Assembly: GCF_019048865.1 (NCBI RefSeq)
Contig: NZ_CP077604.1
Location: 2,666,001 to 2,730,000, forward strand
Direction of reading: 5' to 3'
DNA: 64,000 nucleotides
Source: Aquihabitans sp. G128
GTDB lineage: Bacteria; Actinomycetota; Acidimicrobiia; Acidimicrobiales; Iamiaceae
The position numbers and the translations under genes were made by a program. Below are positions 1 to 64,000 of this stretch, in pieces. Numbering within the stretch: the first letter of the stretch is position 1; each line of letters starts with the position of its first letter. The notes under the pieces are model-generated. The model searched no databases. It was not told the origin of the DNA and saw only the letters and a list, made by a program, of their open reading frames with translations.

Positions 1-104
1 TACCCGTCGATGCCGACGATCTCGGTGAAGCGCTCGTCGGCCTCCAGCAGGTTGGCCACGCGCGTGCCCAGCTCCCCGCCCATCCCGGTGATCAGCGCAC
101 GCAT
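1..104 (-). CDS. NAD-dependent epimerase/dehydratase (5' end only)
   Basis: The first 34 codons of a gene running off the left edge. The protein starts MRALITGMGGELGTRVANLL, with a GxxGxxG nucleotide-binding turn typical of extended short-chain dehydrogenases/epimerases acting on NAD-bound sugar or lipid substrates. An SD-like GGGAGG lies just before the ATG, and the gene begins 16 bp after the lysS stop on the same strand, so it is probably co-transcribed with lysS. The substrate cannot be inferred from this fragment. Confidence 0.72.
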   Translation of the reverse strand, partial: MRALITGMGGELGTRVANLLEADERFTEIVGIDG

Positions 105-120
105 CAGGCCTCCCCTCGGT

Positions 121-1674
121 TCACGACGGCCGGCCGCCCTCTACCCCGTCGCCCTCGGTCCGGTCCGTGTCGTCCGCCACGGCGGCGCTCAGCTGTTCGG
201 GGCGCAGCGTGGGGAACAGCACGACGTCGCGGATGGTGCCCACGTCGGCCAGCAGCATCACCAGGCGGTCGATCCCGATGCCGAGGCCGCCGGTGGGCGG
301 CAGGCCGTAGTCGAGCGCCCGGAGGTAGTCCTCGTCGACAGCCATGGCCTCGTCGTCGCCGGCCTCGCCGGCCTTGACCTGGTCCTCGAAGCGGGCCCGC
401 TGGTCGTCCGGGTCGAGCAGCTCGCTGAAGGCGTTGCCGAGCTCGCGCCCGGCGACGATGGCCTCGAAGCGCTCGGTCATCCCGTGCAGCTCGCGGTGGG
501 GGCGGGCCAGCGGCGACACCTCGATCGGGTACTCGGTGGCGAACACCGGGCTCCACTGGGCGGCTTCGGCGGTCTTCTCGTAGAGCTCCAGGATGAGCTT
601 GCCGGGGCCGTAGCTGTCCTGCCACGGCACCTCGTGCTCGTCGCACAGGGCGCGGAGCTCGTCGACGGGCGTGTCGAGGCCGACGGTGACGCCGATCTGC
701 TCGTGGATCAGCTCGGCCAGCGACGCCCGTCGCCACGGCACCGACAGGTCGAGGTCGCGGCCCTGGTAGCTGACCGTGGTGGAGCCGGTGAGCTCCTCGG
801 CGAGGTAGGCCACCAGCTCCTCGACCAAGGCCATGATGTCGGTCCAGTCGGCGTAGGCCTGGTAGAGCTCGAGCATCGTGAACTCGGGGTTGTGCCGCGG
901 GGACAGGCCCTCGTTGCGGAACACCCGGCCGATCTCGAACACCCGGTCGAAGCCGCCCACCACCAGCCGCTTCAGGTACAGCTCGGGCGCGATGCGCAGG
1001 TAGAGCTCCTGGTCGAGGGCGTTGTGGTGGGTGGTGAACGGCTTGGCCAGCGCACCACCGGGCACCGGGTGGAAGATCGGGGTCTCGACCTCCATGAAGC
1101 CGCGGTCCTCGAGCCAGCGCCGGGTGAGCGACACCAGCTTCGAGCGCAGCTGGAAGGCCCGGCGCGACTCGTCGGTCACCCAGAGGTCGACGTACCGCTG
1201 GCGGTAGCGGGTGTCGGGATCGCTCAGGCCGTGCCACTTGTCGGGGAACGGGCGGCGGGTCTCCGCCAGGGTGGTCCACTCCAGGACCTTCACCGACAGC
1301 TCGCCCTTGCGGGTGGTCATGACCTCGCCGCGGACGCCGATCCAGTCGCCCAGCGACAGCTTGCCGAAGGCCTCGAAGTCGGCCGTCTCGTTGGCCGGGG
1401 CGAACAGCTGGATGCGGCCGGTGGCGTCGGCCAGCTGGCCGAACACCAGCTTCCCCTGGCCCCGGCGCAGCAGCAGCCGGCCGGCGACGGTGACGATCTC
1501 ACCCGTCTCGACGCCCGGCTCCAGGTCGCCGTGGGCCGCCTTGAGCCCGGCCGCCGTGGCATCGGGATCGAAGCGGTACGGGACGGACGGGCGGTCGGGC
1601 AACGAGGACTCCGGGATCGGGCGCTGGCGGCGCAGGATCAACCAGCCTGCCGCGTGGTGCCACGTCGGACCCAA
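121..1674 (-). CDS. lysS: Lysyl-tRNA synthetase, class II
   Basis: Charges tRNA-Lys with lysine in the cytosol. An N-terminal OB-fold anticodon domain (about residues 55-150) is followed by the class II catalytic core: motif 1 around FMEVETPIFHPVPGGA, motif 2 FRNEGLSPRHNPEFTMLE and motif 3 GLGIGIDRLVML. Length (about 500 aa) fits bacterial LysRS. The first ATG is at 1674, but a TTG about 25 codons downstream, just before the sequence PDRPSVPYRFDP, is a plausible alternative and the N-terminus is uncertain. A short acidic C-terminal tail extends past the usual end. It is divergent from the GNAT gene with only about 40 bp between them. Confidence 0.95.
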   Translation of the reverse strand: MGPTWHHAAGWLILRRQRPIPESSLPDRPSVPYRFDPDATAAGLKAAHGDLEPGVETGEIVTVAGRLLLRRGQGKLVFGQLADATGRIQLFAPANETADFEAFGKLSLGDWIGVRGEVMTTRKGELSVKVLEWTTLAETRRPFPDKWHGLSDPDTRYRQRYVDLWVTDESRRAFQLRSKLVSLTRRWLEDRGFMEVETPIFHPVPGGALAKPFTTHHNALDQELYLRIAPELYLKRLVVGGFDRVFEIGRVFRNEGLSPRHNPEFTMLELYQAYADWTDIMALVEELVAYLAEELTGSTTVSYQGRDLDLSVPWRRASLAELIHEQIGVTVGLDTPVDELRALCDEHEVPWQDSYGPGKLILELYEKTAEAAQWSPVFATEYPIEVSPLARPHRELHGMTERFEAIVAGRELGNAFSELLDPDDQRARFEDQVKAGEAGDDEAMAVDEDYLRALDYGLPPTGGLGIGIDRLVMLLADVGTIRDVVLFPTLRPEQLSAAVADDTDRTEGDGVEGGRPS

Positions 1675-1715
1675 CTCTTCCGGGCGACGCCGAGCGTTGG
1701 GCGAGACTCGCCGCC

Positions 1716-2183
1716 ATGACGTTCCGCATCCGACCGCTGCAGCCTGGCGACCGCACGGCCTGGGAGCCGCTGTGGGCGGCCTACCTCGACTTCTACGCCA
1801 CGGAGCTGGCCGAAGGCGTCACCGACGAGGCGTGGCGGCGCCTCGCCGACGCCCTCGAGCCGGTGGGCGCGCTGGGGGCGTTCGCCGCCTCCGACCTCGG
1901 CGACGGCGACGGGGCGCTGCTGGGCTTCGCCCACCACACGTTCCACCGTGCCACCTGGTCGCTCACCTCGTACTGCTACCTCGAGGACCTCTACACCGAC
2001 CCGGCGGCACGGGGCCGGGGCGTCGGCCGGGCCCTGGTGGAGGCCACCGCTGAGCTGGCCGTCGCCACCGGCAGCGACAAGCTGTACTGGCACACCGACA
2101 CCACCAACGCCACCGCCCGCTCGCTCTACGACCAGCTCGCCACCCACGACGGCGTCATCGTCTACGAGCGCACGCTCCCCTGA
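1716..2183 (+). CDS. GNAT family N-acetyltransferase
   Basis: A 155-aa acetyl-CoA-dependent N-acyltransferase of unknown substrate. The acetyl-CoA pyrophosphate-binding motif appears as DPAARGRGVGRALVEA (about residues 94-109), followed by the C-terminal strand with YWHTDTTNATARSLYDQL, a typical motif B region in which N/Y residues line the acceptor pocket. It is a single gene divergent from lysS and convergent with coaX (3 bp between stops). It does not look like RimI. Confidence 0.88.
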   Translation: MTFRIRPLQPGDRTAWEPLWAAYLDFYATELAEGVTDEAWRRLADALEPVGALGAFAASDLGDGDGALLGFAHHTFHRATWSLTSYCYLEDLYTDPAARGRGVGRALVEATAELAVATGSDKLYWHTDTTNATARSLYDQLATHDGVIVYERTLP

Positions 2184-2186
2184 CGC

Positions 2187-3011
2187 TCAGCCGTTCCGGG
2201 CGAAGACGAGGCGGAGGCCGTGGAGGGTGAGCCACGGCTCCACCCGCTGGATGCTCGACGTGTACGGCGCGATCAGCTCGGCCAGGCCACCGGTGGCCAC
2301 CACGGTGGGGGCGCCGAGCTCGTCGGTGAGGCGGCGGCAGATGCCGTCGACCTGGCCGGCGAAGCCGAAGATGGCGCCGGCCTGGATCGACTCGACGGTG
2401 GTCCGCCCGATGATGCTGCGGGGCTCCACCAGCTCCACCCGGCGCAGGGCGGCAGCCCGGGTGTAGAGGGCGTCGAGGCTGATCTCGACGCCGGGGGCGA
2501 TCACGCCACCGAGGTACTCGCCCTTGGCCGAGAGGGCGTCGTAGGTGGTGGCGGTGCCGAAGTCGATGACGATCGCCGGCCCGCCGAACAGGTCGAGCGC
2601 GGCGACGGCGTTGGCGATGCGGTCGGCACCGACCTCCCGGGGGTTCTCGGTCAGGATCGGCATGCCGGTGCGGACGCCGGGCTCGATCACCACCGGCCGG
2701 AAGCCGAAGTACTTCTCGGTCATCTCCCGGAAGGCCGCCGTGCTGCGGGGCACCACCGAGGAGATGGCGATCCCGTCGATGTCGTCGTCGAACGAGAAGC
2801 CGTGGAAGCCCAGGAACTCCTGCACCACCAGGGCGTGCTCGTCGGAGGTCCGCTCGGCGTAGGTGGCGATGCGCCAGTGGTCGACCAGGTCCGCCTCGGC
2901 CCGGCTCCCGCCCTCGACGTCGTCGGGACCGAAGCCGTCGTCCACCTCACCCGGCGAGCGGAACAGCCCGATCACCGTCTGGGTGTTGCCGATGTCGATG
3001 GCCAACAACAT
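2187..3011 (-). CDS. coaX: Type III pantothenate kinase
   Basis: Catalyses ATP-dependent phosphorylation of pantothenate, the first step of CoA synthesis. The acetate/sugar-kinase (ASKHA) fold motifs are visible: DIGNTQTVIGLF at the N-terminus (phosphate 1), the central VGADRIANAVAA, and DFGTATTYD (phosphate 2). I chose the ATG before LLAIDIGNT, giving 274 aa; an upstream ATG would add 14 residues absent from the family. Pantothenate synthesis genes panC and panD lie a few kb upstream on the same strand, so substrate supply and use are clustered. Confidence 0.93.
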   Translation of the reverse strand: MLLAIDIGNTQTVIGLFRSPGEVDDGFGPDDVEGGSRAEADLVDHWRIATYAERTSDEHALVVQEFLGFHGFSFDDDIDGIAISSVVPRSTAAFREMTEKYFGFRPVVIEPGVRTGMPILTENPREVGADRIANAVAALDLFGGPAIVIDFGTATTYDALSAKGEYLGGVIAPGVEISLDALYTRAAALRRVELVEPRSIIGRTTVESIQAGAIFGFAGQVDGICRRLTDELGAPTVVATGGLAELIAPYTSSIQRVEPWLTLHGLRLVFARNG

Positions 3012-3136
3012 GCCCGACAGCCTGCCCCGTCCCCCCCACCCCGTCCGAATCACCCCGGCACCCAGGCGAGCCGCGAAGCCGAGGCGCCCTCTCTCCCACC
3101 AAGAAGGCGGTCACGAAGGGCAGGAGCCTGGCCCTT

Positions 3137-3292
3137 CCGAGCGAAGCGAGCTCGGGGGGTGTCGGGGGCGGAGCTTGCGGAGCCCCCTGACGACCAACGA
3201 CGGCGGCTCCGCCGCCGTCGTTGCGAGAAGCGCCGGGCGTCAGCCCGTCAACCAGGAAGCTCGGAGGAAGGGACGGAGCGCAGCGACGTCCC
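3137..3292. repeat. Cluster of four stem-loop (REP-like) palindromes
   Basis: Four perfect hairpins lie in about 155 bp between coaX and the nadC core. They are CCGAGC/GCTCGG (3137-3155), GGGGGC/GCCCCC (3164-3187), a 12-bp stem with a 3-nt loop at 3196-3222, and GGGACG/CGTCCC (3270-3292). Three share a similar loop: gaagcga, ggagcttgcgga and gagcgcagcga. The shared loop suggests repeated copies of one element rather than independent terminators. The strongest hairpin lies about 25 bp past the nadC stop and could also terminate nadC, although no T-tract is visible. The last copy lies inside the nadC reading frame. Confidence 0.7.
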
Positions 3293-4173
3293 TGACGACG
3301 AAGTGACCTCGATGTCCAGCCCGATGTCGAGGACGGGGGACGAGTTGGTGAGCGAGCCGCTGGAGACGACGTCGGCGCCGGTGTCGGCGTAGCTGCCGAC
3401 GGTCTCGAGGGTGATGCCGCCCGACACCTCGAGCAGGGCTCGCCGCGTGCCGGCGATCGCCGCGTGCTCGTCGGCCACGGCGACGCAGGCCCGGACCTCG
3501 TCGGGGCTCATGTTGTCGAGCAGCAGGGCGTCGGCCCCGGCCTCCAAGGCCTGCACCACCTGGTCGAGCCGCTCGCACTCGACGTGGACGGTGCGGCCGG
3601 GCCACACGTGCGCGCCCGGCGGACGGCTTCGTCGATGCCGAGGGCCGTGAGGTGGTTGTCCTTGAACATCACCCAGTCGCTGAGGTTGCCGCGGTGGTTG
3701 CGGGCACCGCCGGCGCGGACGGCCGCCTTCTCCAGCGACCGCAGGCCGGGCGTGGTCTTGCGGGTGTCCCAGACGCGCAGCGGGGCGGCGGCGTCGGCGA
3801 AGGCGCGGGTGCGGGTGGCGATGCCGCTCAGGTGCCCGAGGAAGTTGAGGGCGGTGCGCTCGGCGGTGAGCACCGAGGCCAGCGGCCCGGTGACGGTGCC
3901 GAGCACGGCGCGGGGTTCGACGCGGTCGCCGTCGGCCACCGCCCACGTGCAGGCGATGGCCGGGTCGACCTGGGCGAAGGTCTCGTCGACGCACGCGGTG
4001 CCGGCGATGACGCCGGCCGTGCGCACCACGAACTGCGCCTCGGCGCGCGCCTCCGGCGGCAGCAGGGCGGCGCTGAGGTCGCCGAGCGGGGTGAGGTCCT
4101 CGGCCAGCGCGAGGGTGACCGCGGCCCGGATGGTGAACGCCGGGACCGGCGCCAGGGCGGGCGCATCGCTCAC
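3248..4173 (-). CDS. nadC: Nicotinate-nucleotide pyrophosphorylase (frame broken)
   Basis: Quinolinate phosphoribosyltransferase, which turns quinolinate plus PRPP into nicotinate mononucleotide. The N-terminal part (AEDLTPLGDLSAALLP, ERTALNFLGHLSGIAT, DTRKTTPGLRSLEKAAVRAGG, NHRGNLSDWVMFKDNHL) is in one frame and the C-terminal part (ECERLDQVVQALEAGADALLLDN, ISGG-type barrel end, LDIGLDIEV) in another. The break lies in GGGCGCGCAC near 3612-3621; removing one GC, or adding one base, restores the frame. The last about 18 residues (TSSSGTSLRSVPSSELPG) fall in a palindromic repeat beyond the usual family end. It works with nadB upstream; no nadA is visible. Probably a functional gene with a sequence error. 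Confidence 0.88.
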
Positions 4174-4183
4174 CGGGCCGCGC

Positions 4184-5008
4184 TCAACGGCTGTCGTCCT
4201 GCTTCAGGGCGGTGTCGACGCTGACCGCGGCGGCCACCACGAGGCTGAGGAGCGGGCCCTCGAGCGGGCGGTGGATCTGCACGACGTAGTTGTCGGCGGT
4301 GGTGAACATGGCCCGGGCCAGGCCGGCGAAGGTCTTGGTGATGCGGGCGACCTCGGTGCCGCTGGCGTCGTTGATGGCGAAGTTCCAGGCCCGCCAGTTC
4401 TCGGCGTTGATGGAGCCGACCGGCTGGCCGCCGGCCACCAGGCCGAAGCGGATCTTGCCGATCATGTTCTCCTGCAGGATCTGGCCGATCTCGGCCCCCT
4501 GGCCGTCCTGCACCAGGATCTTCGACTTCATCACCTTGGCCGGGCGGGTGAGCTGCAGCTGGATCTGCCCGTGGATGTCGACCACCTGGTACTTGTGGGT
4601 CAGGAACTGGTCGACGTTGGTGAGGACCCGCAGCACCTTCTTGGCGGTGCTCTGGCCGATCTCGCGCACGGCGCCGATCTGGGTGCCGTGCTGGTCGAGG
4701 ATGGCGTACTCGTTGTTGACCTCGATGAGCTTGGCCTTCTGGTTCACCACCAGGACCGGCTCGGTGAACAGCGTGCCGCCGCCCTGGACGGCGCCGGCCT
4801 CGATGCCGGCCTTGGCCAGGCCCTTCTGCACCCGCTCCTGCTTGACGTCGCTGAGCGGCACGTGGCCCGGCCCGGTGATGGGGTCGACCGACTGCTTGCC
4901 GTGCGAGCTGACCTGGTCGGTCCAGTTGGTCCCGTCGAACCAGCGGTACTCGTGCTTGCCCATGGGGTCCGGGTACCAGTTCGGGCCGTGGCTGCCGGTG
5001 TCGCTCAT
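4184..5008 (-). CDS. DUF2510 plus LURP-one/scramblase-like protein
   Basis: A 274-aa protein of unknown function. Residues about 8-30 (PNWYPDPMGKHEYRWFDGTNWT) form a DUF2510 module, the short W/Y-rich domain common at actinobacterial N-termini. The rest is a 12-stranded Tubby-like beta-barrel of the phospholipid-scramblase/LURP-one-related type: repeated short beta segments such as NNEYAILDQHGTQIGAV and KYQVVDIHGQIQLQLTRP, ending in a hydrophobic helix (LSLVVAAAVSVDTAL). That the barrel binds lipid is inferred from the family. A GAGGAG site precedes the ATG by about 12 nt. The gene lies between nadB and nadC without an obvious metabolic link. Confidence 0.8.
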   Translation of the reverse strand: MSDTGSHGPNWYPDPMGKHEYRWFDGTNWTDQVSSHGKQSVDPITGPGHVPLSDVKQERVQKGLAKAGIEAGAVQGGGTLFTEPVLVVNQKAKLIEVNNEYAILDQHGTQIGAVREIGQSTAKKVLRVLTNVDQFLTHKYQVVDIHGQIQLQLTRPAKVMKSKILVQDGQGAEIGQILQENMIGKIRFGLVAGGQPVGSINAENWRAWNFAINDASGTEVARITKTFAGLARAMFTTADNYVVQIHRPLEGPLLSLVVAAAVSVDTALKQDDSR

Positions 5009-5049
5009 CTCGGTGTTCGCTCCTCGGGGGGTGTGCTCGATCCCGCCGG

Positions 5050-5055
5050 AGGTTA
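5050..5055 (-). promoter_or_regulatory. Probable -10 box (TAACCT) for the DUF2510 gene
   Basis: TAACCT on the minus strand, about 41 nt before the ATG at 5008, with a GAGGAG ribosome site between. It matches the TANNNT hexamer that recurs before other starts in this window. It suggests the DUF2510 gene can be transcribed separately from nadB. Confidence 0.45.
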
Positions 5056-5093
5056 GTGGGCGGCGAACGTCGCGCTGCCCGGGACCGACGCCG

Positions 5094-6686
5094 CTACACG
5101 AAGACGGTTCGGTGGGCCTGGGCGGGGTCGGTGGCGGGGAAGTCGTCGCGGGTGTGGGCGCCGCGGCTCTCCTCGCGGCGGCGGGCGGCGTCGACCACGG
5201 CCCGGCCGACGGTGGCGAGGTTGCGCAGCTCGTAGTCGGCCACCGTGTCGGCCCGGGGCGCGGCCAGGGCGGCGGCGACCACCACGGCGGCGGCGTCGAG
5301 GCGGGCGGCGTCGCGCAGGACGCCGGCGTTGTCGGTGAGCTCGCGCTGCAGGACGAGGCGGGCCTTGGCGGGGTCCTCGGGCAGCAGCGACGGGTCGGCC
5401 TCGACCGGGTCGAGGTGCACGAAGCGCCCGCCGATCACGCCGGCCGGCACGGTGTCGGGGCGGTCGGGGTCCATCCCGAGGACGGTGCGCATGGCGCCCG
5501 AGGCCTCGGGGCCCGACACCCCGGCCTCGATGGCCTCCACGGCCCGGGGGCCGAAGACCATGCCCTCGAGCAACGAGTTGGAGGCGAGCCGGTTGGCGCC
5601 GTGAACGCCGGAGCACGAGGCCTCGCCGGCGGCCCAGAGGCCGGGCAGCGACGACGCGCCCTGGAGGTCGGTCACGATGCCGCCACAGGTGTAGTGGGCG
5701 GCCGGGGCCACCGGCAGCCAGTCCTTGGCCGGGTCGAGGCCGGCGCGGGTGAGCTCGGCGGCGATGTTCGGGAACCGCTGGTCGAAGTCCTCCAGGCCGG
5801 TGGCGTCGAGGAACACGTGGTCGGTGCCCAGCTCCTGCATGCGCCAGGTCTCGGCGCGGGAGACGACGTCGCGGGGCTGGAGCTCGTCGACGAAGCGCTC
5901 GCCGTTGGTGTCGCGCAGCAGGGCGCCGTGGCCGCGCAGGGCCTCGGTCAGCAGGGGCCGCGGCATGGAGTCGACCGACAGGGCGGTGGGGTGGAACTGG
6001 ATGAACTCGATGTCGGCGACCGCCACCCCGGCGCGCAGGGCCATGGCGATGCCGTCGCCGGTGGCCTCCAGCGGGTTGGTGGTGACGGCGTAGAGCTGGC
6101 CGGCGCCGCCGGTGGTGACGAGCACGTTGCGGGCCCGCACCTCCTGGATGGTGCCGTCGGGGAAGAGGGCGGTGACGCCCCGGCAGCGGCCGGCCTCGAC
6201 GATCAGCTCCAGCGCGAAGGCGTGCTCGTGGAGGGCGGCGGCGGTGAGCTGCACGGCCTCGACCAGCGCCCGCTCGACCTCGGCCCCGGTGGCCGAGCCG
6301 CCGGCGTGGACGATGCGGGCCAGGGTGTGGCCGCCCTCGCGCGCCAGCTCCAGCTCGCCGCGGCTGTCGCGGTCGAAGATCGCCCCGAGGGTGATGAGGT
6401 CGTTGACCCGGGCCGGGCCCTCGTCGACGAGCACCCGCACGGCCTCGGCGTCGCACAGGCCGGCGCCGGCCTTGAGGGTGTCGGCCAGGTGGAGGTCGGT
6501 GGAGTCCGGGTCGCCGCCGAGCACGGCGGCGACGCCGCCCTGGGCCCAGCGGGTGGTGGCCTGGGGCAGCTCGCCCTTGGTGAGCACGCCCACCCGCATC
6601 TTGTGGGTGTCGGCGGCCCGCACGGCGGCGGAGAGCCCCGCCACCCCGGACCCGAGGACCAGGAGGTCCAGTTCGGCATCGACCAT
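5094..6686 (-). CDS. nadB: L-aspartate oxidase
   Basis: A FAD enzyme that oxidises L-aspartate to iminoaspartate, the first step of de novo NAD synthesis. The Rossmann FAD motif VLGSGVAGLSAAVRA sits at residues 8-22. Succinate-dehydrogenase-type features follow: RWAQGGVAAVLGGDPDS, HTLARIVHAGGSATGAEVERALVEA, EFIQFHPTAL and HYTCGGIVTDLQG near the active site. The C-terminal helical domain ends near 530 aa, the normal length. The start is the ATG before VDAELDLLVLGSG; longer upstream readings lack family sequence. It follows panD with a 61-bp gap. Confidence 0.94.
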   Translation of the reverse strand: MVDAELDLLVLGSGVAGLSAAVRAADTHKMRVGVLTKGELPQATTRWAQGGVAAVLGGDPDSTDLHLADTLKAGAGLCDAEAVRVLVDEGPARVNDLITLGAIFDRDSRGELELAREGGHTLARIVHAGGSATGAEVERALVEAVQLTAAALHEHAFALELIVEAGRCRGVTALFPDGTIQEVRARNVLVTTGGAGQLYAVTTNPLEATGDGIAMALRAGVAVADIEFIQFHPTALSVDSMPRPLLTEALRGHGALLRDTNGERFVDELQPRDVVSRAETWRMQELGTDHVFLDATGLEDFDQRFPNIAAELTRAGLDPAKDWLPVAPAAHYTCGGIVTDLQGASSLPGLWAAGEASCSGVHGANRLASNSLLEGMVFGPRAVEAIEAGVSGPEASGAMRTVLGMDPDRPDTVPAGVIGGRFVHLDPVEADPSLLPEDPAKARLVLQRELTDNAGVLRDAARLDAAAVVVAAALAAPRADTVADYELRNLATVGRAVVDAARRREESRGAHTRDDFPATDPAQAHRTVFV

Positions 6687-6747
6687 CTGGTCAGTCTGGC
6701 CCGTCGCTCCCCCACCCCGTCGAACCGGACACCCGTGGGCGATCGGC

Positions 6748-7173
6748 TCAGCGGATGGCGTCGACCTCGACGTAGCGGCGCGGCGCCGGCGTGTGCAGCG
6801 CGGCGAGCGCGGTGGCGGTTGCCTCGTCGACGATGGCGTTGGCCGTGTCGACGTGCACGATGCGCGGCTCGTAGGTGGCCAGCTCGGCCTGCTCGTAGTC
6901 GGCGTAACTGATGAGGATGACCTTGTCTCCGGGCGACACGAGGCGGGCCGCCGCACCGTTGAGGCAGACGTCGCCGGTGCCGCGCGGCCCCTCGATGACG
7001 TAGGTCTCGAGGCGGGCGCCGTTGTCGATGTCGACCACCGCCACCTGCTCGAACTCCACCAGGTCGGCGGCGTCCATCAGGTCCCGGTCGACCGTGACCG
7101 AGCCCACGTAGTGCAGGTTCGCATCGGTCACCGTGGCGCGGTGGATCTTGGACTTCATCATCCGTCGGCGCAT
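6748..7173 (-). CDS. panD: Aspartate 1-decarboxylase
   Basis: Makes beta-alanine from aspartate for pantothenate synthesis. The proenzyme self-cleaves at Gly-Ser to form a pyruvoyl cofactor; here the site is in [10 protein letters not shown] (about residues 21-30). The conserved start (M...[16 protein letters not shown]), [20 protein letters not shown] and the final EPRIVHVD all match. Length is 141 aa. The ATG at 7173 has GGACG upstream and aligns with the usual N-terminus. panC lies about 100 bp upstream on the same strand. Confidence 0.95.
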
Positions 7174-7276
7174 GGCTGACGTCCTTTCGTGGTGGGCGCC
7201 GGCGAGCCGGTCGCCCCCGTCTCGGAGCCCCGCCATTGTGCCCGTACAAACCTGCCCTGCGGCAAATCGGCGCCGG

Positions 7277-8131
7277 TCAGGGGAGATCGACGGCGAGGTT
7301 GTCGAGGAGCCGGGTGGTGCCGAAGCGGGCGGCCACCAGGAGGCGCTGCTCGGTGCCGCCCACCACGGTGGCCGGCTCGAGGGTGAGGGCGTCGACCAGC
7401 TCGGCGTAGTCCAGCGTCGCCTCGGGCTCGGCGGCCACCGCGTCGGCGAGCGCGGCGCGCACCCGGTCGACGTTGCGCTCGCCGTCGGCGGCCGCCGCGG
7501 CGGCAGCCTGCAGGCCCCGGTGCAGCGCCGGCGCCGCCGCCCGCTGGGCCGGCGTGAGGTAGACGTTGCGACTGGACATGGCCAGCCCGTCGGGCTCGCG
7601 GACGATGGGGCACCCGACGACGTCGACGGGCATCGAGAGGTCGGCGACCATGCGGCGGACCACGGCCAGCTGCTGGAAGTCCTTGTCGCCGAAGTACGCC
7701 CGGCACGGCCCGGCGATCGAGAACAGCTTGGCCACCACGGTGGCCACCCCGGCGAAGTGCTCCGGCCGCGACGCCCCCTCGAAGCGCTCGGTGACGCCGC
7801 CCACCGAGACCGTCGTGAGCACCGGCACCGGGTACATCTCGGCCACCGACGGCGTGAACACGTGGGCCACGCCGCACTCGTCGGCCAGGGCCAGGTCCCG
7901 CTCCAGGTCGCGGGGGTAGGCACCGAGGTCCTCGTTGGCGGCGAACTGCAGCGGGTTCACGAAGATGCTCGCCACCGCGGTCTCGTTCTCGGCCGACGCC
8001 TGGCGCATCAGCGAGGCGTGGCCCTCGTGGAGGTACCCCATGGTCGGCACGAAGCCGATGCCCCGCTCGTCCTCGCGGGCCAGCTCGAGCGCCGCCCGGA
8101 AGCCGGCGATGGTCTCGTGCACCTCGGGCAT
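7277..8131 (-). CDS. panC: Pantothenate synthetase
   Basis: Condenses pantoate and beta-alanine using ATP (via pantoyl-adenylate). The nucleotidyl-transferase HIGH-like motif appears as [16 protein letters not shown] (about residues 25-40), followed by [31 protein letters not shown] and the KMSKS-like [16 protein letters not shown]. Length is 284 aa. The start is the ATG followed by PEVHETIAG. It follows the DUF2520 gene by 14 bp and precedes panD, so it belongs to one long cofactor transcript. Confidence 0.95.
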
Positions 8132-8145
8132 GGCCGACAAGCTAG

Positions 8146-8886
8146 TCAGAGGCCGGGAGGGAGCCCGTGGCCGTCGACCAGGCGGCGGGCGGCGGCCGCG
8201 AGGGCGCGGTAGGCGTCGTGCTCGGAGGCGTCGAGGGCGGCGAGGTGGCGGGCGACGGTGGGCCAGTCGCCGCGAGCGACCGGGCCGGTCAACGCAGCCT
8301 CGGGGCCCAGGGCGGCGACGTTCTCGAGGGTGGCGCGGGCCAGGTCGAGGTAGGCCTCCGCCGGCACGCCGATGCCGCCGGCGATGCGGGCGACCTGGCC
8401 CATGAGGGCCACCAGGTGGTTCGAGGCCACCGCGGCAGCGGCGTGGTAGGCGGCCCGGTCCGCATCGGCCACCTCGAACCACCGACCGTCGAGGTCGGCG
8501 ACGGCCCGCACGGCCAGCGGGTCGCCGGCCACCGCGAACCAGGCGCCGGCGGCCAGTCGCCGGGCGCCCACCTCGGCGTCGGGCAGCGAGACCAGCGGGT
8601 GCAGCGCGGCCACCCGCCGGTGCGGGGCCAGGACGTCGAGGCCCAGGCTCCCGGCCAGGTGCGCCACCACCGCCCGCTCGTTCGGCTGGACCCTCGACGC
8701 CACCTCGGCCACGGTGGCATCGGGCGTGGCCACCACCAGCAGGTCGGTGCCGTCGAGCGCGCCGGCCACGTCGTCGTCGCGGCCCAGGAGGCCGACGAGC
8801 TCCCACCCGGCTCGTTGCAGGGCGGCGGCCAGCGAGCGGCCGGCCCGCCCGGGGCCGATCACCCGGAGGCGGGGCGCGACCGTCAC
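8146..8886 (-). CDS. Rossmann-like and DUF2520 domain protein
   Basis: A 246-aa protein with an N-terminal NAD(P)-binding Rossmann domain (LRVIGPGRAGRSLAAALQRAG) and a C-terminal helical DUF2520 domain, the architecture of ketopantoate-reductase-like or pyrroline-carboxylate-reductase-like proteins. The motifs LVVATPDATVAEVA, AHLAGSLG and LHPLVSLP are typical. In many genomes this family sits directly beside panC, as here, which suggests a role in pantothenate metabolism. Whether it actually reduces ketopantoate is unproven. Its start overlaps the folK stop by 4 bp. Confidence 0.85.
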   Translation of the reverse strand: MTVAPRLRVIGPGRAGRSLAAALQRAGWELVGLLGRDDDVAGALDGTDLLVVATPDATVAEVASRVQPNERAVVAHLAGSLGLDVLAPHRRVAALHPLVSLPDAEVGARRLAAGAWFAVAGDPLAVRAVADLDGRWFEVADADRAAYHAAAAVASNHLVALMGQVARIAGGIGVPAEAYLDLARATLENVAALGPEAALTGPVARGDWPTVARHLAALDASEHDAYRALAAAARRLVDGHGLPPGL

Positions 8887-9371
8887 CCGTCGGCCGGCTC
8901 CCAGCCCTCGAGGTGGCCGGCGGGGTGGACCTGGCCCTGGGCTCGGTCCATGACGTCGGCGTCCACCAGCTCCGGAGCGAGGTCGGCCAGCGGCGCCAGC
9001 ACGAAGAGGCGCTCGAACATGCGCGGGTGCGGGACCTCGAGGTCGGGCTCGGCGACGGTGGTGCCGTCGATCCAGAGGATGTCGACGTCGAGGGTGCGCG
9101 GGCCCCAGCGCTCGAGCCGGACCCGGCCGGCGCCCGACTCGAGGCGGTGGCAGGCCGCCAGCAGCTGGCGGGCGGTGAGGTCGGTGTCGAGCTCGACCAC
9201 CAGGTTGAGGAACCGGCCCTGGTCGGGCCCGCCCACGGGATCGGTCTCGTAGACGGGCGAGACGGCCACCACCGCGGTGCCCATGGAGGCGCCCAAGGAG
9301 CCGACGGCCTCCTGCAGGTACTTGCGCCGGTCGCCCAGGTTGGAGCCCAGCGAGAGGAACGCTCGCGTCAT
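8883..9371 (-). CDS. folK: 6-hydroxymethyl-7,8-dihydropterin pyrophosphokinase
   Basis: Transfers pyrophosphate from ATP to 6-hydroxymethyl-dihydropterin in folate synthesis. The signatures are FLSLGSNLGDRRKYL at the N-terminus, PVYETDPVGGPDQGRFLN, and RWGPRTLDVDILWID followed by EVPHPRMFERLFVLAPLADLAP. Length is 162 aa, standard for the family. Translationally coupled by 4-bp overlaps to folB upstream and the DUF2520 gene downstream. Confidence 0.95.
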   Translation of the reverse strand: MTRAFLSLGSNLGDRRKYLQEAVGSLGASMGTAVVAVSPVYETDPVGGPDQGRFLNLVVELDTDLTARQLLAACHRLESGAGRVRLERWGPRTLDVDILWIDGTTVAEPDLEVPHPRMFERLFVLAPLADLAPELVDADVMDRAQGQVHPAGHLEGWEPADG

Positions 9372-9742
9372 CGGGCGCGGTGGATGCGCACGCCGGAGGT
9401 GGCGAGGGCGTGGGGCACCGGGGGCCGGAGCTTGCGCAGCCAGACGGTGACGGCGTCGATGCGGGGATCGACGGCGAGCACGGCGTCGGCGATCACCGCC
9501 GAGAGGTGCTCGAGCAGCTGCGGGGTCCCGGCGGCGACGACCGCCGCGACCGCGTCGCAGAGGGCGCCGTAGTCGACGGTGTCGGCCAAGGCGTCGGAGG
9601 CGCCGGCGGCCGAGAGGTCGGCGTGGACGTCGAGGTCGACCTGCAGGGGCTGGGCCCGCACGCGCTCCTCGGGGAGCGCGCCGCAGATGCCGACCAGCTC
9701 CAGGCCGCGCAGCTCGATGACGTCGGGCGCCGCAGGGCTCAA
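9368..9742 (-). CDS. folB: Dihydroneopterin aldolase
   Basis: Cleaves 7,8-dihydroneopterin to 6-hydroxymethyl-dihydropterin and glycolaldehyde. At 124 aa it has the compact T-fold: IELRGLELVGICGALPEER (in place of the common GxxGxxxxER with His), QPLQVDLDVHADL, DTVDYGALCDAV, TPQLLEHLSAVIADAVL and VTVWLRKLRPPVP. The active-site Lys (WLRKLRPP) and Glu (QLLEHL) are present. Overlaps the next gene in each direction by 4 bp. Confidence 0.93.
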   Translation of the reverse strand: MSPAAPDVIELRGLELVGICGALPEERVRAQPLQVDLDVHADLSAAGASDALADTVDYGALCDAVAAVVAAGTPQLLEHLSAVIADAVLAVDPRIDAVTVWLRKLRPPVPHALATSGVRIHRAR

Positions 9743-10254
9743 GACGACGCCCGGGGCAACCCGAGGGCGATGGTCACCAGCTCACGGCCCTGGGGGCCGA
9801 GCTGGCGCTGCACGAGGCGCTCGGTGAGCGAGATGGCCTTGGGCCCGGTGGGCAGCAGGCCGGCCCACACGAGGTAGCCGGCGATGATCCCCGACAGCCG
9901 GTCGCCCAGCTCCTCGCCGTGGATCAGCACCTTGTTGCCCGCCGCCAGCAGGTCGCGCAGCTCCGGGTAGAAGGCCAGGAGGTAGGTGGCGGCGTCGTCG
10001 TGGTTGCCGAACGGGCGGTGCTGCCAGTTGACGCCCAGCTCGTCGTAGTTGTGCAGGTTGGCCGGCGACGGCACGATCGAGATCACCGGCGCGAAGCCCT
10101 GCTCGCGCACCCAGATGATCTCCTCCTGGCGCCGCACGCGGCGGTGGTTCGAGCCGTAGCCGCCCGGCCGCTCGCACACCGCCAGGGCGTCCTTCATGAC
10201 CCATCGGAAGTTCCGGGGCTCGATCCCCTGGGCCCACTTGCCCTTCACCGCCAC
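9739..10254 (-). CDS. Phosphatase-fold protein lacking the catalytic Cys
   Basis: A 171-aa protein between folP and folB. The C-terminal half reads like a dual-specificity/tyrosine phosphatase: a W-x-H-x-P region (NWQHRPFGNHDD, about residues 77-87), then GNKVLIHGEELGDRLSGIIAGYLVW (about 107-130). This matches the H-C-x5-R-S/T phosphate loop in spacing and flanks, but the nucleophilic Cys is Gly113 (H112-G113-EELGD-R119). It is therefore predicted to be unable to form the phosphocysteine intermediate and may bind a phosphate-bearing ligand or protein. The start is GTG at 10254 with GAGGAG upstream. The 4-bp overlap with folB suggests a folate-linked role; function unknown. Confidence 0.6.
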   Translation of the reverse strand: MAVKGKWAQGIEPRNFRWVMKDALAVCERPGGYGSNHRRVRRQEEIIWVREQGFAPVISIVPSPANLHNYDELGVNWQHRPFGNHDDAATYLLAFYPELRDLLAAGNKVLIHGEELGDRLSGIIAGYLVWAGLLPTGPKAISLTERLVQRQLGPQGRELVTIALGLPRASS

Positions 10255-10336
10255 GTCTGCGTCTCCTCGTTCACGTCATCGACCTCGTTCATCGGGGGCG
10301 TCGTCGCCCCTCGCGGATGCGGACCTCGTGGGGCGC

Positions 10337-11152
10337 TCACGCCGCCACCGTCCGCAGGGCGGCGACGGTCGCCGCCACGTCGTGGACCCGCACCAGGCCG
10401 ACGCCGGCGGCAGCGGCCGCCACCGCGGTGGCCACCGAGCCCTCCAGGCGATCGCCGGCGGGGATCGGCTCGGGGGCGCCGTCGGCCTCGGCCAGCACCG
10501 CCGCGAGGAAGCCCTTGCGGCTGGTGCCGACGGCGACCGGCCAGCCGGTGGCCACCAGGTCGTCGAGGCCCGCCAGCAGGGCCCAGTTGTGCGCCGGGGT
10601 CTTGCCGAACCCGATGCCCGGGTCGATCCACACCTCGGCCACGCCGGCCTCGAAGGCCGCCTCGGCCCGCTCGACCAGGTAGGCGAGCACCTCGACCAGG
10701 ACGTCGTCGTAGGTGGGCGCCACCTGCATGGTGCGCGGCTGGCCCTGCATGTGCATGGCGACCCACCCGGCCCCGGTCTCGGCGGCGACCTCGTGCAGCG
10801 AGGCGGTGATGTCGTTGACCAGCGAGGCGCCGGCCGCGACCGCAGCCCGGGCCACGGTGGGCTTGGCGGTGTCGATCGAGACCCGCACCTCGCCGGCGAG
10901 GGCCTCGATCACGGGCAGCACGCGAGCCAGCTCGTCGGCCTCGGCCACCGGGTCGGCCCCGGGCCGGCTGGACTCGCCGCCCACGTCGACGATGTCGGCG
11001 CCCTCGGCCACCAGGGCCCGGCCGTGGGCGATGGCCCGCTCGGCGTCCGAGAACCGTCCCCCGTCGGAAAACGAATCGGGGGTGACGTTCAGGACCCCCA
11101 TGACCAACGGATGCACGGGAGGAAAGGTTACCGGCCCCGTCAAATCGAGCAT
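10337..11152 (-). CDS. folP: Dihydropteroate synthase
   Basis: Condenses dihydropterin pyrophosphate with p-aminobenzoate. TIM-barrel signatures are present: VMGVLNVTPDSFSDGGRF, DIVDVGGESSRPGADPV, SLVNDITA, MHMQGQPRTMQ, WIDPGIGFGKTPAHN, GTSRKGFL and the final RVHDV. The ATG at 11152 gives 271 aa. A GTG at 11116 (protein VHPLVMGVLN...) has a TAACCT hexamer 8 nt before it and no SD, so a leaderless start with 259 aa is an equally good choice. A GGGGCG/CGCCCC hairpin lies just after the stop. Confidence 0.94.
   Translation of the reverse strand: MLDLTGPVTFPPVHPLVMGVLNVTPDSFSDGGRFSDAERAIAHGRALVAEGADIVDVGGESSRPGADPVAEADELARVLPVIEALAGEVRVSIDTAKPTVARAAVAAGASLVNDITASLHEVAAETGAGWVAMHMQGQPRTMQVAPTYDDVLVEVLAYLVERAEAAFEAGVAEVWIDPGIGFGKTPAHNWALLAGLDDLVATGWPVAVGTSRKGFLAAVLAEADGAPEPIPAGDRLEGSVATAVAAAAAGVGLVRVHDVAATVAALRTVAA
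11125..11130 (-). promoter_or_regulatory. Possible leaderless -10 (TAACCT) for folP
   Basis: TAACCT on the minus strand, 8 nt before the in-frame GTG at 11116. The spacing is the same as at several other starts here. If used, folP-folB-folK can be expressed without folE. Confidence 0.4.
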
Positions 11153-11187
11153 CGGGGCAGGTCAGGGACCTGTGGCCCGCGCCCGGA

Positions 11188-11781
11188 TCAGCGGTTCTGG
11201 ACGAAGCGCATGGCCTCTTCGCGCGTGGCCACGTTGGTGCGGAACAAGCCCCGCACCGCCGAGGTCACCGTCGACGAGCCGGCCTTCTTCACGCCCCGCA
11301 TGGACATGCAGAGGTGCTCGGCCTCGATGACCACCATCACGCCCTTGGGCTCCAGGCTGGCCTGGAGGGCGTCGGCCACCTGGCTGGTGAGGCGCTCCTG
11401 GACCTGGGGCCGCTTGGCGTAGCCGTCGATCAGCCGGGCGAACTTCGACAGGCCGATCACCCGGCCGTCGCCGTTGGGGATGTAGGCGACGTGGGCCTTG
11501 CCGATGAAGGGGGCCAGGTGGTGCTCGCAGAGCGAGTACAGCGGGATGTCGCGGACCATGACCATCTCGTCGTGGTCGGCCTCGAAGGTGGTGCGCAGGT
11601 GCCGGGTGGGGTCCTCGTGGAGGCCGGAGCAGATCTCGGCGTACATGCGCGCCACCCGGCCCGGCGTGGCCAGGAGGCCGTCGCGCTCGGGGTCCTCGCC
11701 GATGGCCTCGAGGATCTCGCGCACCGCGGCCTCGATGCGAGCGGTGTCGACGGTGGTGGTGGGCTCTTCGGCGTCGGTCAC
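11188..11781 (-). CDS. folE: GTP cyclohydrolase I
   Basis: Converts GTP to 7,8-dihydroneopterin triphosphate, the entry step of folate synthesis. Zinc and catalytic motifs are intact: [22 protein letters not shown] (Cys and His ligands), [25 protein letters not shown], and [22 protein letters not shown] (second Cys ligand). It starts at the GTG that overlaps the hpt stop as GTGA, giving 197 aa. In many actinobacteria ftsH separates hpt from folE; here the two are fused translationally and ftsH is absent. Confidence 0.95.
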
Positions 11782-12338
11782 GATCCCGCTCCCGTGTAGG
11801 CGGCGATGTAGGGCAGGTTGCGGTAGCGCTCGCTCACGTCGAGGCCGTAGCCCACCACGAAGTCCGGCGGGATCTCGAAGCCCACGTAGCGCAGGTCGGT
11901 GTCGGTCTTCTGCAGGCCCTCGCGCACCAGCAGGGCGCACACCTCGACGCTGTTCGGGTTGCGGGCCAGCAGGTTCTTGCGGAGGTACGCCAGCGTGAGG
12001 CCGCTGTCGATGATGTCCTCGACGATGAGGACGTCCCGACCGCTGAGGTCGAGGTCGAGGTCCTTCACGATGCGCACCACGCCGCTCGACTTGGTGGCGT
12101 TGCCGTAGGACGACACGGCCATGAAGTCGAACTCGACCGGCAGGTCGATCTGGCGGGCGAGGTCGGCCATGAAGAGGAACGCCCCCTTGAGCACGCCCAC
12201 CAGCAGGGGCGCCCGCCCGGCGTAGTCGGTGGTGACCTGCGCGCCGAGCTCGGCGATCCTCGCCTGCAGCGCCTCGGCGCTCACGATCACCTCGCCGATG
12301 TTCGGATCGTCGGCGTACGGGACGGCACCATCAGCCAT
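11778..12338 (-). CDS. hpt: Hypoxanthine phosphoribosyltransferase
   Basis: Purine salvage: hypoxanthine or guanine plus PRPP gives IMP or GMP. Motifs present are [38 protein letters not shown], the PRPP loop [14 protein letters not shown], and [21 protein letters not shown] at the C-terminus. I chose the ATG giving [11 protein letters not shown] (186 aa); an earlier ATG adds 12 residues without support. It follows tilS by about 80 bp, the usual neighbour pair. Confidence 0.94.
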
Positions 12339-12419
12339 GGCGGGCAGCATTGCAGAAGCGGCCACGGTCCCCAACCCGACCGGGGAGGCTCACGGCGCCG
12401 TCGGGCCTGGTCAGGCCGG

Positions 12420-13355
12420 TCAGGCCGGGCGGTCCGGCGGTTCGAGGCGCAGCCGTCCGGCGGTGCGGGCCACCCGCCACCCGCCCGCCACCTGGCAGGC
12501 CACTGCGTCGCCTGCCGCGACGGCGAGGACGCGGTCGACCGCCGCGGCCTCCGCCGGGTGGCCGTCGCCGACGCCTGCGGCCAGCAGCCAGGCCCGGATC
12601 GCCGCCCCGGCCACCGGCCGGGCGGCGGCGCGCAGGTCGGCCGCCGAGGTGGGGTCGACCAGCACCGCCAGGGCCACGAGGGCGTCGTCGACCTCGGCGA
12701 AGAGCTCGGCCTGGCGCACCAGGAGCGGCACGGGGTCGCGGCGGCCGAGGTCGGCCAGCAGCGGGAGCAGCTCGTGGCGCACCCGGTTGCGCAGGAACGC
12801 CGGGTCGAGGTTGGACGGGTCCTGCACCGGGAGCAGGCCGAGCGCCGCGCACAGCGCCTCGGTCTCCTGGCGGCGCACGTCGACCAGCGGGCGCCGCGGG
12901 CTGCGCCGGATGCCCGCCATGCCGGCCGGGCCGGCGCCGCGCGCCAGGTTCAGCAGCACGGTCTCGGCGCGGTCGTCGGCGGTGTGGCCGGTGAGCACGT
13001 CCGCCGGGAGCACGCCGTAGCGCGCTGCACGGGCCCGGGCCTCGAGGTTGGGGCCCGGGGCGACCACGACCTGCTCGGCGCGGAACCCGGCACCCAGGCG
13101 CCCCGCCACGTCGGCCACCACCTCGGCCTCGGCCGCGGAGCCGGCCCGGATCCCGTGGTCGACGTGCACCGCCACCACCTCGCACCCGGCGGCCACGGCC
13201 AGGACCAGGAGCGCCAGCGAGTCGGCGCCGCCGGAGACCGCCACGGTCACGGGCGTGCCCGGAGGCGGGAAGGGGCAGCGGGCCGCCAGCGCAGCCACGA
13301 GCGGCGCGCCGAGGTCGAGGGTGCCGGACGTGCGGGGCTCGACCGGGGAGCTCAC
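12420..13355 (-). CDS. tilS: tRNA(Ile)-lysidine synthetase
   Basis: Modifies C34 of the CAU-anticodon tRNA-Ile to lysidine using ATP, so that AUA is read as Ile. The PP-loop SGGADSLALLVLA is at residues about 41-53. HVDHGIR, GHTADDRAETVLLNLARG and SNLDPAFLRNRVRHELLPLL follow, all standard for TilS. At 311 aa it is the short actinobacterial form. It is 22 bp downstream of the metalloprotease gene, as often seen in actinobacteria. Confidence 0.92.
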   Translation of the reverse strand: MSSPVEPRTSGTLDLGAPLVAALAARCPFPPPGTPVTVAVSGGADSLALLVLAVAAGCEVVAVHVDHGIRAGSAAEAEVVADVAGRLGAGFRAEQVVVAPGPNLEARARAARYGVLPADVLTGHTADDRAETVLLNLARGAGPAGMAGIRRSPRRPLVDVRRQETEALCAALGLLPVQDPSNLDPAFLRNRVRHELLPLLADLGRRDPVPLLVRQAELFAEVDDALVALAVLVDPTSAADLRAAARPVAGAAIRAWLLAAGVGDGHPAEAAAVDRVLAVAAGDAVACQVAGGWRVARTAGRLRLEPPDRPA

Positions 13356-13377
13356 GGTCGGCGGCGGCGCGCCGGGC

Positions 13378-14439
13378 TCAGGCGGCGACGACCGGGCCGA
13401 CCCGGGCGATCCACAGGTCGGGGTCGCGGATCTCGGCGATGCTCGGCAGGTTGCCGGGGTCGACCCAGGCGACGTCGAGCAGCTCGGTGCCGCCGTGCTT
13501 CTCGACGACCTCGATGAACGCCTCGCCCTGCTCGTACTGCTTCATCTTGGCGTCGAGGCCGATGAGCTTCTGCAGCAGCTTGGCCGCCGGGTTGCCCTGC
13601 TGGCGCCGCTGGCGCAGCACCTGGCCGAAGCGCTCGGCGCTGGGGATCTGGTCGGCGCCGGCGCGGTCCATGGTGACGTCGCCGTGGCCCTCGAGCAGGC
13701 TCATGAGGCCGGCCACGCGGTCGAGCACCAGGCGCTGCTCGGGCGAGGCGAGGATGGCCATGATGCCGCCGTCGTCGAGCGGGTTCTTGCCCGAGCGGAG
13801 GTCGCCGGCCAGGCGGCCCAGCGCATCGGTGAGGTGCTTCGGGTCCGGGTCGACCGAGCCGACGGTCTCCTGGACGAGGCCCAGGAAGTGCTGGCGCATC
13901 CAGGGGATGCCGGTGAACTGGGCGCGGTGGGTGACCTCGTGCAGGGCCAGCCAGTGGCGGAACTCCCGCGGCGGGAAGGCGAAGCGCTTCTCCAGCCCGA
14001 GGATGTTGGGCCCGACGTAGTACACGATGTCCTGGTCGTCGGGGTTCTCGTCCTCGACCACCAGCAGGTCGTACTGGCCGAGCACCCGGCTCGACATCCA
14101 GCCGAGCATCATCCCCATCTCGGCCCCGGCCACCCGGCTGGCCACGGGGGCGAGCGGGCTGGTGGAGAGGGCGTCGAGCTTGTCGGTGATGGGTCGCAGC
14201 AGGCGCTGGAACGAGGCGATGTTGGCCCGCACCCAGCCCTGGCGGTCGGTGACGCGGGCCCGGGCGTTGCCCGACAGGCTGCGCAGGCCGGTGGCGGCGG
14301 CGACCTGGTCCTCGGCCAGCGAGGTCAGCTCCTCGAAGTCGGTGGACAGCGAGGCGTAGTGGTACGAGTCGGCGAAGGGCTCACGGCCGGCGGCGCGCAC
14401 GGCCACCTTCTCGGCCAGGCCCCAGTCGACCGCACCCAC
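13378..14439 (-). CDS. Zincin_2 family metalloprotease-like protein
   Basis: A 353-aa protein of the family annotated as zinc-dependent metalloprotease or 'coenzyme F420 biosynthesis-associated'. The zinc-site candidate is WLALHEVTHRAQF (HExxH variant HEVTH, about residues 177-181), with a downstream glutamate in SLLEGHGDV as a likely third ligand region. The N-terminus is helical (REPFADSYHYASLSTDFEEL) and the C-terminus basic and glutamine-rich. It starts at GTG 14439. Position upstream of tilS-hpt is common in this phylum; substrate and real protease activity are unknown. Confidence 0.82.
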   Translation of the reverse strand: MGAVDWGLAEKVAVRAAGREPFADSYHYASLSTDFEELTSLAEDQVAAATGLRSLSGNARARVTDRQGWVRANIASFQRLLRPITDKLDALSTSPLAPVASRVAGAEMGMMLGWMSSRVLGQYDLLVVEDENPDDQDIVYYVGPNILGLEKRFAFPPREFRHWLALHEVTHRAQFTGIPWMRQHFLGLVQETVGSVDPDPKHLTDALGRLAGDLRSGKNPLDDGGIMAILASPEQRLVLDRVAGLMSLLEGHGDVTMDRAGADQIPSAERFGQVLRQRRQQGNPAAKLLQKLIGLDAKMKQYEQGEAFIEVVEKHGGTELLDVAWVDPGNLPSIAEIRDPDLWIARVGPVVAA

Positions 14440-14441
14440 GG

Positions 14442-14579
14442 TCAGCTCCGGCCGCGGGGCGGGTACTTGGGGCGGACGACCTTGTTCAGGTACCCGACGA
14501 TCGTGGCGAGCACGAAGAGGACGGCTCCGAACACGAGCGGGAGGGCGATCCAGAAGTGCCAGACCTGGGCGAACAGCAT
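14442..14579 (-). CDS. Small single-pass membrane protein, 45 aa
   Basis: MLFAQVWHFWIALPLVFGAV begins the peptide; one transmembrane helix spans about residues 8-32 and a basic tail (NKVVRPKYPPRGRS) follows. It ends 2 bp before the metalloprotease GTG, so the two are likely co-transcribed. A TAGGAT hexamer 7 nt before the ATG and the lack of an SD suggest a leaderless message. No known family recognised. It could help position or regulate the metalloprotease at the membrane (inference). Confidence 0.7.
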   Translation of the reverse strand: MLFAQVWHFWIALPLVFGAVLFVLATIVGYLNKVVRPKYPPRGRS

Positions 14580-14586
14580 GGGGGGC

Positions 14587-14592
14587 ATCCTA
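14587..14592 (-). promoter_or_regulatory. Leaderless -10 (TAGGAT) for 45-aa peptide
   Basis: TAGGAT on the minus strand ends 7 nt before the ATG at 14579, the same arrangement as at sigR, tmk and other starts. It supports the small reading frame as a real gene. Confidence 0.5.
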
Positions 14593-14648
14593 TGGTCGGG
14601 TGGACCTGCCCCCGCCAGTCGGGGCGGCCGGGCCGGCGGGCGGTGGGA

Positions 14649-14876
14649 TCAGCCCTCGGCCTCGATGGCCTGGGCGATCCGGTTCCGCAGCGCATCGGGC
14701 ACCTGGTCGGTGCACCGGTTGCGCACCACCGTGCGCAGCTCGGCCTCGAAGTCGAACGCCTCGAGGCACGGCGAGCAGTCGTCCAGGTGGTGCTGGATGT
14801 GGCTCCGGTCGTCCTCGGTGAGGTGCCCGTCGAGGTACTGGTAGAGCTCTCGAAGCGTCTTGTTGCAATCAGCCAT
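14649..14876 (-). CDS. rsrA: Mycothiol-system anti-sigma factor (ZAS type)
   Basis: A 75-aa zinc-binding anti-sigma factor that holds its sigma factor inactive until thiol oxidation releases zinc. The ZAS motif H-x3-C-x2-C is exact at H30-L-D-D-C34-S-P-C37 in HIQHHLDDCSPCLEAFDF, with a further Cys at position 4 as in RsrA. It lies 13 bp after sigR on the same strand, the usual operon order. The C-terminal part (RNRCTDQVPDALRNRIAQAI) also matches the family. Confidence 0.93.
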   Translation of the reverse strand: MADCNKTLRELYQYLDGHLTEDDRSHIQHHLDDCSPCLEAFDFEAELRTVVRNRCTDQVPDALRNRIAQAIEAEG

Positions 14877-14889
14877 GGGAGGTTCCTGG

Positions 14890-15498
14890 TCAGCGTTCGG
14901 TCGCCGGAGCGGCCGTCACGGGCTCGGGATCGGAGGGCTCATCGGCAAGCCCGTGGGTGACGGCATAGTCGAACAACCCCTTCTGCAGCGCCTTTCTTCC
15001 CCGGTGCAACCGGCTCATCACGGTGCCGATCGGGATGTCGAGGATCTCGGCGATCTCCTTGTAGGAGAAGCCCTCGACGTCCGCGAGGAGCACGGCCATG
15101 CGGAACGACTCCGGCAGGGCCTCCACCGCGGCCTTCACCTCGGCCTCGCTGAAGGTGTCCATCAGCTCGTCCTCGGCGCTGCGCCCGAGGCTCGCCGCCT
15201 CCAGGCCGCCGAGCCGCTTGTAGAGGTAGAGGTCCTCGACCTCGTCGAGCTCGGACTCCTCCGGCCGGCGCTGCTTGGCCCGGTAGGAGTTGATGTAGGT
15301 GTTGGTGAGGATGCGGTACATCCAGGCCTTGAGGTTGGTGCCCTCCTGGAAGCCCTTGAAGCCGCGGTAGGCCCGGAGGTAGGTCTCCTGGACGAGGTCG
15401 TCGGCGTCGGCCGGGTTGCGGGTCATCCGCAGGGCGCCGGAGTAGAGCGAGCTCATGAGGGGCATCGCCTGCTCCGCGAAGGTCGCTTGGTCGGCCAT
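14890..15498 (-). CDS. sigR: ECF sigma factor, SigR/SigH type
   Basis: A group IV sigma factor for thiol/oxidative stress. Region 2 contains [52 protein letters not shown] and region 4 contains [43 protein letters not shown], both close to SigR/SigH. Length is 202 aa. Paired with rsrA. A TAGGTT box lies 6 nt before the ATG, suggesting leaderless expression. I saw no GGAAT-N18-GTT site in front of it, so autoregulation is not evident. Confidence 0.94.
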
Positions 15499-15504
15499 CG
15501 GGCC

Positions 15505-15538
15505 AACCTACCGGGTGCGGGCCGTGCGCAGCACCCGG
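15505..15538 (-). promoter_or_regulatory. sigR leaderless promoter with inverted repeat
   Basis: On the minus strand TAGGTT (15505-15510) lies 6 nt before the sigR ATG. Directly upstream is a perfect 8-bp inverted repeat, CCGGGTGC / GCACCCGG (15511-15518 and 15531-15538), covering the -35 side. It is a candidate operator; no binding protein is evident. Confidence 0.5.
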
Positions 15539-15569
15539 TTCGGCAGGCGACGACAGGCCCCGAGAGGCG

Positions 15570-15575
15570 TATCGT
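15570..15575 (+). promoter_or_regulatory. Possible -10 (TATCGT) for the GGDEF-EAL gene
   Basis: TATCGT lies 38 nt before the ATG at 15614; a GGGAGAGG ribosome site sits between. The promoter would be divergent from that of sigR. Confidence 0.35.
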
Positions 15576-15613
15576 GGCGCCGGGGTCACCACCCCTCGGG
15601 TCGGGAGAGGGCC

Positions 15614-18226
15614 ATGGAGCAGGTGCCGGGCAACACCGAGAGCGACGGCACGCCGATCCCCCTCGGCGGCTGGGAGCAGGTGTTCGCGCGGTCCCCCATC
15701 CCGATGGGCGTGGCCCAGGGCTTCCGGTGGGTCCGGGTCAACGAGGCGCTCGCCGAGCTGATCGGCCTGCCGGCGTCGGAGATCGTCGGCCACGACTCCC
15801 GCCGGTTCCTGGGTGCCGACATCCTCGACGGGATCGCCCAGGCGATGGTGGCGGCCGCCGAGGGGGCCCGCCGCCTGCACCTCGAGGGCACGGTCGTCAC
15901 GGGCGACGGCACTGAGCGGTGGGCGTCGATCGACGCCGTGATCATCTTCGGCACCGCCACCGACGGCGACGTCGACGCCGTCACCGCCGTGGTGCAGGCC
16001 ACCGACCTCACCGACCTCCACGCCGCCCGCGAGTCGGTGGCCGCTTCCGAGCGGCGCTACCGCAGCCTGCTCGCCAACATCAGCGACACCGTCTCGCTCA
16101 CCGATGCCGACGGCAACCTCCTGTTCTCCACCGGCCGGCAGAACCGGGCGCTCGGCTACACGGCGGCGCACTGGGAGGACCTGCACCCGCTGTCGCTGAT
16201 CCACCCGGACGACCTCGAGCGGGCGACGGCCGCGTGGCAAGCCGGCCTCGAGCGACCGGGGGTCGAGCTGGGCGAAGAGGTGCGCATGCGAGGCGCCAAC
16301 GGCTCGTGGGTCGACGTCGTGGTGACCGGCGTGAACCTCCTGCACGATCCCGACGTCGGCGGGATGGTCATCACCACGCGCAACATCACCGCGCTGCGGC
16401 GGGCCGAGCGGCTGGCGTCGAGCCAGGCGGCGGTGCTCGAGCTCATCGCCCGGGCGGCGCCGTTGGCCGACGTGCTCGATCGCTGCGTGGAGCTGGTGGA
16501 GGAGAACGGCATCGGCGGCCAGTCCTCGATCTACCTGCTCGACCAGGATCGGCTGGTCATGCGGGCCGGGCGGGCGCCGGAGGTGCTCAACGCCTTCATG
16601 GCCCCGCCGCCGAGGACCCCGCCGCGCTGCCTGTGCGACGTCGCCATCGCCTCCGGCGCCGCGGCCTACCTGCCGGACCTCGACCACCACCACGGGCACG
16701 GCGAGAGCCTCGATGAGCTGCTGGAGCTGGGCCACCAGCTCGGCGTCGGCGCCGCGTGGAGCCAGCCCATCGTCTCCATCGGCACCGGCGAGCCGGTGGG
16801 CACGCTCTCCACCACCTACGAGCGCCCCCACGTCCCCGACCGCCACGAGCAGCGGGTGGGCGAGCTGGCGTCGAGCCTGGTGGCCATCGCCCTGGAGCGG
16901 GTGGAGAGCGAGGCCCGGCTGGCCCACCAGGCGCTCCACGACGCCCTCACCGGGCTGCCCAACCGGACGCTGCTGCTCGACCGCCTCGACCACGCGCTGG
17001 CCCGGCGGGACCGCCACGACGAGGGCCTGGCCCTGCTCTTCTGCGACCTCGACCGGTTCAAGGTCGTGAACGACAGCCTGGGCCACGGCGTGGGCGACCA
17101 GCTGCTCGTGGCCTTCGCCGATCGCCTCCGGGCCACCCTGGCGGTCGGCGACACCGTGGCCCGCTTCGGCGGCGACGAGTTCGTGGTCCTGCTCGAAGGC
17201 GTCGAGGACCGCGCCGAGGCGACCGAGGTGGCGGCCCAGGTCGCCGCCTCACTGGAGCAGCCCTTCGTCCTGCCCGGCGGCCAGGAGGTGTACCTCACCG
17301 TCAGCATCGGCCTCGCCCACGCCGGCAGCCACGAGGGCGGCGACGCGTGGCTGCGCGACGCCGACGCCGCCATGTACCGGGCGAAGGAGCGGGGCCGGAA
17401 CCGCATCGAGCGGTTCGACACCGACATGCGCGAAGCGGCCACCAAGCGCCTCCAGGTCGAGACCGACCTGCGCCGAGCCGTCCCGCTGGACCAGCTCGCC
17501 GTGCACTACCAGCCGGTGGTCGACCTCGGCTCGGGTCGCATCGTCGGCGCCGAGGCCCTCGTGCGCTGGCACCACCCCGAGCGCGGGCTGCTGGCGCCCG
17601 ACGACTTCATCGCCATCGCCGAGGAGACCGGTGCCATCGAGGCGCTCGGCCGCCACGTCCTCGATCGCTCCATCGGCGACCTGAGCGGCGTCCTCCGACG
17701 CCTCGGCCCTCGGCCGTTCCAGCTCGGCGTGAACGTGTCGGCCCGCCAGCTCAGCGGCCCCGGCCTCGACCTCGTGGTGCAGGAGCTGTGCATGCGTCAC
17801 GGCTGGGACCCCCACGACCTGCTCCTGGAGATCACCGAGTCGGCCCTCACGGTCGGCATCAACGGGCCGGTGGACCTGCTCGACCGGATCACCGCGCTCG
17901 GCGTCGAGGTCGCGCTCGACGACTTCGGCACCGGCCACTCGTCGCTCACCCGCCTCGGCCGCATGCCGGTGGGCCAGATCAAGATCGACCGCAGCTTCGT
18001 GGCGGCCATCGACCACGCCGGCGGGCGCCTGGTGAAGATCGTCGACGCCGTGGTCGCCATGGCCCGGGCGCTCGACCTGCGCATCTCCGCCGAGGGCATC
18101 GAGAGCCAGGAGCAGCTCGACCACCTGCGCCGGGCCGGCTGCGAGCTGGCCCAGGGCTACCTCTTCGCCAAGCCGCTCCCGCTCGACGAGTTCGAGCAGC
18201 TCCTGGCCGCCGACCCCCGCTGGTAG
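15614..18226 (+). CDS. PAS-PAS-GAF-GGDEF-EAL c-di-GMP enzyme
   Basis: An 870-aa cytosolic protein (no membrane segments) predicted to make and/or degrade cyclic di-GMP. Domains in order: PAS (about 20-135, FARSPIPMGVAQGFRWVRVNEAL), PAS/PAC (145-270), GAF (275-430), GGDEF (435-600) with the active-site signature FGGDEFVVLLEG intact near 517, and EAL (610-860) with GAEALVRW, LEITESAL, DDFGTGHSSL and AEGIES, so phosphodiesterase residues also look intact. The inhibitory RxxD site is not obvious. Start ATG 15614 with GAGAGG ahead. Divergent from sigR, so it could respond to the same stress (inference). One of three c-di-GMP proteins in this window. Confidence 0.93.
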   Translation: MEQVPGNTESDGTPIPLGGWEQVFARSPIPMGVAQGFRWVRVNEALAELIGLPASEIVGHDSRRFLGADILDGIAQAMVAAAEGARRLHLEGTVVTGDGTERWASIDAVIIFGTATDGDVDAVTAVVQATDLTDLHAARESVAASERRYRSLLANISDTVSLTDADGNLLFSTGRQNRALGYTAAHWEDLHPLSLIHPDDLERATAAWQAGLERPGVELGEEVRMRGANGSWVDVVVTGVNLLHDPDVGGMVITTRNITALRRAERLASSQAAVLELIARAAPLADVLDRCVELVEENGIGGQSSIYLLDQDRLVMRAGRAPEVLNAFMAPPPRTPPRCLCDVAIASGAAAYLPDLDHHHGHGESLDELLELGHQLGVGAAWSQPIVSIGTGEPVGTLSTTYERPHVPDRHEQRVGELASSLVAIALERVESEARLAHQALHDALTGLPNRTLLLDRLDHALARRDRHDEGLALLFCDLDRFKVVNDSLGHGVGDQLLVAFADRLRATLAVGDTVARFGGDEFVVLLEGVEDRAEATEVAAQVAASLEQPFVLPGGQEVYLTVSIGLAHAGSHEGGDAWLRDADAAMYRAKERGRNRIERFDTDMREAATKRLQVETDLRRAVPLDQLAVHYQPVVDLGSGRIVGAEALVRWHHPERGLLAPDDFIAIAEETGAIEALGRHVLDRSIGDLSGVLRRLGPRPFQLGVNVSARQLSGPGLDLVVQELCMRHGWDPHDLLLEITESALTVGINGPVDLLDRITALGVEVALDDFGTGHSSLTRLGRMPVGQIKIDRSFVAAIDHAGGRLVKIVDAVVAMARALDLRISAEGIESQEQLDHLRRAGCELAQGYLFAKPLPLDEFEQLLAADPRW

Positions 18227-18247
18227 CCACCCGCCGCGCCGCCAGGC

Positions 18248-18820
18248 TCAGGACGACGGCCGCCAGCCGGGTGGGGGGTCCTCGCCGGTGCGACCGTCGA
18301 CGGCCTCGCGCAACAGGTCGGCGTGGCCGGTGTGGCGGCCGTACTCCTCGATCAGGTCGCAGAGGAGGCGGCGGAGGCTGGCGTGGGTGCCGTCCGGGGC
18401 GGTCAGGTTCGTGGGCTGGTCGATGCCGCCCGCCGCGAGGGCGACAGCGAACCGGGTACGGGACCGGGCCACCGCGCCGTCCCAGAGGGCGTAGAGCTGC
18501 TCCGGGGCGTCGTCGGCGGCGGAGGTGAGCTCCCAGTCCTCGTCGTCGTCCCACGGGGCGCTGGCCCACGGTTCGCCCACCGGGTCGCCGCGCAGGCGGG
18601 CCGTGGACGCGTGGTCCTCCTGCAGGGCCAGGTGCTTGAGCAGCCCGCCCAGGGTCAGGGTGGAGGCGCCCACCCGCGCTGCGAGCCCGTCGGCGTCGAG
18701 CCCGTCGGCCTTCCAGCGGAACGTGGTCCGGAGCCGGTCCAACGCCCCGAGCACGTGGTCCACCTCGGTCCCGGCGAAGGGCGGCTCCCAGGGCCTGGCG
18801 TCGTCGTCGTCGTCAGCCAT
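18248..18820 (-). CDS. DinB / DUF664 family protein
   Basis: A 190-aa four-helix-bundle protein. The features are a metal-ligand His in LGGLLKHLALQEDH (about residues 59-71), and LIEEYGRHTGHADLLREAVDG with the second and third His near the C-terminus, followed by RTGEDPPPGW as in DUF664 proteins. The superfamily includes mycothiol- or bacillithiol-dependent S-transferases, consistent with the mycothiol-type anti-sigma factor nearby, but the substrate is unknown. Confidence 0.85.
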   Translation of the reverse strand: MADDDDDARPWEPPFAGTEVDHVLGALDRLRTTFRWKADGLDADGLAARVGASTLTLGGLLKHLALQEDHASTARLRGDPVGEPWASAPWDDDEDWELTSAADDAPEQLYALWDGAVARSRTRFAVALAAGGIDQPTNLTAPDGTHASLRRLLCDLIEEYGRHTGHADLLREAVDGRTGEDPPPGWRPSS

Positions 18821-18826
18821 GCCGGG

Positions 18827-18832
18827 ACCGTA
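18827..18832 (-). promoter_or_regulatory. Leaderless -10 (TACGGT) for DinB-like gene
   Basis: TACGGT on the minus strand, 6 nt before the ATG at 18820; no SD is seen. Confidence 0.45.
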
Positions 18833-18863
18833 GACCGGTCGCCTCCCGATGACGAGGGTGGCC

Positions 18864-20189
18864 TCAGCGGCCGATCTGGTCGTCGTAGACGTGGTCCAGG
18901 GGGTTGCCGTCGTGCTCCTTGTCGGAGTCGTCGTTGAGCTCCATGTCCGGGTCGAGGCTCAGGTGGCCCTCGCCGTGCTCGTCGCCCAGGCCGCTCTCGT
19001 GGTCGACGATCGTGGTGCTCAGGCCCCGGTCGTCCCGGGCCTCGATCAGGTCCTGGATGGAGTCGTCGCCCGGCTCGGCCTCGCCGAGGGCGTGGATGGT
19101 GCCGTAGTCGAAGTACTTGTTCAGGGCGTCGTCGCCGTCGTTGACCGTGACGGTGAGGGTCTTGATGCGATCCGACACGAGCGCCCCGAAGTCGTTCGCA
19201 TCCTCCTCGTAGCCGTAGCGCGGGATGGCCGGCTCGATGGCGAGGTAGTCCACCTGGAAGCCGCCGTCGTCGGCCATGTCCGTCAGCGCGTTGAGGGCGA
19301 CCTTGTTACCGAGGCTGTGGGCCGAGAGCTTCACGTCGGCATCGGGGTTCGACGCGTTCAGGGCGTCGAAGATCCGGGTGAGCGCCGCAGCCGCCGGGTC
19401 GGCGTTGCCCCGGGCCTCGTTCCAGTCGGTCGGGCCGCTGCCGGAGTCCCAGTCGACGGTGACGATCGTGGTGTCGTCCTCGCCCCGCTCGTGGTAGCGG
19501 GTGGCCACGTGGTGGCCGGCCGACTCCAGCGGGTCGGTGCCGGTGGTGAAGCCGTGGACCAGGAAGTGCAGCGGGCCGTCTTCGCCGTCGATGCCGTGCA
19601 GGCGGAGGATCTCCTGGACGTCCTCCTGCGAGTAGCCCTCGAGGATGCCGGGGTCGTTCAGGTTCAGCCGGATCTCCCGGGGCTCGCCGTTCGAGCCGTC
19701 GTTGTTCACGTCGACCAGGTCCTTGGAGAGCTCGTAGAGCCGATCGGTCTCCCGCTTGAGGTGGGCCAGGCGCTCGGCCGGGGTCTCCGGCGCGGTGCTG
19801 AGGAAGAACGGCGAGCTCAGGTCGAGGTGGACGGTGTCGTGGGGCTGGTGCTCCTGCCGCAGCTGCAGGAACAGGTCGAGGTAGGTCAGGTCGGGCAGCT
19901 CGCCGCTGTCGAGCTCGCCATCGGCGTCGGCATCGAGGGCCCGCAGCGCGTCGGCGTAGCCCTGGACGCTCGTGGAGGCGGCGCGGAGGTCCGAGACCGC
20001 CGAGCTGACCCGCCCCTGGATCGAGCACGGCGCACCGAGCGGCGGCGACGCCGGGGCCGTGGTGAGCGCCAGCCAGGCCACGCCGTACGCGGTGGTCGAG
20101 TGGTCGGTCAGGTCGAGCACCCCGCTGGCGTCCACGGCGTAGGCGTCGAGCACCGCCGGGTCGGCGCCGAGCACGCCGCCGTCGGTCAT
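18864..20189 (-). CDS. EF-hand-containing alpha/beta hydrolase
   Basis: A 441-aa protein. The N-terminal about 85 residues are helical and look like a WXG/ESX-substrate leader. Then comes a textbook EF-hand loop DADADGELDSGE (residues 86-97: D1, D3, D5, G6, E12 in place) and a second partial one, DVNNDG (160-165). The hydrolase core has the oxyanion HG in FLVHGFTTGTDP (about 209-220), nucleophile elbow AHSLG with Ser292 (A replaces the first G), and a candidate catalytic His in IVDHESG. The last about 50 residues are very acidic. No classical signal peptide. Overlaps the upstream WXG-like gene by 4 bp. Likely a calcium-dependent lipase/esterase-like effector or envelope enzyme (inference); substrate unknown. 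Confidence 0.68.
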   Translation of the reverse strand: MTDGGVLGADPAVLDAYAVDASGVLDLTDHSTTAYGVAWLALTTAPASPPLGAPCSIQGRVSSAVSDLRAASTSVQGYADALRALDADADGELDSGELPDLTYLDLFLQLRQEHQPHDTVHLDLSSPFFLSTAPETPAERLAHLKRETDRLYELSKDLVDVNNDGSNGEPREIRLNLNDPGILEGYSQEDVQEILRLHGIDGEDGPLHFLVHGFTTGTDPLESAGHHVATRYHERGEDDTTIVTVDWDSGSGPTDWNEARGNADPAAAALTRIFDALNASNPDADVKLSAHSLGNKVALNALTDMADDGGFQVDYLAIEPAIPRYGYEEDANDFGALVSDRIKTLTVTVNDGDDALNKYFDYGTIHALGEAEPGDDSIQDLIEARDDRGLSTTIVDHESGLGDEHGEGHLSLDPDMELNDDSDKEHDGNPLDHVYDDQIGR

Positions 20190-20626
20190 GCCGCCACCAC
20201 CGGCTCGGGCGCGTCCCGCTTCGCCTTCCAGCGGGCGAGGTCGGTCTCGTACTGGTGCTGGCGGAGGTCGGCGGCGGCGATGGCGTGGACGAGCCAGTCG
20301 CGGTCGACCTGCAGAGCGGCGGTGCAACCGGGTGCGACCTCCTGGCCGGCCTCGATCACCCGGTCCTCGAACCGGCCCCGGGCGGTCCCGCTGAACGTGC
20401 CTCCCAGGATCAGCTCGCCGGTGAGGTGGCGGTGCTGGGTGGACGCCCGGTGCAGGTCGTCGAGGAGGGCGTCGATCGCCCGGATCGCCGCCCGGGCCTC
20501 GGCGTAGGGGAACACCGGCTCCGTCGGGGGCGGGCCCAGTGGCGGGGTCGAGTGCGGCATGGGCACCGGGCCGGGGCCCGGCCCGGGGCGGACGGGCGGC
20601 ATGGGGACCGGGCTCGGCTCGGGCAT
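20186..20626 (-). CDS. WXG100-like helical protein with Pro-rich N-terminus
   Basis: A 146-aa protein. Residues about 1-40 are proline/glycine-rich (MPEPSPVPMPPVRPGPG...). The remainder is two long helices separated by LGGTFSGTARGRFEDRV, which resembles the W-x-G turn of WXG100 proteins with Phe replacing Trp. It overlaps the hydrolase gene by 4 bp, so the two are probably made together, as a small helical partner is for a type VII secretion substrate. No secretion machinery is visible in the window. The start is the ATG at 20626; earlier in-frame ATGs would run into the divergent gene. Confidence 0.55.
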   Translation of the reverse strand: MPEPSPVPMPPVRPGPGPGPVPMPHSTPPLGPPPTEPVFPYAEARAAIRAIDALLDDLHRASTQHRHLTGELILGGTFSGTARGRFEDRVIEAGQEVAPGCTAALQVDRDWLVHAIAAADLRQHQYETDLARWKAKRDAPEPVVAA

Positions 20627-20717
20627 GGGGTCGACCGTACGGACGCCGGGCGCCGGCGTCTCTGGGGCGCGGACCCCAACGGGGGCGGGAACCAGCCCGC
20701 CAGGTAGGTTCCCCACG

Positions 20718-21915
20718 GTGAAGGAGCCAGTTGGAGATGCCGCTCGACTGGCCGCCCTCAGCGCCTGCCGGGTCATGGACGGCCCGCCGCGGCCCCACCT
20801 GGACCGCATCGCCGAGCTCGTCGTCTCGTTGACCGGGGCGCCCGTGTGCCTCGTCTCGCTGGTCGACGAGCGGCGCCAGTTCTTCGCTGCCCAGATCGGG
20901 ATGCGGGGCCAAGCGGCCGACGACCGGGGCACCCCGCTCTCGCACTCGCTGTGCCGCTACGTGGTCCTGTCCGACGACGCCCTGGTGATCGACGACGCTG
21001 CGGCCGACCCCGAGTTCCGGGACCACCCCGCGGTCACCGACCTGGGCGTGGCGGCGTACTGCGGTGTGCCGATCCGGGACCCGGCCGGCCACACGCTCGG
21101 CAGCCTCTGCGCCATCGACACCGTTCCGCACGCCTGGACGGCCACCGACGTGACCACGCTGCGCGCCCTGGCCGAGGCCGTCAGCGCCGAGATCGAGACC
21201 GACGTGCGCTACCGGCGGCTCACCGTCGACCTCCACCGCCGCCTGCTCCCCGCCACCCTGCCGGCGAGCACCCGGTGGGACCTCGGCGCCGCCTACCGGT
21301 CCCTCGACACCGACGTCGGCCTCGGCGGCGACTTCTACGACGCCATCGAGGGGCCCGACGGCTGCCTCACCCTCGTGATCGGCGACATCGTCGGCCACGA
21401 TGCCGACGCCGCCATCGCCATGGGCCAGCTCCGTGCCGCCACCATCGCCCTCGTCCACCAGGGCGCCTCGCTCGCTGGCGTGGCCGGCACGCTCGACCGC
21501 ACGTGCGCCTCCCTGCCCAACGTCTTCTGCAGCGCGTGGGTGGCCGTGCGGCTCGACGCCGACGCGCGGGGGGGCCACCTACCTCTCGGCCGGCGCCATC
21601 CCGCCGCTGCTCGTCACCGCGGCCGGTGCCAGCCGGTACCTCGAAGCGGCATCGGGCGGCCCCATCGGGGTGCGCGAGCCTCGGTCCGAGGCCCCGATCG
21701 AGCTCGGCCCCGGCGACACCCTCGTCCTCTGCAGCGACGGCCTCGTCGAGGAGCGGCGGGCCTCCATCGACCTCGGGCTCGAACGGCTGTCGGGCACCGC
21801 CGCCCGGCGCCGGACCGACGCCGCCCAGGACCTGGCCGACGCCCTGCTGGCCGACCGCACCGGCTCGTCCGATCCCGGCGACGACATCGCCGTGCTCACC
21901 TGCCGCATCGCCTGA
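20718..21915 (+). CDS. GAF-PP2C (SpoIIE-type) phosphatase (frame broken)
   Basis: A protein serine phosphatase with a GAF sensor, about 398 aa. GAF: about residues 20-160 (APVCLVSLVDERRQFFAAQ, GTPLSHSLCRYVV, AAYCGVPIRDPAGHTLGSLCAID). PP2C_SIG: LLPATLP, GLGGDFYDAI, LVIGDIVGHDADAAIAMGQLRA with the metal-binding Asp residues, then after the break TYLSAGAIPPLLV, LVLCSDGLVEERR and DPGDDIAVLTCRIA. The frame shifts in a run of seven G near 21568-21574; removing one G restores it. Start GTG 20718. Such proteins usually act on anti-anti-sigma factors; no partner is adjacent. Confidence 0.88.
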
Positions 21916-21923
21916 CCGCAGTG

Positions 21924-22085
21924 CAGCTGGGCAGAGGATCCTTGGAGCCCGAGAGGAGCACCGAGCTCCTCACCCCACCTCATGACGATGAGCCCGCCGC
22001 AGAGCAGCTGGGCAGAGGACCTTTGGAGCCCGAGAGGAGAATCGAGCTCCTCGGCCCACCTCATGACGATGAGCCCGCCGCAGAG
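21924..22085. repeat. Two 81-bp tandem degenerate copies of the tRNA-Thr 3' end
   Basis: Starting at 21924 and 22005, two 81-bp units repeat the sequence that begins the real gene region at 22086 (CAGCTGGGCAGAGGA...). On the minus strand each copy keeps the T-arm/acceptor-like CTCTCGGGCTCCA and a mutated anticodon-arm hairpin (CTCAT CGTC ATGAG), but has lost the 5' half and the T-loop match. The period is exactly 81 bp. They are tRNA remnants, not functional genes. Confidence 0.85.
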
Positions 22086-22104
22086 CAGCTGGGCAGAGGA
22101 CCTT

Positions 22105-22180
22105 TGGAGCCCGAGAGGAGAATCGAACTCCTGACCTGCTCATTACGAGTGAGCTGCTCTGCCGTCTGAGCTACCCGGGC
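22105..22180 (-). tRNA. tRNA-Thr(CGT)
   Basis: A 76-nt cloverleaf on the minus strand: acceptor GCCCGGG/CTCGGGC, D arm GCTCAGACGGCAGAGC, anticodon arm GCTCA-CTCGTAA-TGAGC with anticodon CGT (reads ACG), T arm AGGAGTTCGATTCTCCT, discriminator T and encoded CCA. Confidence 0.95.
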
Positions 22181-22245
22181 GTGGGAACGGTCACCGTACC
22201 CGACGGCACCGGCCCCAGGCCAAGCTCGTTGGTGGGCGTCGCCCC

Positions 22246-22251
22246 TAACCT
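22246..22251 (+). promoter_or_regulatory. Leaderless -10 (TAACCT) for glycosyltransferase
   Basis: TAACCT is 6 nt before the GTG at 22258; there is no SD sequence. Confidence 0.5.
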
Positions 22252-22257
22252 GCCCCG

Positions 22258-23550
22258 GTGCCCGTACCGCCCGCCCCGGCTCCTGCTGAGGCCCCGGACC
22301 GACGGTGGCTGGTGCAGCTGGGCCTGCTGGTGGCGCTCGGCGTGGCGCTGCGGGCCGCCTACGTGCTGCTGGTGGTGGCCCACACCAAGCCGGGCCTGGA
22401 CGCCGTCTGGTACACGCTGCAGGGCGGGGCCATCGGTGACGGCAAGGGCTACGTGGTGCCCACCAGCCTGTTCGCCGAGCGCACGGTGCCCACCGCCGGG
22501 TTCCCGCCCGTGTACCCGGCGTACCAGGCGGCGTGGCAGTGGCTCTTCGGCGGCGGGCCGACCTCCGTGCGGCTGGCCGGGGTGGTGCCCGGGGCGGCCA
22601 CCGTCGCCCTCGCCGGCGTGCTCGGTCGCCGAGCCCTCGGCGCCCGGGCCGGGTTGCTCGCCGCCGCCATCGTGGCGGTCGACCCGATCCTGCTGGCCGT
22701 CGACGGCGCCGCCATGAGCGAGAGCGCCACGGTGCCGCTGGTGCTGGCGGCGGTGGTGGTCGGCCACCGCATCGCTACCGACGGCGTCCGGGCGGGTCGC
22801 GTGGTCGCCCTCGGCCTCCTGTGCGGCGTGGCCGCGCTGAGCCGCCAGGACCTCCTGCTCCTGCTCCCGCTCGTGGCGGTGCCCGCCCTCGCCTGGGCCC
22901 CCGACGTGGCGCGGCTCCGCCGGGTGGCCGCCGGTGCCGTCGTGGTGCTCCTGGCGGCCGTCGTCGTGGTGCCGTGGGCGTGGCGCAACCACCGGGAGGT
23001 CGATGCCTTCACGGTCTCGACGCTCTCCCCGAGCAGCGTCCTGGCCGGCTCGAACTGCGCCCAGGTCTACGGCGGCCCGGACCTCGGCAGCTGGTCGTTC
23101 CCCTGCGTGGCCGCCGTGGGCGTCCCCGCCGGCGCGCCGGAGGCCGAGCTCGCCTCGGCCCAGCAGCACGCCGGCCTGGCCTACGCCCGCCACCACGCCG
23201 GCCGCCTCCCCCTCGTGGTGGCCGCCCGCCAGGCTCGGGTGTGGTCCCTCTGGGATCCGCGCGACCTGGCCCGGCGCGACGCCGAGGAGTCCCGTCGCTA
23301 CGGCTGGCAGCTCGTGGCTCGGCCCATCGAGGCGGGCATGGCCCTCGTGGGCGTGACCGGGCTGGCGCTGCTGGTGCGCCGTCGGGGCCGGGTGGCGCTG
23401 CTCGCCCTGGTGCCGGTCGCGCTGGTCGTGGTCACGGCCACGATCACCTACGGCAACCCCCGCTTCGCCTCCATCAGCCACCCGGTGCTCGCCCTGGGCG
23501 TGGCCTACCTGGTGAGCGTGGGCAGCTTCAGGGCGAGGGCCAGCAGGTAG
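22258..23550 (+). CDS. GT39/ArnT-like membrane glycosyltransferase
   Basis: A 430-aa polytopic membrane protein with about 9-10 hydrophobic segments. The first periplasmic loop after TM1 carries the family-type acidic motif (KPGLDAVWYTLQGGAIGDGKGYVVP), like the D-x-Y region of dolichyl/undecaprenyl-phosphate-sugar-dependent transferases. LAGVVPGAATVALAGVLGRRALG and PWAWRNH are also common in this group. It probably transfers a sugar from a lipid carrier to an envelope acceptor (inference). GTG start. Its last 46 bp overlap convergently with holB. Confidence 0.8.
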   Translation: MPVPPAPAPAEAPDRRWLVQLGLLVALGVALRAAYVLLVVAHTKPGLDAVWYTLQGGAIGDGKGYVVPTSLFAERTVPTAGFPPVYPAYQAAWQWLFGGGPTSVRLAGVVPGAATVALAGVLGRRALGARAGLLAAAIVAVDPILLAVDGAAMSESATVPLVLAAVVVGHRIATDGVRAGRVVALGLLCGVAALSRQDLLLLLPLVAVPALAWAPDVARLRRVAAGAVVVLLAAVVVVPWAWRNHREVDAFTVSTLSPSSVLAGSNCAQVYGGPDLGSWSFPCVAAVGVPAGAPEAELASAQQHAGLAYARHHAGRLPLVVAARQARVWSLWDPRDLARRDAEESRRYGWQLVARPIEAGMALVGVTGLALLVRRRGRVALLALVPVALVVVTATITYGNPRFASISHPVLALGVAYLVSVGSFRARASR

Positions 23551-24590
23551 AGCTCTTCGCTGGGGTTGAACAGCAGGTCCTCGACGGCCTGGTGGACCGC
23601 CTCCAGCCCGGCCAGCGCGGCCGAGGGGTCGTCGGCGGCCGCCAGCTCGTCCCGGTAGGTGGCAGCCAGGGAGCCGAGGCCCATGCGCAGCTCGTCGGTG
23701 CGGAGGCGCCGAGCCTCGCGGCGGTGGCGCTCCTCGAGCACCTTGGCCCCGGAGCCGCGCTGGCCGTAGCGCTCGATGCGCTCGGCCATCTCCAGGACCT
23801 CGGCCTCGTGGCGGTCCTTGAGCGGGGCCTGGGCGTCGTCGATGGTGGCGCGCAGGTCGCTGACGGCGGCGGCGGCGGTGGCGCCGCTGCCGTCGAGGCG
23901 GCGGGGCAGGTCTCGCCACGCCGCCAGGCGCAGGGCGAGGCGCTCGTCGGTGGCCAGCAGGCGGGCCCGGTCGAGGTCGCCGCCAGCGAAAGAGGCGGCC
24001 TCGGCCGCCCGCTCCGGGTCGATGCCCTCGGCCTCCAGCCGAGCGGTGATGACCGCCGGGGCCACGGCCACGAAGTCGACACGGATGCACCGCGAGGCGA
24101 TGGTGATGAGCTCCGGGGGGAGCGAATCGGCCAGCACGATGAAGAACGTGCCCGCCGCCGGCTCCTCGATGGTCTTGAGGAGCTTGGCCGCGGCCGCCGG
24201 CTGGACGAGGTGGAACTCGTCGAGCACCAGCACCTTGCGGCGGCCCTCGATGCCCGAGCGGCTGGCCCGCTCGACGATCTGCTGGGCCTGCTCGGCCGAG
24301 ATCGAGGGGCCGGTGCGCTCGGCGACGATGAGGTCGGGGTGCTGCTCGGCGCGGGCCAGCGCCCGGGTGCGGGTGGCGCCGTCGACGTCGCCGGCCTCGT
24401 CGAGGTCGATGGCCAGCAGGTCCCCGGCGAACGCCCGGGCCGCCGCCCGCTTGCCCGAGCCGCGCGGCCCGACGAAGAGCCAGGCGTGCACGGCGCCGGC
24501 GCCCGAGGCACCCTGCAGGAGGGCCACCGCCGGCTCCTGGCCCACGACGTCGTCCCACGCGCTGGCGCGCCCGAGGTCGACGGAGCTCAC
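23505..24590 (-). CDS. holB: DNA polymerase III subunit delta'
   Basis: A clamp-loader subunit of the replicative polymerase. AAA+ fold: WDDVVGQEPAVALLQ, Walker A-like GPRGSGK (about residues 42-48), LVLDEFHLVQPAAAAKLLKTIEEP as the Walker B/sensor region, and SRCIRVDF with the SRC motif. The four zinc Cys seen in E. coli HolB are not evident. Length is 361 aa, starting at the GTG that overlaps the tmk stop (GTGA). The tmk-holB order is widely conserved. Confidence 0.92.
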   Translation of the reverse strand: MSSVDLGRASAWDDVVGQEPAVALLQGASGAGAVHAWLFVGPRGSGKRAAARAFAGDLLAIDLDEAGDVDGATRTRALARAEQHPDLIVAERTGPSISAEQAQQIVERASRSGIEGRRKVLVLDEFHLVQPAAAAKLLKTIEEPAAGTFFIVLADSLPPELITIASRCIRVDFVAVAPAVITARLEAEGIDPERAAEAASFAGGDLDRARLLATDERLALRLAAWRDLPRRLDGSGATAAAAVSDLRATIDDAQAPLKDRHEAEVLEMAERIERYGQRGSGAKVLEERHRREARRLRTDELRMGLGSLAATYRDELAAADDPSAALAGLEAVHQAVEDLLFNPSEELYLLALALKLPTLTR

Positions 24591-25207
24591 GGGCCGGCCA
24601 CCGGATCGGGCAGGCGGGCGTTGACGACCGCGGTGGCGCGCTCGGCCACCTCGTCGACCGAGCCGTCGCCGTCGACGACCACCCACCGCTCCTGGTCCTC
24701 GGCGGCCTGGTGGAGGAAGCCGGAGGCCACCCGACGGTGGAACTCGTCGCCCGCGGCTTCGAGGCGATCGGGCGCACCGGCGGCGGCCAACCGAGAAGCG
24801 GCCACCTCGGGCTCCACGTGGAGCAGCACCACCAGGTCGGGGACCAGGCCGTCGGTGGCGAAGGCCGAGAGGGCGCCCACGGCGTCGGCGCCGAGCTCGC
24901 GCCCGTAGCCCTGGTAGGCGATCGACGAGCCGACGTAGCGATCGCACACGACGTCGCGGCCCCGGTTGAGGGCGGGGCGGATGCGGGTGGCCACGTGGTG
25001 GGCGCGGTCGGCGGCCATCAGCAGCGCCTCGGCCCGGGGGTCGAGGTGGCCGGTGGCCGGATCGAGGAGGATCGACCGGAGCCGGGCGCCGACCTCGGAG
25101 TCACCGGGCTCGAAGGTGAGCTCGGCACCCCAGCGCCGGGCCAGCAGGGCGGCCTGGGTGGACTTGCCCGACCCCTCGCCCCCCTCGAACACCACGAACC
25201 GACCCAT
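24587..25207 (-). CDS. tmk: Thymidylate kinase
   Basis: Phosphorylates dTMP to dTDP. FVVFEGGEGSGKSTQAALLA is the P-loop (about residues 4-23), CDRYVGSSIAYQGYGRELG is the DRY-type substrate site, and RLEAAGDEFHRRVASGF is the lid region. Length is 206 aa. A TAACGT box 8 nt before the ATG suggests a leaderless start. Translationally coupled to holB. Confidence 0.95.
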   Translation of the reverse strand: MGRFVVFEGGEGSGKSTQAALLARRWGAELTFEPGDSEVGARLRSILLDPATGHLDPRAEALLMAADRAHHVATRIRPALNRGRDVVCDRYVGSSIAYQGYGRELGADAVGALSAFATDGLVPDLVVLLHVEPEVAASRLAAAGAPDRLEAAGDEFHRRVASGFLHQAAEDQERWVVVDGDGSVDEVAERATAVVNARLPDPVAGP

Positions 25208-25215
25208 GGCGACCG

Positions 25216-25221
25216 ACGTTA
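25216..25221 (-). promoter_or_regulatory. Leaderless -10 (TAACGT) for tmk
   Basis: TAACGT on the minus strand, 8 nt before the ATG at 25207. It gives tmk-holB its own promoter downstream of topA. Confidence 0.45.
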
Positions 25222-25268
25222 CCCATCCGCTCGCGGCCGCCGGACCGACGGGACCGAGCGGCCGGCGG

Positions 25269-28068
25269 TCAGAACGGGGCGTCGTCGTCGGGCAGCGCGG
25301 TGGCCTCGGCCACCGCGTCGACGGCCGCCGCCGCCTTCTTGGCCGCCGCGCTCTTCTTGGCCGGGGCCTTCTTCGCCGTCGCCTTCTTGGCGGGGGACTT
25401 CTTGGCCGGCGCCTTCTTGGCGGCTGCCTTCTTCTTCGCCGGCGCCTTCTTCTTGGCCGCCTTCTTCTTCTTGGCGGGACCGGCGTCGCGACGGATCTGC
25501 AGCAGCTCGCTGGCCCGCTCGTCGGTGATGGTCTCGACCTCGTCGCCCTTGCGCAGGGAGGCGTTGGTCTCGCCATCGGTCACGTAGGGCCCGAAGCGGC
25601 CGTCCTTCAGGACCATGGGCTTCTCGGACACGGGGTCGACACCGAGCTCGCGCAGCGGGGCCGCCGCGGTCTGGCCCCGGCGCTGCTTGGGCGTGGCGAG
25701 GATGGCGAGGGCCTTCTCGAGGTCGACCTGGAAGATCTGCTCCTCGGTCTCGAGCGAGCGGGTCTCGGACTTGGTGGCCCCCCTTGTCGTCGATGAAGTC
25801 CTTCTTCAGGTACGGCCCGTAGCGGCCGTTCATGGCCAGGATCTCGTTGCCGTCGGACGGGTCGGTGCCGACCACCCGAGGCAGCGACAGGAGCTGGAGG
25901 GCGTCCTCGAGCGTGATGCGCTCGACGGTCATGGTCTTGAACAGCGACGCCGTCTTCGGCTTGTCCTCGGGCTTGATCTTGCCCTTGCCCTCGGGCATCT
26001 CGCCGACCTGCACGTAGGGCCCGAACCGGCCGGCCTTGGCCAGCACGTCCAGCCCGCTCTCGGGGTCGGTGCCCAGCACGCGGTCGCCGTTGCCGGCCGC
26101 CAGGAGCTCGATGGCCTTGAACACGTCGAGCTCGTCGGGGGCCAGGTCGTCGGGGATCGACGCGGAGTCGTCGCCCTTCTTGAGGTACGGGCCGAACTTG
26201 CCCGGCTTCACCAGGATCTCTTCGCCGTCGGGCGTGACGAACCGGCCCACCACGTTGATCTCGGCGGGGTCGATGTCCTCCTTGCCCTGCTCCACCAGGA
26301 GCTTGAGCCCCGGGGCACCGGGCGAGACGTCGGCCAGCTCGGCGGGCTGCTCGCCGGCCTCGTCGCCGAACCAGAACTGGTTCAGCCACGGCTCGCGGTC
26401 GAGCGTGCCGCCGGCGATGCCGTCGAGCTCGTCCTCCATGCGGGCCGTGAAGGCGTAGTCGACGAGGTCGCCGAAGTGCTGCTCGAGCAGGTTGATCACC
26501 GCGAAGGCCGTCCAGGTGGGGACGAGGGCCGAGCCCTTCTTCCACACGTAGCCGCGGTCCTGGATGGTCTGCATGATCGAGGCGTAGGTGGAGGGCCGGC
26601 CGATGCCGAGCTCCTCCAGGCGCTTCACCAGCGAGGCCTCGGTGTAGCGGGCGGGCGGCGAGGTGGTGTGGCCCTTGGCCTCGAGCTCGGGCGACGGCAG
26701 GTCCTGGCCGACGGTGAGCACCGGCAGCAGCGTCTCGCGGTCGTCGAGGGCGGCATCGGGGTCGTCGGTGCCCTCGACGTAGGCCCGCAGGTAGCCCGGG
26801 AAGGTGATGGAGCGGCCCGAGGCGCCGAACTCGGCGTCGCGGCCGTCGGCGGCAGTGGCCCCGATGCGCACCGAGACCGACTGGCCCCGGGCGTCGACCA
26901 TCTGCGAGGCGACGGTGCGCTTCCAGATCAGCTCGTAGAGCCGCAGCGCGTCGGCGCGCAGCTCGCCGGCCAGCTGCTCCGGCGTGCGGAACGACTCGCC
27001 GGCCGGGCGGATGGCCTCGTGGGCCTCCTGGGCGTTCTTGACCTTGCGGTCGTAGGTGCGGGGCGCGGCCGGCACGTACTCCGGGCCGTAGAGCTCACGC
27101 ACCTGGGTGCGCGCGGCGTTGAGCGCCGTCTCCGACAGCGTGGTGCTGTCGGTCCGCATGTAGGTGATGTAGCCGTTCTGGTAGAGGTCCTGGGCCACCC
27201 GCATGACCTGGGCCGAGGTCATGCGCAGCTTGCGACCGCCCTCCTGCTGGAGGGTGGAGGTCATGAACGGCGGCTTGGGCCGCGAGGTGAACGGCTTCTC
27301 CTCGACGCTGCGCACCGCGAAGCTCGACGACCCGAGCGCCGAGGCCAGGCCCCGGGCGGTGGGCTCGTCGACCACGGTGACGTCGCGGACCAGGTTGCCG
27401 GCGTCGTCGAAGTCGCGGCCGCTGGCCACCCGCTTGCCGTCGAGCTGCACCAGGGTGGCACCGAAGGCGGGGTCGGTGGCGAAGGTGGCGCCGAGGTCCC
27501 AGTAGTCGGCGGGGTTGAAGGCGATGCGCTCGCGCTCGCGCTCCACCACCAGCCGCACCGCCGGGCTCTGCACCCGGCCGGCGGACAGGCCGGCGTTGAC
27601 CTTGCGCCACAGGACCTCGGACACCGGGTAGCCGAAGAGCCGGTCGACGATGCGCCGGGTCTCCTGGGCGTCGACCAGGCCCTCGTCGATGTCGCGCCAG
27701 TTGTCGACCGCGTGCTCGATGGCCGAGCGGGTGATCTCGTGGAACACCATGCGCTTGACCGGGACCTTGGGCTGCAGGACCTGCAGGAGGTGCCAGGAGA
27801 TGGCCTCCCCTTCGCGATCCTCATCCGTCGCGAGGTACAGCTCGTCGGCGTCCTTCAGCAGCGCCTTCAACCGCTTGATGACGTCCTTCTTCGGCGCGTG
27901 CACCTCGTAGGTGGGCGTGAAGTGGTGGTCGACGTCGATGCTCAGGCCCTTGGAGGGCAGGTCGCGGATGTGGCCCACCGACGATTCGACGTGGTAGTCG
28001 TCGCCGAGGAAGCCCGCGATGGTGCGGGCTTTGGCCGGGCTCTCGACGATCACCAGTGGCTTGGGCAC
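25269..28068 (-). CDS. topA: DNA topoisomerase I (frame broken)
   Basis: Relaxes negative supercoils, about 932 aa. Toprim: [18 protein letters not shown] and [17 protein letters not shown]. Core: [20 protein letters not shown], and the catalytic Tyr in [16 protein letters not shown]. The C-terminus lacks Cys zinc fingers and instead has several TopoC repeats ([40 protein letters not shown]). The tail is a long Lys/Ala/Pro histone-H1-like segment ending in an acidic tip, as in actinobacterial TopA. The frame shifts in the six-base homopolymer near 25781-25786; dropping one base restores it. Likely start is GTG 28068 ([14 protein letters not shown]); ATG 28092 is possible. Confidence 0.95.
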
Positions 28069-28072
28069 GCGC

Positions 28073-28105
28073 AGTAGAGAAAGCCATCGCAACGCCCCCT
28101 GTCAA
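28073..28105 (-). promoter_or_regulatory. Possible topA promoter
   Basis: A perfect TTGACA (28100-28105, minus strand) lies upstream of topA. A TCTACT hexamer (28073-28078) is 21 bp downstream and 4 nt before the GTG. The spacing is longer than optimal, so the -10 assignment is tentative. Confidence 0.35.
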
Positions 28106-28209
28106 CACGTCCCCCCACGGGCCACCACCGTGGGTGACTCGCAGGAGGCCGTGGCGCGCTGCAGAATGCGCACGGACCGATCGGGTTCCACGAGCACGGG
28201 AGCGGGCGA

Positions 28210-29391
28210 ATGCGGGCAGGGAAGAAGCAGATCGTGGCAGCGCTGTGCGCCGTCGTGGCGCTGGCGGTCGGCGCCGCGGCGCCGGGGGCCGCCTCGTCGG
28301 CGGCGCCCACCGGGACCAAGGGCCCCTACGGCGACGGCCAGATCCGCTTCACCAACGCCGACGGCACCGTCACCGCCGGTCCCGGCTTCACGCTGCCGGG
28401 GGCCCAGGTGCTCACCGGCGACTTCGTGGGCAGCGACTTCGACGACATCTTCTTCTACACACCCGGCGCCGGCGGCGACCTCATCTCCCGCTCGAACGGC
28501 GACGGCACCTTCAGCTCGATGGCCGTCTCGGTCTCGGGCACCTACACGCCCCTCGTCGGGTCCTTCGCGGACAACGACGGCAAGGACGACATCCTCTGGT
28601 ACGCCCCGGGGACCGCTGCCGACTCGCTCTGGGACTTCAACGAGGACGGCACCATCACCACCACGTCGCTGACGATCAACGGCACCTACACGCCGCTGGT
28701 GGGCGACTTCTCCGACGACGTGGCCCAGGACGTCGTCTGGTACAGCCCCGGCACCGGCACCGCCTCGTGGTGGAAGGTCACCAGCTCCGGCGACGACTTC
28801 CTCTACAAGGCCATCCCACTGTCGGTCCCCAAGGACGCCCGCACCGCGGTGGCCTTCTTCGCCGGCCAGGCCTCGCCGTCGTTCGACGGCATCAGCGACA
28901 TCCTCTTCTACGGGCCCGGCGCCGCCGCCGACTCGCTGTGGGACTTCAACGACGACGAGTCGATCACCAAGAGCCCCCTCACCATCGACGGCGACTACAC
29001 CCTCGTGCCCGGCGACTTCAGCCACGACGGCTACAACGACGTCATCCTCTACACGCCGGGCACCGGCGCCGACCGCCTGTGGAACTTCACCGGGGCCGGC
29101 GGGGCGCACACGTCCACGGCGCTCACCATCGACGGCCGCTTCACGCCCGTGACGTGCCGGTGCATCGGCCAGAGCCCGCAGGAGACCGACATCGCCTGGT
29201 TCGGCGCCGGCTCCAGCCCCGACCGGCTGTGGGACTTCAACTACGGCACGGCCTACACGTCCCGACCGCTGACCCTCACCGGCTCGCGCCGACCGGCCGT
29301 CGGCTCCTTCAAGGGCGCCGTGGCGCCGGTGGCCGGCGACGGCACCCACTACGAGGCCGGCGACGACTTCGTGGACGTGGGCGTCAGCTGA
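28210..29391 (+). CDS. Secreted FG-GAP/VCBS-like repeat protein
   Basis: A 393-aa exported protein with an N-terminal signal peptide (MRAGKKQIVAALCAVVALAV..., cleavage likely after GAASSA). The mature part is a run of about seven repeats of about 45 residues of the form GDF-(S/D)-D-D-GY-D-DI-(L/V)-xYxPG-x-(A/G)xDxLWDFN-x-DG, the FG-GAP/VCBS beta-propeller pattern with calcium-type Asp clusters. No anchor or catalytic domain. Likely an extracellular ligand-binding propeller. The last 8 bp overlap the convergent copper chaperone gene. Confidence 0.8.
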   Translation: MRAGKKQIVAALCAVVALAVGAAAPGAASSAAPTGTKGPYGDGQIRFTNADGTVTAGPGFTLPGAQVLTGDFVGSDFDDIFFYTPGAGGDLISRSNGDGTFSSMAVSVSGTYTPLVGSFADNDGKDDILWYAPGTAADSLWDFNEDGTITTTSLTINGTYTPLVGDFSDDVAQDVVWYSPGTGTASWWKVTSSGDDFLYKAIPLSVPKDARTAVAFFAGQASPSFDGISDILFYGPGAAADSLWDFNDDESITKSPLTIDGDYTLVPGDFSHDGYNDVILYTPGTGADRLWNFTGAGGAHTSTALTIDGRFTPVTCRCIGQSPQETDIAWFGAGSSPDRLWDFNYGTAYTSRPLTLTGSRRPAVGSFKGAVAPVAGDGTHYEAGDDFVDVGVS

Positions 29392-29608
29392 CGAGCGGCG
29401 GGTCGGCGAGGTCGAAGCCGGCCTCGTCGACCGCCTCGCGCACGGCGTCGAGCTCGAGCGGCGCGGCGCTCGTCACCGTGGCGGTGCCCGCGCCGAGGTC
29501 GACGTCGACCTGGGCCACGCCATCGAGCTTGCCGACCTCGGCGGTGACGGAGTCGATGCAGTGCTGGCAGGACATGCCGGAGACGGCGTAGGTGGCGACG
29601 GTCGACAT
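29384..29608 (-). CDS. Heavy-metal-associated (CopZ-like) copper chaperone
   Basis: A 74-aa HMA domain (beta-alpha-beta-beta-alpha-beta) with the Cu(I) site GMSCQHC (residues 11-17). It probably carries cytosolic copper to an efflux ATPase, but no copA or csoR is in the window. It has a CsoR-like operator upstream, so it is likely copper-inducible. GAGGAGC-type SD just before the ATG. Confidence 0.9.
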   Translation of the reverse strand: MSTVATYAVSGMSCQHCIDSVTAEVGKLDGVAQVDVDLGAGTATVTSAAPLELDAVREAVDEAGFDLADPPLVS

Positions 29609-29643
29609 GGCGAGCTCCTCGGCGTGGCGGACCGGGCCAGGCT

Positions 29644-29660
29644 ATACCCCCAGGGGGCAT
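29644..29660 (-). promoter_or_regulatory. CsoR-like operator upstream of the copper chaperone
   Basis: The 17-bp near-palindrome ATACCCCC-A-GGGGGCAT has half-sites matching at 7 of 8 bases. It resembles the TACCCC..GGGGTA operators of copper-sensing CsoR repressors and lies 35-51 bp before the chaperone ATG, overlapping the likely promoter. The match rests on remembered consensus; the repressor gene is not in this window. Confidence 0.65.
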
Positions 29661-29704
29661 GTCCCAACGGGGCGCCGAGCCCCGGTGGACCGGAGCCCGA
29701 CCGC

Positions 29705-29710
29705 TAGGGT
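29705..29710 (+). promoter_or_regulatory. -10 box (TAGGGT) for the fluoride riboswitch transcript
   Basis: TAGGGT lies 7 bp before the predicted riboswitch start, placing transcription initiation at about 29717. Confidence 0.5.
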
Positions 29711-29716
29711 CGGGCC

Positions 29717-29768
29717 ACGGCGATGGGGCTCGCCGCAACCGCCCACCCCCGGGCTGACGGTCCCTACC
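29717..29768 (+). ncRNA. Fluoride riboswitch (crcB motif)
   Basis: Stem 1 GGCGA/TCGCC (29719-29723, 29730-29734) closes a loop TGGGGC. Stem 2 is GCCC/GGGC (29741-29744, 29751-29754). A pseudoknot pairs loop GGGGC (29725-29729) with GTCCC (29760-29764). The conserved CAAC, GGGCTGACGG and CTACC elements are all in place and collinear with the known crcB motif. It lies upstream of a CLC-F fluoride exporter, the family's classic target. Confidence 0.9.
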
Positions 29769-29798
29769 AGGTCGATGTCACCGTCGAGACCGAGGTAG
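29764..29798 (+). promoter_or_regulatory. Riboswitch expression platform sequestering the RBS
   Basis: CTACC-A-GGTC (29764-29773) can pair with GACC-GA-GGTAG (29788-29798). The second arm contains the GAGG ribosome site 5 nt before the ATG at 29803. The first arm is also the 3' end of the aptamer. Fluoride binding should hold CTACC in the aptamer and free the ribosome site, so control is probably translational. Confidence 0.7.
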
Positions 29799-29802
29799 CG
29801 CC

Positions 29803-31182
29803 ATGTCCCCGAACACCCCCGAGCCCACCGCCGCAGCACCCCGCACGCTCGAGTCGCTCCGGGCCCTGCCCCGCTGGGCGGCGCTCGGCGCCGCGTCCGG
29901 CGTGCTGGCCGGCCTGGCCTGCTGGGCGTTCCTCACGGGCCTCGACGCAGCCACCGACCTCCGCCTCGACCACCCGGCGCTGCTCTACCTGCTCCCGGTC
30001 GCCGGGCTGGCCATCGGCTGGGCGTACCAGCGCTTCGGGGGCCGGGCGGCCGAGGGCAACGCCCTGCTCCTCGACCAGGTCCACCAGCCGACCGCGTGGG
30101 TCCCCCGCCGCATGGCCCCGATGGTCGCCGTCGGCACGGTCGCTTCGCACCTGTTCGGGGCCTCGGTCGGGCGCGAGGGCACCGCGCTGCAGATGTCGGG
30201 CTCGCTCACCGACGCCCTGGCCCGCCAGCTCGGCTTGCGCCACGAGGACCGCCGGGTGCTGTTGACCGCCGCCATCGGTGGCGGCTTCGGTGCCGTGTTC
30301 GGCGTCCCGCTGGCCGGCCTCGCCTTCGGCCTCGAGGTCCAGCGCGTCACGTGGCACCGCCCCTCCGGCGAGCGACGGTCGCGGCCGCTGCTCTTCGCCG
30401 GCTTCCGCGACCCAGCAGCCCTCCATCGCGTGCTCGCCACCGGCGCAGCGGCGCTGGTCGGCGATCGGGTGGTCCGAGCGCTCGGCCACCACCACCCCCG
30501 CCGACCCCAGCTGCACGTCGGCATCGACGCCGCGCTGCTCGGCCGCGCCGCCCTCGCCGGGGTGGCGTTCGGCCTGGCGGCGGTGGCGTTCGTGGCGGCC
30601 ACCGACCTCGTCCGCGCCGGCGCCCGACAGCTGCCCTGGCCGCCGTTGCGCCCCGCCGTGGGCGGCGCCCTCGTCGTCGGTGCCGTCGCGCTCGTGGGCC
30701 GGAGCTACCTGGGGCTGTCGCTGCCGCTCATCGACCACGCCCTCGCCGGCGACCCGGTCGGCTGGAAGGTGCCCCTGCTCAAGCTGGCGTTCACCGCGCT
30801 CTGCCTCGGCTCGGGCTTCATCGGCGGCGAGGTGACGCCGCTGTTCGTCATCGGCACCACCCTCGGCGGCGCCCTGGCGCCGACCCTGGGCCTGCCCCCG
30901 GCGGCGGGCGCCGCCATCGGCTTCGTGGCCGTGTTCGGCGGGGCCACCAACACCCCGGTCGCGTGCACGGTGATGGCGTTCGAGCTCTTCGGCCGCGGGG
31001 CCGTGGCGCCCGCCGGGGTGGCCTGCGCGGTGGCCTACCTGTGCTCGGGGGACCGGGGCATCTACCCCACCCAGCTGCGGCCCGACGGCTGGCCGGTCAG
31101 TGCCCGTCGGGCCGGCGAGCGGTTCCGGGGTCGAGGAGCCGGCCGGGCTCGGTCGGGCCCTGGCAGCCCATCTCCGCGGTGA
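29803..31182 (+). CDS. Fluoride exporter, CLC-F family
   Basis: A 459-aa CLC-type transporter, predicted to be a fluoride/proton antiporter. It has the CLC-F signatures rather than the chloride ones: EGNALLLDQVHQP (about residues 83-95) in place of GSGIP, the gating Glu in GREGTALQM (122-130), GFIGGEVTPLFVIGTTLGG, and ATNTPVACTVMAFELFG. About ten hydrophobic helices. It is preceded by a fluoride riboswitch, which strongly supports the substrate. The Arg/Gly/Ser-rich C-terminal tail overlaps convergently with the next gene for 86 bp and may be non-essential. Confidence 0.92.
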   Translation: MSPNTPEPTAAAPRTLESLRALPRWAALGAASGVLAGLACWAFLTGLDAATDLRLDHPALLYLLPVAGLAIGWAYQRFGGRAAEGNALLLDQVHQPTAWVPRRMAPMVAVGTVASHLFGASVGREGTALQMSGSLTDALARQLGLRHEDRRVLLTAAIGGGFGAVFGVPLAGLAFGLEVQRVTWHRPSGERRSRPLLFAGFRDPAALHRVLATGAAALVGDRVVRALGHHHPRRPQLHVGIDAALLGRAALAGVAFGLAAVAFVAATDLVRAGARQLPWPPLRPAVGGALVVGAVALVGRSYLGLSLPLIDHALAGDPVGWKVPLLKLAFTALCLGSGFIGGEVTPLFVIGTTLGGALAPTLGLPPAAGAAIGFVAVFGGATNTPVACTVMAFELFGRGAVAPAGVACAVAYLCSGDRGIYPTQLRPDGWPVSARRAGERFRGRGAGRARSGPGSPSPR

Positions 31183-31951
31183 ACGCCGGCCAGGCCACGG
31201 GGTCGTGGCCGGGGATCACCCGGTAGCCCTTCTCGGCGGCGATGGCCTTGAGCCGGCGGATCGACTCGACCGCCTCGGCCACGTCGCCGGTGGCCACCGA
31301 GCCCGGGGCCAGCTCGCCGTCGAGGTTCTCCTGGAGGTCGGCGGCGTCGAAGGCGAACACGAACCCGCCGCCGTCGGCCAGGTCCACCACGAAGCTCTGG
31401 TGGCCGACCGTGTGGCCGTAGGTGGCCACCGCGGTGATGCCGGGCGCCAGCTCCACGTCGCCGTCGCCCAACCGCCAGTCGATCCGGTGGTCGTCGAAGT
31501 CCACCCGGCACAGGGCCTGCGGCTCGGGCGCCCGCTGGGCCAGGGCGTGGTCGAGCTCGCGCTGCTGGCAGTGGATCGGCGCGTGCTCGGCGAACCAGCG
31601 GATGCCGCCGGCGTGGTCGTAGTGCAGGTGGCTCACCGCGACCTCGACCACGTCCGCCGGGTCCACGCCGACGTGCTCGAAGGCCCGCTCGATGGTGTCG
31701 CCCACGGTGCCCACCAGCTCGTCCTCGATCCCCATGTGGACCATGCGCCGCCGCAGCTGCTCGTCGAGCAGGATCGGCGTGTTGAACCCGGTGTCGAGCA
31801 GGAACCAGCCGCCATCGACCTCGAGCAGGATCCCCGGCACCGGCTCGCGCAGCCGCACCGACTCCGGCGCCCCGTGCACCGAGATGCTCTTGGGGATGTG
31901 CTCCCACCCGAAGGTCAGGGGGACGATGCGTCGGACGCCTGGTCGAGCCAC
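31097..31951 (-). CDS. MBL-fold hydrolase, AHL-lactonase-like
   Basis: A 284-aa metallo-beta-lactamase-fold hydrolase. The dinuclear zinc ligands are VSHLHYDHAGG (HxHxDH), TYGHTVGHQS, FAFDAADL and the final VIPGHDP. The arrangement resembles the N-acyl-homoserine lactonase branch, but lactonase activity is only a family-level guess. It starts at GTG 31951, with TAGGTT 7 nt before it and no SD (leaderless). Longer upstream readings would overlap the divergent gene. Confidence 0.8.
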   Translation of the reverse strand: MARPGVRRIVPLTFGWEHIPKSISVHGAPESVRLREPVPGILLEVDGGWFLLDTGFNTPILLDEQLRRRMVHMGIEDELVGTVGDTIERAFEHVGVDPADVVEVAVSHLHYDHAGGIRWFAEHAPIHCQQRELDHALAQRAPEPQALCRVDFDDHRIDWRLGDGDVELAPGITAVATYGHTVGHQSFVVDLADGGGFVFAFDAADLQENLDGELAPGSVATGDVAEAVESIRRLKAIAAEKGYRVIPGHDPVAWPAFTAEMGCQGPTEPGRLLDPGTARRPDGH

Positions 31952-31958
31952 GGCGGCG

Positions 31959-31964
31959 AACCTA
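31959..31964 (-). promoter_or_regulatory. Leaderless -10 (TAGGTT) for MBL hydrolase
   Basis: TAGGTT on the minus strand ends 7 nt before the GTG at 31951. Confidence 0.5.
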
Positions 31965-32051
31965 CCGGTGCCCCGTGTCGGCCCGGAGGCCGGTCGGTGA
32001 CGGGCGCGTTGCCGGTGACCGCGATCGCCGGCTGCGGGTAGGGCCGGGCCC

Positions 32052-32486
32052 ATGGCCAAGTACCGCATGCGCGTCCGCACCGACCAGAGCCCCGACGAGG
32101 CGTTCGACTACCTGGCGGACCTGCGCAACTTCCCCGAGTGGGACCCGGGCACGAAGTCGGCGAAGCAGGTCCGGGGCGACGGGCCGGGCGAGGGCGCCAG
32201 CTACGAGCTCGACGCCTCCGGACAGACCTTCACCTACACCGTCAAGGCGTACGACCGGGTGGGGCGACGGGTGCAGGCCGAGGCGCCCAAGAGCTGGGTC
32301 ACCTCGCAGGACACCATCACCGTCGTCCCCGAGGGCACCGGCAGCGTGGTCACCTACGAGGCGATCCTCACGCTCACCGGTCCGCTCAAGCTGGGCGACC
32401 CGATCCTGCAGGTGCTGTTCAACCGCATCGGGTCGAAGGCCGCCGACGGGCTCACCGAGCAGCTCGCCGGCACCCGCCTCGAGTAG
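32052..32486 (+). CDS. SRPBCC (START/Bet v1-like) family protein
   Basis: A 144-aa helix-grip protein with a hydrophobic ligand pocket: MAKYRMRVRTDQSPDEAFDYLADLRNFPEWDPG is the classic polyketide-cyclase/START beginning, and the C-terminal helix IGSKAADGLTEQLA closes the fold. Ligand unknown. A weak TAGGGC hexamer lies 7 nt before the ATG. Its stop is 1 bp from the desaturase stop (convergent). Confidence 0.82.
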   Translation: MAKYRMRVRTDQSPDEAFDYLADLRNFPEWDPGTKSAKQVRGDGPGEGASYELDASGQTFTYTVKAYDRVGRRVQAEAPKSWVTSQDTITVVPEGTGSVVTYEAILTLTGPLKLGDPILQVLFNRIGSKAADGLTEQLAGTRLE

Positions 32487-32487
32487 G

Positions 32488-33660
32488 TCAGGCCACGGCC
32501 CGCAGCTTCGGCGTGGGCACGGTGCCCACCGAACCGGGCCGGGGCACCTCGACCACCGGCTGGACCGCCGGCTCCACCGCAGGGCGGCCGGTGGGCGACC
32601 CGCTCCACGGCAGGGCCAGCTTGCAGATCTTGGCCACCACGGAGCCGAACTGCTGGGCGAGGCCGCCGGAGTTGTAGGGCAGGCCGTAGCGCTCGCAGAT
32701 CTCCTGGACCTCGACGGCCATCTCCGGGTACCGGTGGGCGGGGATGTCGGGGAAGAGGTGGTGCTCGATCTGGTGGCTCAGGTTGCCGGTCATGACGTGG
32801 AACAGCTTCGAGCCGGTGATGTTGGCCGAGCCCAGGAGCTGGCGGAGGTACCAGCCGCCGCGGCTCTCCTCGTCGGCCTCTTCCTGGGTGAACGTGGCCA
32901 CGCCGTCGGGGAAGTGGCCGCAGAAGATGATGGTGAAGGTCCACAGGTTGCGGGCCAGGTTGGCGGTCATGTTGCCCATGAAGGTGAGCGGCGCCGACGG
33001 GCCGGTCAGCAGCGGGAACAGCACGTAGTCCTTGAGGGTCTGGCTGCCCAGCTTCTTGCCCATCTCCGGCAGCAGCTCGGCGGTCTCGGACCAGTCCTTC
33101 TTGCCCGCCACGACCTGGTCGAGCTCGAGGTCGTGGGCCATCACGCCGTACTGGAAGAAGGTGGCGAGGAGGAAGGCGTAGACCGGGTTGCCCAGGTCGC
33201 TCGCCTTCCACTTCTGCTCCTCCGTCATCCGCAGGATGCCGTAGCCGATGTCGCGGTCCTTGCCTCGGATGTTGGTGAAGGTGTGGTGCTGGAAGTTGTG
33301 GCTGTGGCGCCACTGGTCGGCCGGGCAGGCGGTGTCCCACTCGAAGGTGTTGCCGTCGAAGGCCGGGTCCTGGAGGAAGTCGTACTGGCCGTGCATCACG
33401 TTGTGGCCGATCTCCATGTTGTCGAGGATCTTCGACAGGGAGAGGGCGGTGACGCCGCCGACCCAGGCCGGCGGCAGGAAGCCGGCGAACAGCAGGGCGC
33501 GGCCGGCGAACTCCAAGCCGCGCTGGGCCCGGACGACCTTCTCCAGGTACTCGCGGTCGCGCTCGCCGAGGTCGGCGACGGTGCGGCGGCGGAGGTCGTC
33601 GAGCTCGGCGCCGAAGGCGTCGATCTGCTCGGTGGTGAGGTGGGTGACGGGGCTGGGCAC
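32488..33660 (-). CDS. Membrane fatty acid desaturase (DesA3-like)
   Basis: A 390-aa di-iron acyl desaturase that introduces a double bond, probably delta-9, into fatty acyl chains. The three His boxes are intact: HNVMH (86-90), HSHNFQHH (119-126) and HQIEHH near residue 280. Two hydrophobic hairpins flank them. The gene order reductase-desaturase, next to a TetR, resembles the mycobacterial Rv3230c/desA3 pair and the Pseudomonas desC-desB pair. Electrons should come from the reductase gene 57 bp upstream. Confidence 0.92.
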   Translation of the reverse strand: MPSPVTHLTTEQIDAFGAELDDLRRRTVADLGERDREYLEKVVRAQRGLEFAGRALLFAGFLPPAWVGGVTALSLSKILDNMEIGHNVMHGQYDFLQDPAFDGNTFEWDTACPADQWRHSHNFQHHTFTNIRGKDRDIGYGILRMTEEQKWKASDLGNPVYAFLLATFFQYGVMAHDLELDQVVAGKKDWSETAELLPEMGKKLGSQTLKDYVLFPLLTGPSAPLTFMGNMTANLARNLWTFTIIFCGHFPDGVATFTQEEADEESRGGWYLRQLLGSANITGSKLFHVMTGNLSHQIEHHLFPDIPAHRYPEMAVEVQEICERYGLPYNSGGLAQQFGSVVAKICKLALPWSGSPTGRPAVEPAVQPVVEVPRPGSVGTVPTPKLRAVA

Positions 33661-33717
33661 GGGTTCGGGCTCCTCGTTCGGGGCGATCAGGGGGGCGGGT
33701 CGTGGCGGGCGGCGTCG

Positions 33718-34839
33718 CTAGAGGGCGACGGCGACCTCGCCGCAGGCGACGGACACGCAGAGGCGGATGGGCTCGGCATCGGCTGCGGACGCCTCGCCGG
33801 TGACGACGTTGCGCACGACGCCGGCGGTCTTGGTGGTGGTGCAGGTGCCGCAGATGCCGCGGCGGCAGCCGAAGGCGGGGCTGAGGCCGGCCGCTTCGGC
33901 GGTCTCGAGCAGGGTGCCGCTGGCAGCGACCCGGGTGCCGGAGCGCTCGAAGGCCACGATGCCGTCACCGGCGTCGAGCGACGGGTCGACCGGCGGGAGG
34001 CCGAAGCGCTCCAGGTGCACCCGGTCGCTGAGGCCGAGGTCGGCGTGGTGGGCCTCGACCGATGCCATCAGCGGGGCCGGGCCGCACAGGAAGATCCGGG
34101 CATCGGCGGGGTCGTCGACGATGGCGGCGAGGTGCTCCGGGCCGTAGAAGCCCACCAGGTCGGTGCGCTCGTCGTCCTCGGTGAGCCCGAGCAGGAGGCG
34201 GCCCTGGGGCAGGGCGGCGGTCAGCATCCGCAGCTCGTCGAGGTAGCAGACGCTTCCCTCGGTGAGCCCGTAGTGGACGAACGTGACCGGTCCGGCGTGG
34301 CCCTCGTCGACGAGGGTGCGCAGCATCGAGAGGACGGGGGTGATGCCGCTGCCGCCGCTGATGAAGACGAGGTGGTCGCGCCGGTCGTCGGGCTCGGGGA
34401 GGGTGAAGTCGCCCTTCGCCTCCGACAGGCGCAGCACCATCCCGGCGCGGGCGTGGCCCACCAGGTGGCGGCTCACCCGACCGTCGGGGTTGGCCTTGAC
34501 CGTGAGCTCCAGCGAGCCGTCGGCCCGGTGCGGGGAGCCCGCCAGGCTGAAGCAGCGCTGGTGGACCACGCCGTCGATGTCGACGCCCACCACCACGTGC
34601 TGCCCGGCCCGGAAGCCGGCCCAGGTGTCGTTGGGGCGCAGCGTCAGGGTGACGGTGCCATCGGTCTGGCGGACGGCGGAGGTGACCTCGGCCCGGGTCT
34701 CGCGCACCACCCAGCGGGGGTCGACCAGCTCGAGGTAGCGGTCGACGCCGTGCGGCGCCGTCAGCTTGTCGACCAGGTCGGAGGCGAGGGCCCGGCGCAC
34801 GAGGCCTCGGGGCCGGGCGGGGGTCAGCGTCTGCACCAT
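33718..34839 (-). CDS. Ferredoxin-NAD(P)H reductase partner of desaturase
   Basis: A 373-aa protein that passes electrons from NAD(P)H to the desaturase. Domains: FAD-binding (HQRCFSLAGSP, RxxS type, about residues 130-140), NAD-binding (FISGGSGITPVLSML, FLCGPAPLM), and a C-terminal plant-type 2Fe-2S ferredoxin with CRRGICGTCTTT...C. Start ATG 34839 with AGGAGCG upstream; an earlier ATG would cross the operator. Expression probably set by the palindrome at 34859. Confidence 0.92.
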   Translation of the reverse strand: MVQTLTPARPRGLVRRALASDLVDKLTAPHGVDRYLELVDPRWVVRETRAEVTSAVRQTDGTVTLTLRPNDTWAGFRAGQHVVVGVDIDGVVHQRCFSLAGSPHRADGSLELTVKANPDGRVSRHLVGHARAGMVLRLSEAKGDFTLPEPDDRRDHLVFISGGSGITPVLSMLRTLVDEGHAGPVTFVHYGLTEGSVCYLDELRMLTAALPQGRLLLGLTEDDERTDLVGFYGPEHLAAIVDDPADARIFLCGPAPLMASVEAHHADLGLSDRVHLERFGLPPVDPSLDAGDGIVAFERSGTRVAASGTLLETAEAAGLSPAFGCRRGICGTCTTTKTAGVVRNVVTGEASAADAEPIRLCVSVACGEVAVAL

Positions 34840-34858
34840 CTTGCGCTCCTCGGAGTGA

Positions 34859-34874
34859 GTGAACAACTGTTCAC
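34859..34874. promoter_or_regulatory. Palindromic operator, DesT/FabR-like
   Basis: GTGAACA-AC-TGTTCAC is a perfect 7-bp inverted repeat with a 2-bp centre, 20 bp before the reductase ATG and about 107 bp before the divergent TetR gene. It resembles the remembered AGTGAAC-type sites bound by the fatty-acid-sensing regulators DesT/FabR. A lone half-site, GTGAAC, occurs at about 34924. Confidence 0.8.
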
Positions 34875-34968
34875 CACAGTACGGATCACCTTGCGGCGCA
34901 ACAAGAGGCAAGGGTCACATCGGGTGAACGAGCGTCCACCGGAAGGGATCGTCGCCGAGCGGGGCGCC

Positions 34969-34974
34969 TACCCT
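34969..34974 (+). promoter_or_regulatory. Leaderless -10 (TACCCT) for the TetR gene
   Basis: TACCCT is 6 nt before the GTG at 34981; no SD present. Confidence 0.5.
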
Positions 34975-34980
34975 GGAGCC

Positions 34981-35649
34981 GTGCCCCGGCCCCCACGATC
35001 GAGCAGCAGCGCCGGCCGCACGCCGCGCACGGTCGACAAGAGCCGCACGCGCCGGGCCCTGCTCGACGGGGCCTTGGCGCTGCTCGAGGACCGCAGCCTG
35101 GACAACCTCGGCATCCGGGAGGTCACCCGGGCCGCCGGCGTGGCGCCTGCCGCGTTCTACCGCCACTTCGCCAGCATCGACGACCTCGGCCTGGTGCTGG
35201 TCGAGGAGGCGTTCGCCACCCTGCGGGGCCTCATGCGCGACGCCCGGGACGACGTCAACGCGGCCGACGACATGATCAAGGGCTCCGTCGCGGTGCTCGT
35301 CACCCACATCCACGACAACCCGGGCCACTACCGCTTCATCGCCCGCGAGCAGTACAGCGCCGTGCTCTCGGTCCGGCTGGCCATCCGTCGGGACCTGCGC
35401 CTCTTCGCCACCGAGCTGGCCACCGACCTCGCCCGCCTCCCGCTGGTGAACACCTGGCCGACGGCCGACCTGGTGATGCTGGCGGAGCTGATCGTCGGGC
35501 TCATGGTCGACACGTCGAAGCGCCTGCTCGACGTGATCGAGGAGGGCCCCGAGCGCGAGCCGGAGCTGGTGGCCGACACCGAGCGCCGGCTCCGCTACCT
35601 CACCTTCGGGGCCACGGCCTGGAAGCCCCGGGGCAACCGCCGCACCTGA
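34981..35649 (+). CDS. TetR family regulator of fatty acid desaturation
   Basis: A 222-aa repressor. After a basic lead the N-terminal HTH reads RRALLDGALALLEDRSLDNLGIREVTRAAGVAPAAFYRHFASIDDLGLVLVEE (about residues 20-73). It has the FabR/DesT-like FYRHF..-DDLGLVL helix 3-4 pattern. The C-terminal ligand domain (HIHDNPGHYRFIAREQYSAVLSVRLAIRRD) also resembles FabR. It is divergent from the reductase-desaturase operon across the palindromic operator, so it most likely represses that operon in response to acyl-CoA composition (inference). Confidence 0.88.
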   Translation: MPRPPRSSSSAGRTPRTVDKSRTRRALLDGALALLEDRSLDNLGIREVTRAAGVAPAAFYRHFASIDDLGLVLVEEAFATLRGLMRDARDDVNAADDMIKGSVAVLVTHIHDNPGHYRFIAREQYSAVLSVRLAIRRDLRLFATELATDLARLPLVNTWPTADLVMLAELIVGLMVDTSKRLLDVIEEGPEREPELVADTERRLRYLTFGATAWKPRGNRRT

Positions 35650-35655
35650 GGGCGC

Positions 35656-36147
35656 TCAGGCCACCGGCACGAGGTGGAAGACCCGGATGTTGCGGCCGCT
35701 CGACTCGACGTAGTCGTCGTAGGCGGGCCACACCGCGGTGAGCCGGGGCCACACCGCCGCCTTCTCGTCGTCGTCGAGCAGGTCGGCCCGCACGGCGGTG
35801 GTGGCCTTGCCGTAGGAGACGGTGGCCGACGGATCGGCCACCAGGTTCCCGGTCCACGCCGGGTGGTGCTCCTGGCCGAAGTTCGACCCGACCACCCACC
35901 AGCCGCCCTCGTCGTCCGGCACGCAGGCCAGCGGCGTCTCGCGGGGCTGGCCGCTCTTGCGACCGGTGGAGGTGAGCAGGAGGCTCGGCACCAGCATGCG
36001 GCTGACGATCACCCGACCGCCGGTGAGGCGGTGCAAGGCCTTGTCGAGCGGCGGCACCACCTTGGGGCCGACCTTGCGGAACGCCGAGCTGGTGGCGACC
36101 TTGCGGGTGGCACGCCCGACGGGACCATCGACGTCGAACACGGCCAT
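35656..36147 (-). CDS. Deazaflavin (F420)-dependent nitroreductase family protein
   Basis: A 163-aa split-barrel protein of the Ddn/Rv3547 family, which uses reduced F420 to reduce quinones or nitroaromatics. Signatures are LLLTSTGRKSGQPRETPLAC, WWVVGSNFGQEHHPAWTGNLVADPSATV and YVESSGRNIRVFHLVP. The N-terminus has a basic amphipathic segment, consistent with membrane association. A TAGGGT box lies 7 nt before the ATG, giving a leaderless start. Confidence 0.88.
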   Translation of the reverse strand: MAVFDVDGPVGRATRKVATSSAFRKVGPKVVPPLDKALHRLTGGRVIVSRMLVPSLLLTSTGRKSGQPRETPLACVPDDEGGWWVVGSNFGQEHHPAWTGNLVADPSATVSYGKATTAVRADLLDDDEKAAVWPRLTAVWPAYDDYVESSGRNIRVFHLVPVA

Positions 36148-36154
36148 GGCCCGA

Positions 36155-36160
36155 ACCCTA
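36155..36160 (-). promoter_or_regulatory. Leaderless -10 (TAGGGT) for nitroreductase
   Basis: TAGGGT on the minus strand, 7 nt before the ATG at 36147. Confidence 0.5.
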
Positions 36161-36167
36161 CCGAGGC

Positions 36168-36429
36168 TCAGTCCTTGCGGCGGCGACGGATGAGCGCCGC
36201 GATCAGGGCGCCGACCACGGCGGTGGCGAGCAGGACGACCACCAGCGGGGCCCGCACCTCGGCCACCACGAAGCTGACCTTGGTGGTGCGGGTGTTGGCC
36301 AGGGCGAAGGCCAGGAGGACCACGCCGAGGATGACCGGGGGGCGCGATGTGGGCCCAGTTGGGCCCCGACGAGTCGACCTTCTTGCCGCTGTCGTCGATC
36401 GTGTTCCCTCGTCCGTCGTCCCAAGCCAT
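36168..36429 (-). CDS. LapA-domain small membrane protein (frame broken)
   Basis: Start MAWDDGRGNTIDDSGKKVD is in one frame; PPVILGVVLLAFALANTRTTKVSFV, a second TM segment (APLVVVLLATAVVGALIAALI) and the tail RRRRKD are in another. The frames join at the six-base run near 36338-36343; dropping one base gives a coherent 86-aa protein. Two TM helices with an ANTxxVxxxF centre and basic end match the LapA/DUF1049 family, small envelope-linked proteins of unclear role. Confidence 0.75.
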
Positions 36430-36498
36430 GGGGCGCTCCGTTCACTCGTCGCTCGTCCGCCCGCTCTCGTACCCCGTTCGAGGTGCGACGATGCGGGC

Positions 36499-37305
36499 AT
36501 GGACTGGCAGGGCGCGCACGTGGTGGTCACCGGTGGGTCGAGCGGGATCGGCGAGGCGGTGGCGCTGGAAGCGGCACGCCGCCGCGCGCGGGTGACCCTG
36601 GTGGCCCGCACGTCGAGCCGGCTCGACGAAGCGGCGTCGCGCATCCGAGCCGGGGCGCGGGGCTCGGTGGTGGGCGTGGTGTCGGCCGACGTGAGCGACC
36701 AGGCCGCCATCACCGCAGCCCTCGACCGGGCCGCGGCGGAGCGAGGGCCCGTCGACGTGCTCGTCTGCTCGGCCGGCGTGACCCGGCCCGGCCGGTTCCT
36801 GGAGCTCGACGACGACGTCTTCCGCTCGATGATCGACATCGACTACTACGGCACGCTCTGGCCGGTGCGCTGCGTGGCCCCGGCCATGGTCGAGCGAGGC
36901 TCGGGCTCCATCGTCGGCGTCTCGTCGGCTGCCGGCCTGGTGGGCGTCTACGGCTACTCCGCCTACGGCGCCGCCAAGTTCGCCGTCCGTGGTCTGCTCG
37001 AGTCGCTGCGCACCGAGCTGGCACCCCACGGCGTCCACGTCGGCTGCGCGTACCCGCCCGACGTCGACACGCCGATGCTGGCCGAGGAGGAGCCGTTCAA
37101 GCCGGCCGAGACCAAGGCCATCGCCGGCGCCATCAAGCCGATCTCCGCCCAGCAGGTGGCCGCTGCCATCCTCGCCGGCATCGACGGTCACAAGGCCGAG
37201 ATCTACGCCGATCCGCAGACGCGAGCGCTGGCCCGCACCGTCGCCGCCGCACCGGCGGTGTACCGCCGCCTCTTCGATCGCCGGGTGCGCCAGACCCCAC
37301 TCTGA
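36499..37305 (+). CDS. Short-chain dehydrogenase, 3-ketosphinganine-reductase-like
   Basis: A 268-aa NAD(P)H-dependent reductase. The cofactor motif is TGGSSGIGEA (about residues 12-21), the NAG variant is CSAGV, and the catalytic triad is Ser in VGVSSAAGLVG, Tyr in YGYSAYGAAKFA, and Lys. The segment CAYPPDVDTPMLAEEEPFKPAETKAI is very like the YPPDTDTP..AEE...KP.ET signature of eukaryotic KDSR/Tsc10 reductases, suggesting a 3-keto lipid substrate. No serine palmitoyltransferase gene is nearby, so sphingolipid synthesis is not shown. Confidence 0.85.
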   Translation: MDWQGAHVVVTGGSSGIGEAVALEAARRRARVTLVARTSSRLDEAASRIRAGARGSVVGVVSADVSDQAAITAALDRAAAERGPVDVLVCSAGVTRPGRFLELDDDVFRSMIDIDYYGTLWPVRCVAPAMVERGSGSIVGVSSAAGLVGVYGYSAYGAAKFAVRGLLESLRTELAPHGVHVGCAYPPDVDTPMLAEEEPFKPAETKAIAGAIKPISAQQVAAAILAGIDGHKAEIYADPQTRALARTVAAAPAVYRRLFDRRVRQTPL

Positions 37306-37441
37306 CCATCGAAGGGGTCACCCGGACGGGTGGATCGGCGGCGGCGATGGGGGCCGTTCGGCCCCTTCCCGGTCGTCTTCCTTGCGGCACGGCATCCTCC
37401 GCCCGATCGAGGGGGTGCGGCCAGCCGTCGCAGGAACCCCC

Positions 37442-39829
37442 ATGCCCACTCGCACCGAGCACCGATCCGCCGCGATCGCCGCCACCGTCGTGGCGGTCTT
37501 CGCCGCGCTCATCTTCGCCAAGGTGCCGTCGGCCCGGGCGGCGGTGCTGCTCTCGAACGTGGGCCAGTGCCTGGCTCCCGCCCTCGCGGCGGCGGCCGGC
37601 GTCCGCGCCTCGACCCGGGCGACGACCGTGCGCCTGCGCCGCGGCTGGCTCCTGCTCGGCGCCTCGGCGGCGTCCTGGTCGCTCGGCCAGGTCGTGTGGA
37701 CCTACTACGAGGTGAGCGGAGCCGCCGCCCCGTTCCCGTCGCTCGCCGACGTGGGCTACCTGGCCGCGGTGCCCCTGGCCATGCTGTCGGTCGGGTTGCT
37801 CGCTGCCTCTCCCACCCGCTCGGCCCGCCTCGTGGCGGGGCTCGACGGGCTGCTGCTCGCCGGGTCGCTCCTGGCCATCAGCTGGCCGCTGGTGCTGGGC
37901 CCGAGCTGGGACGCCGGCGGCGACGACCCGCTCACCTTCGCCCTCAGCCTGGCGTACCCGGTGGGCACGCTGGTGGTGGCCTCCACCGTGCTGCTGGCCC
38001 TCATGCGCGCCGGCGGGCGGGGCTCGGTGCCCCTGGGGCGCATCGCCGCCGGCCTGCTGGTCCTGGCCGGGGCCGACAGCATCTTCGTCTGGTCGACCCT
38101 CAAGGGGACCGAGCAGCAGATCTCGCCGTCCGACGTCGGCTGGGTGGGCGGCTACGTCTGCATCCTCCTGGCCGCGCTGGCGTTCCCGACGTCGAAGGCC
38201 GACCACGAGGAGCAACCCCAGGTGCAGGAGCGAGCGGCGGAGGCGCCTTCGCTCTACCGCGCCCTTCTGCCCCTCGGCACCGCCGGGTTGGCCCTCGGCG
38301 TCCGGGTGGTGCTGCTCGTGGCCGGCCACCACGACGATCCGTTCCTCGACGGCGTGAGCGTGGCGGTGGTGGCCCTCGTGCTGGCCCGCCACCTCGTGAC
38401 CATGCGGGAGAACCAGGACCTCACCCGCTCGCTGGAGGAGAAGATCCACCAGCTCACCGCTCGCGAGGAGCAGCTCAGCCACCAGGCCTTCCACGACCCG
38501 CTCACCGGCCTGGCCAACCGCCGGCTCTTCGGCGACCGCGTCGACCACGCCCTCGCTCGCAGCCGCCGGACCGACGAGCGCACGGCGGTGCTCTTCATCG
38601 ACCTCGACGACTTCAAGGTCGTCAACGACAGCCTCGGCCACGCCGCCGGCGACCGCCTGCTGGTGGCCGTCGGCTCCCGCATCAGCGGCTGCGTCCGGCC
38701 CGGCGACACGGTGTCGCGGCTCGGCGGCGACGAGTTCGGCGTCCTGCTGGAGGAGCTCGAGACGCTCGACCGGGCGGTGACGGTGGCCAACCGGATCCTG
38801 GAGGCCCTCGAGGTCCCGTTCCCGGTGGACGGCCGCCAGGTGTTCACCCGGGCGAGCATCGGCCTGGCCCTCGCCGAGCAGGGTGACCGGCCCGACGGCG
38901 ACCACCTGCTCGCCGACGCCGACGCCGCCCTCTACGCCGCCAAGGCCGCCGGCAAGGCGACGTTCCGCCGGTTCGAGACCGAGATGCGCTCGACGGCCAT
39001 GGCCCGCCTGGAGCTGGGCCAGGACCTGCGCCGCGCCGTGCAGGAGGAGCAGTTCCTCTGCCACTACCAGCCCATCGTCGACCTGGTGAGCGGGCGGGTG
39101 GTGGCCATGGAGGCGCTGGTGCGCTGGGACCACCCGGAGCGGGGCCTGCTCAGCCCGGACACGTTCATCCCCCTCGCCGAGGCCACCGGCGGCATAAACG
39201 CCATCGGCGCCCACGTGCTGCGGACGGCCACCGGGCACGCCGCCGCGTGGCGCCGATCCGGTGCGGCCAAGCCGGACCTGGAGCTGCACGTGAACCTCTC
39301 GGGCCGGCAGCTCGAGGAGGCCGACCTGGTGGCCCAGGTCCGGCGCGAGCTCGAGCGCTCCGGCTTCCCGCCGGACCTGCTGGTGCTCGAGATCACCGAG
39401 AGCGTGGCGGTCGACGTCGGCGCCCGCCACCTGGAGCGCCTCGTGGGCTTGCAGCAGCTGGGCGTGCGGCTGGCCATCGACGACTTCGGCACCGGCTACT
39501 CGTCGCTCAACTACCTGCGCACGCTGCCCGTCGAGGTGCTGAAGATCGATCGGGCCTTCGCCCAGACCATCGACGGTGCGACCGACCCGGTGCTGCTCGA
39601 GGCGATCGTGCAGCTGGGCCACTCGCTCGGGATCGACGTGGTGGCCGAGGGCATCGAGCGCGAGGACCAGGCCGCCACGCTGCGGCGCATGGGCTGCCGC
39701 CGGGCCCAGGGCTACCTGTTCCGGGCGCCCGTCCCGGCAGCCGAGGTGCCGGCGCTGCTGGCGTCGGGCTCGCTGCTGCCGCCGCCGGCGTCGTCAGGTG
39801 GGGCGAACCAGGTGGTCACGCGGCCGTAA
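37442..39829 (+). CDS. Membrane-bound GGDEF-EAL c-di-GMP protein
   Basis: A 795-aa protein. The N-terminal about 330 residues form about eight to ten TM helices (a MASE-like sensor, no family assigned). A short coiled coil (ENQDLTRSLEEKIHQLTAREEQLSHQ) leads into GGDEF with RLGGDEFGVLLEE intact near 427. EAL follows with AMEALVRW (about 555), LEITESVAV, DDFGTGYSSLNYL and AEGIERE. Both activities are possible. Upstream is a GGGGCC/GGCCCC hairpin (about 37349-37364). I looked for a c-di-GMP (GEMM) riboswitch before it and saw none. Confidence 0.93.
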   Translation: MPTRTEHRSAAIAATVVAVFAALIFAKVPSARAAVLLSNVGQCLAPALAAAAGVRASTRATTVRLRRGWLLLGASAASWSLGQVVWTYYEVSGAAAPFPSLADVGYLAAVPLAMLSVGLLAASPTRSARLVAGLDGLLLAGSLLAISWPLVLGPSWDAGGDDPLTFALSLAYPVGTLVVASTVLLALMRAGGRGSVPLGRIAAGLLVLAGADSIFVWSTLKGTEQQISPSDVGWVGGYVCILLAALAFPTSKADHEEQPQVQERAAEAPSLYRALLPLGTAGLALGVRVVLLVAGHHDDPFLDGVSVAVVALVLARHLVTMRENQDLTRSLEEKIHQLTAREEQLSHQAFHDPLTGLANRRLFGDRVDHALARSRRTDERTAVLFIDLDDFKVVNDSLGHAAGDRLLVAVGSRISGCVRPGDTVSRLGGDEFGVLLEELETLDRAVTVANRILEALEVPFPVDGRQVFTRASIGLALAEQGDRPDGDHLLADADAALYAAKAAGKATFRRFETEMRSTAMARLELGQDLRRAVQEEQFLCHYQPIVDLVSGRVVAMEALVRWDHPERGLLSPDTFIPLAEATGGINAIGAHVLRTATGHAAAWRRSGAAKPDLELHVNLSGRQLEEADLVAQVRRELERSGFPPDLLVLEITESVAVDVGARHLERLVGLQQLGVRLAIDDFGTGYSSLNYLRTLPVEVLKIDRAFAQTIDGATDPVLLEAIVQLGHSLGIDVVAEGIEREDQAATLRRMGCRRAQGYLFRAPVPAAEVPALLASGSLLPPPASSGGANQVVTRP

Positions 39830-39969
39830 CCACCCCGACCGGGATGGCACCGGGCTCGGGCGCGAGGATGGTCCGGTGAGCGGACCTGGCGGGCTCAAGC
39901 GACGACAGCACGCGCCCGGGCCCCCGGCGGAGGCCCCGCAGCGCCCCAGGCGCACCGCCCGGGCCGTGG

Positions 39970-40512
39970 GTGCGGTCGACCGCGCCACGCTCTCGCCGGG
40001 CCCACCGCCGGCTGGCGCTGGCCGGCGTGGTCACCGCGCTGCTGGTGGTCCCGGTCGCGCTCCGCGTGGAGCTGGCGGCGGCCCGGCACCAGCGGGACCG
40101 GGCCGAGCAGGCCGCCCGCCGGGCCCAGCGCGCCGAGCGGGCCGAGCGCGAGGTGCTGGCCAACGGCGCCGCCACCCTCGCCGCCCACCAGGAGCGCGCC
40201 GAGGTGGCCGCCACGGCCGTCGAGGCCGCCCGCGCTCGGCTGGCCGAGGCCGGGGTGTCCGAGAAGGCGCTGCGCGAGGTGTTGAACGAGACCAAGGGCA
40301 AGGTCGCCGGCGTCGAGGCCCAGAGCAGGGGCCTCAGCAAGGACCTCGATCGCCAGGCCGCCCAGCTGCCCGCCGCCATGGGCTGCGTCGACGAGGTCGT
40401 GCGGGTGGTGGGCCGGGCCGCCCAGGCCGCGTCGACCGGGGACGACTCGCCCGGGCTCAGCGCCGACTGCGTGGCCCTCGGCCGGGCGGTGCTCGACGAG
40501 AGCAAGCGGTGA
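39970..40512 (+). CDS. Membrane-anchored coiled-coil protein
   Basis: A 180-aa protein with a basic N-terminus (SRRAHRR), one TM helix (about residues 14-33, LALAGVVTALLVVPVAL) and a long charged Ala/Arg/Glu coiled coil to about residue 135. A C-terminal part with two Cys (GCVDEVVRV...SADCVAL) could form a disulfide outside the membrane. GTG start, uncertain. Its stop overlaps the next gene start (GTGA). The two proteins share the same TM-plus-coiled-coil design and probably interact. Confidence 0.6.
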   Translation: MRSTAPRSRRAHRRLALAGVVTALLVVPVALRVELAAARHQRDRAEQAARRAQRAERAEREVLANGAATLAAHQERAEVAATAVEAARARLAEAGVSEKALREVLNETKGKVAGVEAQSRGLSKDLDRQAAQLPAAMGCVDEVVRVVGRAAQAASTGDDSPGLSADCVALGRAVLDESKR

Positions 40513-41879
40513 GCCGCCGTCGCCCGTGGGCCGCACGCGTCGGCCTGGCTGCGCTGGTGGTCGCATCGGTCGCCACGAGCGTGGTGACCGTCCGGCAGCT
40601 CGAGGAGGCCCGCACCGATCGCAGCGCCGCCTTCGAGGCCCAGGCGGTGGCTCGCACCGATCGCGCCGGCATGGCCGACGAGCTCGCCGCCCTCGAGCGC
40701 TCGCTGGCGGTGGCCGACGACGATGCCGAGCGGGACGGCACGACCGCCTCGGCCCTCGACGATGCCAGCGACCAGCTGGCGCTCATGCGGGCCCGCATCG
40801 AGCAGGTGCGCAAGCAGGTCGCGGCCAAGACCGCCGAGGTCCGCAAGCGCCAGCAGCCGCTGGACCTGCTGGTCTCGTGCCAGCGGTCGCTCGACTCGGC
40901 CGCCGGCGCCCTGCGCGATCGGGCTGCGCCGGACCGGGCCTCGGCCGCGGTGGGCGCCCTCGAGGCGGGGCGGGGCACCTGCCAGCGGGCGCTGTCGCTG
41001 GTGCGGGGCGTCGGCTCGGCCGTGCACCCCTACGACTTCCCTGACCCGTTCGTGCTGCGGCTCGACGGGCTCGGCTACCTGGCCTACGGCACCAACGGGC
41101 CCGGCGGCTCGATCCAGGTGCTCGCCTCCACCGACCTGAAGGCCTGGAAGGTGCTGCGCCCGGCCCTGACCTCGGTGGCCGCCTGGGCCGAGCCCGGCTA
41201 CACGTGGGCGCCGTCGGTCATGCGCTTCGGCGACCGGTGGGTGCTCTACTACGCCGCTCGGGTGCGGGGCTCCAAGCGCCAGTGCATCTCCAGCGCCACC
41301 TCCACGTCGCCGGCCGGGCCCTTCGTCGACGACACCATCCTCCCGCTCGTGTGCCAGGCCGACCTCGGCGGGTCCATCGACCCGAGCCCCTATCGGGACG
41401 AGCTGGGCTTCGCCCACCTGGCCTGGAAGAGCGAGAGCGAGGTCGGCGGCGGCCGGGCGGGCATCTGGACCCAGGTGGTGGGGGGCGACGGCCGGACCCT
41501 CTTCGGCCCGCCCCGGCGGTTGCTGCTGGCGGACAGGGGCTGGGAGTCGCGCATCGTCGAGAACCCCTCGATGGCCAAGGTCGGCGACCAGTGGGTGCTG
41601 CTCTACTCCGGCAACCGCTGGAACAGCGCCGACTACGCCATGGGCTACGCCACCTGCGCCAGCGCGATGGGGCCGTGCACCCGAGCCCGCCCCGACCCGG
41701 TGGTGCGGACCGACGCCACCATGCAGGGTCCCGGCGGTGGCGAGCTGTTCCGGGTGGGCGACGGCTCGCTGCGCGTGGCCTTCGCCGCCTGGGACCCCGG
41801 CGTGATCGGGTACCCCAACGCCCGGCGGCTCCACGTCGCCACGGTCACCGCCACCCCGCTCGGCCTCGTCATCGGCTGA
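40509..41879 (+). CDS. Membrane-anchored coiled-coil GH43-like glycosidase
   Basis: A 456-aa protein: TM anchor (about 8-27), coiled coil (about 28-115), a Cys-containing linker, then a five-bladed propeller of the GH43/68 type from about 175. Candidate acidic residues are Asp179 in YDFPDPF, Asp in GSIDPSPY, and Glu in RIVENPSM. TWAPSVMRFGDRWVLYYAARV and LASTDLKAWKVL are typical GH43 blades. It probably acts on an arabinose- or xylose-containing surface glycan outside the cell (inference). Translationally coupled to the preceding coiled-coil gene. Confidence 0.75.
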   Translation: MSRRRPWAARVGLAALVVASVATSVVTVRQLEEARTDRSAAFEAQAVARTDRAGMADELAALERSLAVADDDAERDGTTASALDDASDQLALMRARIEQVRKQVAAKTAEVRKRQQPLDLLVSCQRSLDSAAGALRDRAAPDRASAAVGALEAGRGTCQRALSLVRGVGSAVHPYDFPDPFVLRLDGLGYLAYGTNGPGGSIQVLASTDLKAWKVLRPALTSVAAWAEPGYTWAPSVMRFGDRWVLYYAARVRGSKRQCISSATSTSPAGPFVDDTILPLVCQADLGGSIDPSPYRDELGFAHLAWKSESEVGGGRAGIWTQVVGGDGRTLFGPPRRLLLADRGWESRIVENPSMAKVGDQWVLLYSGNRWNSADYAMGYATCASAMGPCTRARPDPVVRTDATMQGPGGGELFRVGDGSLRVAFAAWDPGVIGYPNARRLHVATVTATPLGLVIG

Positions 41880-41893
41880 CCGGTCGGTCCCCC

Positions 41894-41926
41894 GTTCAGG
41901 TGGCGTTCAGGTCCGGACCGTACGGT
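41894..41926 (+). promoter_or_regulatory. PHO-box-like direct repeat plus -10 (TACGGT)
   Basis: Two adjacent 11-bp direct repeats, GTTCAGGTGGC and GTTCAGGTCCG (41894-41904, 41905-41915), match the layout of OmpR/PhoP-class binding sites (GTTCA every 11 bp). The -10 hexamer TACGGT (41921-41926) follows at the distance expected when an activator replaces the -35. The LPRTG gene starts 48 nt later. Confidence 0.6.
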
Positions 41927-41973
41927 CCCGGGCGGCGCCCCAGGGGGGTGCGCCGCATCCGGGGAGGACCCAC

Positions 41974-43041
41974 ATGACCACCGTTCGATCGCGCCCGACC
42001 TCGAGGGCCCGGGCCGCGCTGGCGGCCGCCGCCGTGGCGGTCGCGGCCACCGCCGCCGCGAGCAGCCTCCTCGTGCCCACCGCCGACGCGGCGACCAACG
42101 CCTACGCCGGCACGACCACCTCGGGCTCGATCGTGCTCAAGCAGGGCGACGCCACCAACGAGCGGACCTTCGCCAACCCGGCCGTCACCATCGACGGCAC
42201 GGTCGACGACGTGACCGGCGCCCTCAGCGCCACCACGACCTTCGCCCCGTCCTACACCGACGTCTTCACCGGTCCCTTCAACCTCAAGCTCTACGTGGCG
42301 GCGTCGATCACCCAGGTCACGCCGGTCACCGGCACCGTCGACCCGAGCACGGGGGCGGTGGCCGCCACCTCGAAGATGAAGCTGGCGATCACGGTCTTCA
42401 ACACCACCTCGGGCACGCCGAACCCCGCCACCGACGGCAAGCTCACCAACCCCGCCACCTGCTTCGTCACGCTGGACCTCGACCTCGCCGGCACCTACGA
42501 CGGCGTGGGCGGCCTCTCGATCGCCGATCCCAAGTTCACGGTCCCGACCTTCCCGGCCGGCACCACCGGCTGCAACCTGGGCACCGATTCGCTGAACACC
42601 CAGCTCGCCGGGCCGAACAACGCCGTCTCGCTGGTGTTCGCCGGCACCGTGACGGCCCCGACCACCACCACCAGCACGTCGACCACCACGAGCACGACGG
42701 CACCGGCCACCACGTCCACCACGGTCGTCGACGGCTCGACGACCACCACGACCGCGGTGCCCGAGACCACCACCACGCTGGCCGGGCAGACCACGACCAC
42801 GGCCGCTGCCACCGAGCCGACCCCGGTCGCGCCGACCACCACCCCGCCGGGCGGCCTCGTCTCCGGGGCCGGGGCGTCGAACGGCGGCACCGGCAGCGGT
42901 GGCACCGCCTCGCCCGTGGCCGCCGGCTCGCTCCCCCGCACCGGTGCCGAGAGCCGGTTCCCGGTGGCGCTCGGCCTCGGCCTGCTCGCCGGCGGAACCG
43001 TGCTGGTGGCCGGCAGCCGGCGCCGCCGCCTGTCGGCCTGA
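41974..43041 (+). CDS. Thr-rich secreted protein with LPRTG sortase signal
   Basis: A 355-aa protein. Signal peptide about residues 1-39 (ARAALAAAAVAVAATAAASS...ADA). The exported region contains beta-strand-rich sequence with two Cys. A Thr/Ser/Pro stalk follows (about 228-290, repeated TTTTST), then LPRTGAES near 318, a TM helix and the RRRR tail, the standard sortase sorting signal. The function of the beta domain is unknown. It is upstream of, and may be regulated by, the two-component system that follows. Confidence 0.85.
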   Translation: MTTVRSRPTSRARAALAAAAVAVAATAAASSLLVPTADAATNAYAGTTTSGSIVLKQGDATNERTFANPAVTIDGTVDDVTGALSATTTFAPSYTDVFTGPFNLKLYVAASITQVTPVTGTVDPSTGAVAATSKMKLAITVFNTTSGTPNPATDGKLTNPATCFVTLDLDLAGTYDGVGGLSIADPKFTVPTFPAGTTGCNLGTDSLNTQLAGPNNAVSLVFAGTVTAPTTTTSTSTTTSTTAPATTSTTVVDGSTTTTTAVPETTTTLAGQTTTTAAATEPTPVAPTTTPPGGLVSGAGASNGGTGSGGTASPVAAGSLPRTGAESRFPVALGLGLLAGGTVLVAGSRRRRLSA

Positions 43042-43068
43042 GCGGCGATCGATCCGTGCGCACGAGCT

Positions 43069-43091
43069 GGGCCATGATGCCGTCATGGCCC
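43069..43091. promoter_or_regulatory. 9-bp inverted repeat before the response regulator
   Basis: GGGCCATGA-tgccg-TCATGGCCC is a perfect 9-bp inverted repeat with a 5-bp centre, between the LPRTG gene and the response regulator. It could be an operator for the two-component system or a T-less terminator; the sequence alone does not decide. Confidence 0.55.
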
Positions 43092-43137
43092 ACCGGCGCG
43101 CCCCTGCCCTCGTGCCGTCGACGGTGAGCGGCGCCCG

Positions 43138-43837
<700 letters not shown>

Positions 43838-45229
43838 GTGGGCGCCCGGCCCCGCCGCCTGCGATCGCTGCGCTTCCGCATCAGCGCGGTGGCCACGCTG
43901 GCGGTGGCGGTGATCCTCGGCGTCGGCGCCTGGTGGCTGGCCGCCTACACCGACGCCCGCCAGACGGATCAGATCGACGCCTCGCTGCGCACCGACGCCA
44001 AGGTCACCGTCCGGTTCCTCCAGTCGAAGGAGCCGGTGCCGGACTTCGGCCCCACGGGGCGGATCGTGCAGGTGGTGCTCGACAACGGTCGGGTGGTCGG
44101 CTCGAACGAAGAGAGCCAGGGCTACGCCCCGGTGCTGCGCAAGCCCTTCCCGTGGGTGGCGCACCCCGACGGCGGGTCCCTGTCGGTCGACCACCCCGAC
44201 CTCGGGCCGCTGCAGGTGCACTACACCCCGTTGAAGGGCACGTCGGGGCCGTGGATCGTGGTGGCCCGCTCGTCGGAGCAGCTCGACCGGTCGATCCACT
44301 CGCTGCGCAACACGCTTCTCGCCGTCGTGCCGTTGCTCACGCTGGTGTTCGGGGCCTTGATCTGGGTGGTGGTGGGGCGGGCGCTGCGCCCGGTGGAGGC
44401 CATCCGCTCGACGGTGAGCGAGATCACCGAGCGCGACCTCGCGCAACGGGTGCAGACCCGCGGCAACGGCGACGAGGTCGACCGCCTGGCGGTGACGATG
44501 AACGCCATGCTCGCCCGGCTCGAGCGCGCCGCCGGGCGCGAGCGCCAGCTGGTGGCCGACGTGAGCCACGAGCTGCGGAGCCCGCTCGCCTCGGCCCGTG
44601 CCCTGATCGAGACCCGCCCGGCCGATCCCGCCGACGCCGCCGAGCACGACGCCGCCGCGCTCGACGCCCTGGCCCGCCTCCAGGCCCTGGTCGACCAGCT
44701 CCTGGAGCTGGCCCGCCACGAGCTGCCGACCCCGACCCCGAGCCGCTCGGTCGACCTCGACGACCTCGTGCTGCAGCACGCCGACATCCTCCGGCGCACC
44801 ACCGCGCTGGCGGTCGACACCTCGGCGGTCTCCGGTGGCCAGGTGCTCGGCTCGGCCGAGGCTCTCGGGCGGTTGGTCGACAACCTGGCCTCCAACGCCG
44901 CCCGCCACGCCCGCTCCGCCGTGCAGTTCGCGGTGGCCGAGGCCGACGGGATCGTGGAGCTGGTGGTGGCCGACGACGGGGCCGGCATCCCCGTCGAGCA
45001 CCGCGAGGCCGTCTTCGACCGCTTCACCCGCCTCGACGACGCCCGCGCTCGCGCCGCCGACGAGACGGGCGGCCTCGGGCTCGGCCTGGCGATCGTCGCC
45101 CGGATCGCGGAGCGCCACGGCGGCACCGTCCGCGCCGGCGCGAGGCCCGATGGCACCGGCGCCACCATCACCGTGCGCCTCCCCGTCGCTGCGCCACCCG
45201 GCCCCGACGAGCCGCTCCCCAGCGCCTGA
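43838..45229 (+). CDS. Sensor histidine kinase (two TM, HAMP)
   Basis: A 463-aa kinase. TM1 about 16-36, an extracytoplasmic sensor of about 115 residues (to WIVVARSSEQLDRS), TM2 about 158-178, HAMP (GRALRPVEAIRSTVSEIT), HisKA with phospho-His in DVSHELRSPLA (about 245), and HATPase_c with N box DNLASNAARHA, DDGAGIP and GGLGLGLAIVARI. Start GTG directly after the regulator stop. The stimulus is unknown. Likely output target is the LPRTG gene through the direct repeat at 41894. Confidence 0.93.
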   Translation: MGARPRRLRSLRFRISAVATLAVAVILGVGAWWLAAYTDARQTDQIDASLRTDAKVTVRFLQSKEPVPDFGPTGRIVQVVLDNGRVVGSNEESQGYAPVLRKPFPWVAHPDGGSLSVDHPDLGPLQVHYTPLKGTSGPWIVVARSSEQLDRSIHSLRNTLLAVVPLLTLVFGALIWVVVGRALRPVEAIRSTVSEITERDLAQRVQTRGNGDEVDRLAVTMNAMLARLERAAGRERQLVADVSHELRSPLASARALIETRPADPADAAEHDAAALDALARLQALVDQLLELARHELPTPTPSRSVDLDDLVLQHADILRRTTALAVDTSAVSGGQVLGSAEALGRLVDNLASNAARHARSAVQFAVAEADGIVELVVADDGAGIPVEHREAVFDRFTRLDDARARAADETGGLGLGLAIVARIAERHGGTVRAGARPDGTGATITVRLPVAAPPGPDEPLPSA

Positions 45230-45261
45230 CGTCGTCGAGGCGACGGGTCCCGGCGACGGGC

Positions 45262-45978
45262 TCAGGCGTCGGCGCCGGCCGGGACGAGCTGCGGGTAGAG
45301 GCCCTCGATCGGCCCGGCGAGACCGGCCTTCACGAGGCGGGACACGTCGTCGGCCAGGATCTCGAAGTCGCCGGCCGCCAGGCCGTCGTAGGCCTGGGCC
45401 ACGACGTCGGCCGGATCGTTCTTGGGGGCGTCGACCCCGGCGGTCATCGGCGTGTCGGTGTAGCCGAGGTGCAGGGCGCTCACCAGCGTGCCCTGGCCGG
45501 CGAGCTCCAGGCGCTGGGTGTTGGTGGCCGACCAGAGGGCGGCCTTGGTGGCGCTGTAGCCGTCGCCGATGCCGATCCAGCTGAGCACCGAGAGCACGTT
45601 GAGCAGGGCACCCCCACCGTTGGCGGCCAGGGCGGGGGTGAAGGCGTTGGCCACGTCGATCGCCCCGAAGAGGTTCACGTCGAACAGGTCGCGCAGTGCC
45701 TTGGCGTCGGTGTCGCCGAGCCGGGCGCCGTTCGACGCTCCGGCGTTGTTGACCACGATGGTCACGTCGCCGGCAGCCGCCGCGGCCGCGGCCACCGAGG
45801 CCGGGTCGGTCACGTCGAGCGCCAGCGGCACGATGCGCTCGTCGCCCCACTCCTTCGGCGTGCGGGCCGAGGCGTAGACCTTGGCCGCCCCCCGATCGAG
45901 CGCCTGGCGCACGAACTCGGTGCCCAGCCCCCCGTTCGCTCCGGTGACCAGGACGACGGACCCTTCGATGGCGACCAT
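45262..45978 (-). CDS. Short-chain dehydrogenase
   Basis: A 238-aa classical SDR: TGANGGLGTEF (residues about 11-21), NNAGASNG, catalytic Ser in LSVLSWIG, and YSATKAAL with Tyr/Lys. Substrate unknown. The ATG chosen (MVAIEGSVVLVTG) fits the family start; earlier ATGs add unrelated sequence. Convergent with the histidine kinase. Confidence 0.9.
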   Translation of the reverse strand: MVAIEGSVVLVTGANGGLGTEFVRQALDRGAAKVYASARTPKEWGDERIVPLALDVTDPASVAAAAAAAGDVTIVVNNAGASNGARLGDTDAKALRDLFDVNLFGAIDVANAFTPALAANGGGALLNVLSVLSWIGIGDGYSATKAALWSATNTQRLELAGQGTLVSALHLGYTDTPMTAGVDAPKNDPADVVAQAYDGLAAGDFEILADDVSRLVKAGLAGPIEGLYPQLVPAGADA

Positions 45979-46193
45979 GGCGTGCAACTCCGAGTGCTCA
46001 GGCCCCACCGACGTTCGGCGAAGCGTGCGCCGGACGGTAGCGAAGCGAGTTGCGTGACACAACCCACGGTCCTCGTCGCCTTGCCCTCCTCCTGCGTCAT
46101 GGTTCGTGCCGAGCGGGCTCCTCTTCCGACTGCTCGTGGCGCCCGCCGCGCCGCAGGCCGTCACCCCGAAGCCGGATCACCTGGAGCACGCCC

Positions 46194-46625
46194 ATGCACG
46201 CCACCTACCGACACGCCGAAGGCGAGCGCCTCGTCGAGCGCATCGGCGACGAACTGGTCGCCTACGACGTCGCCTCCCACGAGATCTACCGGCTCGACCC
46301 TGCCGCCACCGCGGTGTGGGATGCCTGCGCGGACGGCGCCGACGAGCTCCAGGTCCGGGCGGCCACCGGCCTCGGCCCGGCAGCCACCGCCCAGGCGGTC
46401 GAAGCGCTCTGCGCCGCTGGGCTGCTCGAGAGCTCGGCCCCGGAGGCGATGAGCCGCCGGGCGTTCGGCGCCAAGGTGGCGGTGGGAGCCGCCGGCTTCG
46501 CCGGGTTGGCACTGGTCACCGGCCTCGCCGCCCCCAGCCCCGCGGCCGCGCAGAGCACGCCCGGGCCGGGCGGTGGCGGCGGCCAGTCCGGCGGCGGCTG
46601 CGAGGGCCCGGAGTGCGGCGGGTGA
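46194..46625 (+). CDS. PqqD-like domain with Tat-like segment and Gly/Cys tail
   Basis: A 143-aa fusion. Residues 1-83 are a PqqD-type winged-helix domain (LVAYDVASHEIYRLDPAATAVWDAC), the fold used as a RiPP recognition element. Then SRRAF (87-91) and a hydrophobic stretch ending in SPAAAQS resemble a twin-arginine export signal placed inside the protein. The tail STPGPGGGGGQSGGG carries two Cys (136, 141). The stop overlaps the start of the next gene (GTGA). It may be an exported small Cys peptide with its own chaperone/RRE domain (inference). No radical-SAM maturase is in view. Confidence 0.72.
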   Translation: MHATYRHAEGERLVERIGDELVAYDVASHEIYRLDPAATAVWDACADGADELQVRAATGLGPAATAQAVEALCAAGLLESSAPEAMSRRAFGAKVAVGAAGFAGLALVTGLAAPSPAAAQSTPGPGGGGGQSGGGCEGPECGG

Positions 46626-46993
46626 CCCCGGACGCCGCCCACCCGGCTCGCGACCGACCGGGTGCTTCGAGAGCGCTGGTGCTGGCGATCGCGCTCGTCG
46701 CGGTGCTCGGCGCCCTGGCCGTCGGCGCCGCCCCCGCATCGGCCCACCGGTCGGGGTTCGAACGGCCGGCGCAGTACCGACCCGGCCCGCTCCCCACCAC
46801 CACGACGGCGGTCGCCGTCGCCCCCGCGGCGCAGGGCCGTGGCGTCGACGCACCGAGCGGCGGCGCCCTGGCCACCACCGGCGCCGACTCGCGCACCTGG
46901 GCCGGCCGCGGCCTCGCCCTCCTGCTCGCCGGCATCGGCGTGGTCCTCATGACCCGCCGCTCCACCCGCCGCACCATCCCCACCCACCGCTGA
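46622..46993 (+). CDS. Small membrane protein with LATTG sorting signal
   Basis: A 123-aa protein. An N-terminal signal/TM (about 17-40, ending ASAHRS), an exposed Pro/Thr segment, then LATTG (83-87), a TM helix (LALLLAGIGVVLM) and a basic tail TRRSTRRTI. LAxTG is the motif recognised by class E sortases of actinobacteria; the protein LPRTG at 41974 has the class A/B-like form. Coupled to the PqqD-like gene by a 4-bp overlap, so they form one unit. Confidence 0.72.
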   Translation: MTPDAAHPARDRPGASRALVLAIALVAVLGALAVGAAPASAHRSGFERPAQYRPGPLPTTTTAVAVAPAAQGRGVDAPSGGALATTGADSRTWAGRGLALLLAGIGVVLMTRRSTRRTIPTHR

Positions 46994-47359
46994 CCGCCGG
47001 CGGGCAACGGCGGGGATGGCACGCCCTCGGTTCCGGGTCTCACGGCCACCGTTGCGTTCGACGAGCTTGCGACCGCGACCTGACCCTCCCGGCGACGTCC
47101 CCCATCGCCCGCGTCCGTCTTCGATCAGGGCGACACAGCCGGCCCGTTCCGATCGACGGTGGGACGCACCTCAGGGCGCGACGAGCTGCGTGCACCGCAT
47201 CGGAGCGTCCGGCACGGGTGGGAAGGTTCCGCAGCGTCCCGCAGGACGGCGCTCCACCGATCGGTCGCGTGCCGCAGAGGGCTGACATTCGACGGATCGG
47301 CTCGGCCGTGGGATGCTCCTTGGAGCCGCCGTGCGGGGGCTCGTGAGGGGGCCAGGACC
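46994..47359. other. 366-bp gap with no recognisable gene
   Basis: Between the LATTG gene and the PAS-LuxR gene. Open frames here lack family sequence and use codons unlike the neighbours. I see no tRNA-like fold and no clear riboswitch. It probably contains the promoter of the signalling cassette, but no confident -10/-35 pair is visible. Confidence 0.5.
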
Positions 47360-48388
47360 ATGGAGTCGGCTGGAGCGCACGGGTTTCCCCGGATCTGTGG
47401 TGAGCTCGAGTTGCCGCTCGTGCTCGTCGATCTGTCGACGTTGCACGTGCTGGCCGCGAGCCGCGTGGTCCTGAGGAGGCTCGACCTGACGCCCGAGGAG
47501 GTGCTCGGCCGTCCGGTGCTGGACCTGCTGCTCCCCGAGGACCAGCCGAAGGCGATGGCGGCCCTCCAAGCGCTCGCCGCAGGAGTCGTCGACTTCTACC
47601 GGGTCCACCGCCCGATCCCGGCCGCACCGGGCACCGAAGGCCTCGGGACGCAGTGGGTCCGCGCGGTCAGCTTGGACGGCACGCGGCAGGCCCTGATCGA
47701 GTTCGGCGACGGGTCGGCTCCGGAACCGAGTCCGTTGAACCGGTTCCTCGGTCAGGAACCGGTGCGGATGGCGATCGGGCTCGTCGGACCGGACTGGGTG
47801 GTCCGGTCGATCAGTGCCGACATCTCCGACATCATGGGTCTCGCTCCCGAGGACATGGTGGGGCGCCGCCTGATCGGCGCCGTCAGCGAGCCCGACGTCC
47901 AGCACCTCCTCGAAGCAGCGCAGAGGTCCGGGACCGACGATTCGGTCGCCCTGCGCATCGAGGTGCGCAACGGATCCGGCGACTGGCAGCTCGTGTGTTG
48001 CGCGCTGTCCTCGATCGCCGGCGAGGCCGGCCGGTTGTTCATCTTGATGCCCGAGCCTGCCCTCGCCCTGCGACCGGGACCCGGCGCAGACGAGGTCGAC
48101 GCGCACCTCCAGGTGATCGCCTCCGAGTTCGGTGCCAGCGGACTGCTGGAGCGCATGGGGGTCACCCCGGAGCTGGTGCCGCTGCCCGAGATGGCGAGGC
48201 TCACGTCCCGCCAGTGGCAGGTCTTGAGCCGGCTCCTGGTCGGAGACCGGGTGCCCGAGATCGCCTCGGACCTCTTCATCAGCCAGAGCACGGTGCGCAA
48301 CCACCTCCACGCGATCTACGAGCGGTTCGGCGTGCACTCCCAGGCGGAGGTCATCAACCTGGTCCGCAAGCGCTCGGCCCCGGCGTAG
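47360..48388 (+). CDS. PAS-PAS-LuxR transcriptional regulator
   Basis: A 342-aa cytosolic regulator. Two PAS-like regions (about 15-120, LPLVLVDLSTLHVLAASRV; and about 130-240, GLVGPDWVVRSISADISDIMGLAPEDMVG) precede a LuxR-type HTH at the C-terminus (about 280-335, ARLTSRQWQVLSRLLVGDRVPEIASDLFISQSTVRNHLHAIYERFGVHSQAEVI). No phospho-acceptor domain. Just upstream of the EAL-kinase fusion, so the two probably belong to one signalling pathway. Codon use is visibly less GC-biased than in the preceding block. Confidence 0.88.
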   Translation: MESAGAHGFPRICGELELPLVLVDLSTLHVLAASRVVLRRLDLTPEEVLGRPVLDLLLPEDQPKAMAALQALAAGVVDFYRVHRPIPAAPGTEGLGTQWVRAVSLDGTRQALIEFGDGSAPEPSPLNRFLGQEPVRMAIGLVGPDWVVRSISADISDIMGLAPEDMVGRRLIGAVSEPDVQHLLEAAQRSGTDDSVALRIEVRNGSGDWQLVCCALSSIAGEAGRLFILMPEPALALRPGPGADEVDAHLQVIASEFGASGLLERMGVTPELVPLPEMARLTSRQWQVLSRLLVGDRVPEIASDLFISQSTVRNHLHAIYERFGVHSQAEVINLVRKRSAPA

Positions 48389-48458
48389 CGCCACCGGCGG
48401 CGCGCAAAGGGACGAAACGTCCATTCCGATCGGCGGCCGGCGTCACCAGGCTCGGACC

Positions 48459-50739
48459 ATGGTTGCTGCAGCCGACGATCGACCGGCCCTCCGGGGCGAC
48501 GGGCTGGTCCCGCTCCTCGGTGCGCTCGGCCGCGGCGATGGTTGGGCCGGCGAGGTGACCTTCGTCGGTGCTGGTGGGATCCGGGTGCCTGCGACGATCA
48601 CCGCAGCTCCGATCGAGGCGAGCGAGCGGCACCGAGGGCAGCGGCCATCGCCCGGTCCTGCCGGACCCACGGAGGGCGACGGATCGAACCACGGACTGGT
48701 CCCCCGCCAGGTGTTCTTCGACGCCGTGGACGACGCGGTCGCCGCAGCGCCTGCGGTGCTCGGGGTCCGCAGCATCATCCTGCTGGAGATCTCCTCGTTC
48801 GACCTGGTGAACGAGGCGTTCGGCCCCGAGGTCGGAGAGGGGGTCATCCAGTGCTGCGCCGACCAGCTCGTCGACAGCACGCACCCCGGCGACCTGGTGG
48901 CCCAGATGTCCGACCACACGTTCGCGGTGTGGTGCCCTCATGCGCCCGGAGCGGCCGACGCCCAGACCGCTGCCGACCACCTCCGGAGGTGCCTCAGCCG
49001 GCCGAGCGGTCTCCGCCACGTCGGCGGGGCCCTGCAGGTGTCGGCCGGTGTGGCGGTGGCGACCGCCGAGGTCCACAGCGCCGCTGACCTGCTGCAGCGG
49101 AGCCGCACCGCCCTGTTCGAAGCACGATCCGAGTGCACGACCAAGCTGTACGAGGCGGCCATGCGCGACGTGCTCATGCGCCGGGTCGAGCTCGAAGCCA
49201 TCGCGTCCGCCGTGATCGACCGGGGAGCCGTCGAGCTGGCCTACCAGCCGATCGTGCGCCTCGTCGACCAGCGGACCGTGGGGGCCGAAGCCCTCCTGCG
49301 CGTCACCGACAGCTCCGGGTCGCCCGTCCCCCCCCGGCGAGCTCATCGAAGCAGCCGAGCAGAGCGGCCAGATCGACGAGCTCGGCGACCTCATCCTGCA
49401 GACGGCCTGCGCCGCCGCAGCGCATTGGCGCGACCAGTTGCCGGATCTCCCGATCCAGCTCGCGGTCAACGTGTCGGGCCGGCAGCTCGACGACCCGACG
49501 CTTCCGAGCCGGGTGGCCGCCGCCCTCGATGCGTCCGGGCTCGATGCGGCCTCGCTCTGGCTGGAGATCACCGAGAGCGTGCTCATGCGCAACCCGACCA
49601 GATCGACGGCGCTGCTCGCCGAGCTCAAGGCTCGAGGGGTCCGTCTCGCCGCAGACGACTTCGGGACCGGCTACAGCTCGCTCGCCTACCTCAAGACCTT
49701 CCCGCTCGACGCGCTCAAGATCGACCGCTCCTTCGTGTCCGCCATGCCGACCGGTCCGCAGGAGGTCGCCATCACCCGCGCGGTCATCGCCGTCGCCGAC
49801 GCGCTCGGCCTCGAGGTCATCGCCGAAGGCATCGAGCGCGGCGACCAGCGGGACTGCGTCACAGCACTGGGTGCTGCACTGGGGCAGGGCTACCTGTGGA
49901 GCCCCGCCGTGACTGCAGACGCGTTCGCAGCCCGCCTCTCGGCCGAGGACGACGGTGCCTCGGTCTGGTCCGAGCCAGAGCCGACCTCGTCTGGCACCCG
50001 GCTCGAACCCGGCCCTGGGAGCGAAGCCTCGGCCGACGAACGTGTCGACGCCCTCCTCGAGGAGCTCGCGCACGAGATCCGCAGTCCCCTCGCCGTCGTG
50101 TCCGGCTACGCCGGGCTCATCCAGACCAGTGATCTGGCCGAGGCCCGGATCGGAGGCGCGGCGATCCAGCGCGCCGCACATCGAATCGACGCCATCGTCG
50201 GGCAGGTGACCGGTGTGGGTCGTCGCATCGGACGATCTGACCCTGCTGCTCGACAGCCGGTCGACCTCGGTGCGCTGGTGGACGGGATCGTTGCGGACTT
50301 CGGCCTCATCACCTCGGGCGAGCTCCGATGGGTCGAGCCCGCCGGGCCAGCCATCTCCGTCTCCGCCGATGCCACCCAGATCGAGCGGGCCATCACGAAC
50401 CTCATCAGCAACGCCGTGCGCTTCGGTCCCCGCGGAGCCCCCGTGGTGGTCGCGCTGCAGGCGGACAACGTCTGGGCTGACGTCGAGATCTCGGACGAAG
50501 GGCCCGGCGTGGACCCCGCCGACCTGAGCCTGCTGTTCTGCAAGTACGGCCGTGCCGATCGTGCTGGCCCCGGCTCCGGTCTCGGCCTCTACCTGGCGCG
50601 ACGGATCGCCAGAGCGCACGGGGGCGACATCCTCGTCCGTCCCCGCACCGTCGGCCGAGGCTCCACCTTCACCGTGCGCCTACCCGTGGTCGCCGACCGC
50701 GCACCGCAGGCGAGGTCTCGTCCCCCACGTTCCGGGTAG
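48459..50739 (+). CDS. Degenerate GGDEF - EAL - histidine kinase fusion (frame broken)
   Basis: About 759 aa after correction. A PAS-like fragment (about 1-50, GWAGEVTFVGAGGIRVPATI); a GGDEF-fold domain (about 75-235) whose active-site signature is replaced by MSDHTF, so no cyclase is expected; an EAL domain (about 245-490) with GAEALLRV, LEITESVL, DDFGTGYSSLAYLK and AEGIERG intact; then HisKA with ELAHEIRSPLAVVSG (His about 536) and HATPase_c with NLISNAVRFG, DEGPGVD and GSGLGLYLARRI. EAL and kinase are in one uninterrupted frame. The break is in the run of eight C at 49328-49335; dropping one restores PPGELIEAAEQSG. No TM segments. Links c-di-GMP hydrolysis or sensing to phosphotransfer in one chain. 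Confidence 0.85.
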
Positions 50740-50742
50740 GGT
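50737..50742 (+). promoter_or_regulatory. Possible -10 (TAGGGT) for the monooxygenase-like gene
   Basis: TAGGGT overlaps the stop codon of the kinase fusion; initiation about 8 nt later gives a leader with AGGAG before the ATG at 50795. Confidence 0.4.
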
Positions 50743-50794
50743 GTGACCGTGGCCACTCGGGTCGCGGCACTCTCTCGAAGCAGGAGCCCGTCCC

Positions 50795-51094
50795 ATGCTC
50801 ACCAAAGCCCTTCTCGTGCGTCTCGAAGCCCTGCCAGGCAAGGAAGCGGAGCTCGCCGAGTTCCTCACCGGCGCTCGGTCGATCGTGATGGATGAGCCAG
50901 GCACGGTCGCCTGGTTCGCCATCCAGTTCGGCCCCTCCACGTTCGGCGTGTTCGACGTGTTCCCCGACGACGAAGCCCGTGATGCGCACCTCGCCGGCGG
51001 GGTGGGCCAAGCGCTCGGACCGAACACCGGCGTGCTCTTCTCCGAGCCGCAGATCGAGAAGATCGACCTCCTCGCGGACAAGGTTCCGGCGTAG
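50795..51094 (+). CDS. Antibiotic biosynthesis monooxygenase (ABM)-like protein
   Basis: A 99-aa dimeric ferredoxin-like alpha/beta-barrel protein: ALLVRLEALPGKEAELAEFLTGARSIVMDEPGTVAWFAIQFGPSTFGVFDVFPDDEARDAHLAG is the ABM/YgiN pattern. It may act on a small quinone, or degrade heme-like or aldehyde compounds; substrate unknown. SD AGGAG precedes the ATG. Confidence 0.85.
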   Translation: MLTKALLVRLEALPGKEAELAEFLTGARSIVMDEPGTVAWFAIQFGPSTFGVFDVFPDDEARDAHLAGGVGQALGPNTGVLFSEPQIEKIDLLADKVPA

Positions 51095-51253
51095 CCGACA
51101 CCTCTCGGGGCCTCCGCCGGGGCGTCGTCACCCGAACCAGCGCTCCTGGTCATGACGAGCCGAGGACGGCCCGGGAGGCCACCGCCCAGGGCCGGGTAAC
51201 GTCTTCCCTCCGGCCGACGCACCCGTTCCGAACCAGGGTTCACGCCGTTCCCG

Positions 51254-51329
51254 GGGCCACTAGCTCAATTGGCAGAGCATCGGACTTTTAATCCGCCGGT
51301 TCAGGGTTCAAGTCCCTGGTGGCCCACCA
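51254..51329 (+). tRNA. tRNA-Lys(TTT), prophage integration site
   Basis: A 76-nt cloverleaf: acceptor GGGCCAC/GTGGCCC, D arm GCTCAATTGGCAGAGC, anticodon loop CTTTTAA with anticodon TTT, T arm CAGGG-TTCAAGT-CCCTG, and encoded CCA. The integrase gene starts about 110 bp downstream, so its 3' half is the probable attachment core. Confidence 0.95.
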
Positions 51330-51428
51330 ACGAAACCGCAGGTCAGAGGTCATGGGCACCACGTCCACGGCAGACCAGCACGGCTCGCGTCCCACGCCCG
51401 TCCCACGGGAACTGTCAGGGGGTGGGCG

Positions 51429-51434
51429 TAGCGT
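51429..51434 (+). promoter_or_regulatory. Leaderless -10 (TAGCGT) for integrase
   Basis: TAGCGT is 8 nt before the ATG at 51443, the same layout as host promoters. Confidence 0.5.
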
Positions 51435-51442
51435 CTCGCCGC

Positions 51443-52589
51443 ATGAAGGGGACGAAGCGCCGCCGGCCAGACCGAGGAGCCGACGCCTGGGAGCTGCGGG
51501 TGGAGCTCGGGCTGGACCCCCTCGACGGACGACGGCGGCAGCGGTCCGAGACCTTCCGGGGCACCGAGCGGCAGGCCGACACCGCGCTGGCCCAGCTGGT
51601 GGCCAAGGTGGCCGAGAATCGCCACGGCCCGGGCACCGACGCCACGCTCTCCGTGCTGCTCGACCGCTGGCTCGAGATGGTCGGCGACGACCTCTCCCCC
51701 ACCACGCTGGCCGGCTACCGCTCCACCATCAAGGTGCAGATCGCCCCGGCGCTCGGCCACCGCCCGGTGGGCTCGATCACCACGCCGGAGCTGGACAGCT
51801 TCTACCGGGCGCTCCTGGCCGGGCCTGCCGGTGGCAAGGCCCGGAAGCCGGCCACGGTGCGGCAGACCCACGCCATCCTGCGCAGGGCGTTCCGGCAGGC
51901 GGTCCGTTGGGGCTGGCTCAGCACCAACCCCGCCGTCGAGGCGACACCGCCTCGGAACCGCAAGGTGCAGCTGCGCATCCCGACGCCGGCCCAGGTGGCC
52001 GCGCTCATCACCGCGGCCGACGCCAGCGACCCCGAGCTCGGATGCCTGCTCCGGCTGGCGGTGGCCACCGGCGCGCCGGGGCGAGCTGTGCGGGCTCCGC
52101 TGGTCCCGGGTCGACCTGGCCGGGGCGGCGGTGCTCATCGACCAGGCCGTCGTCGAGGTGGCCGGCGTGGTCACGGAGAAGGACACCAAGACCCACCAGG
52201 CCCGCCGGGTAGCGATCGACGCCGGCACGGTGGCCGCCCTGAAGCGGCAGGCCCAGCGCACCGCCGAGACCGCCCTCGCTGCCGGTGCAGGCCGGGACCC
52301 GGACCCGTTCGTCTTCGCCGGCCGAACCGACGGCGGGGCCCCGCTCTCACCCGACGTGGTGACCGGCCGGTTCCGCCGGCTGGCCAAGGTCCACGCGCCC
52401 GGCACGCGCCTGCATGACCTCCGGCACTTCGCCGCCACCCAGCTCCTGGCCGCCGGCGTGCCGGTGAAGACGGTGAGCGGGCGGCTCGGGCACGGCTCGG
52501 CGGCGATGACGCTCGACGTCTACGCCCACCACATCGCGGCGGCCGACCAGGTGGCCGCCGATGTGCTCGGCGACATCCTCGGGGCCTGA
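51443..52589 (+). CDS. int: Tyrosine-recombinase integrase (frame broken)
   Basis: About 382 aa after correction. An N-terminal arm-binding domain is followed by a SAM-like core-binding domain (LSVLLDRWLEMVGDDLSPTTLAGYRSTIKVQI). The catalytic domain has Arg in ATGA(R)RGELCGLRW, Lys region TKTHQARRVAID, H-x-x-R in LHDLRHFAATQL, a second His/Lys in GRLGHGSAAM, and nucleophile Tyr in LDVYAHH. The frame breaks in GGCGCGCCGGGG near 52069-52080; restoring one GC gives the expected TGARRGEL. ATG 51443 with a leaderless -10. Confidence 0.92.
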
Positions 52590-52897
52590 TGGTCGAGGTG
52601 TGGGTGGAGCCTGACGGTGACGGCTGGCGGTGGGGCGTCGACGAGCAGGAGCGCGGCCGCATCGTGCGCACCGCCGACGGGCTGGCGCCGACCACCGAAC
52701 CCGACCCAGCGACCGGCGGGGTGCGGCCCGGCTACGAGGTGACCGCCATGCTGATGATCCGGCAGGGCTGGGCCAGGTACGACCCGGCGAACCCTCCGGC
52801 ACCGCGCCCGATGGCACCCCGGCCAGCACCGGAGCCGGCCAGGCCGTCGCCCACCCTGGCCCAGCGGGCGGCACGGGGCCGGCAGGGGTCGCTGTAA
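52589..52897 (+). CDS. Phage early hypothetical protein
   Basis: A 102-aa protein with a W/D-rich start (VEVWVEPDGDGWRWGVDEQ) and a Pro-rich C-terminal half. Its ATG shares a base with the integrase stop (TGATG), so it is translationally coupled. Function not recognised. The position directly after int suggests an excisionase or repressor-type partner, but no HTH is visible. Confidence 0.6.
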   Translation: MVEVWVEPDGDGWRWGVDEQERGRIVRTADGLAPTTEPDPATGGVRPGYEVTAMLMIRQGWARYDPANPPAPRPMAPRPAPEPARPSPTLAQRAARGRQGSL

Positions 52898-52900
52898 CCT
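52895..52900 (+). promoter_or_regulatory. Leaderless -10 (TAACCT) for methyltransferase-like gene
   Basis: TAACCT is 8 nt before the ATG at 52909 and lies inside the end of the previous gene. Confidence 0.5.
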
Positions 52901-52908
52901 CCACGGCC

Positions 52909-53925
52909 ATGAACCACGGGGGGCGGCCGCCCGCCTCTTCCCTTGCGGGTGCTCGGCAGGTCTGGACCACCCTGGCCACATCGGGGCAGCCTGCGCGACG
53001 CCTGGACCGGGCCATCGCCGACTCGGACGCTGATGGCGACCTGGTCCGCGCCACGGTCGGCCCCGTCCGGCGCTCGACGTGGCGGCAGCTGGGGCCCATG
53101 ATCGTTGGCCTCACCTACGGGGCCGCTGAGCTGCCGCCGCACCCGCTGGCGGCCGATCTGGAGGCCCCCGAGATCAGCGAGATCGGCTACCTGTTCGACC
53201 CGCTCGGCGTCGAGTCCTGGGAGGCCGTGACCTTCCTGCTCGGTGTGGTGCTGGCCCGCCGCGGCCAGCCGATCCCGGTTGCAGTCGAGGCCTTGTTCGC
53301 CTCGGACGCCGGCGAGATGAGCTCCACGGAGAAGGCCCTTGTCTCGATGCTCGGTGCTGCTCTCGCTCCGTCGGTGGCGATCGAGGCTGGCACGTTCTAC
53401 GGGGCCGCCACCGCTCGCCTGGCGAGGTTCTCGGATCGCGTCGTGACGATCGACTGGACGGCCGAGAACGCCCGACACGTGGAGCACCTCGCCAACGTGG
53501 CGTTCGTGCATGGGCGCGCCGAGGAGCAGCTCGTACCGGTACTCGCCGCCAACCCAGAGGCGACTCTCGTCCTCCTCGATGCCGACCACGAGGCCGAGGG
53601 CGTGGCCGCCGAGGTGCGCGCAGTCCTCGATGCGCCGACGCCTGGGGTGCGTGTCGTCGCCGTGCACGATGCGGCGGCAGCGCCGTGCTGGGCCGGTCTG
53701 ACTTCAGTCGACTGGGACCGTGCTCCGGTGGTCCGCTCGACGCTGGGCACCATCGGGCACTGCCCCGTGAGCAACGGCTGGGGCGGCATGGCACTCGCGC
53801 TGCTCTCAAGCCGCCCGACCGGTGATCGCCGCATCGACCTCAGTCGATCCCCCGGGGAGTGGTGGCCGACCCGTGGGCTAGGTCCGCGCCGCCGGCGAGC
53901 TCCCGCCTGGGTGGCCGCGGACTGA
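52909..53925 (+). CDS. Class I SAM-methyltransferase-like phage cargo protein
   Basis: A 338-aa protein. The middle shows a Rossmann-type nucleotide fold: SVAIEAGTFYGAATARLARFSDRVVTIDWTAENARH is like motif I (E-x-G-x-x-x-G) and the acidic end of beta-2, followed by FVHGRAEEQL and VLLDADHEAEGVAAEVRA, as in cephalosporin-hydroxylase/methyltransferase relatives. The N-terminal about 120 residues and the basic tail are unassigned. It has its own promoter and sits just before the terminator, the place of a lysogenic-conversion gene. The target is unknown; a DNA MTase motif (DPPY/NPPY) is absent. Confidence 0.6.
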   Translation: MNHGGRPPASSLAGARQVWTTLATSGQPARRLDRAIADSDADGDLVRATVGPVRRSTWRQLGPMIVGLTYGAAELPPHPLAADLEAPEISEIGYLFDPLGVESWEAVTFLLGVVLARRGQPIPVAVEALFASDAGEMSSTEKALVSMLGAALAPSVAIEAGTFYGAATARLARFSDRVVTIDWTAENARHVEHLANVAFVHGRAEEQLVPVLAANPEATLVLLDADHEAEGVAAEVRAVLDAPTPGVRVVAVHDAAAAPCWAGLTSVDWDRAPVVRSTLGTIGHCPVSNGWGGMALALLSSRPTGDRRIDLSRSPGEWWPTRGLGPRRRRAPAWVAAD

Positions 53926-53948
53926 GCGGCGGCCCCCGAACGCGAAGA

Positions 53949-53980
53949 AGCCCCCGGCACCGCTTGGGGCGCCGGGGGCT
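53949..53980. terminator. Strong bidirectional hairpin terminator
   Basis: A perfect 10-bp stem, AGCCCCCGGC / GCCGGGGGCT, with a 12-nt loop separates the rightward early genes from the leftward lysis/tail genes. The convergent position fits a two-way terminator. Confidence 0.85.
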
Positions 53981-54004
53981 GGTCATGCTGCTGTTGTCGC
54001 TTCG

Positions 54005-54361
54005 TCAGCAGGTGGGCGGCGGGAGCTCCTTGTAGACCCGCTCCGAGACGTGCTGGCCGATCGCCACGCGCTGACTGCCGTCGGCGCCCAGCTCGATGGC
54101 GCCCTGGTCGACGGCGGCGTTGATGGCCCGGCGGATCGACTGGCGGGACTCGACCCGGATGGAGCACCTCTCGCCCTCGGTGCGGATCAGCGTGTAGGCG
54201 GAGAGCAGCGAGGAGCTGGCGAAGGCCAGCATGCCGACGAGGCGCCAGGCCCGCTCGGAGCGGACGAGGGCCCGGAACCGGAACCAGGCTCGGAGCCGCC
54301 ACGCCGGGCGCGGGTAGAGGTGGGGGCGCCGGTGCCACCAGCGGCGGCGTTCAGCGTTCAC
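54005..54361 (-). CDS. Phage small membrane protein
   Basis: A 118-aa protein with a very basic, Trp/Arg-rich N-terminus, one TM helix (about 47-66, LVGMLAFASSSLLSAYTLI), and an exposed part with two Cys (ERCSIRV; final PPPTC). GTG start overlaps the previous gene stop. Last gene of the leftward unit. Could be a spanin-like or lysogeny membrane protein; not recognised. Confidence 0.55.
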   Translation of the reverse strand: MNAERRRWWHRRPHLYPRPAWRLRAWFRFRALVRSERAWRLVGMLAFASSSLLSAYTLIRTEGERCSIRVESRQSIRRAINAAVDQGAIELGADGSQRVAIGQHVSERVYKELPPPTC

Positions 54362-54669
54362 GGTCGGGCCCGCAGTTCGTCGCGCAGCTCTTGGAGCTCG
54401 GCGGAGAATGCCTTGCGGTCGCGGTCGCGGCCGATCTCGCACTCGGCCACGTCGGCTTCGAGGGCGTCGATGCGGGCGTAGGCCCGGTCGAGCATGTTGC
54501 GCTGCTCGAGGAGCCCGGCTTGCATCTCGGTGACGGCGACGGCCCGCTCGGCCGGTGCAGCCCCGACTGCGGCGGTGCGCTCGGTGGCTTTGCCGTTGAG
54601 CCGTGCGGCGATGATGGTGGCGGCGGCGCCGATGGCGATGCCAAGGACGGGGACCCAGAGGCCTTCCAC
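54358..54669 (-). CDS. Phage TM plus coiled-coil protein
   Basis: A 103-aa protein with an N-terminal TM (GLWVPVLGIAIGAAATIIAA) followed by a long charged coiled coil (about 45-100). This layout is common for lysis accessory proteins located between holin and lysozyme. Ends in GTGA overlap. Confidence 0.55.
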   Translation of the reverse strand: MEGLWVPVLGIAIGAAATIIAARLNGKATERTAAVGAAPAERAVAVTEMQAGLLEQRNMLDRAYARIDALEADVAECEIGRDRDRKAFSAELQELRDELRARP

Positions 54670-54670
54670 A

Positions 54671-55006
54671 TCAGGCCCTCGCTCGGCCGGCGTTGCGGAC
54701 GAGCAGCGCGACGTAGCCGGCGACGAAGACGAAGCCGCCCGGGGACTGGGAGGTGCCGTTGATGGTGGCGGCGAGCAGCCCCGCGGCCCATCCGCCGAGC
54801 AGGGCGGCGACGGCGAGCACGGCGTGGACGGACCGGGTGAGGAGCATGGCGAGCGCGGCGACGCTGAGGGCGATGCCCCACCACCGGAGCGGAGCGAGGG
54901 CGGTCACGGAGTCGTAGGTGCCGGAGGTGTAGCCCGTGGGGTAGCAGGCGACGTGCCCGAAGAACGCCAGCACCATCGCGGCCATGATCCGCCGGTTCGC
55001 CAGCAT
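54671..55006 (-). CDS. Phage multi-pass membrane protein, holin candidate
   Basis: A 111-aa protein with about four hydrophobic segments and a short basic tail (RNAGRARA). Directly downstream of the lysozyme gene (3 bp). Size and position fit a holin, but no family match can be claimed. Confidence 0.6.
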   Translation of the reverse strand: MLANRRIMAAMVLAFFGHVACYPTGYTSGTYDSVTALAPLRWWGIALSVAALAMLLTRSVHAVLAVAALLGGWAAGLLAATINGTSQSPGGFVFVAGYVALLVRNAGRARA

Positions 55007-55009
55007 GGG

Positions 55010-55936
55010 TCAGGCCTGCTTGAAGCCGTCGGCCTTGTCGAGCTCCATGGCTCGGGCCCGGAGCTGGTCGACGGGGTGGCCAAGGGCCTCGGCCAGGGCG
55101 AAGAGGTAGCCGCGGGTGGAGCCGTCGCGGTCGCGCTCGTCGCGGTCGGCGCGCTGGTCGGTCTGCTCGTCGATGAGGATGCCCTTCTCGATGCGCTCGA
55201 GGCGGCTGTCCTGCTTGGCGAGGTGGTCGAGGATGTCCTGGGCGTCGGCCATGGTGAGGTCTCCTGGCGTGGTGGTGGTCGGGGGCTTGGCCGGCTTGCT
55301 GCCGGTAAGGAGGCTGGCGTAGAGGTGGGCGGGGACGACGTTGCGGTCGAGGCGGCCGCCGGAGTCCGTGTACTGCCAGATGGTGATCTCGGCCCACGGC
55401 GCCGGCGGCTTGGTGGAGCCGAACCCGGAGGGCGGCGTGGTGGCGTTGCGGTTGGGGTACCGGGCGAGCCACAGGGGGTAGCGGGCGAAGCGCTCGTCGA
55501 AGCCGACGTTGGCGCGCCACCAGAACGAGCCGGTGTAGACGATCGGGGTGCGGCCGGTGCCGGCTTCGACGAGGTCGAGGAAGCGGAGCAGTTCGGCGGC
55601 GACTGCCTGCTGGCCGAGGGTGGGGAGCCGCTTCGACGGGCCGCCGGTGAGCACGTCGGGGGTGTCCTCGGCGTCGAGCGCGTGCGGCAGGTCCCACGGG
55701 AGGCCGGCGGTGGCGGCGAGGAAGGTCTCGGCGTTGCGCTCGGGGCTGCTGTCGAAGTCGTAGTAGCAGTAGGCGCCCCGGTCGAGCCCGGCGCGGGTGA
55801 AGGCGGCGTGGTGGGTGGCGAGCTTGCTGTCTCGGCTGCCGCCCTGGCTGGCCTTGATGATCCCGAACCGGGTCCCGGCCGGCGGCGGGCCGGGGGTCTG
55901 CCAGCGCGAGACGTCGATGCCCTCGACCCAGTTCAT
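55010..55936 (-). CDS. GH25 lysozyme endolysin
   Basis: A 308-aa enzyme that cleaves peptidoglycan muramidase bonds. The GH25 start EGIDVSRWQ has the catalytic-pocket Asp, followed by FGIIKASQGG, YYDFDSSPERNAE, LDAEDTPDV with D/E active-site residues, and ITIWQYTDSG. A Pro/Thr linker (TKPPTTTT-like) leads to a C-terminal helical domain (about 225-308), likely for cell-wall binding. Overlaps the next gene upstream by 4 bp. Confidence 0.93.
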   Translation of the reverse strand: MNWVEGIDVSRWQTPGPPPAGTRFGIIKASQGGSRDSKLATHHAAFTRAGLDRGAYCYYDFDSSPERNAETFLAATAGLPWDLPHALDAEDTPDVLTGGPSKRLPTLGQQAVAAELLRFLDLVEAGTGRTPIVYTGSFWWRANVGFDERFARYPLWLARYPNRNATTPPSGFGSTKPPAPWAEITIWQYTDSGGRLDRNVVPAHLYASLLTGSKPAKPPTTTTPGDLTMADAQDILDHLAKQDSRLERIEKGILIDEQTDQRADRDERDRDGSTRGYLFALAEALGHPVDQLRARAMELDKADGFKQA

Positions 55937-56307
55937 GCGGCCCTCTCCAGGGCCTTCGGGTTCTCCCGCCCGATGGGGTGGCGGCGGCCGTGGAAGTCCT
56001 CGTTGGCGCTGCTGGTGTGCTGCACCTGGCAGTCGATGGGCAGGCCGGTGGCCTTCTGGCCCCAGAGGCTCAGCGAGAGGTTGAGCGTCTCCAGGTCGAT
56101 GACCTTGGCGAGGTCGTCGTAGTGCTGGTCGTCGAGCATGATGCGGACGTCGACGTCGCGGTGGTCCCGGCGCTCCAGCGCCGAACCGACGAGGTAGGCC
56201 GTCTCGCCGAAGGTGCGGCGCAGCTCGCGGCCCCAGCCGTTGAGGAGCGACACTTCGGACTGGAGCAGGTAGGTGGCTCGCCAGGCGGCATCCTCAGCCG
56301 CGCCCAT
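55933..56307 (-). CDS. Nucleotidyltransferase-like phage protein
   Basis: A 124-aa protein with a MNT-type motif LVGSALERRDHRDVDVRIMLDD (GS...D-x-D) characteristic of DNA-polymerase-beta-like nucleotidyltransferases. The target is unknown. Its role among lysis genes is unclear. The start abuts the holin-like gene upstream by a shared base. Confidence 0.7.
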   Translation of the reverse strand: MGAAEDAAWRATYLLQSEVSLLNGWGRELRRTFGETAYLVGSALERRDHRDVDVRIMLDDQHYDDLAKVIDLETLNLSLSLWGQKATGLPIDCQVQHTSSANEDFHGRRHPIGRENPKALERAA

Positions 56308-56654
56308 CAGCGCTTCGCTCCGGCGGCGGCGAGGATCTCGGCCTGGGCCTCGCGGATGTGCGGGCCCGAGGCGTGCAGGTCGATGATGTTCACGGCCTCG
56401 CTGGCAGGCAGCACCGGCGTCGGGTCGCCGCCGAGCGTCGGGATCAGCCCGGCCTGCTCCAGCAGGTTCTGCACGCCCACGACGAGGGCCAGCGCAGCAG
56501 CAGCGACCGCCAGCAGACCGGGGCCGCTGATCGACTCGACGCCGAGCACGTGGAGCACCTGCACCAAGGCGGGGACGATCGCCGGGAAGGCGACGAGCAG
56601 CTGCACGAGCGTGCGCAGGATGCGGAGGAACGGCGGGATGGCGGGGGTGATCAT
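56307..56654 (-). CDS. Phage membrane protein, possible second holin
   Basis: A 115-aa protein with two hydrophobic helices in the first 75 residues (LVQLLVAFPAIVPALVQVL; LLAVAAAALALVVGV) and a polar tail. Placed between the tail-fibre and lysozyme genes. A holin or antiholin is possible. Confidence 0.55.
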   Translation of the reverse strand: MITPAIPPFLRILRTLVQLLVAFPAIVPALVQVLHVLGVESISGPGLLAVAAAALALVVGVQNLLEQAGLIPTLGGDPTPVLPASEAVNIIDLHASGPHIREAQAEILAAAGAKR

Positions 56655-56736
56655 GATGACCTCCTGGGTCGTGGTTGCCTCTTCTGGCCCCTCATCTGAG
56701 GGAAGAAAATCGGTACGGGTGCTGCGTTCGCCCTGG

Positions 56737-57780
56737 TCAGGGAGCGGTCGGGTCGTTGATGACCCAGACGCCGGTGGACTCGTCCTCGAGGAAGATCGAG
56801 GGGCCGCCGCGGATCGTGGTCCCGGACCGGTAGCTCATGAAGACGCCCATCGCTCCGGAGCGGCAGAAGATCTTCGACCCGCCCGTCACCACGTTCGTGG
56901 AGATGGAGTTGGTCCAGTCGGCGGCACCGACCGGCGTCGACGGGCCGGTCGACGGGACCCAGCCCCACTGGCCAGTCGCGGAGTCGACCACGGCGATCCA
57001 GTGGAAGGGGTCGTCGTCATCGACCACGTTGCCGAGCGTGGCCACCAGGTCGCCCTTGACGATCTGCTGGCCGTCGTCGGTGACCGGCTGGTCCCCGTCG
57101 TCGACCGGCCCAGCGAACAGGGTCGACGAGACCGGGGCCTGGAAGTAGCCGCGGACGTGGCGCTCGTTGTCCAGGTAGCTCTCGATGTTGCCGAACGCCT
57201 GGTCGACGTTGACGATGCCGCCCATCACGCCGTGGCCGATGTAGCCGATCCGGTCAGCTGTGGCCCACTGGAAGGCTTCGCCGTCGCTGAGGGCGAACGC
57301 TCCGTCGCCGGTGAACACCACCTCTGCCGACGCCACCGCGAACGGCTCCGTCATCCCGTCGGCGGTCAGGAAGCAGACCCGCTGCTCCCCGCCGGCCAGC
57401 ACGAGGAAGTCCCCACCGTCCGGGTAGTAGGCGCCGAGCAGCCCTTGCATCGACGCCAGGTCGAGCGTCGTCACCGCTCGGTAGCCGTCAGGGACGACGC
57501 CGGCCCCCGATTCGCCGGGGTCCACGGCGCACACGGTGAACGAAGTGGCGGTCCCGTCGAACGTGGTGGTGGCGAAGACGCCACCGATGTTGCGGGCCGT
57601 GTAGCCGCCAGCCCCGCCCCCGCCTTCGAGGTCGGCGAGGTCGTTCCACGCCGTGGTGCCGTCGCCGATCTTGAGAACGCCGGTGTCGGTCTCGTAGCCG
57701 GGCTCGCCTGCAGCCAGCACCGGGTTCGATGAGGCGGCCGCTGCCGCTGTGGCGCGCCGGAGTCGGATGGTCTGGGTCAC
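56737..57780 (-). CDS. Phage tail fibre / receptor-binding-like protein
   Basis: A 347-aa protein. The N-terminus TIRLRRATAAAAASSNPVLAAGEPGYETDTGVLKIGDGTTAWNDL matches the hub/collar repeat found at the start of many tail-fibre or tropism proteins. The rest is beta-rich, with Gly and Trp and no enzyme motif. Probably contacts the host surface. Overlaps the next gene by 4 bp. Confidence 0.75.
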   Translation of the reverse strand: MTQTIRLRRATAAAAASSNPVLAAGEPGYETDTGVLKIGDGTTAWNDLADLEGGGGAGGYTARNIGGVFATTTFDGTATSFTVCAVDPGESGAGVVPDGYRAVTTLDLASMQGLLGAYYPDGGDFLVLAGGEQRVCFLTADGMTEPFAVASAEVVFTGDGAFALSDGEAFQWATADRIGYIGHGVMGGIVNVDQAFGNIESYLDNERHVRGYFQAPVSSTLFAGPVDDGDQPVTDDGQQIVKGDLVATLGNVVDDDDPFHWIAVVDSATGQWGWVPSTGPSTPVGAADWTNSISTNVVTGGSKIFCRSGAMGVFMSYRSGTTIRGGPSIFLEDESTGVWVINDPTAP

Positions 57781-58154
57781 AAGGTGCCTCCGTCGATGGT
57801 GGAGCTGGTGGTGGACACGGTCACCGTCGATGCCTCACCGAGCACCACGGTGACGGTGTCGGGGCCGGGGGTGGCCTGCGGGGCGGCGGGGCGGAAGGTG
57901 CCGCCGATGCGGTCGGCGCCGTTCTGGCGGATCCGGTAGCTGCCCCAGGCGAGCGCGCTGGTCACCTGGTCGCCGGTGAGCGCGACCGTGAGGTTGGCGC
58001 TCGCAGCCACCAGCGGCGCGACGACGGTGCGGCCGAGCCCGAAGTGGATGGTCCAGGCGCCGCCTGGGGCGTCGTCGAACTCGAGGCGGATGGTGCGCGA
58101 CTGGCCGGCGATGGCCTCGATGTCGAGGGCGCCGATGTGGTCGTCGAGGATCAC
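57777..58154 (-). CDS. Phage tail-associated hypothetical protein
   Basis: A 125-aa beta-rich protein (IRLEFDDAPGGAWTIHFGLG, VTVVLGEASTVTVST), possibly a baseplate or fibre-adaptor Ig-like domain. Coupled by 4-bp overlaps to both neighbours. No family recognised. Confidence 0.55.
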   Translation of the reverse strand: MILDDHIGALDIEAIAGQSRTIRLEFDDAPGGAWTIHFGLGRTVVAPLVAASANLTVALTGDQVTSALAWGSYRIRQNGADRIGGTFRPAAPQATPGPDTVTVVLGEASTVTVSTTSSTIDGGTL

Positions 58155-58615
58155 AGCGAACCCCCATCGATCACGGCTTCGAGGATGGCGAGACGGGCCT
58201 CGAGGTCCAGGCTGTTGCCGGCGATGGCGATGGTCCCGCCCAACGGCGGAGCGATGACCATGCCGGCGTGGCCCACCTGTGGAGCGGCCACGCCGCCGTC
58301 CTCGTAGCGCAGCAGCGAGACGACCTTGCCGGTGAGGGTGTCGGCGAACTCCCAGCCGGCCACGTCGGGCTCGCCGGTGGCGTCGACGGTGACGGTGGCC
58401 GGGGTGATTTTCAGCCGCTTGGTGTCGTCGTCCCAGGCGAAGGTGGCCGACGCCCGGGCGACCACCGCCGACTCGGCGCCGGGCGCCAGGGCGCCGAGCG
58501 TGGTGTCGTCGTCGGTGTCGGCGTAGGCCGAGGTGATCGCGGCGATGGTGCAGGCCCGCCCGTCGAGGGACTTCTCGTCGCCTCGGTAGTTGGCGAACAG
58601 GCGGCGAAGGGCCAT
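58151..58615 (-). CDS. Phage tail-associated hypothetical protein
   Basis: A 154-aa protein starting MALRRLFANYRGDEKSLDGR; the C-terminal helix (LDLEARLAILEAVIDGGSL) looks like a trimerisation segment. Probably a small tail-tip component. Unrecognised. Confidence 0.55.
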   Translation of the reverse strand: MALRRLFANYRGDEKSLDGRACTIAAITSAYADTDDDTTLGALAPGAESAVVARASATFAWDDDTKRLKITPATVTVDATGEPDVAGWEFADTLTGKVVSLLRYEDGGVAAPQVGHAGMVIAPPLGGTIAIAGNSLDLEARLAILEAVIDGGSL

Positions 58616-58637
58616 CAGCGGGTCTCCAGGGGGTCGG

Positions 58638-59219
58638 TCACGGGGTCGGGTTCCCGGTGAGGCAGACGGCGTAGATCTGGTAGCCGGAAGTGTTGAGGGG
58701 GATCGCCGCTCCATCACGGTCCCGGCACTGCAGCGACACCTCGAAGGTCAGCGGGTCCGCATCGGTCACCACGAGGAACGTGCGCACCAGCCCGACGGTG
58801 AAGTACTTCGTCCCCGACAGCTCGTCGGGGTTGGTGACGGGGTCGTAGTTGAACGACGGCCACGACTCGAACACCGAGCTGCCCTGCAGCGGCCACGAGG
58901 TCTGATCGAAGGTGATGTTGGACTCGACGCGAGCACCCTTGACGCCTTCGTAGGTGACCCGGATGTCGCCCCACACGTCCCACGTCCCGGCAAACGGCAG
59001 CGCCAGTAGCGCCGGGTCCTCGCCCGACAGTTCCCCACCGAACGTGGTGACGTATGGATCGGGCGGGATGTAGGGCGTGGCGGTGTCGTCCGGTGGCCGC
59101 TGCCGGGGCGGGACCTTGGCGTCCACCGCTCGGATCTGCGGACCCACCGGGCCGATGAAGCCCTTCGTCAGGCCGAACTCGCGCTCCGACCATCGCTTCG
59201 TGGGGTCGCGGCCGCTCAC
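58638..59219 (-). CDS. Phage minor tail protein
   Basis: A 193-aa protein with Pro-rich N-terminus and beta-rich body; starts at the GTG that overlaps the upstream stop (GTGA). Likely part of the distal tail, from position. No motif identifies its exact role. Confidence 0.55.
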   Translation of the reverse strand: MSGRDPTKRWSEREFGLTKGFIGPVGPQIRAVDAKVPPRQRPPDDTATPYIPPDPYVTTFGGELSGEDPALLALPFAGTWDVWGDIRVTYEGVKGARVESNITFDQTSWPLQGSSVFESWPSFNYDPVTNPDELSGTKYFTVGLVRTFLVVTDADPLTFEVSLQCRDRDGAAIPLNTSGYQIYAVCLTGNPTP

Positions 59220-60961
59220 GGCGTCACCGCCGGGTCCAGGCCCACCGTCAGGGTGCACGTCCGGGCGGCCTTCGTGAACTTCCGGTTCGCCACCCGCACC
59301 CAGCCCACCCAGCCGTGCCGCCCCGACGACAGCGCCACGGGCAGGCCGTCGCCGGTCACCACCTGGCGCCCGAAGGCCTCGTCGACGAGCAGGTCGGCGT
59401 AGCGGGCCTCCCGGGACTCCTGCTGCGCCGTCCAGAGCCCCCAGATGTAGAGCTGCAGCCACGACAGGTTCGTCGGGCCCGTCATGATCTGGCGGTTGAT
59501 GCGCACCCCATCGGGCAACGGCTGGTCGTAGGCGAACCCGATGCGGCCCGGCCCGGTGCCCCACGGGGTCAGCACCCGCAGCTGGTCGATGATCGCCCCG
59601 GGGTTCGTCTCCCACGATGGGCGCAGCACGGTGTCGTTGTTCAGCGCCAGGTCCGTGCGGTTGCTCCCCCGACGCGGGGCGACCCGGACCTGGAAGTTGG
59701 GCAGCACCCAGACGTCGGCGCCGAAGATCGTGTCGTTGACCTGGGACAGCATGTCGACGGCCCGGACGTCCTCGTAGTCCTCCCACGCCAGCTGACCCAG
59801 CGAGCCGGTGAGCGCATCGACGTGCACCGAGAGGCCCAGGGCCTGGCCGTCGGGGTTGGTGGTGGCCTCGAGGCGGTCCACGATCCGGCTCGGGTAGTAG
59901 GCCCGGTCGATCGGCGAGCGCGACCCGGTGAAGCCGTCCTTCGGGTAGCGGACCTCGTCGATGTCGACCCACCCGGTGATCGAGTAGATGCGGAACGCCA
60001 TGCGGATGAACGACACCCCGGTGCCGCGAGGCAGGATCCCGGACGAGGCCACGTTCTGCCAGGTCTCGTCGTCCTCGTTGGTGGCTGCGCCCTTGGCCCG
60101 GGTCTGGTCCTTGTTGATCTGGGTGGCGCCGTCGGCGTACACCTCCGTCTCGGCGACGATGTAGGACTCGGTGTGCTGCACCATCGCCGTGGTGACCCGC
60201 TCCCGGGCGAAGTGCTCATGCTGGGCCACCGGGATCACCGGGGCCCGCAGCACGCCCTTGCCTCGCACCTGAAGGCTCCGGGAGCCCGAGAACGGGGTGT
60301 AGGGGTTCCAGCGCGCCTCCAGGAGGCCGTCGGTCGGCTCCAGGCCGTCGTTGATGCTCCAGCCGTGGGCCCGCAGCCACGCGATCGGGTCGCCGCTGGC
60401 GCCCTCGAAGCTTCCAGCGCCGCCGAGGTCGTCGCTGGTGCCGGCGTCACCGATCGTGCGCTGGAAGGCCAAGGCGATGCCGGTCGCGTTCAGGCTGATC
60501 CGGTCGTCGCCGATGGTCACCGGGTCGTCGAGGTAGCCGGCGGCGACCAGCTCGCCGTTCTCCCACACCTGGAGCTCGTAGCGCCGCCAGTCGGGGTCGA
60601 CCACGGTGAGGTCGTCGATGGTGGTCGACGGGGCGCCGATCACCTCCCAGCAGGGGTCCCAGGCGGACGCGCTGGCGGTGATGTGACCAAGGGTGTCGAT
60701 GGTGAGCGGGTCGTCGTAGTCCTCGACCACGGCGGACTCCACGGCGGTGAGGGGGCGGTGGCTGCCGGCCTCGGCGATCACCAGCACCAGGTCGGCGGCA
60801 GCGACAGCCGGCGCCGGCGGGGACCACGGCGTGTCGGGGTCGCCTGGACCGGGGTCGGGTGGGAGCGGGGTGAGGGTGAGCAGCCCGGTGCCGGGCGCGT
60901 GCAGCGACGTCGGCGGGGCGAGTGCCGAGGGGTCGAGCGGCGGGAGCAGTTCGACAGTCAC
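59216..60961 (-). CDS. Phage minor tail / tail-tip protein
   Basis: A 581-aa protein downstream of the distal tail protein, in the position of the siphovirus tail-associated (Tal-like/baseplate hub) gene. Beta-rich N-terminal (RRYELQVWENGELVAAGYLDDP, a typical hub pattern), a central carbohydrate-binding-like jelly-roll region (SRSLQVRGKGVLRAPVI...RMAFRIYSITGWVDIDEV), and a C-terminal domain. GTG start overlaps the Dit-like gene. No peptidase motif seen. Confidence 0.7.
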   Translation of the reverse strand: MTVELLPPLDPSALAPPTSLHAPGTGLLTLTPLPPDPGPGDPDTPWSPPAPAVAAADLVLVIAEAGSHRPLTAVESAVVEDYDDPLTIDTLGHITASASAWDPCWEVIGAPSTTIDDLTVVDPDWRRYELQVWENGELVAAGYLDDPVTIGDDRISLNATGIALAFQRTIGDAGTSDDLGGAGSFEGASGDPIAWLRAHGWSINDGLEPTDGLLEARWNPYTPFSGSRSLQVRGKGVLRAPVIPVAQHEHFARERVTTAMVQHTESYIVAETEVYADGATQINKDQTRAKGAATNEDDETWQNVASSGILPRGTGVSFIRMAFRIYSITGWVDIDEVRYPKDGFTGSRSPIDRAYYPSRIVDRLEATTNPDGQALGLSVHVDALTGSLGQLAWEDYEDVRAVDMLSQVNDTIFGADVWVLPNFQVRVAPRRGSNRTDLALNNDTVLRPSWETNPGAIIDQLRVLTPWGTGPGRIGFAYDQPLPDGVRINRQIMTGPTNLSWLQLYIWGLWTAQQESREARYADLLVDEAFGRQVVTGDGLPVALSSGRHGWVGWVRVANRKFTKAARTCTLTVGLDPAVTP

Positions 60962-61761
60962 CGGGTGCTCCGGTGCTTGGCCACCACGGTGAAGGTGCCG
61001 AACTGGGCGCCGACGGTGACAGTGGACTCGCCAGGCGGGATCCTGGGCCAGCGCGGCGCCTTCGACGCCATGAGGCCGGCCAGGTTGTTGCCCCGGAGCT
61101 TGCCGTCGATGCGCTGGGACCCGATGCGCGAGATGCGCCCGGCGTCGAGCGTGAGCGTCTGGCCGGCGAGCAGGTACTCGTTCCAGGTGGTCCGCCGGCC
61201 ACCGGCCTCGATGTAGACGTTGGCGCAGTTCGTGACCGCGGTGATCGCCAGCGTGAGCGCTCGACCCGGCTTGGTGGTGCGCGACCCGACGTTGTCCAGC
61301 GGGAGGGTCTGCGTCCCGGCCGGGGTGGCCCGGGTGATGACCGTCTCGGCGGAATAGAGCACCGGGTCGACGGCCGTGAAGGCGATGTCGCAGGGCGTGT
61401 TCTTCTCCGGACCCGGCCACGACGGGTCGTAGTCCGGCTGGCAGCTCGCCACCTGAGCCCACATCGACCACCCGCCGATGGTGAGCGGCAGCGGGGCCAT
61501 CGACTCGGGGAAGGCCCGCTCCACGGTCAGGATGAGGTCGTCGAGCTGCGCCCGGCTCTCGGCGTGGAGGTTGAGGCCGAGTCGCGGCCCCTTGACCGGC
61601 ACCCGCACCGTGCCAGCGGTGGCGCCGATGTCCCACCTGTCCGTCGTCGGGATGTCGGCCGCCTTGCCGAAGAACCCACTGAGCGACCGCACCGAAGCGC
61701 CAGGTCGGGCGCTGTTGCCGAAGACCCAGTCGTTGTAGGACCCGAGGTAGGCGTTGCTCAT
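60958..61761 (-). CDS. Phage distal tail (Dit-like) protein
   Basis: A 267-aa protein. The region VPVKGPRLGLNLHAESRAQLDDLILTVERAF and the C-terminal galectin-like ANVYIEAGGRRTTWNEYLLAGQTLTLDAG are like siphovirus distal tail proteins, which form a ring joining tail tube and tip. It sits directly after the tape-measure gene, the conserved place. 4-bp overlaps on both sides. Confidence 0.72.
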   Translation of the reverse strand: MSNAYLGSYNDWVFGNSARPGASVRSLSGFFGKAADIPTTDRWDIGATAGTVRVPVKGPRLGLNLHAESRAQLDDLILTVERAFPESMAPLPLTIGGWSMWAQVASCQPDYDPSWPGPEKNTPCDIAFTAVDPVLYSAETVITRATPAGTQTLPLDNVGSRTTKPGRALTLAITAVTNCANVYIEAGGRRTTWNEYLLAGQTLTLDAGRISRIGSQRIDGKLRGNNLAGLMASKAPRWPRIPPGESTVTVGAQFGTFTVVAKHRSTR

Positions 61762-64000
61762 CGGAGATTCCTGGAGTACTGGCGCAGGGCCTCGTTGATC
61801 ATCCGCCCACCCGCCTTCTCGAACTCGGCGATCGTGGCGGCGTCGGGGTTGCCGAGCACCTGGACCGGCATGTTGATGACCGGGGCCACGCCAGGGGCCT
61901 GGCTGCCCTGCACGATGCGGCCCGGCACGTCCGGCACGAACACCTCCGACGGCACCCCGTAGCGGGCCATCTCGTTCACCGAGTAGGCCCGCCCCGGGTA
62001 CACCGGGCCGCCCTGGGCCCGGCCACCGTCAAGGCGCTTCGGGTTCTTCTGGGTGAGCGCGGCCTGGCCGAGGGCGACAGCCGCCACCACCGGGTCGCTG
62101 CCGTCGTAGGCAGCCCGAAGAGCCAGCAAGTCCGTGATGAACCCGCCGAGCCGCTGACGGAGCGGGTTGGCCGGATCGAGCGACACGGCCAGCCGGAAGA
62201 GCCCGTCGAGCAGGGCCTGGTTACCGGCCTCGGCGCCGAACACCTTCTCGGTGAGCTCGGCCTGCTTGTCGATGTTGTCGAGCTGGGCCTCGGTGAGCTT
62301 CGCCGTGGCCGAGCGCACCTTGTCCGCAGCATCAGCCCGAACCTTGGCCACCTGGTCCGAGGCGTCGGCCAGGCGCTTCTGGGCCTCACGCTCACCGTCG
62401 TAGGAGTCGCGGATGCGCTTCTGGGCAGCGACCACGGCGTCGGAACCCTCGATGCCCTTGGCCCGAGCGTCGGCCAGCTCCTGGGCGGTGTCGCCCTTCT
62501 TCGTCTGGGCCTCGGCGAGCGCTTGGCGGGCTTCGGCCACCTTCTGGGCGGCCTCGGCGTCGGCGAAGAAGTCGGTCCCGGGCTTCACCAGGAACTGGTC
62601 GCGCAGCGCTTCTTTCAGGGTGAGCTTTGCCCGCCCTTCGGCCACCGCGGCGCCGGCGGCGGCTTCCTCGAGGTGGCGCAGATCGTCGGCCGCCTGGGAC
62701 CGGGCCTCCGAGAGCGACACCTCGGCTTCCCGGCTGGCCCGCTTGGCGTCGGCCACCGCCTTCTCGGCGCCCTCCACGCCGTCGAGGGCGTTGCGCATCT
62801 CGTCGCTGTCGCCGGCGGCAGAGCGGCGGGCGTCGGCCAGTTCTTGCTCGGCGGAAAGCACGCCGGCGGCGCTGGCGGCGGCAGCCTGCCGAGCGTCGAA
62901 GAGTCCTCGGGCCGCTGAGGCCTGGTCCTCGAGCGCCTTGGTGGCCTCCTCGCTCCGATCGGTGACCTCACCGGTGGCGCCCGCCTGGTTGCCCAGGGAG
63001 CCGGCGGCCTTGTCGCTGTCGACGCTGAGCGCCTTGTTGGCGGCGTCCAGGTCTGCCTGCCCTTGGGCGGCGCCGAGCGACTGGTCGCGGATGAGGCCGA
63101 GACTGGCGGCGAACTCGGCGTAGCCGGTGATGATCCGGCGGCGGTTCTCGGCGGAGCCCTTGCCGCCCTGCGCGTCCTCGAACCCCTGGCGCGCCCGCTC
63201 CTGGAAGGCCTTAAACTCGGCCTCGGTCCCGGCGAGGGCCTTGGCCACGTCGGCCGGATCCAGGCCCATGGCCTTCAGCACGCCGCGGAAGGCGTCGCCG
63301 GAGCCGATCAGGTTCAGCCCCCCCGACGCGCCCCCCCCAGGGTGCGGGCCAGGCGGCGGTTGAACGTCTCCTCCAGCGACTCGCCCGTGCGCTCGGCCTC
63401 CTCCCGCAGCGCCTCGGCCCCCTCCTTGGCCAGCTTGGCGCTGTTGGCCGCATCGAGGTACGACGCGATCAGCACCGCCAGGCCGGCAGCGGCGACCCCG
63501 GCGATCGGACCGAGCCCGCCGACCGCGTTGATCGCGTTGCCAGCTGAGGCGGCGAAGCCCTGGCCGGCCCCGGCCCCTTCCTTCAGCGCGGTGGAGAAGC
63601 TGAACAGGGCGTCGGACTTGGCCGCCTTCATCAGCAGGCTCACGGCGTTCGTGGCGAAGCCGGCGGTCTTGGCCACGGGCCCGATGGCCGCAGCGAGCCC
63701 GACGAAGGCCAGGAGCGAGGTCTGCACCGGCTCGGGCAGCCGGGCGAACCAACCCACGACGTCAGCCGTGTTGGCGGCCAGGTCGGCGAGCAGCGGGACC
63801 AGCTTCTGGCCGAGGGCGATGCCCTGGGCCTGCAGCTCAGCGAGGTCCCGCTTGAAGTTGGTGGCCGGGTCGTCGTCGAGCTTCTTGTAGGCGTCGGCCA
63901 GGTAGTTGGTCGAGCCGGTGACGTCGTCGATCACCTTGGCGGCGTCTGCGCCGTTGTTGCGCAGCAGGCCGAGCACGCCGTTGACGGCCTCGGTGTCCTG
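61758..64000 (-). CDS. Phage tail tape-measure protein (5' end missing, frame broken)
   Basis: At least 747 residues of the protein that sets tail length. A hydrophobic segment (LLAFVGLAAAIGPVAKTAGFATNAV, then GLGPIAGVAAAGLAVLIASYLDAA) is followed by long Ala/Glu/Lys/Arg coiled coil with repeated blocks (AxxKVAEARQALAEAQTKKG). The C-terminal part ends in a compact domain (YPGRAYSVNEMARYGVPSEVFVPDVPGRIV). The frame breaks in a run of eight C near 63331-63338; dropping one base joins RRLARTLGGA to SGGLNLIGSG. Continues past the right edge. Confidence 0.88.

Follow-up and report, generated by a model that had tools for sequence, protein, structure and literature searches.

The usual connection between c-di-GMP and two-component signaling runs through receiver domains carried by GGDEF/EAL proteins, with the histidine kinase acting upstream. 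In SgmT of Myxococcus xanthus, by comparison, the histidine kinase uses a GGDEF domain as its c-di-GMP receptor, with a DNA-binding response regulator downstream (PMC3509222), and thus combines a kinase and a domain of the c-di-GMP-turnover type in one polypeptide, like the fusions reported here. CckA and ShkA are also histidine kinases under c-di-GMP control (PMC10333796, PMC7010744), as is RavS in the available part of its description (PMC6707612), a mode of control that we propose for the fusions. Likewise, the GGDEF-EAL modules of FimX and LapD act as c-di-GMP sensors rather than as enzymes (PMC12564702, PMC3032553), the role proposed for the module studied here. Proteins combining EAL with HisKA, HATPase, HAMP and Hpt domains have been catalogued in Caulobacterales and Rhizobiales, as far as the accessible part of that survey goes, so that the combination of EAL and histidine kinase in one polypeptide is already known (PMC9756655). 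Our search of the open-access literature brought up no report of a GGDEF-EAL input ahead of a kinase and no dedicated study of c-di-GMP in Acidimicrobiia, and structure comparison found no solved chain with both EAL and kinase.

The gene described here lies on the plus strand of the window, i.e., the whole stretch of 64,000 nucleotides that was analyzed (G000:C1:2666001-2730000, from a single contig of 4.94 Mb; estimated completeness, 92%). Pfam recovered a degenerate GGDEF domain, EAL, HisKA and HATPase_c (Table 1), in agreement with the domains and motifs quoted in an initial annotation made from the sequence. The GG(D/E)EF active site is absent from the GGDEF domain and replaced by MSDHTF, as that annotation had noticed, and the RxxD inhibitory site is absent as well, with HxxD in its place; given both replacements, neither cyclase activity nor classical product inhibition would be expected. 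The catalytic set of the EAL domain (E of EAL, N, E, DD, K, E of AEG, and Q) aligns with that of solved EAL chains and is kept in full. The kinase half has the phospho-acceptor His in its H box together with the N, G1 and G2 boxes, as expected of a sensor kinase, and Pfam detected no REC domain in the gene, which is thus not a hybrid histidine kinase. Only a faint trace (a weak match) is left of the PAS domain found at the N-terminus of relatives.

Table 1. Features of the window gene and its surroundings (window positions)
Feature	Coordinates	Strand	Evidence
PAS-PAS-LuxR regulator, without receiver domain, true start codon uncertain	47432..48388	+	Pfam; neighborhoods
N-terminal half, in frame, with a faint trace of PAS, the degenerate GGDEF and ~45 initial EAL residues	48459..49334	+	ORFs, Pfam
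GGDEF, degenerate; active site MSDHTF at 48906-48923, I-site HxxD	48696..49133	+	PF00990 1.5e-16; site table
EAL, first piece (GAEALLR)	49215..49334	+	PF00563 profile positions 8-44, 7.6e-5
C8 homopolymer, reading frame shifts by one base	49328..49335	+	Pfam frames, codon-position G+C, relatives
EAL, second piece (LEITES, DDFGTGYSS, LKID, AEGIE, GQGYLW), catalytic residues complete	49339..49905	+	PF00563 positions 49-235, 9.5e-52
EAL-kinase linker	49906..50052	+	length differs among relatives
HisKA dimerization/phospho-acceptor domain; His codon 50071-50073	50053..50208	+	PF00512 2.2e-6
HATPase_c catalytic ATP-binding domain; N, G1, G2 boxes intact	50368..50688	+	PF02518 3.7e-24

Occurrence and History of the Fusion

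Relatives were sought with the second half of the window gene (EAL to kinase) and then with a profile, A2, built from intact fusions. The genus and family hold 10 intact one-frame fusions, including two paralogues in the same genome (G000:C1:4285211-4286563 and 627638-629014). Profile A2 retrieved 18 fusion genes, the window's included, from 12 of 298 genomes in a sample of the order (Acidimicrobiia), representing six or more families (codes f1, f9, f13, f30, f37, f40). One more fusion was found elsewhere in the phylum (G544, in a sample of 396 genomes), and G022, a genome of the same family that is absent from the order's hit list, also has one. The total comes to 20 genes in 14 genomes, 19 of which, all but the window gene, read GGDEF-EAL-HisKA-HATPase_c in one frame. 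The view of the initial annotation that an EAL domain on the input side of a kinase is rare is supported: the arrangement is real, uncommon and conserved. Since the profile was itself built from fusions, retrieval is biased towards sequences that cluster together.

All nine fusions examined by Pfam have the architecture [PAS/GAF]n-GGDEF-EAL-HisKA-HATPase_c, though one lacks a PAS match, and N-terminal PAS or GAF domains are retained in most fusions. REC domains occur among the relatives at the C-terminus in L138 and at the N-terminus in ORFs of L132 and L137. In an rpoB tree, the genome bearing the window groups with Acidimicrobiia records (100/100). No fusion was detected in fifteen named genomes, nor, at E 1e-84, in 398 genomes from the phylum of the Bradyrhizobium record or 201 from that of the Chloroflexi record, both weak negatives with only 4-8 candidates scored per genome. 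Because its patterns were situated in EAL, a pattern scan of the named organisms' contigs yielded mostly EAL-only proteins. Its one long match, from Tepidiphilus (L041, 3451-7482), was rejected as a fusion and consists of two adjoining separate genes, PAS-GGDEF-EAL followed by a stand-alone histidine kinase of 270 codons, an unfused parallel to the EAL-kinase fusion. The genome bearing the window has about 26 EAL genes, and further EAL proteins are encoded in the window at ~17465-18175 (G000:C1:2683465) and ~39020-39730 (G000:C1:2705020).

In a tree with 23 unfused kinases, which are the best-matching ones sampled and come mostly from the genus, the 20 fusions group together by their kinase domains as a single clade (SH-aLRT 100, one change). 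In the EAL tree, the window EAL belongs to a clade of eight fusions and one EAL-only protein (L142); the remainder is weakly resolved. The position of L142 inside this clade suggests that its lineage lost its kinase. A single ancient fusion event would fit both trees, which do not prove it.

Likely Input and Output, and Candidate Phosphate Acceptor

The degree of conservation differs along the fusions. The H, N, G1 and G2 residues of the kinase are intact in 19 of 20, and at least 15 of the fusions retain the full EAL catalytic set. In the EAL clade of the window gene, the GGDEF domain is dead, with HxxD at the I-site, in all eight members, and the general-base Glu of AEGIE is changed to Val in three of the eight; across the whole family dead GGDEF domains are frequent, and one distant fusion has Leu for the EAL Gln. 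Because the kinase is almost never lost beside degraded GGDEF or EAL parts, it is likely the output of these proteins, and GGDEF-EAL the input. The EAL Gln and the phospho-acceptor His are 47 to 69 residues apart across relatives, in steps that are not heptads, and the linker is poorly conserved. With such variation in length, transmission through a continuous rigid signaling helix from EAL to kinase is not evident.

The adjacent PAS-PAS-LuxR gene had been put forward as a co-regulated partner, a suggestion that is not supported: it has no counterpart beside any relative examined, the synteny is not conserved, and the sole LuxR match near relatives is an ordinary REC-LuxR regulator. The phosphate acceptor had been described as missing from view, which is correct for the window copy, with no receiver or response regulator gene within 5 kb, but five relatives have an orthologous OmpR-type regulator, a candidate acceptor, next to the fusion. 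A receiver gene adjoins 11 of the 20 fusions vs. 2 of 17 EAL-only control loci drawn from three of the fusion-bearing genomes (Fisher p = 0.014). The OmpR-type regulators beside five fusions (L030, L032, L034, L140, L141) are 59-66% identical to one another, whereas they share 33-48% identity with the other OmpR-type regulators compared; four of these five loci also contain a single-domain receiver. Across 24 genomes of the family, the fusion-adjacent regulators are the top matches to the regulator of L030 by identity (at least 62%), four of them as the best full-length matches and the fifth, that of G000, at 65-72% in two frames. The exception is G008, with a regulator at 55% identity and no fusion detected. 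The G000 regulator, encoded near the paralogue at 627638 (G000:C1:624382-625030), is a candidate partner of the window kinase.

Other arrangements were observed. At L133 (2475-9691), one OmpR-type response regulator gene (6118-6903) lies between two EAL-kinase genes, one per strand. The EAL-kinase genes at L032 7035-8732 (a G000 paralogue) and L033 2499-3914 (G003) stand in convergent orientation to a diguanylate cyclase gene.

Considering the domains, catalytic residues, intact fusions, kinase clade and linked orthologous regulators observed directly, c-di-GMP gating of the kinase would be the most economical reading, and we regard it as fairly probable that Acidimicrobiia possess a family of c-di-GMP-responsive histidine kinases with the GGDEF-EAL module as input. 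c-di-GMP would bind the EAL domain and probably be hydrolyzed there in most members, the window's included, while the degenerate GGDEF domain, having presumably lost c-di-GMP synthesis, would contribute to structure or allostery at most. Binding of the ligand to the EAL dimer, or its turnover there, would then shift the kinase/phosphatase balance of HisKA-HATPase_c, and the phosphoryl group would pass to the OmpR-type response regulator, perhaps also to the single-domain receiver, encoded beside several members. The window copy would act on an unlinked regulator, such as the one at G000:C1:624382-625030. We propose more tentatively, at a little short of even chances, that these proteins may form a lineage-specific two-component class of Acidimicrobiia whose direct sensor is an EAL domain competent for catalysis. 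c-di-GMP would then be read and erased by one protein, and its level would determine how far a dedicated orthologous OmpR-type regulator is phosphorylated, the single-domain receiver being a possible phosphate sink.

Alternatively, the two enzymatic halves could be independent outputs, a PAS-borne signal controlling an active c-di-GMP phosphodiesterase as well as a histidine kinase that is not gated by c-di-GMP. Such an arrangement would account for an EAL catalytic set that, in most fusions, is complete beyond the needs of a pure binding domain, for the N-terminal PAS or GAF domains kept in most members, and for a linker that appears flexible. We nevertheless find it rather unlikely, as three close relatives without the EAL general base still have a fused kinase, the kinase is almost never degraded, and most of the PAS domain is gone from the window copy.

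The Frame Break in the Window Copy

The initial annotation had placed EAL and kinase in the same uninterrupted frame, which does not hold for the sequence as deposited, although it had flagged the C8 run (49328-49335) for resequencing: the frame switches at this run. The Pfam content of ORF A (48459-50132) ends at EAL position 44 (49334), after which this ORF is out of register with the coding sequence; the remainder of the EAL domain (positions 49-235), HisKA and HATPase_c belong to a different frame, which can be read from 49336 to 50739. The EAL fold is full-length but divided between the two frames (profile positions 8-44, then 49-235); in relatives a single piece spans nearly the whole profile. 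Codon-position G+C is 0.78/0.53/0.87 before the run and 0.75/0.54/0.85 after it in the new frame, and is scrambled if ORF A is followed further. The run is one of only two 8-base homopolymers in the window, and seven of seven close relatives lack a C run at the corresponding position.

G000 has at least five frame-split conserved genes, the window gene counted, and the three broken genes of the window lie within 10 kb of each other. Of the other two, an OmpR-type response regulator (43138-43816) has its receiver and DNA-binding Pfam halves in different frames, with a break near 43.59 kb, and a phage-type integrase is similarly divided, with a break near 52.06 kb. Elsewhere, an EAL gene (G000:C1:1742157-1742793) and the OmpR regulator beside a paralogous EAL-kinase gene (G000:C1:624382-625030) are also frame-split, which suggests that the assembly holds many indels. 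With this number of split genes, the C8 frameshift is most likely an assembly or sequencing error, a pattern that fits but is not proof. The broken OmpR-type regulator of the window is followed by what appears to be its own sensor kinase. The split tyrosine-recombinase integrase follows a tRNA-Lys (51254-51329), and the region 51254-52589 is likely the edge of an integrated element.

It is improbable that the window copy is a real pseudogene, truncated inside EAL by a genomic frameshift and with an untranslated kinase, since motifs and codon-position composition are preserved on both sides of the break, and the four or more other conserved genes split in G000 are what indel errors in a single-contig assembly would produce; the break within the C8 run agrees with it all the same, and the absent PAS and absent linked regulator fit relaxed selection. 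Being split, deprived of most of its PAS domain and without a linked response regulator, the window copy could be a decaying paralogue. A phase-variable switch, by which a one-base change in one of the two 8-base homopolymers of the window would decide kinase translation, is very unlikely, as the run is missing from the site in seven of seven close relatives, eight bases are short for such a tract, and the other frame breaks mark the assembly as error-prone.

Comparison with Known Systems

The Caulobacterales and Rhizobiales proteins differ from the fusions, in the accessible part of the survey, in belonging to an EAL-only group without GGDEF and in having HAMP and Hpt, their domain order being unstated there (PMC9756655); a search of 398 genomes of their phylum with the EAL-then-kinase profile yielded no example at E 1e-84, a weak negative. 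CckA and ShkA bind c-di-GMP through the catalytic ATP-binding domain (PMC10333796) and a pseudo-receiver (PMC7010744), respectively, and not through a fused EAL domain. SgmT carries its GGDEF domain at the C-terminus, after kinase and receiver, and has a GAF sensor, whereas in the fusions GGDEF-EAL precedes the kinase and the EAL catalytic residues are kept. FimX and LapD have no kinase output and a catalytically dead EAL domain, while the EAL residues of most fusions are intact (PMC12564702, PMC3032553).

The fusions thus reverse the usual order of the two pathways, in an arrangement that is conserved and accompanied by a linked regulator. If c-di-GMP gates the kinase, a single protein would connect the level of the second messenger with gene expression, and an enzyme would be serving as sensor, with phosphotransfer as its output.
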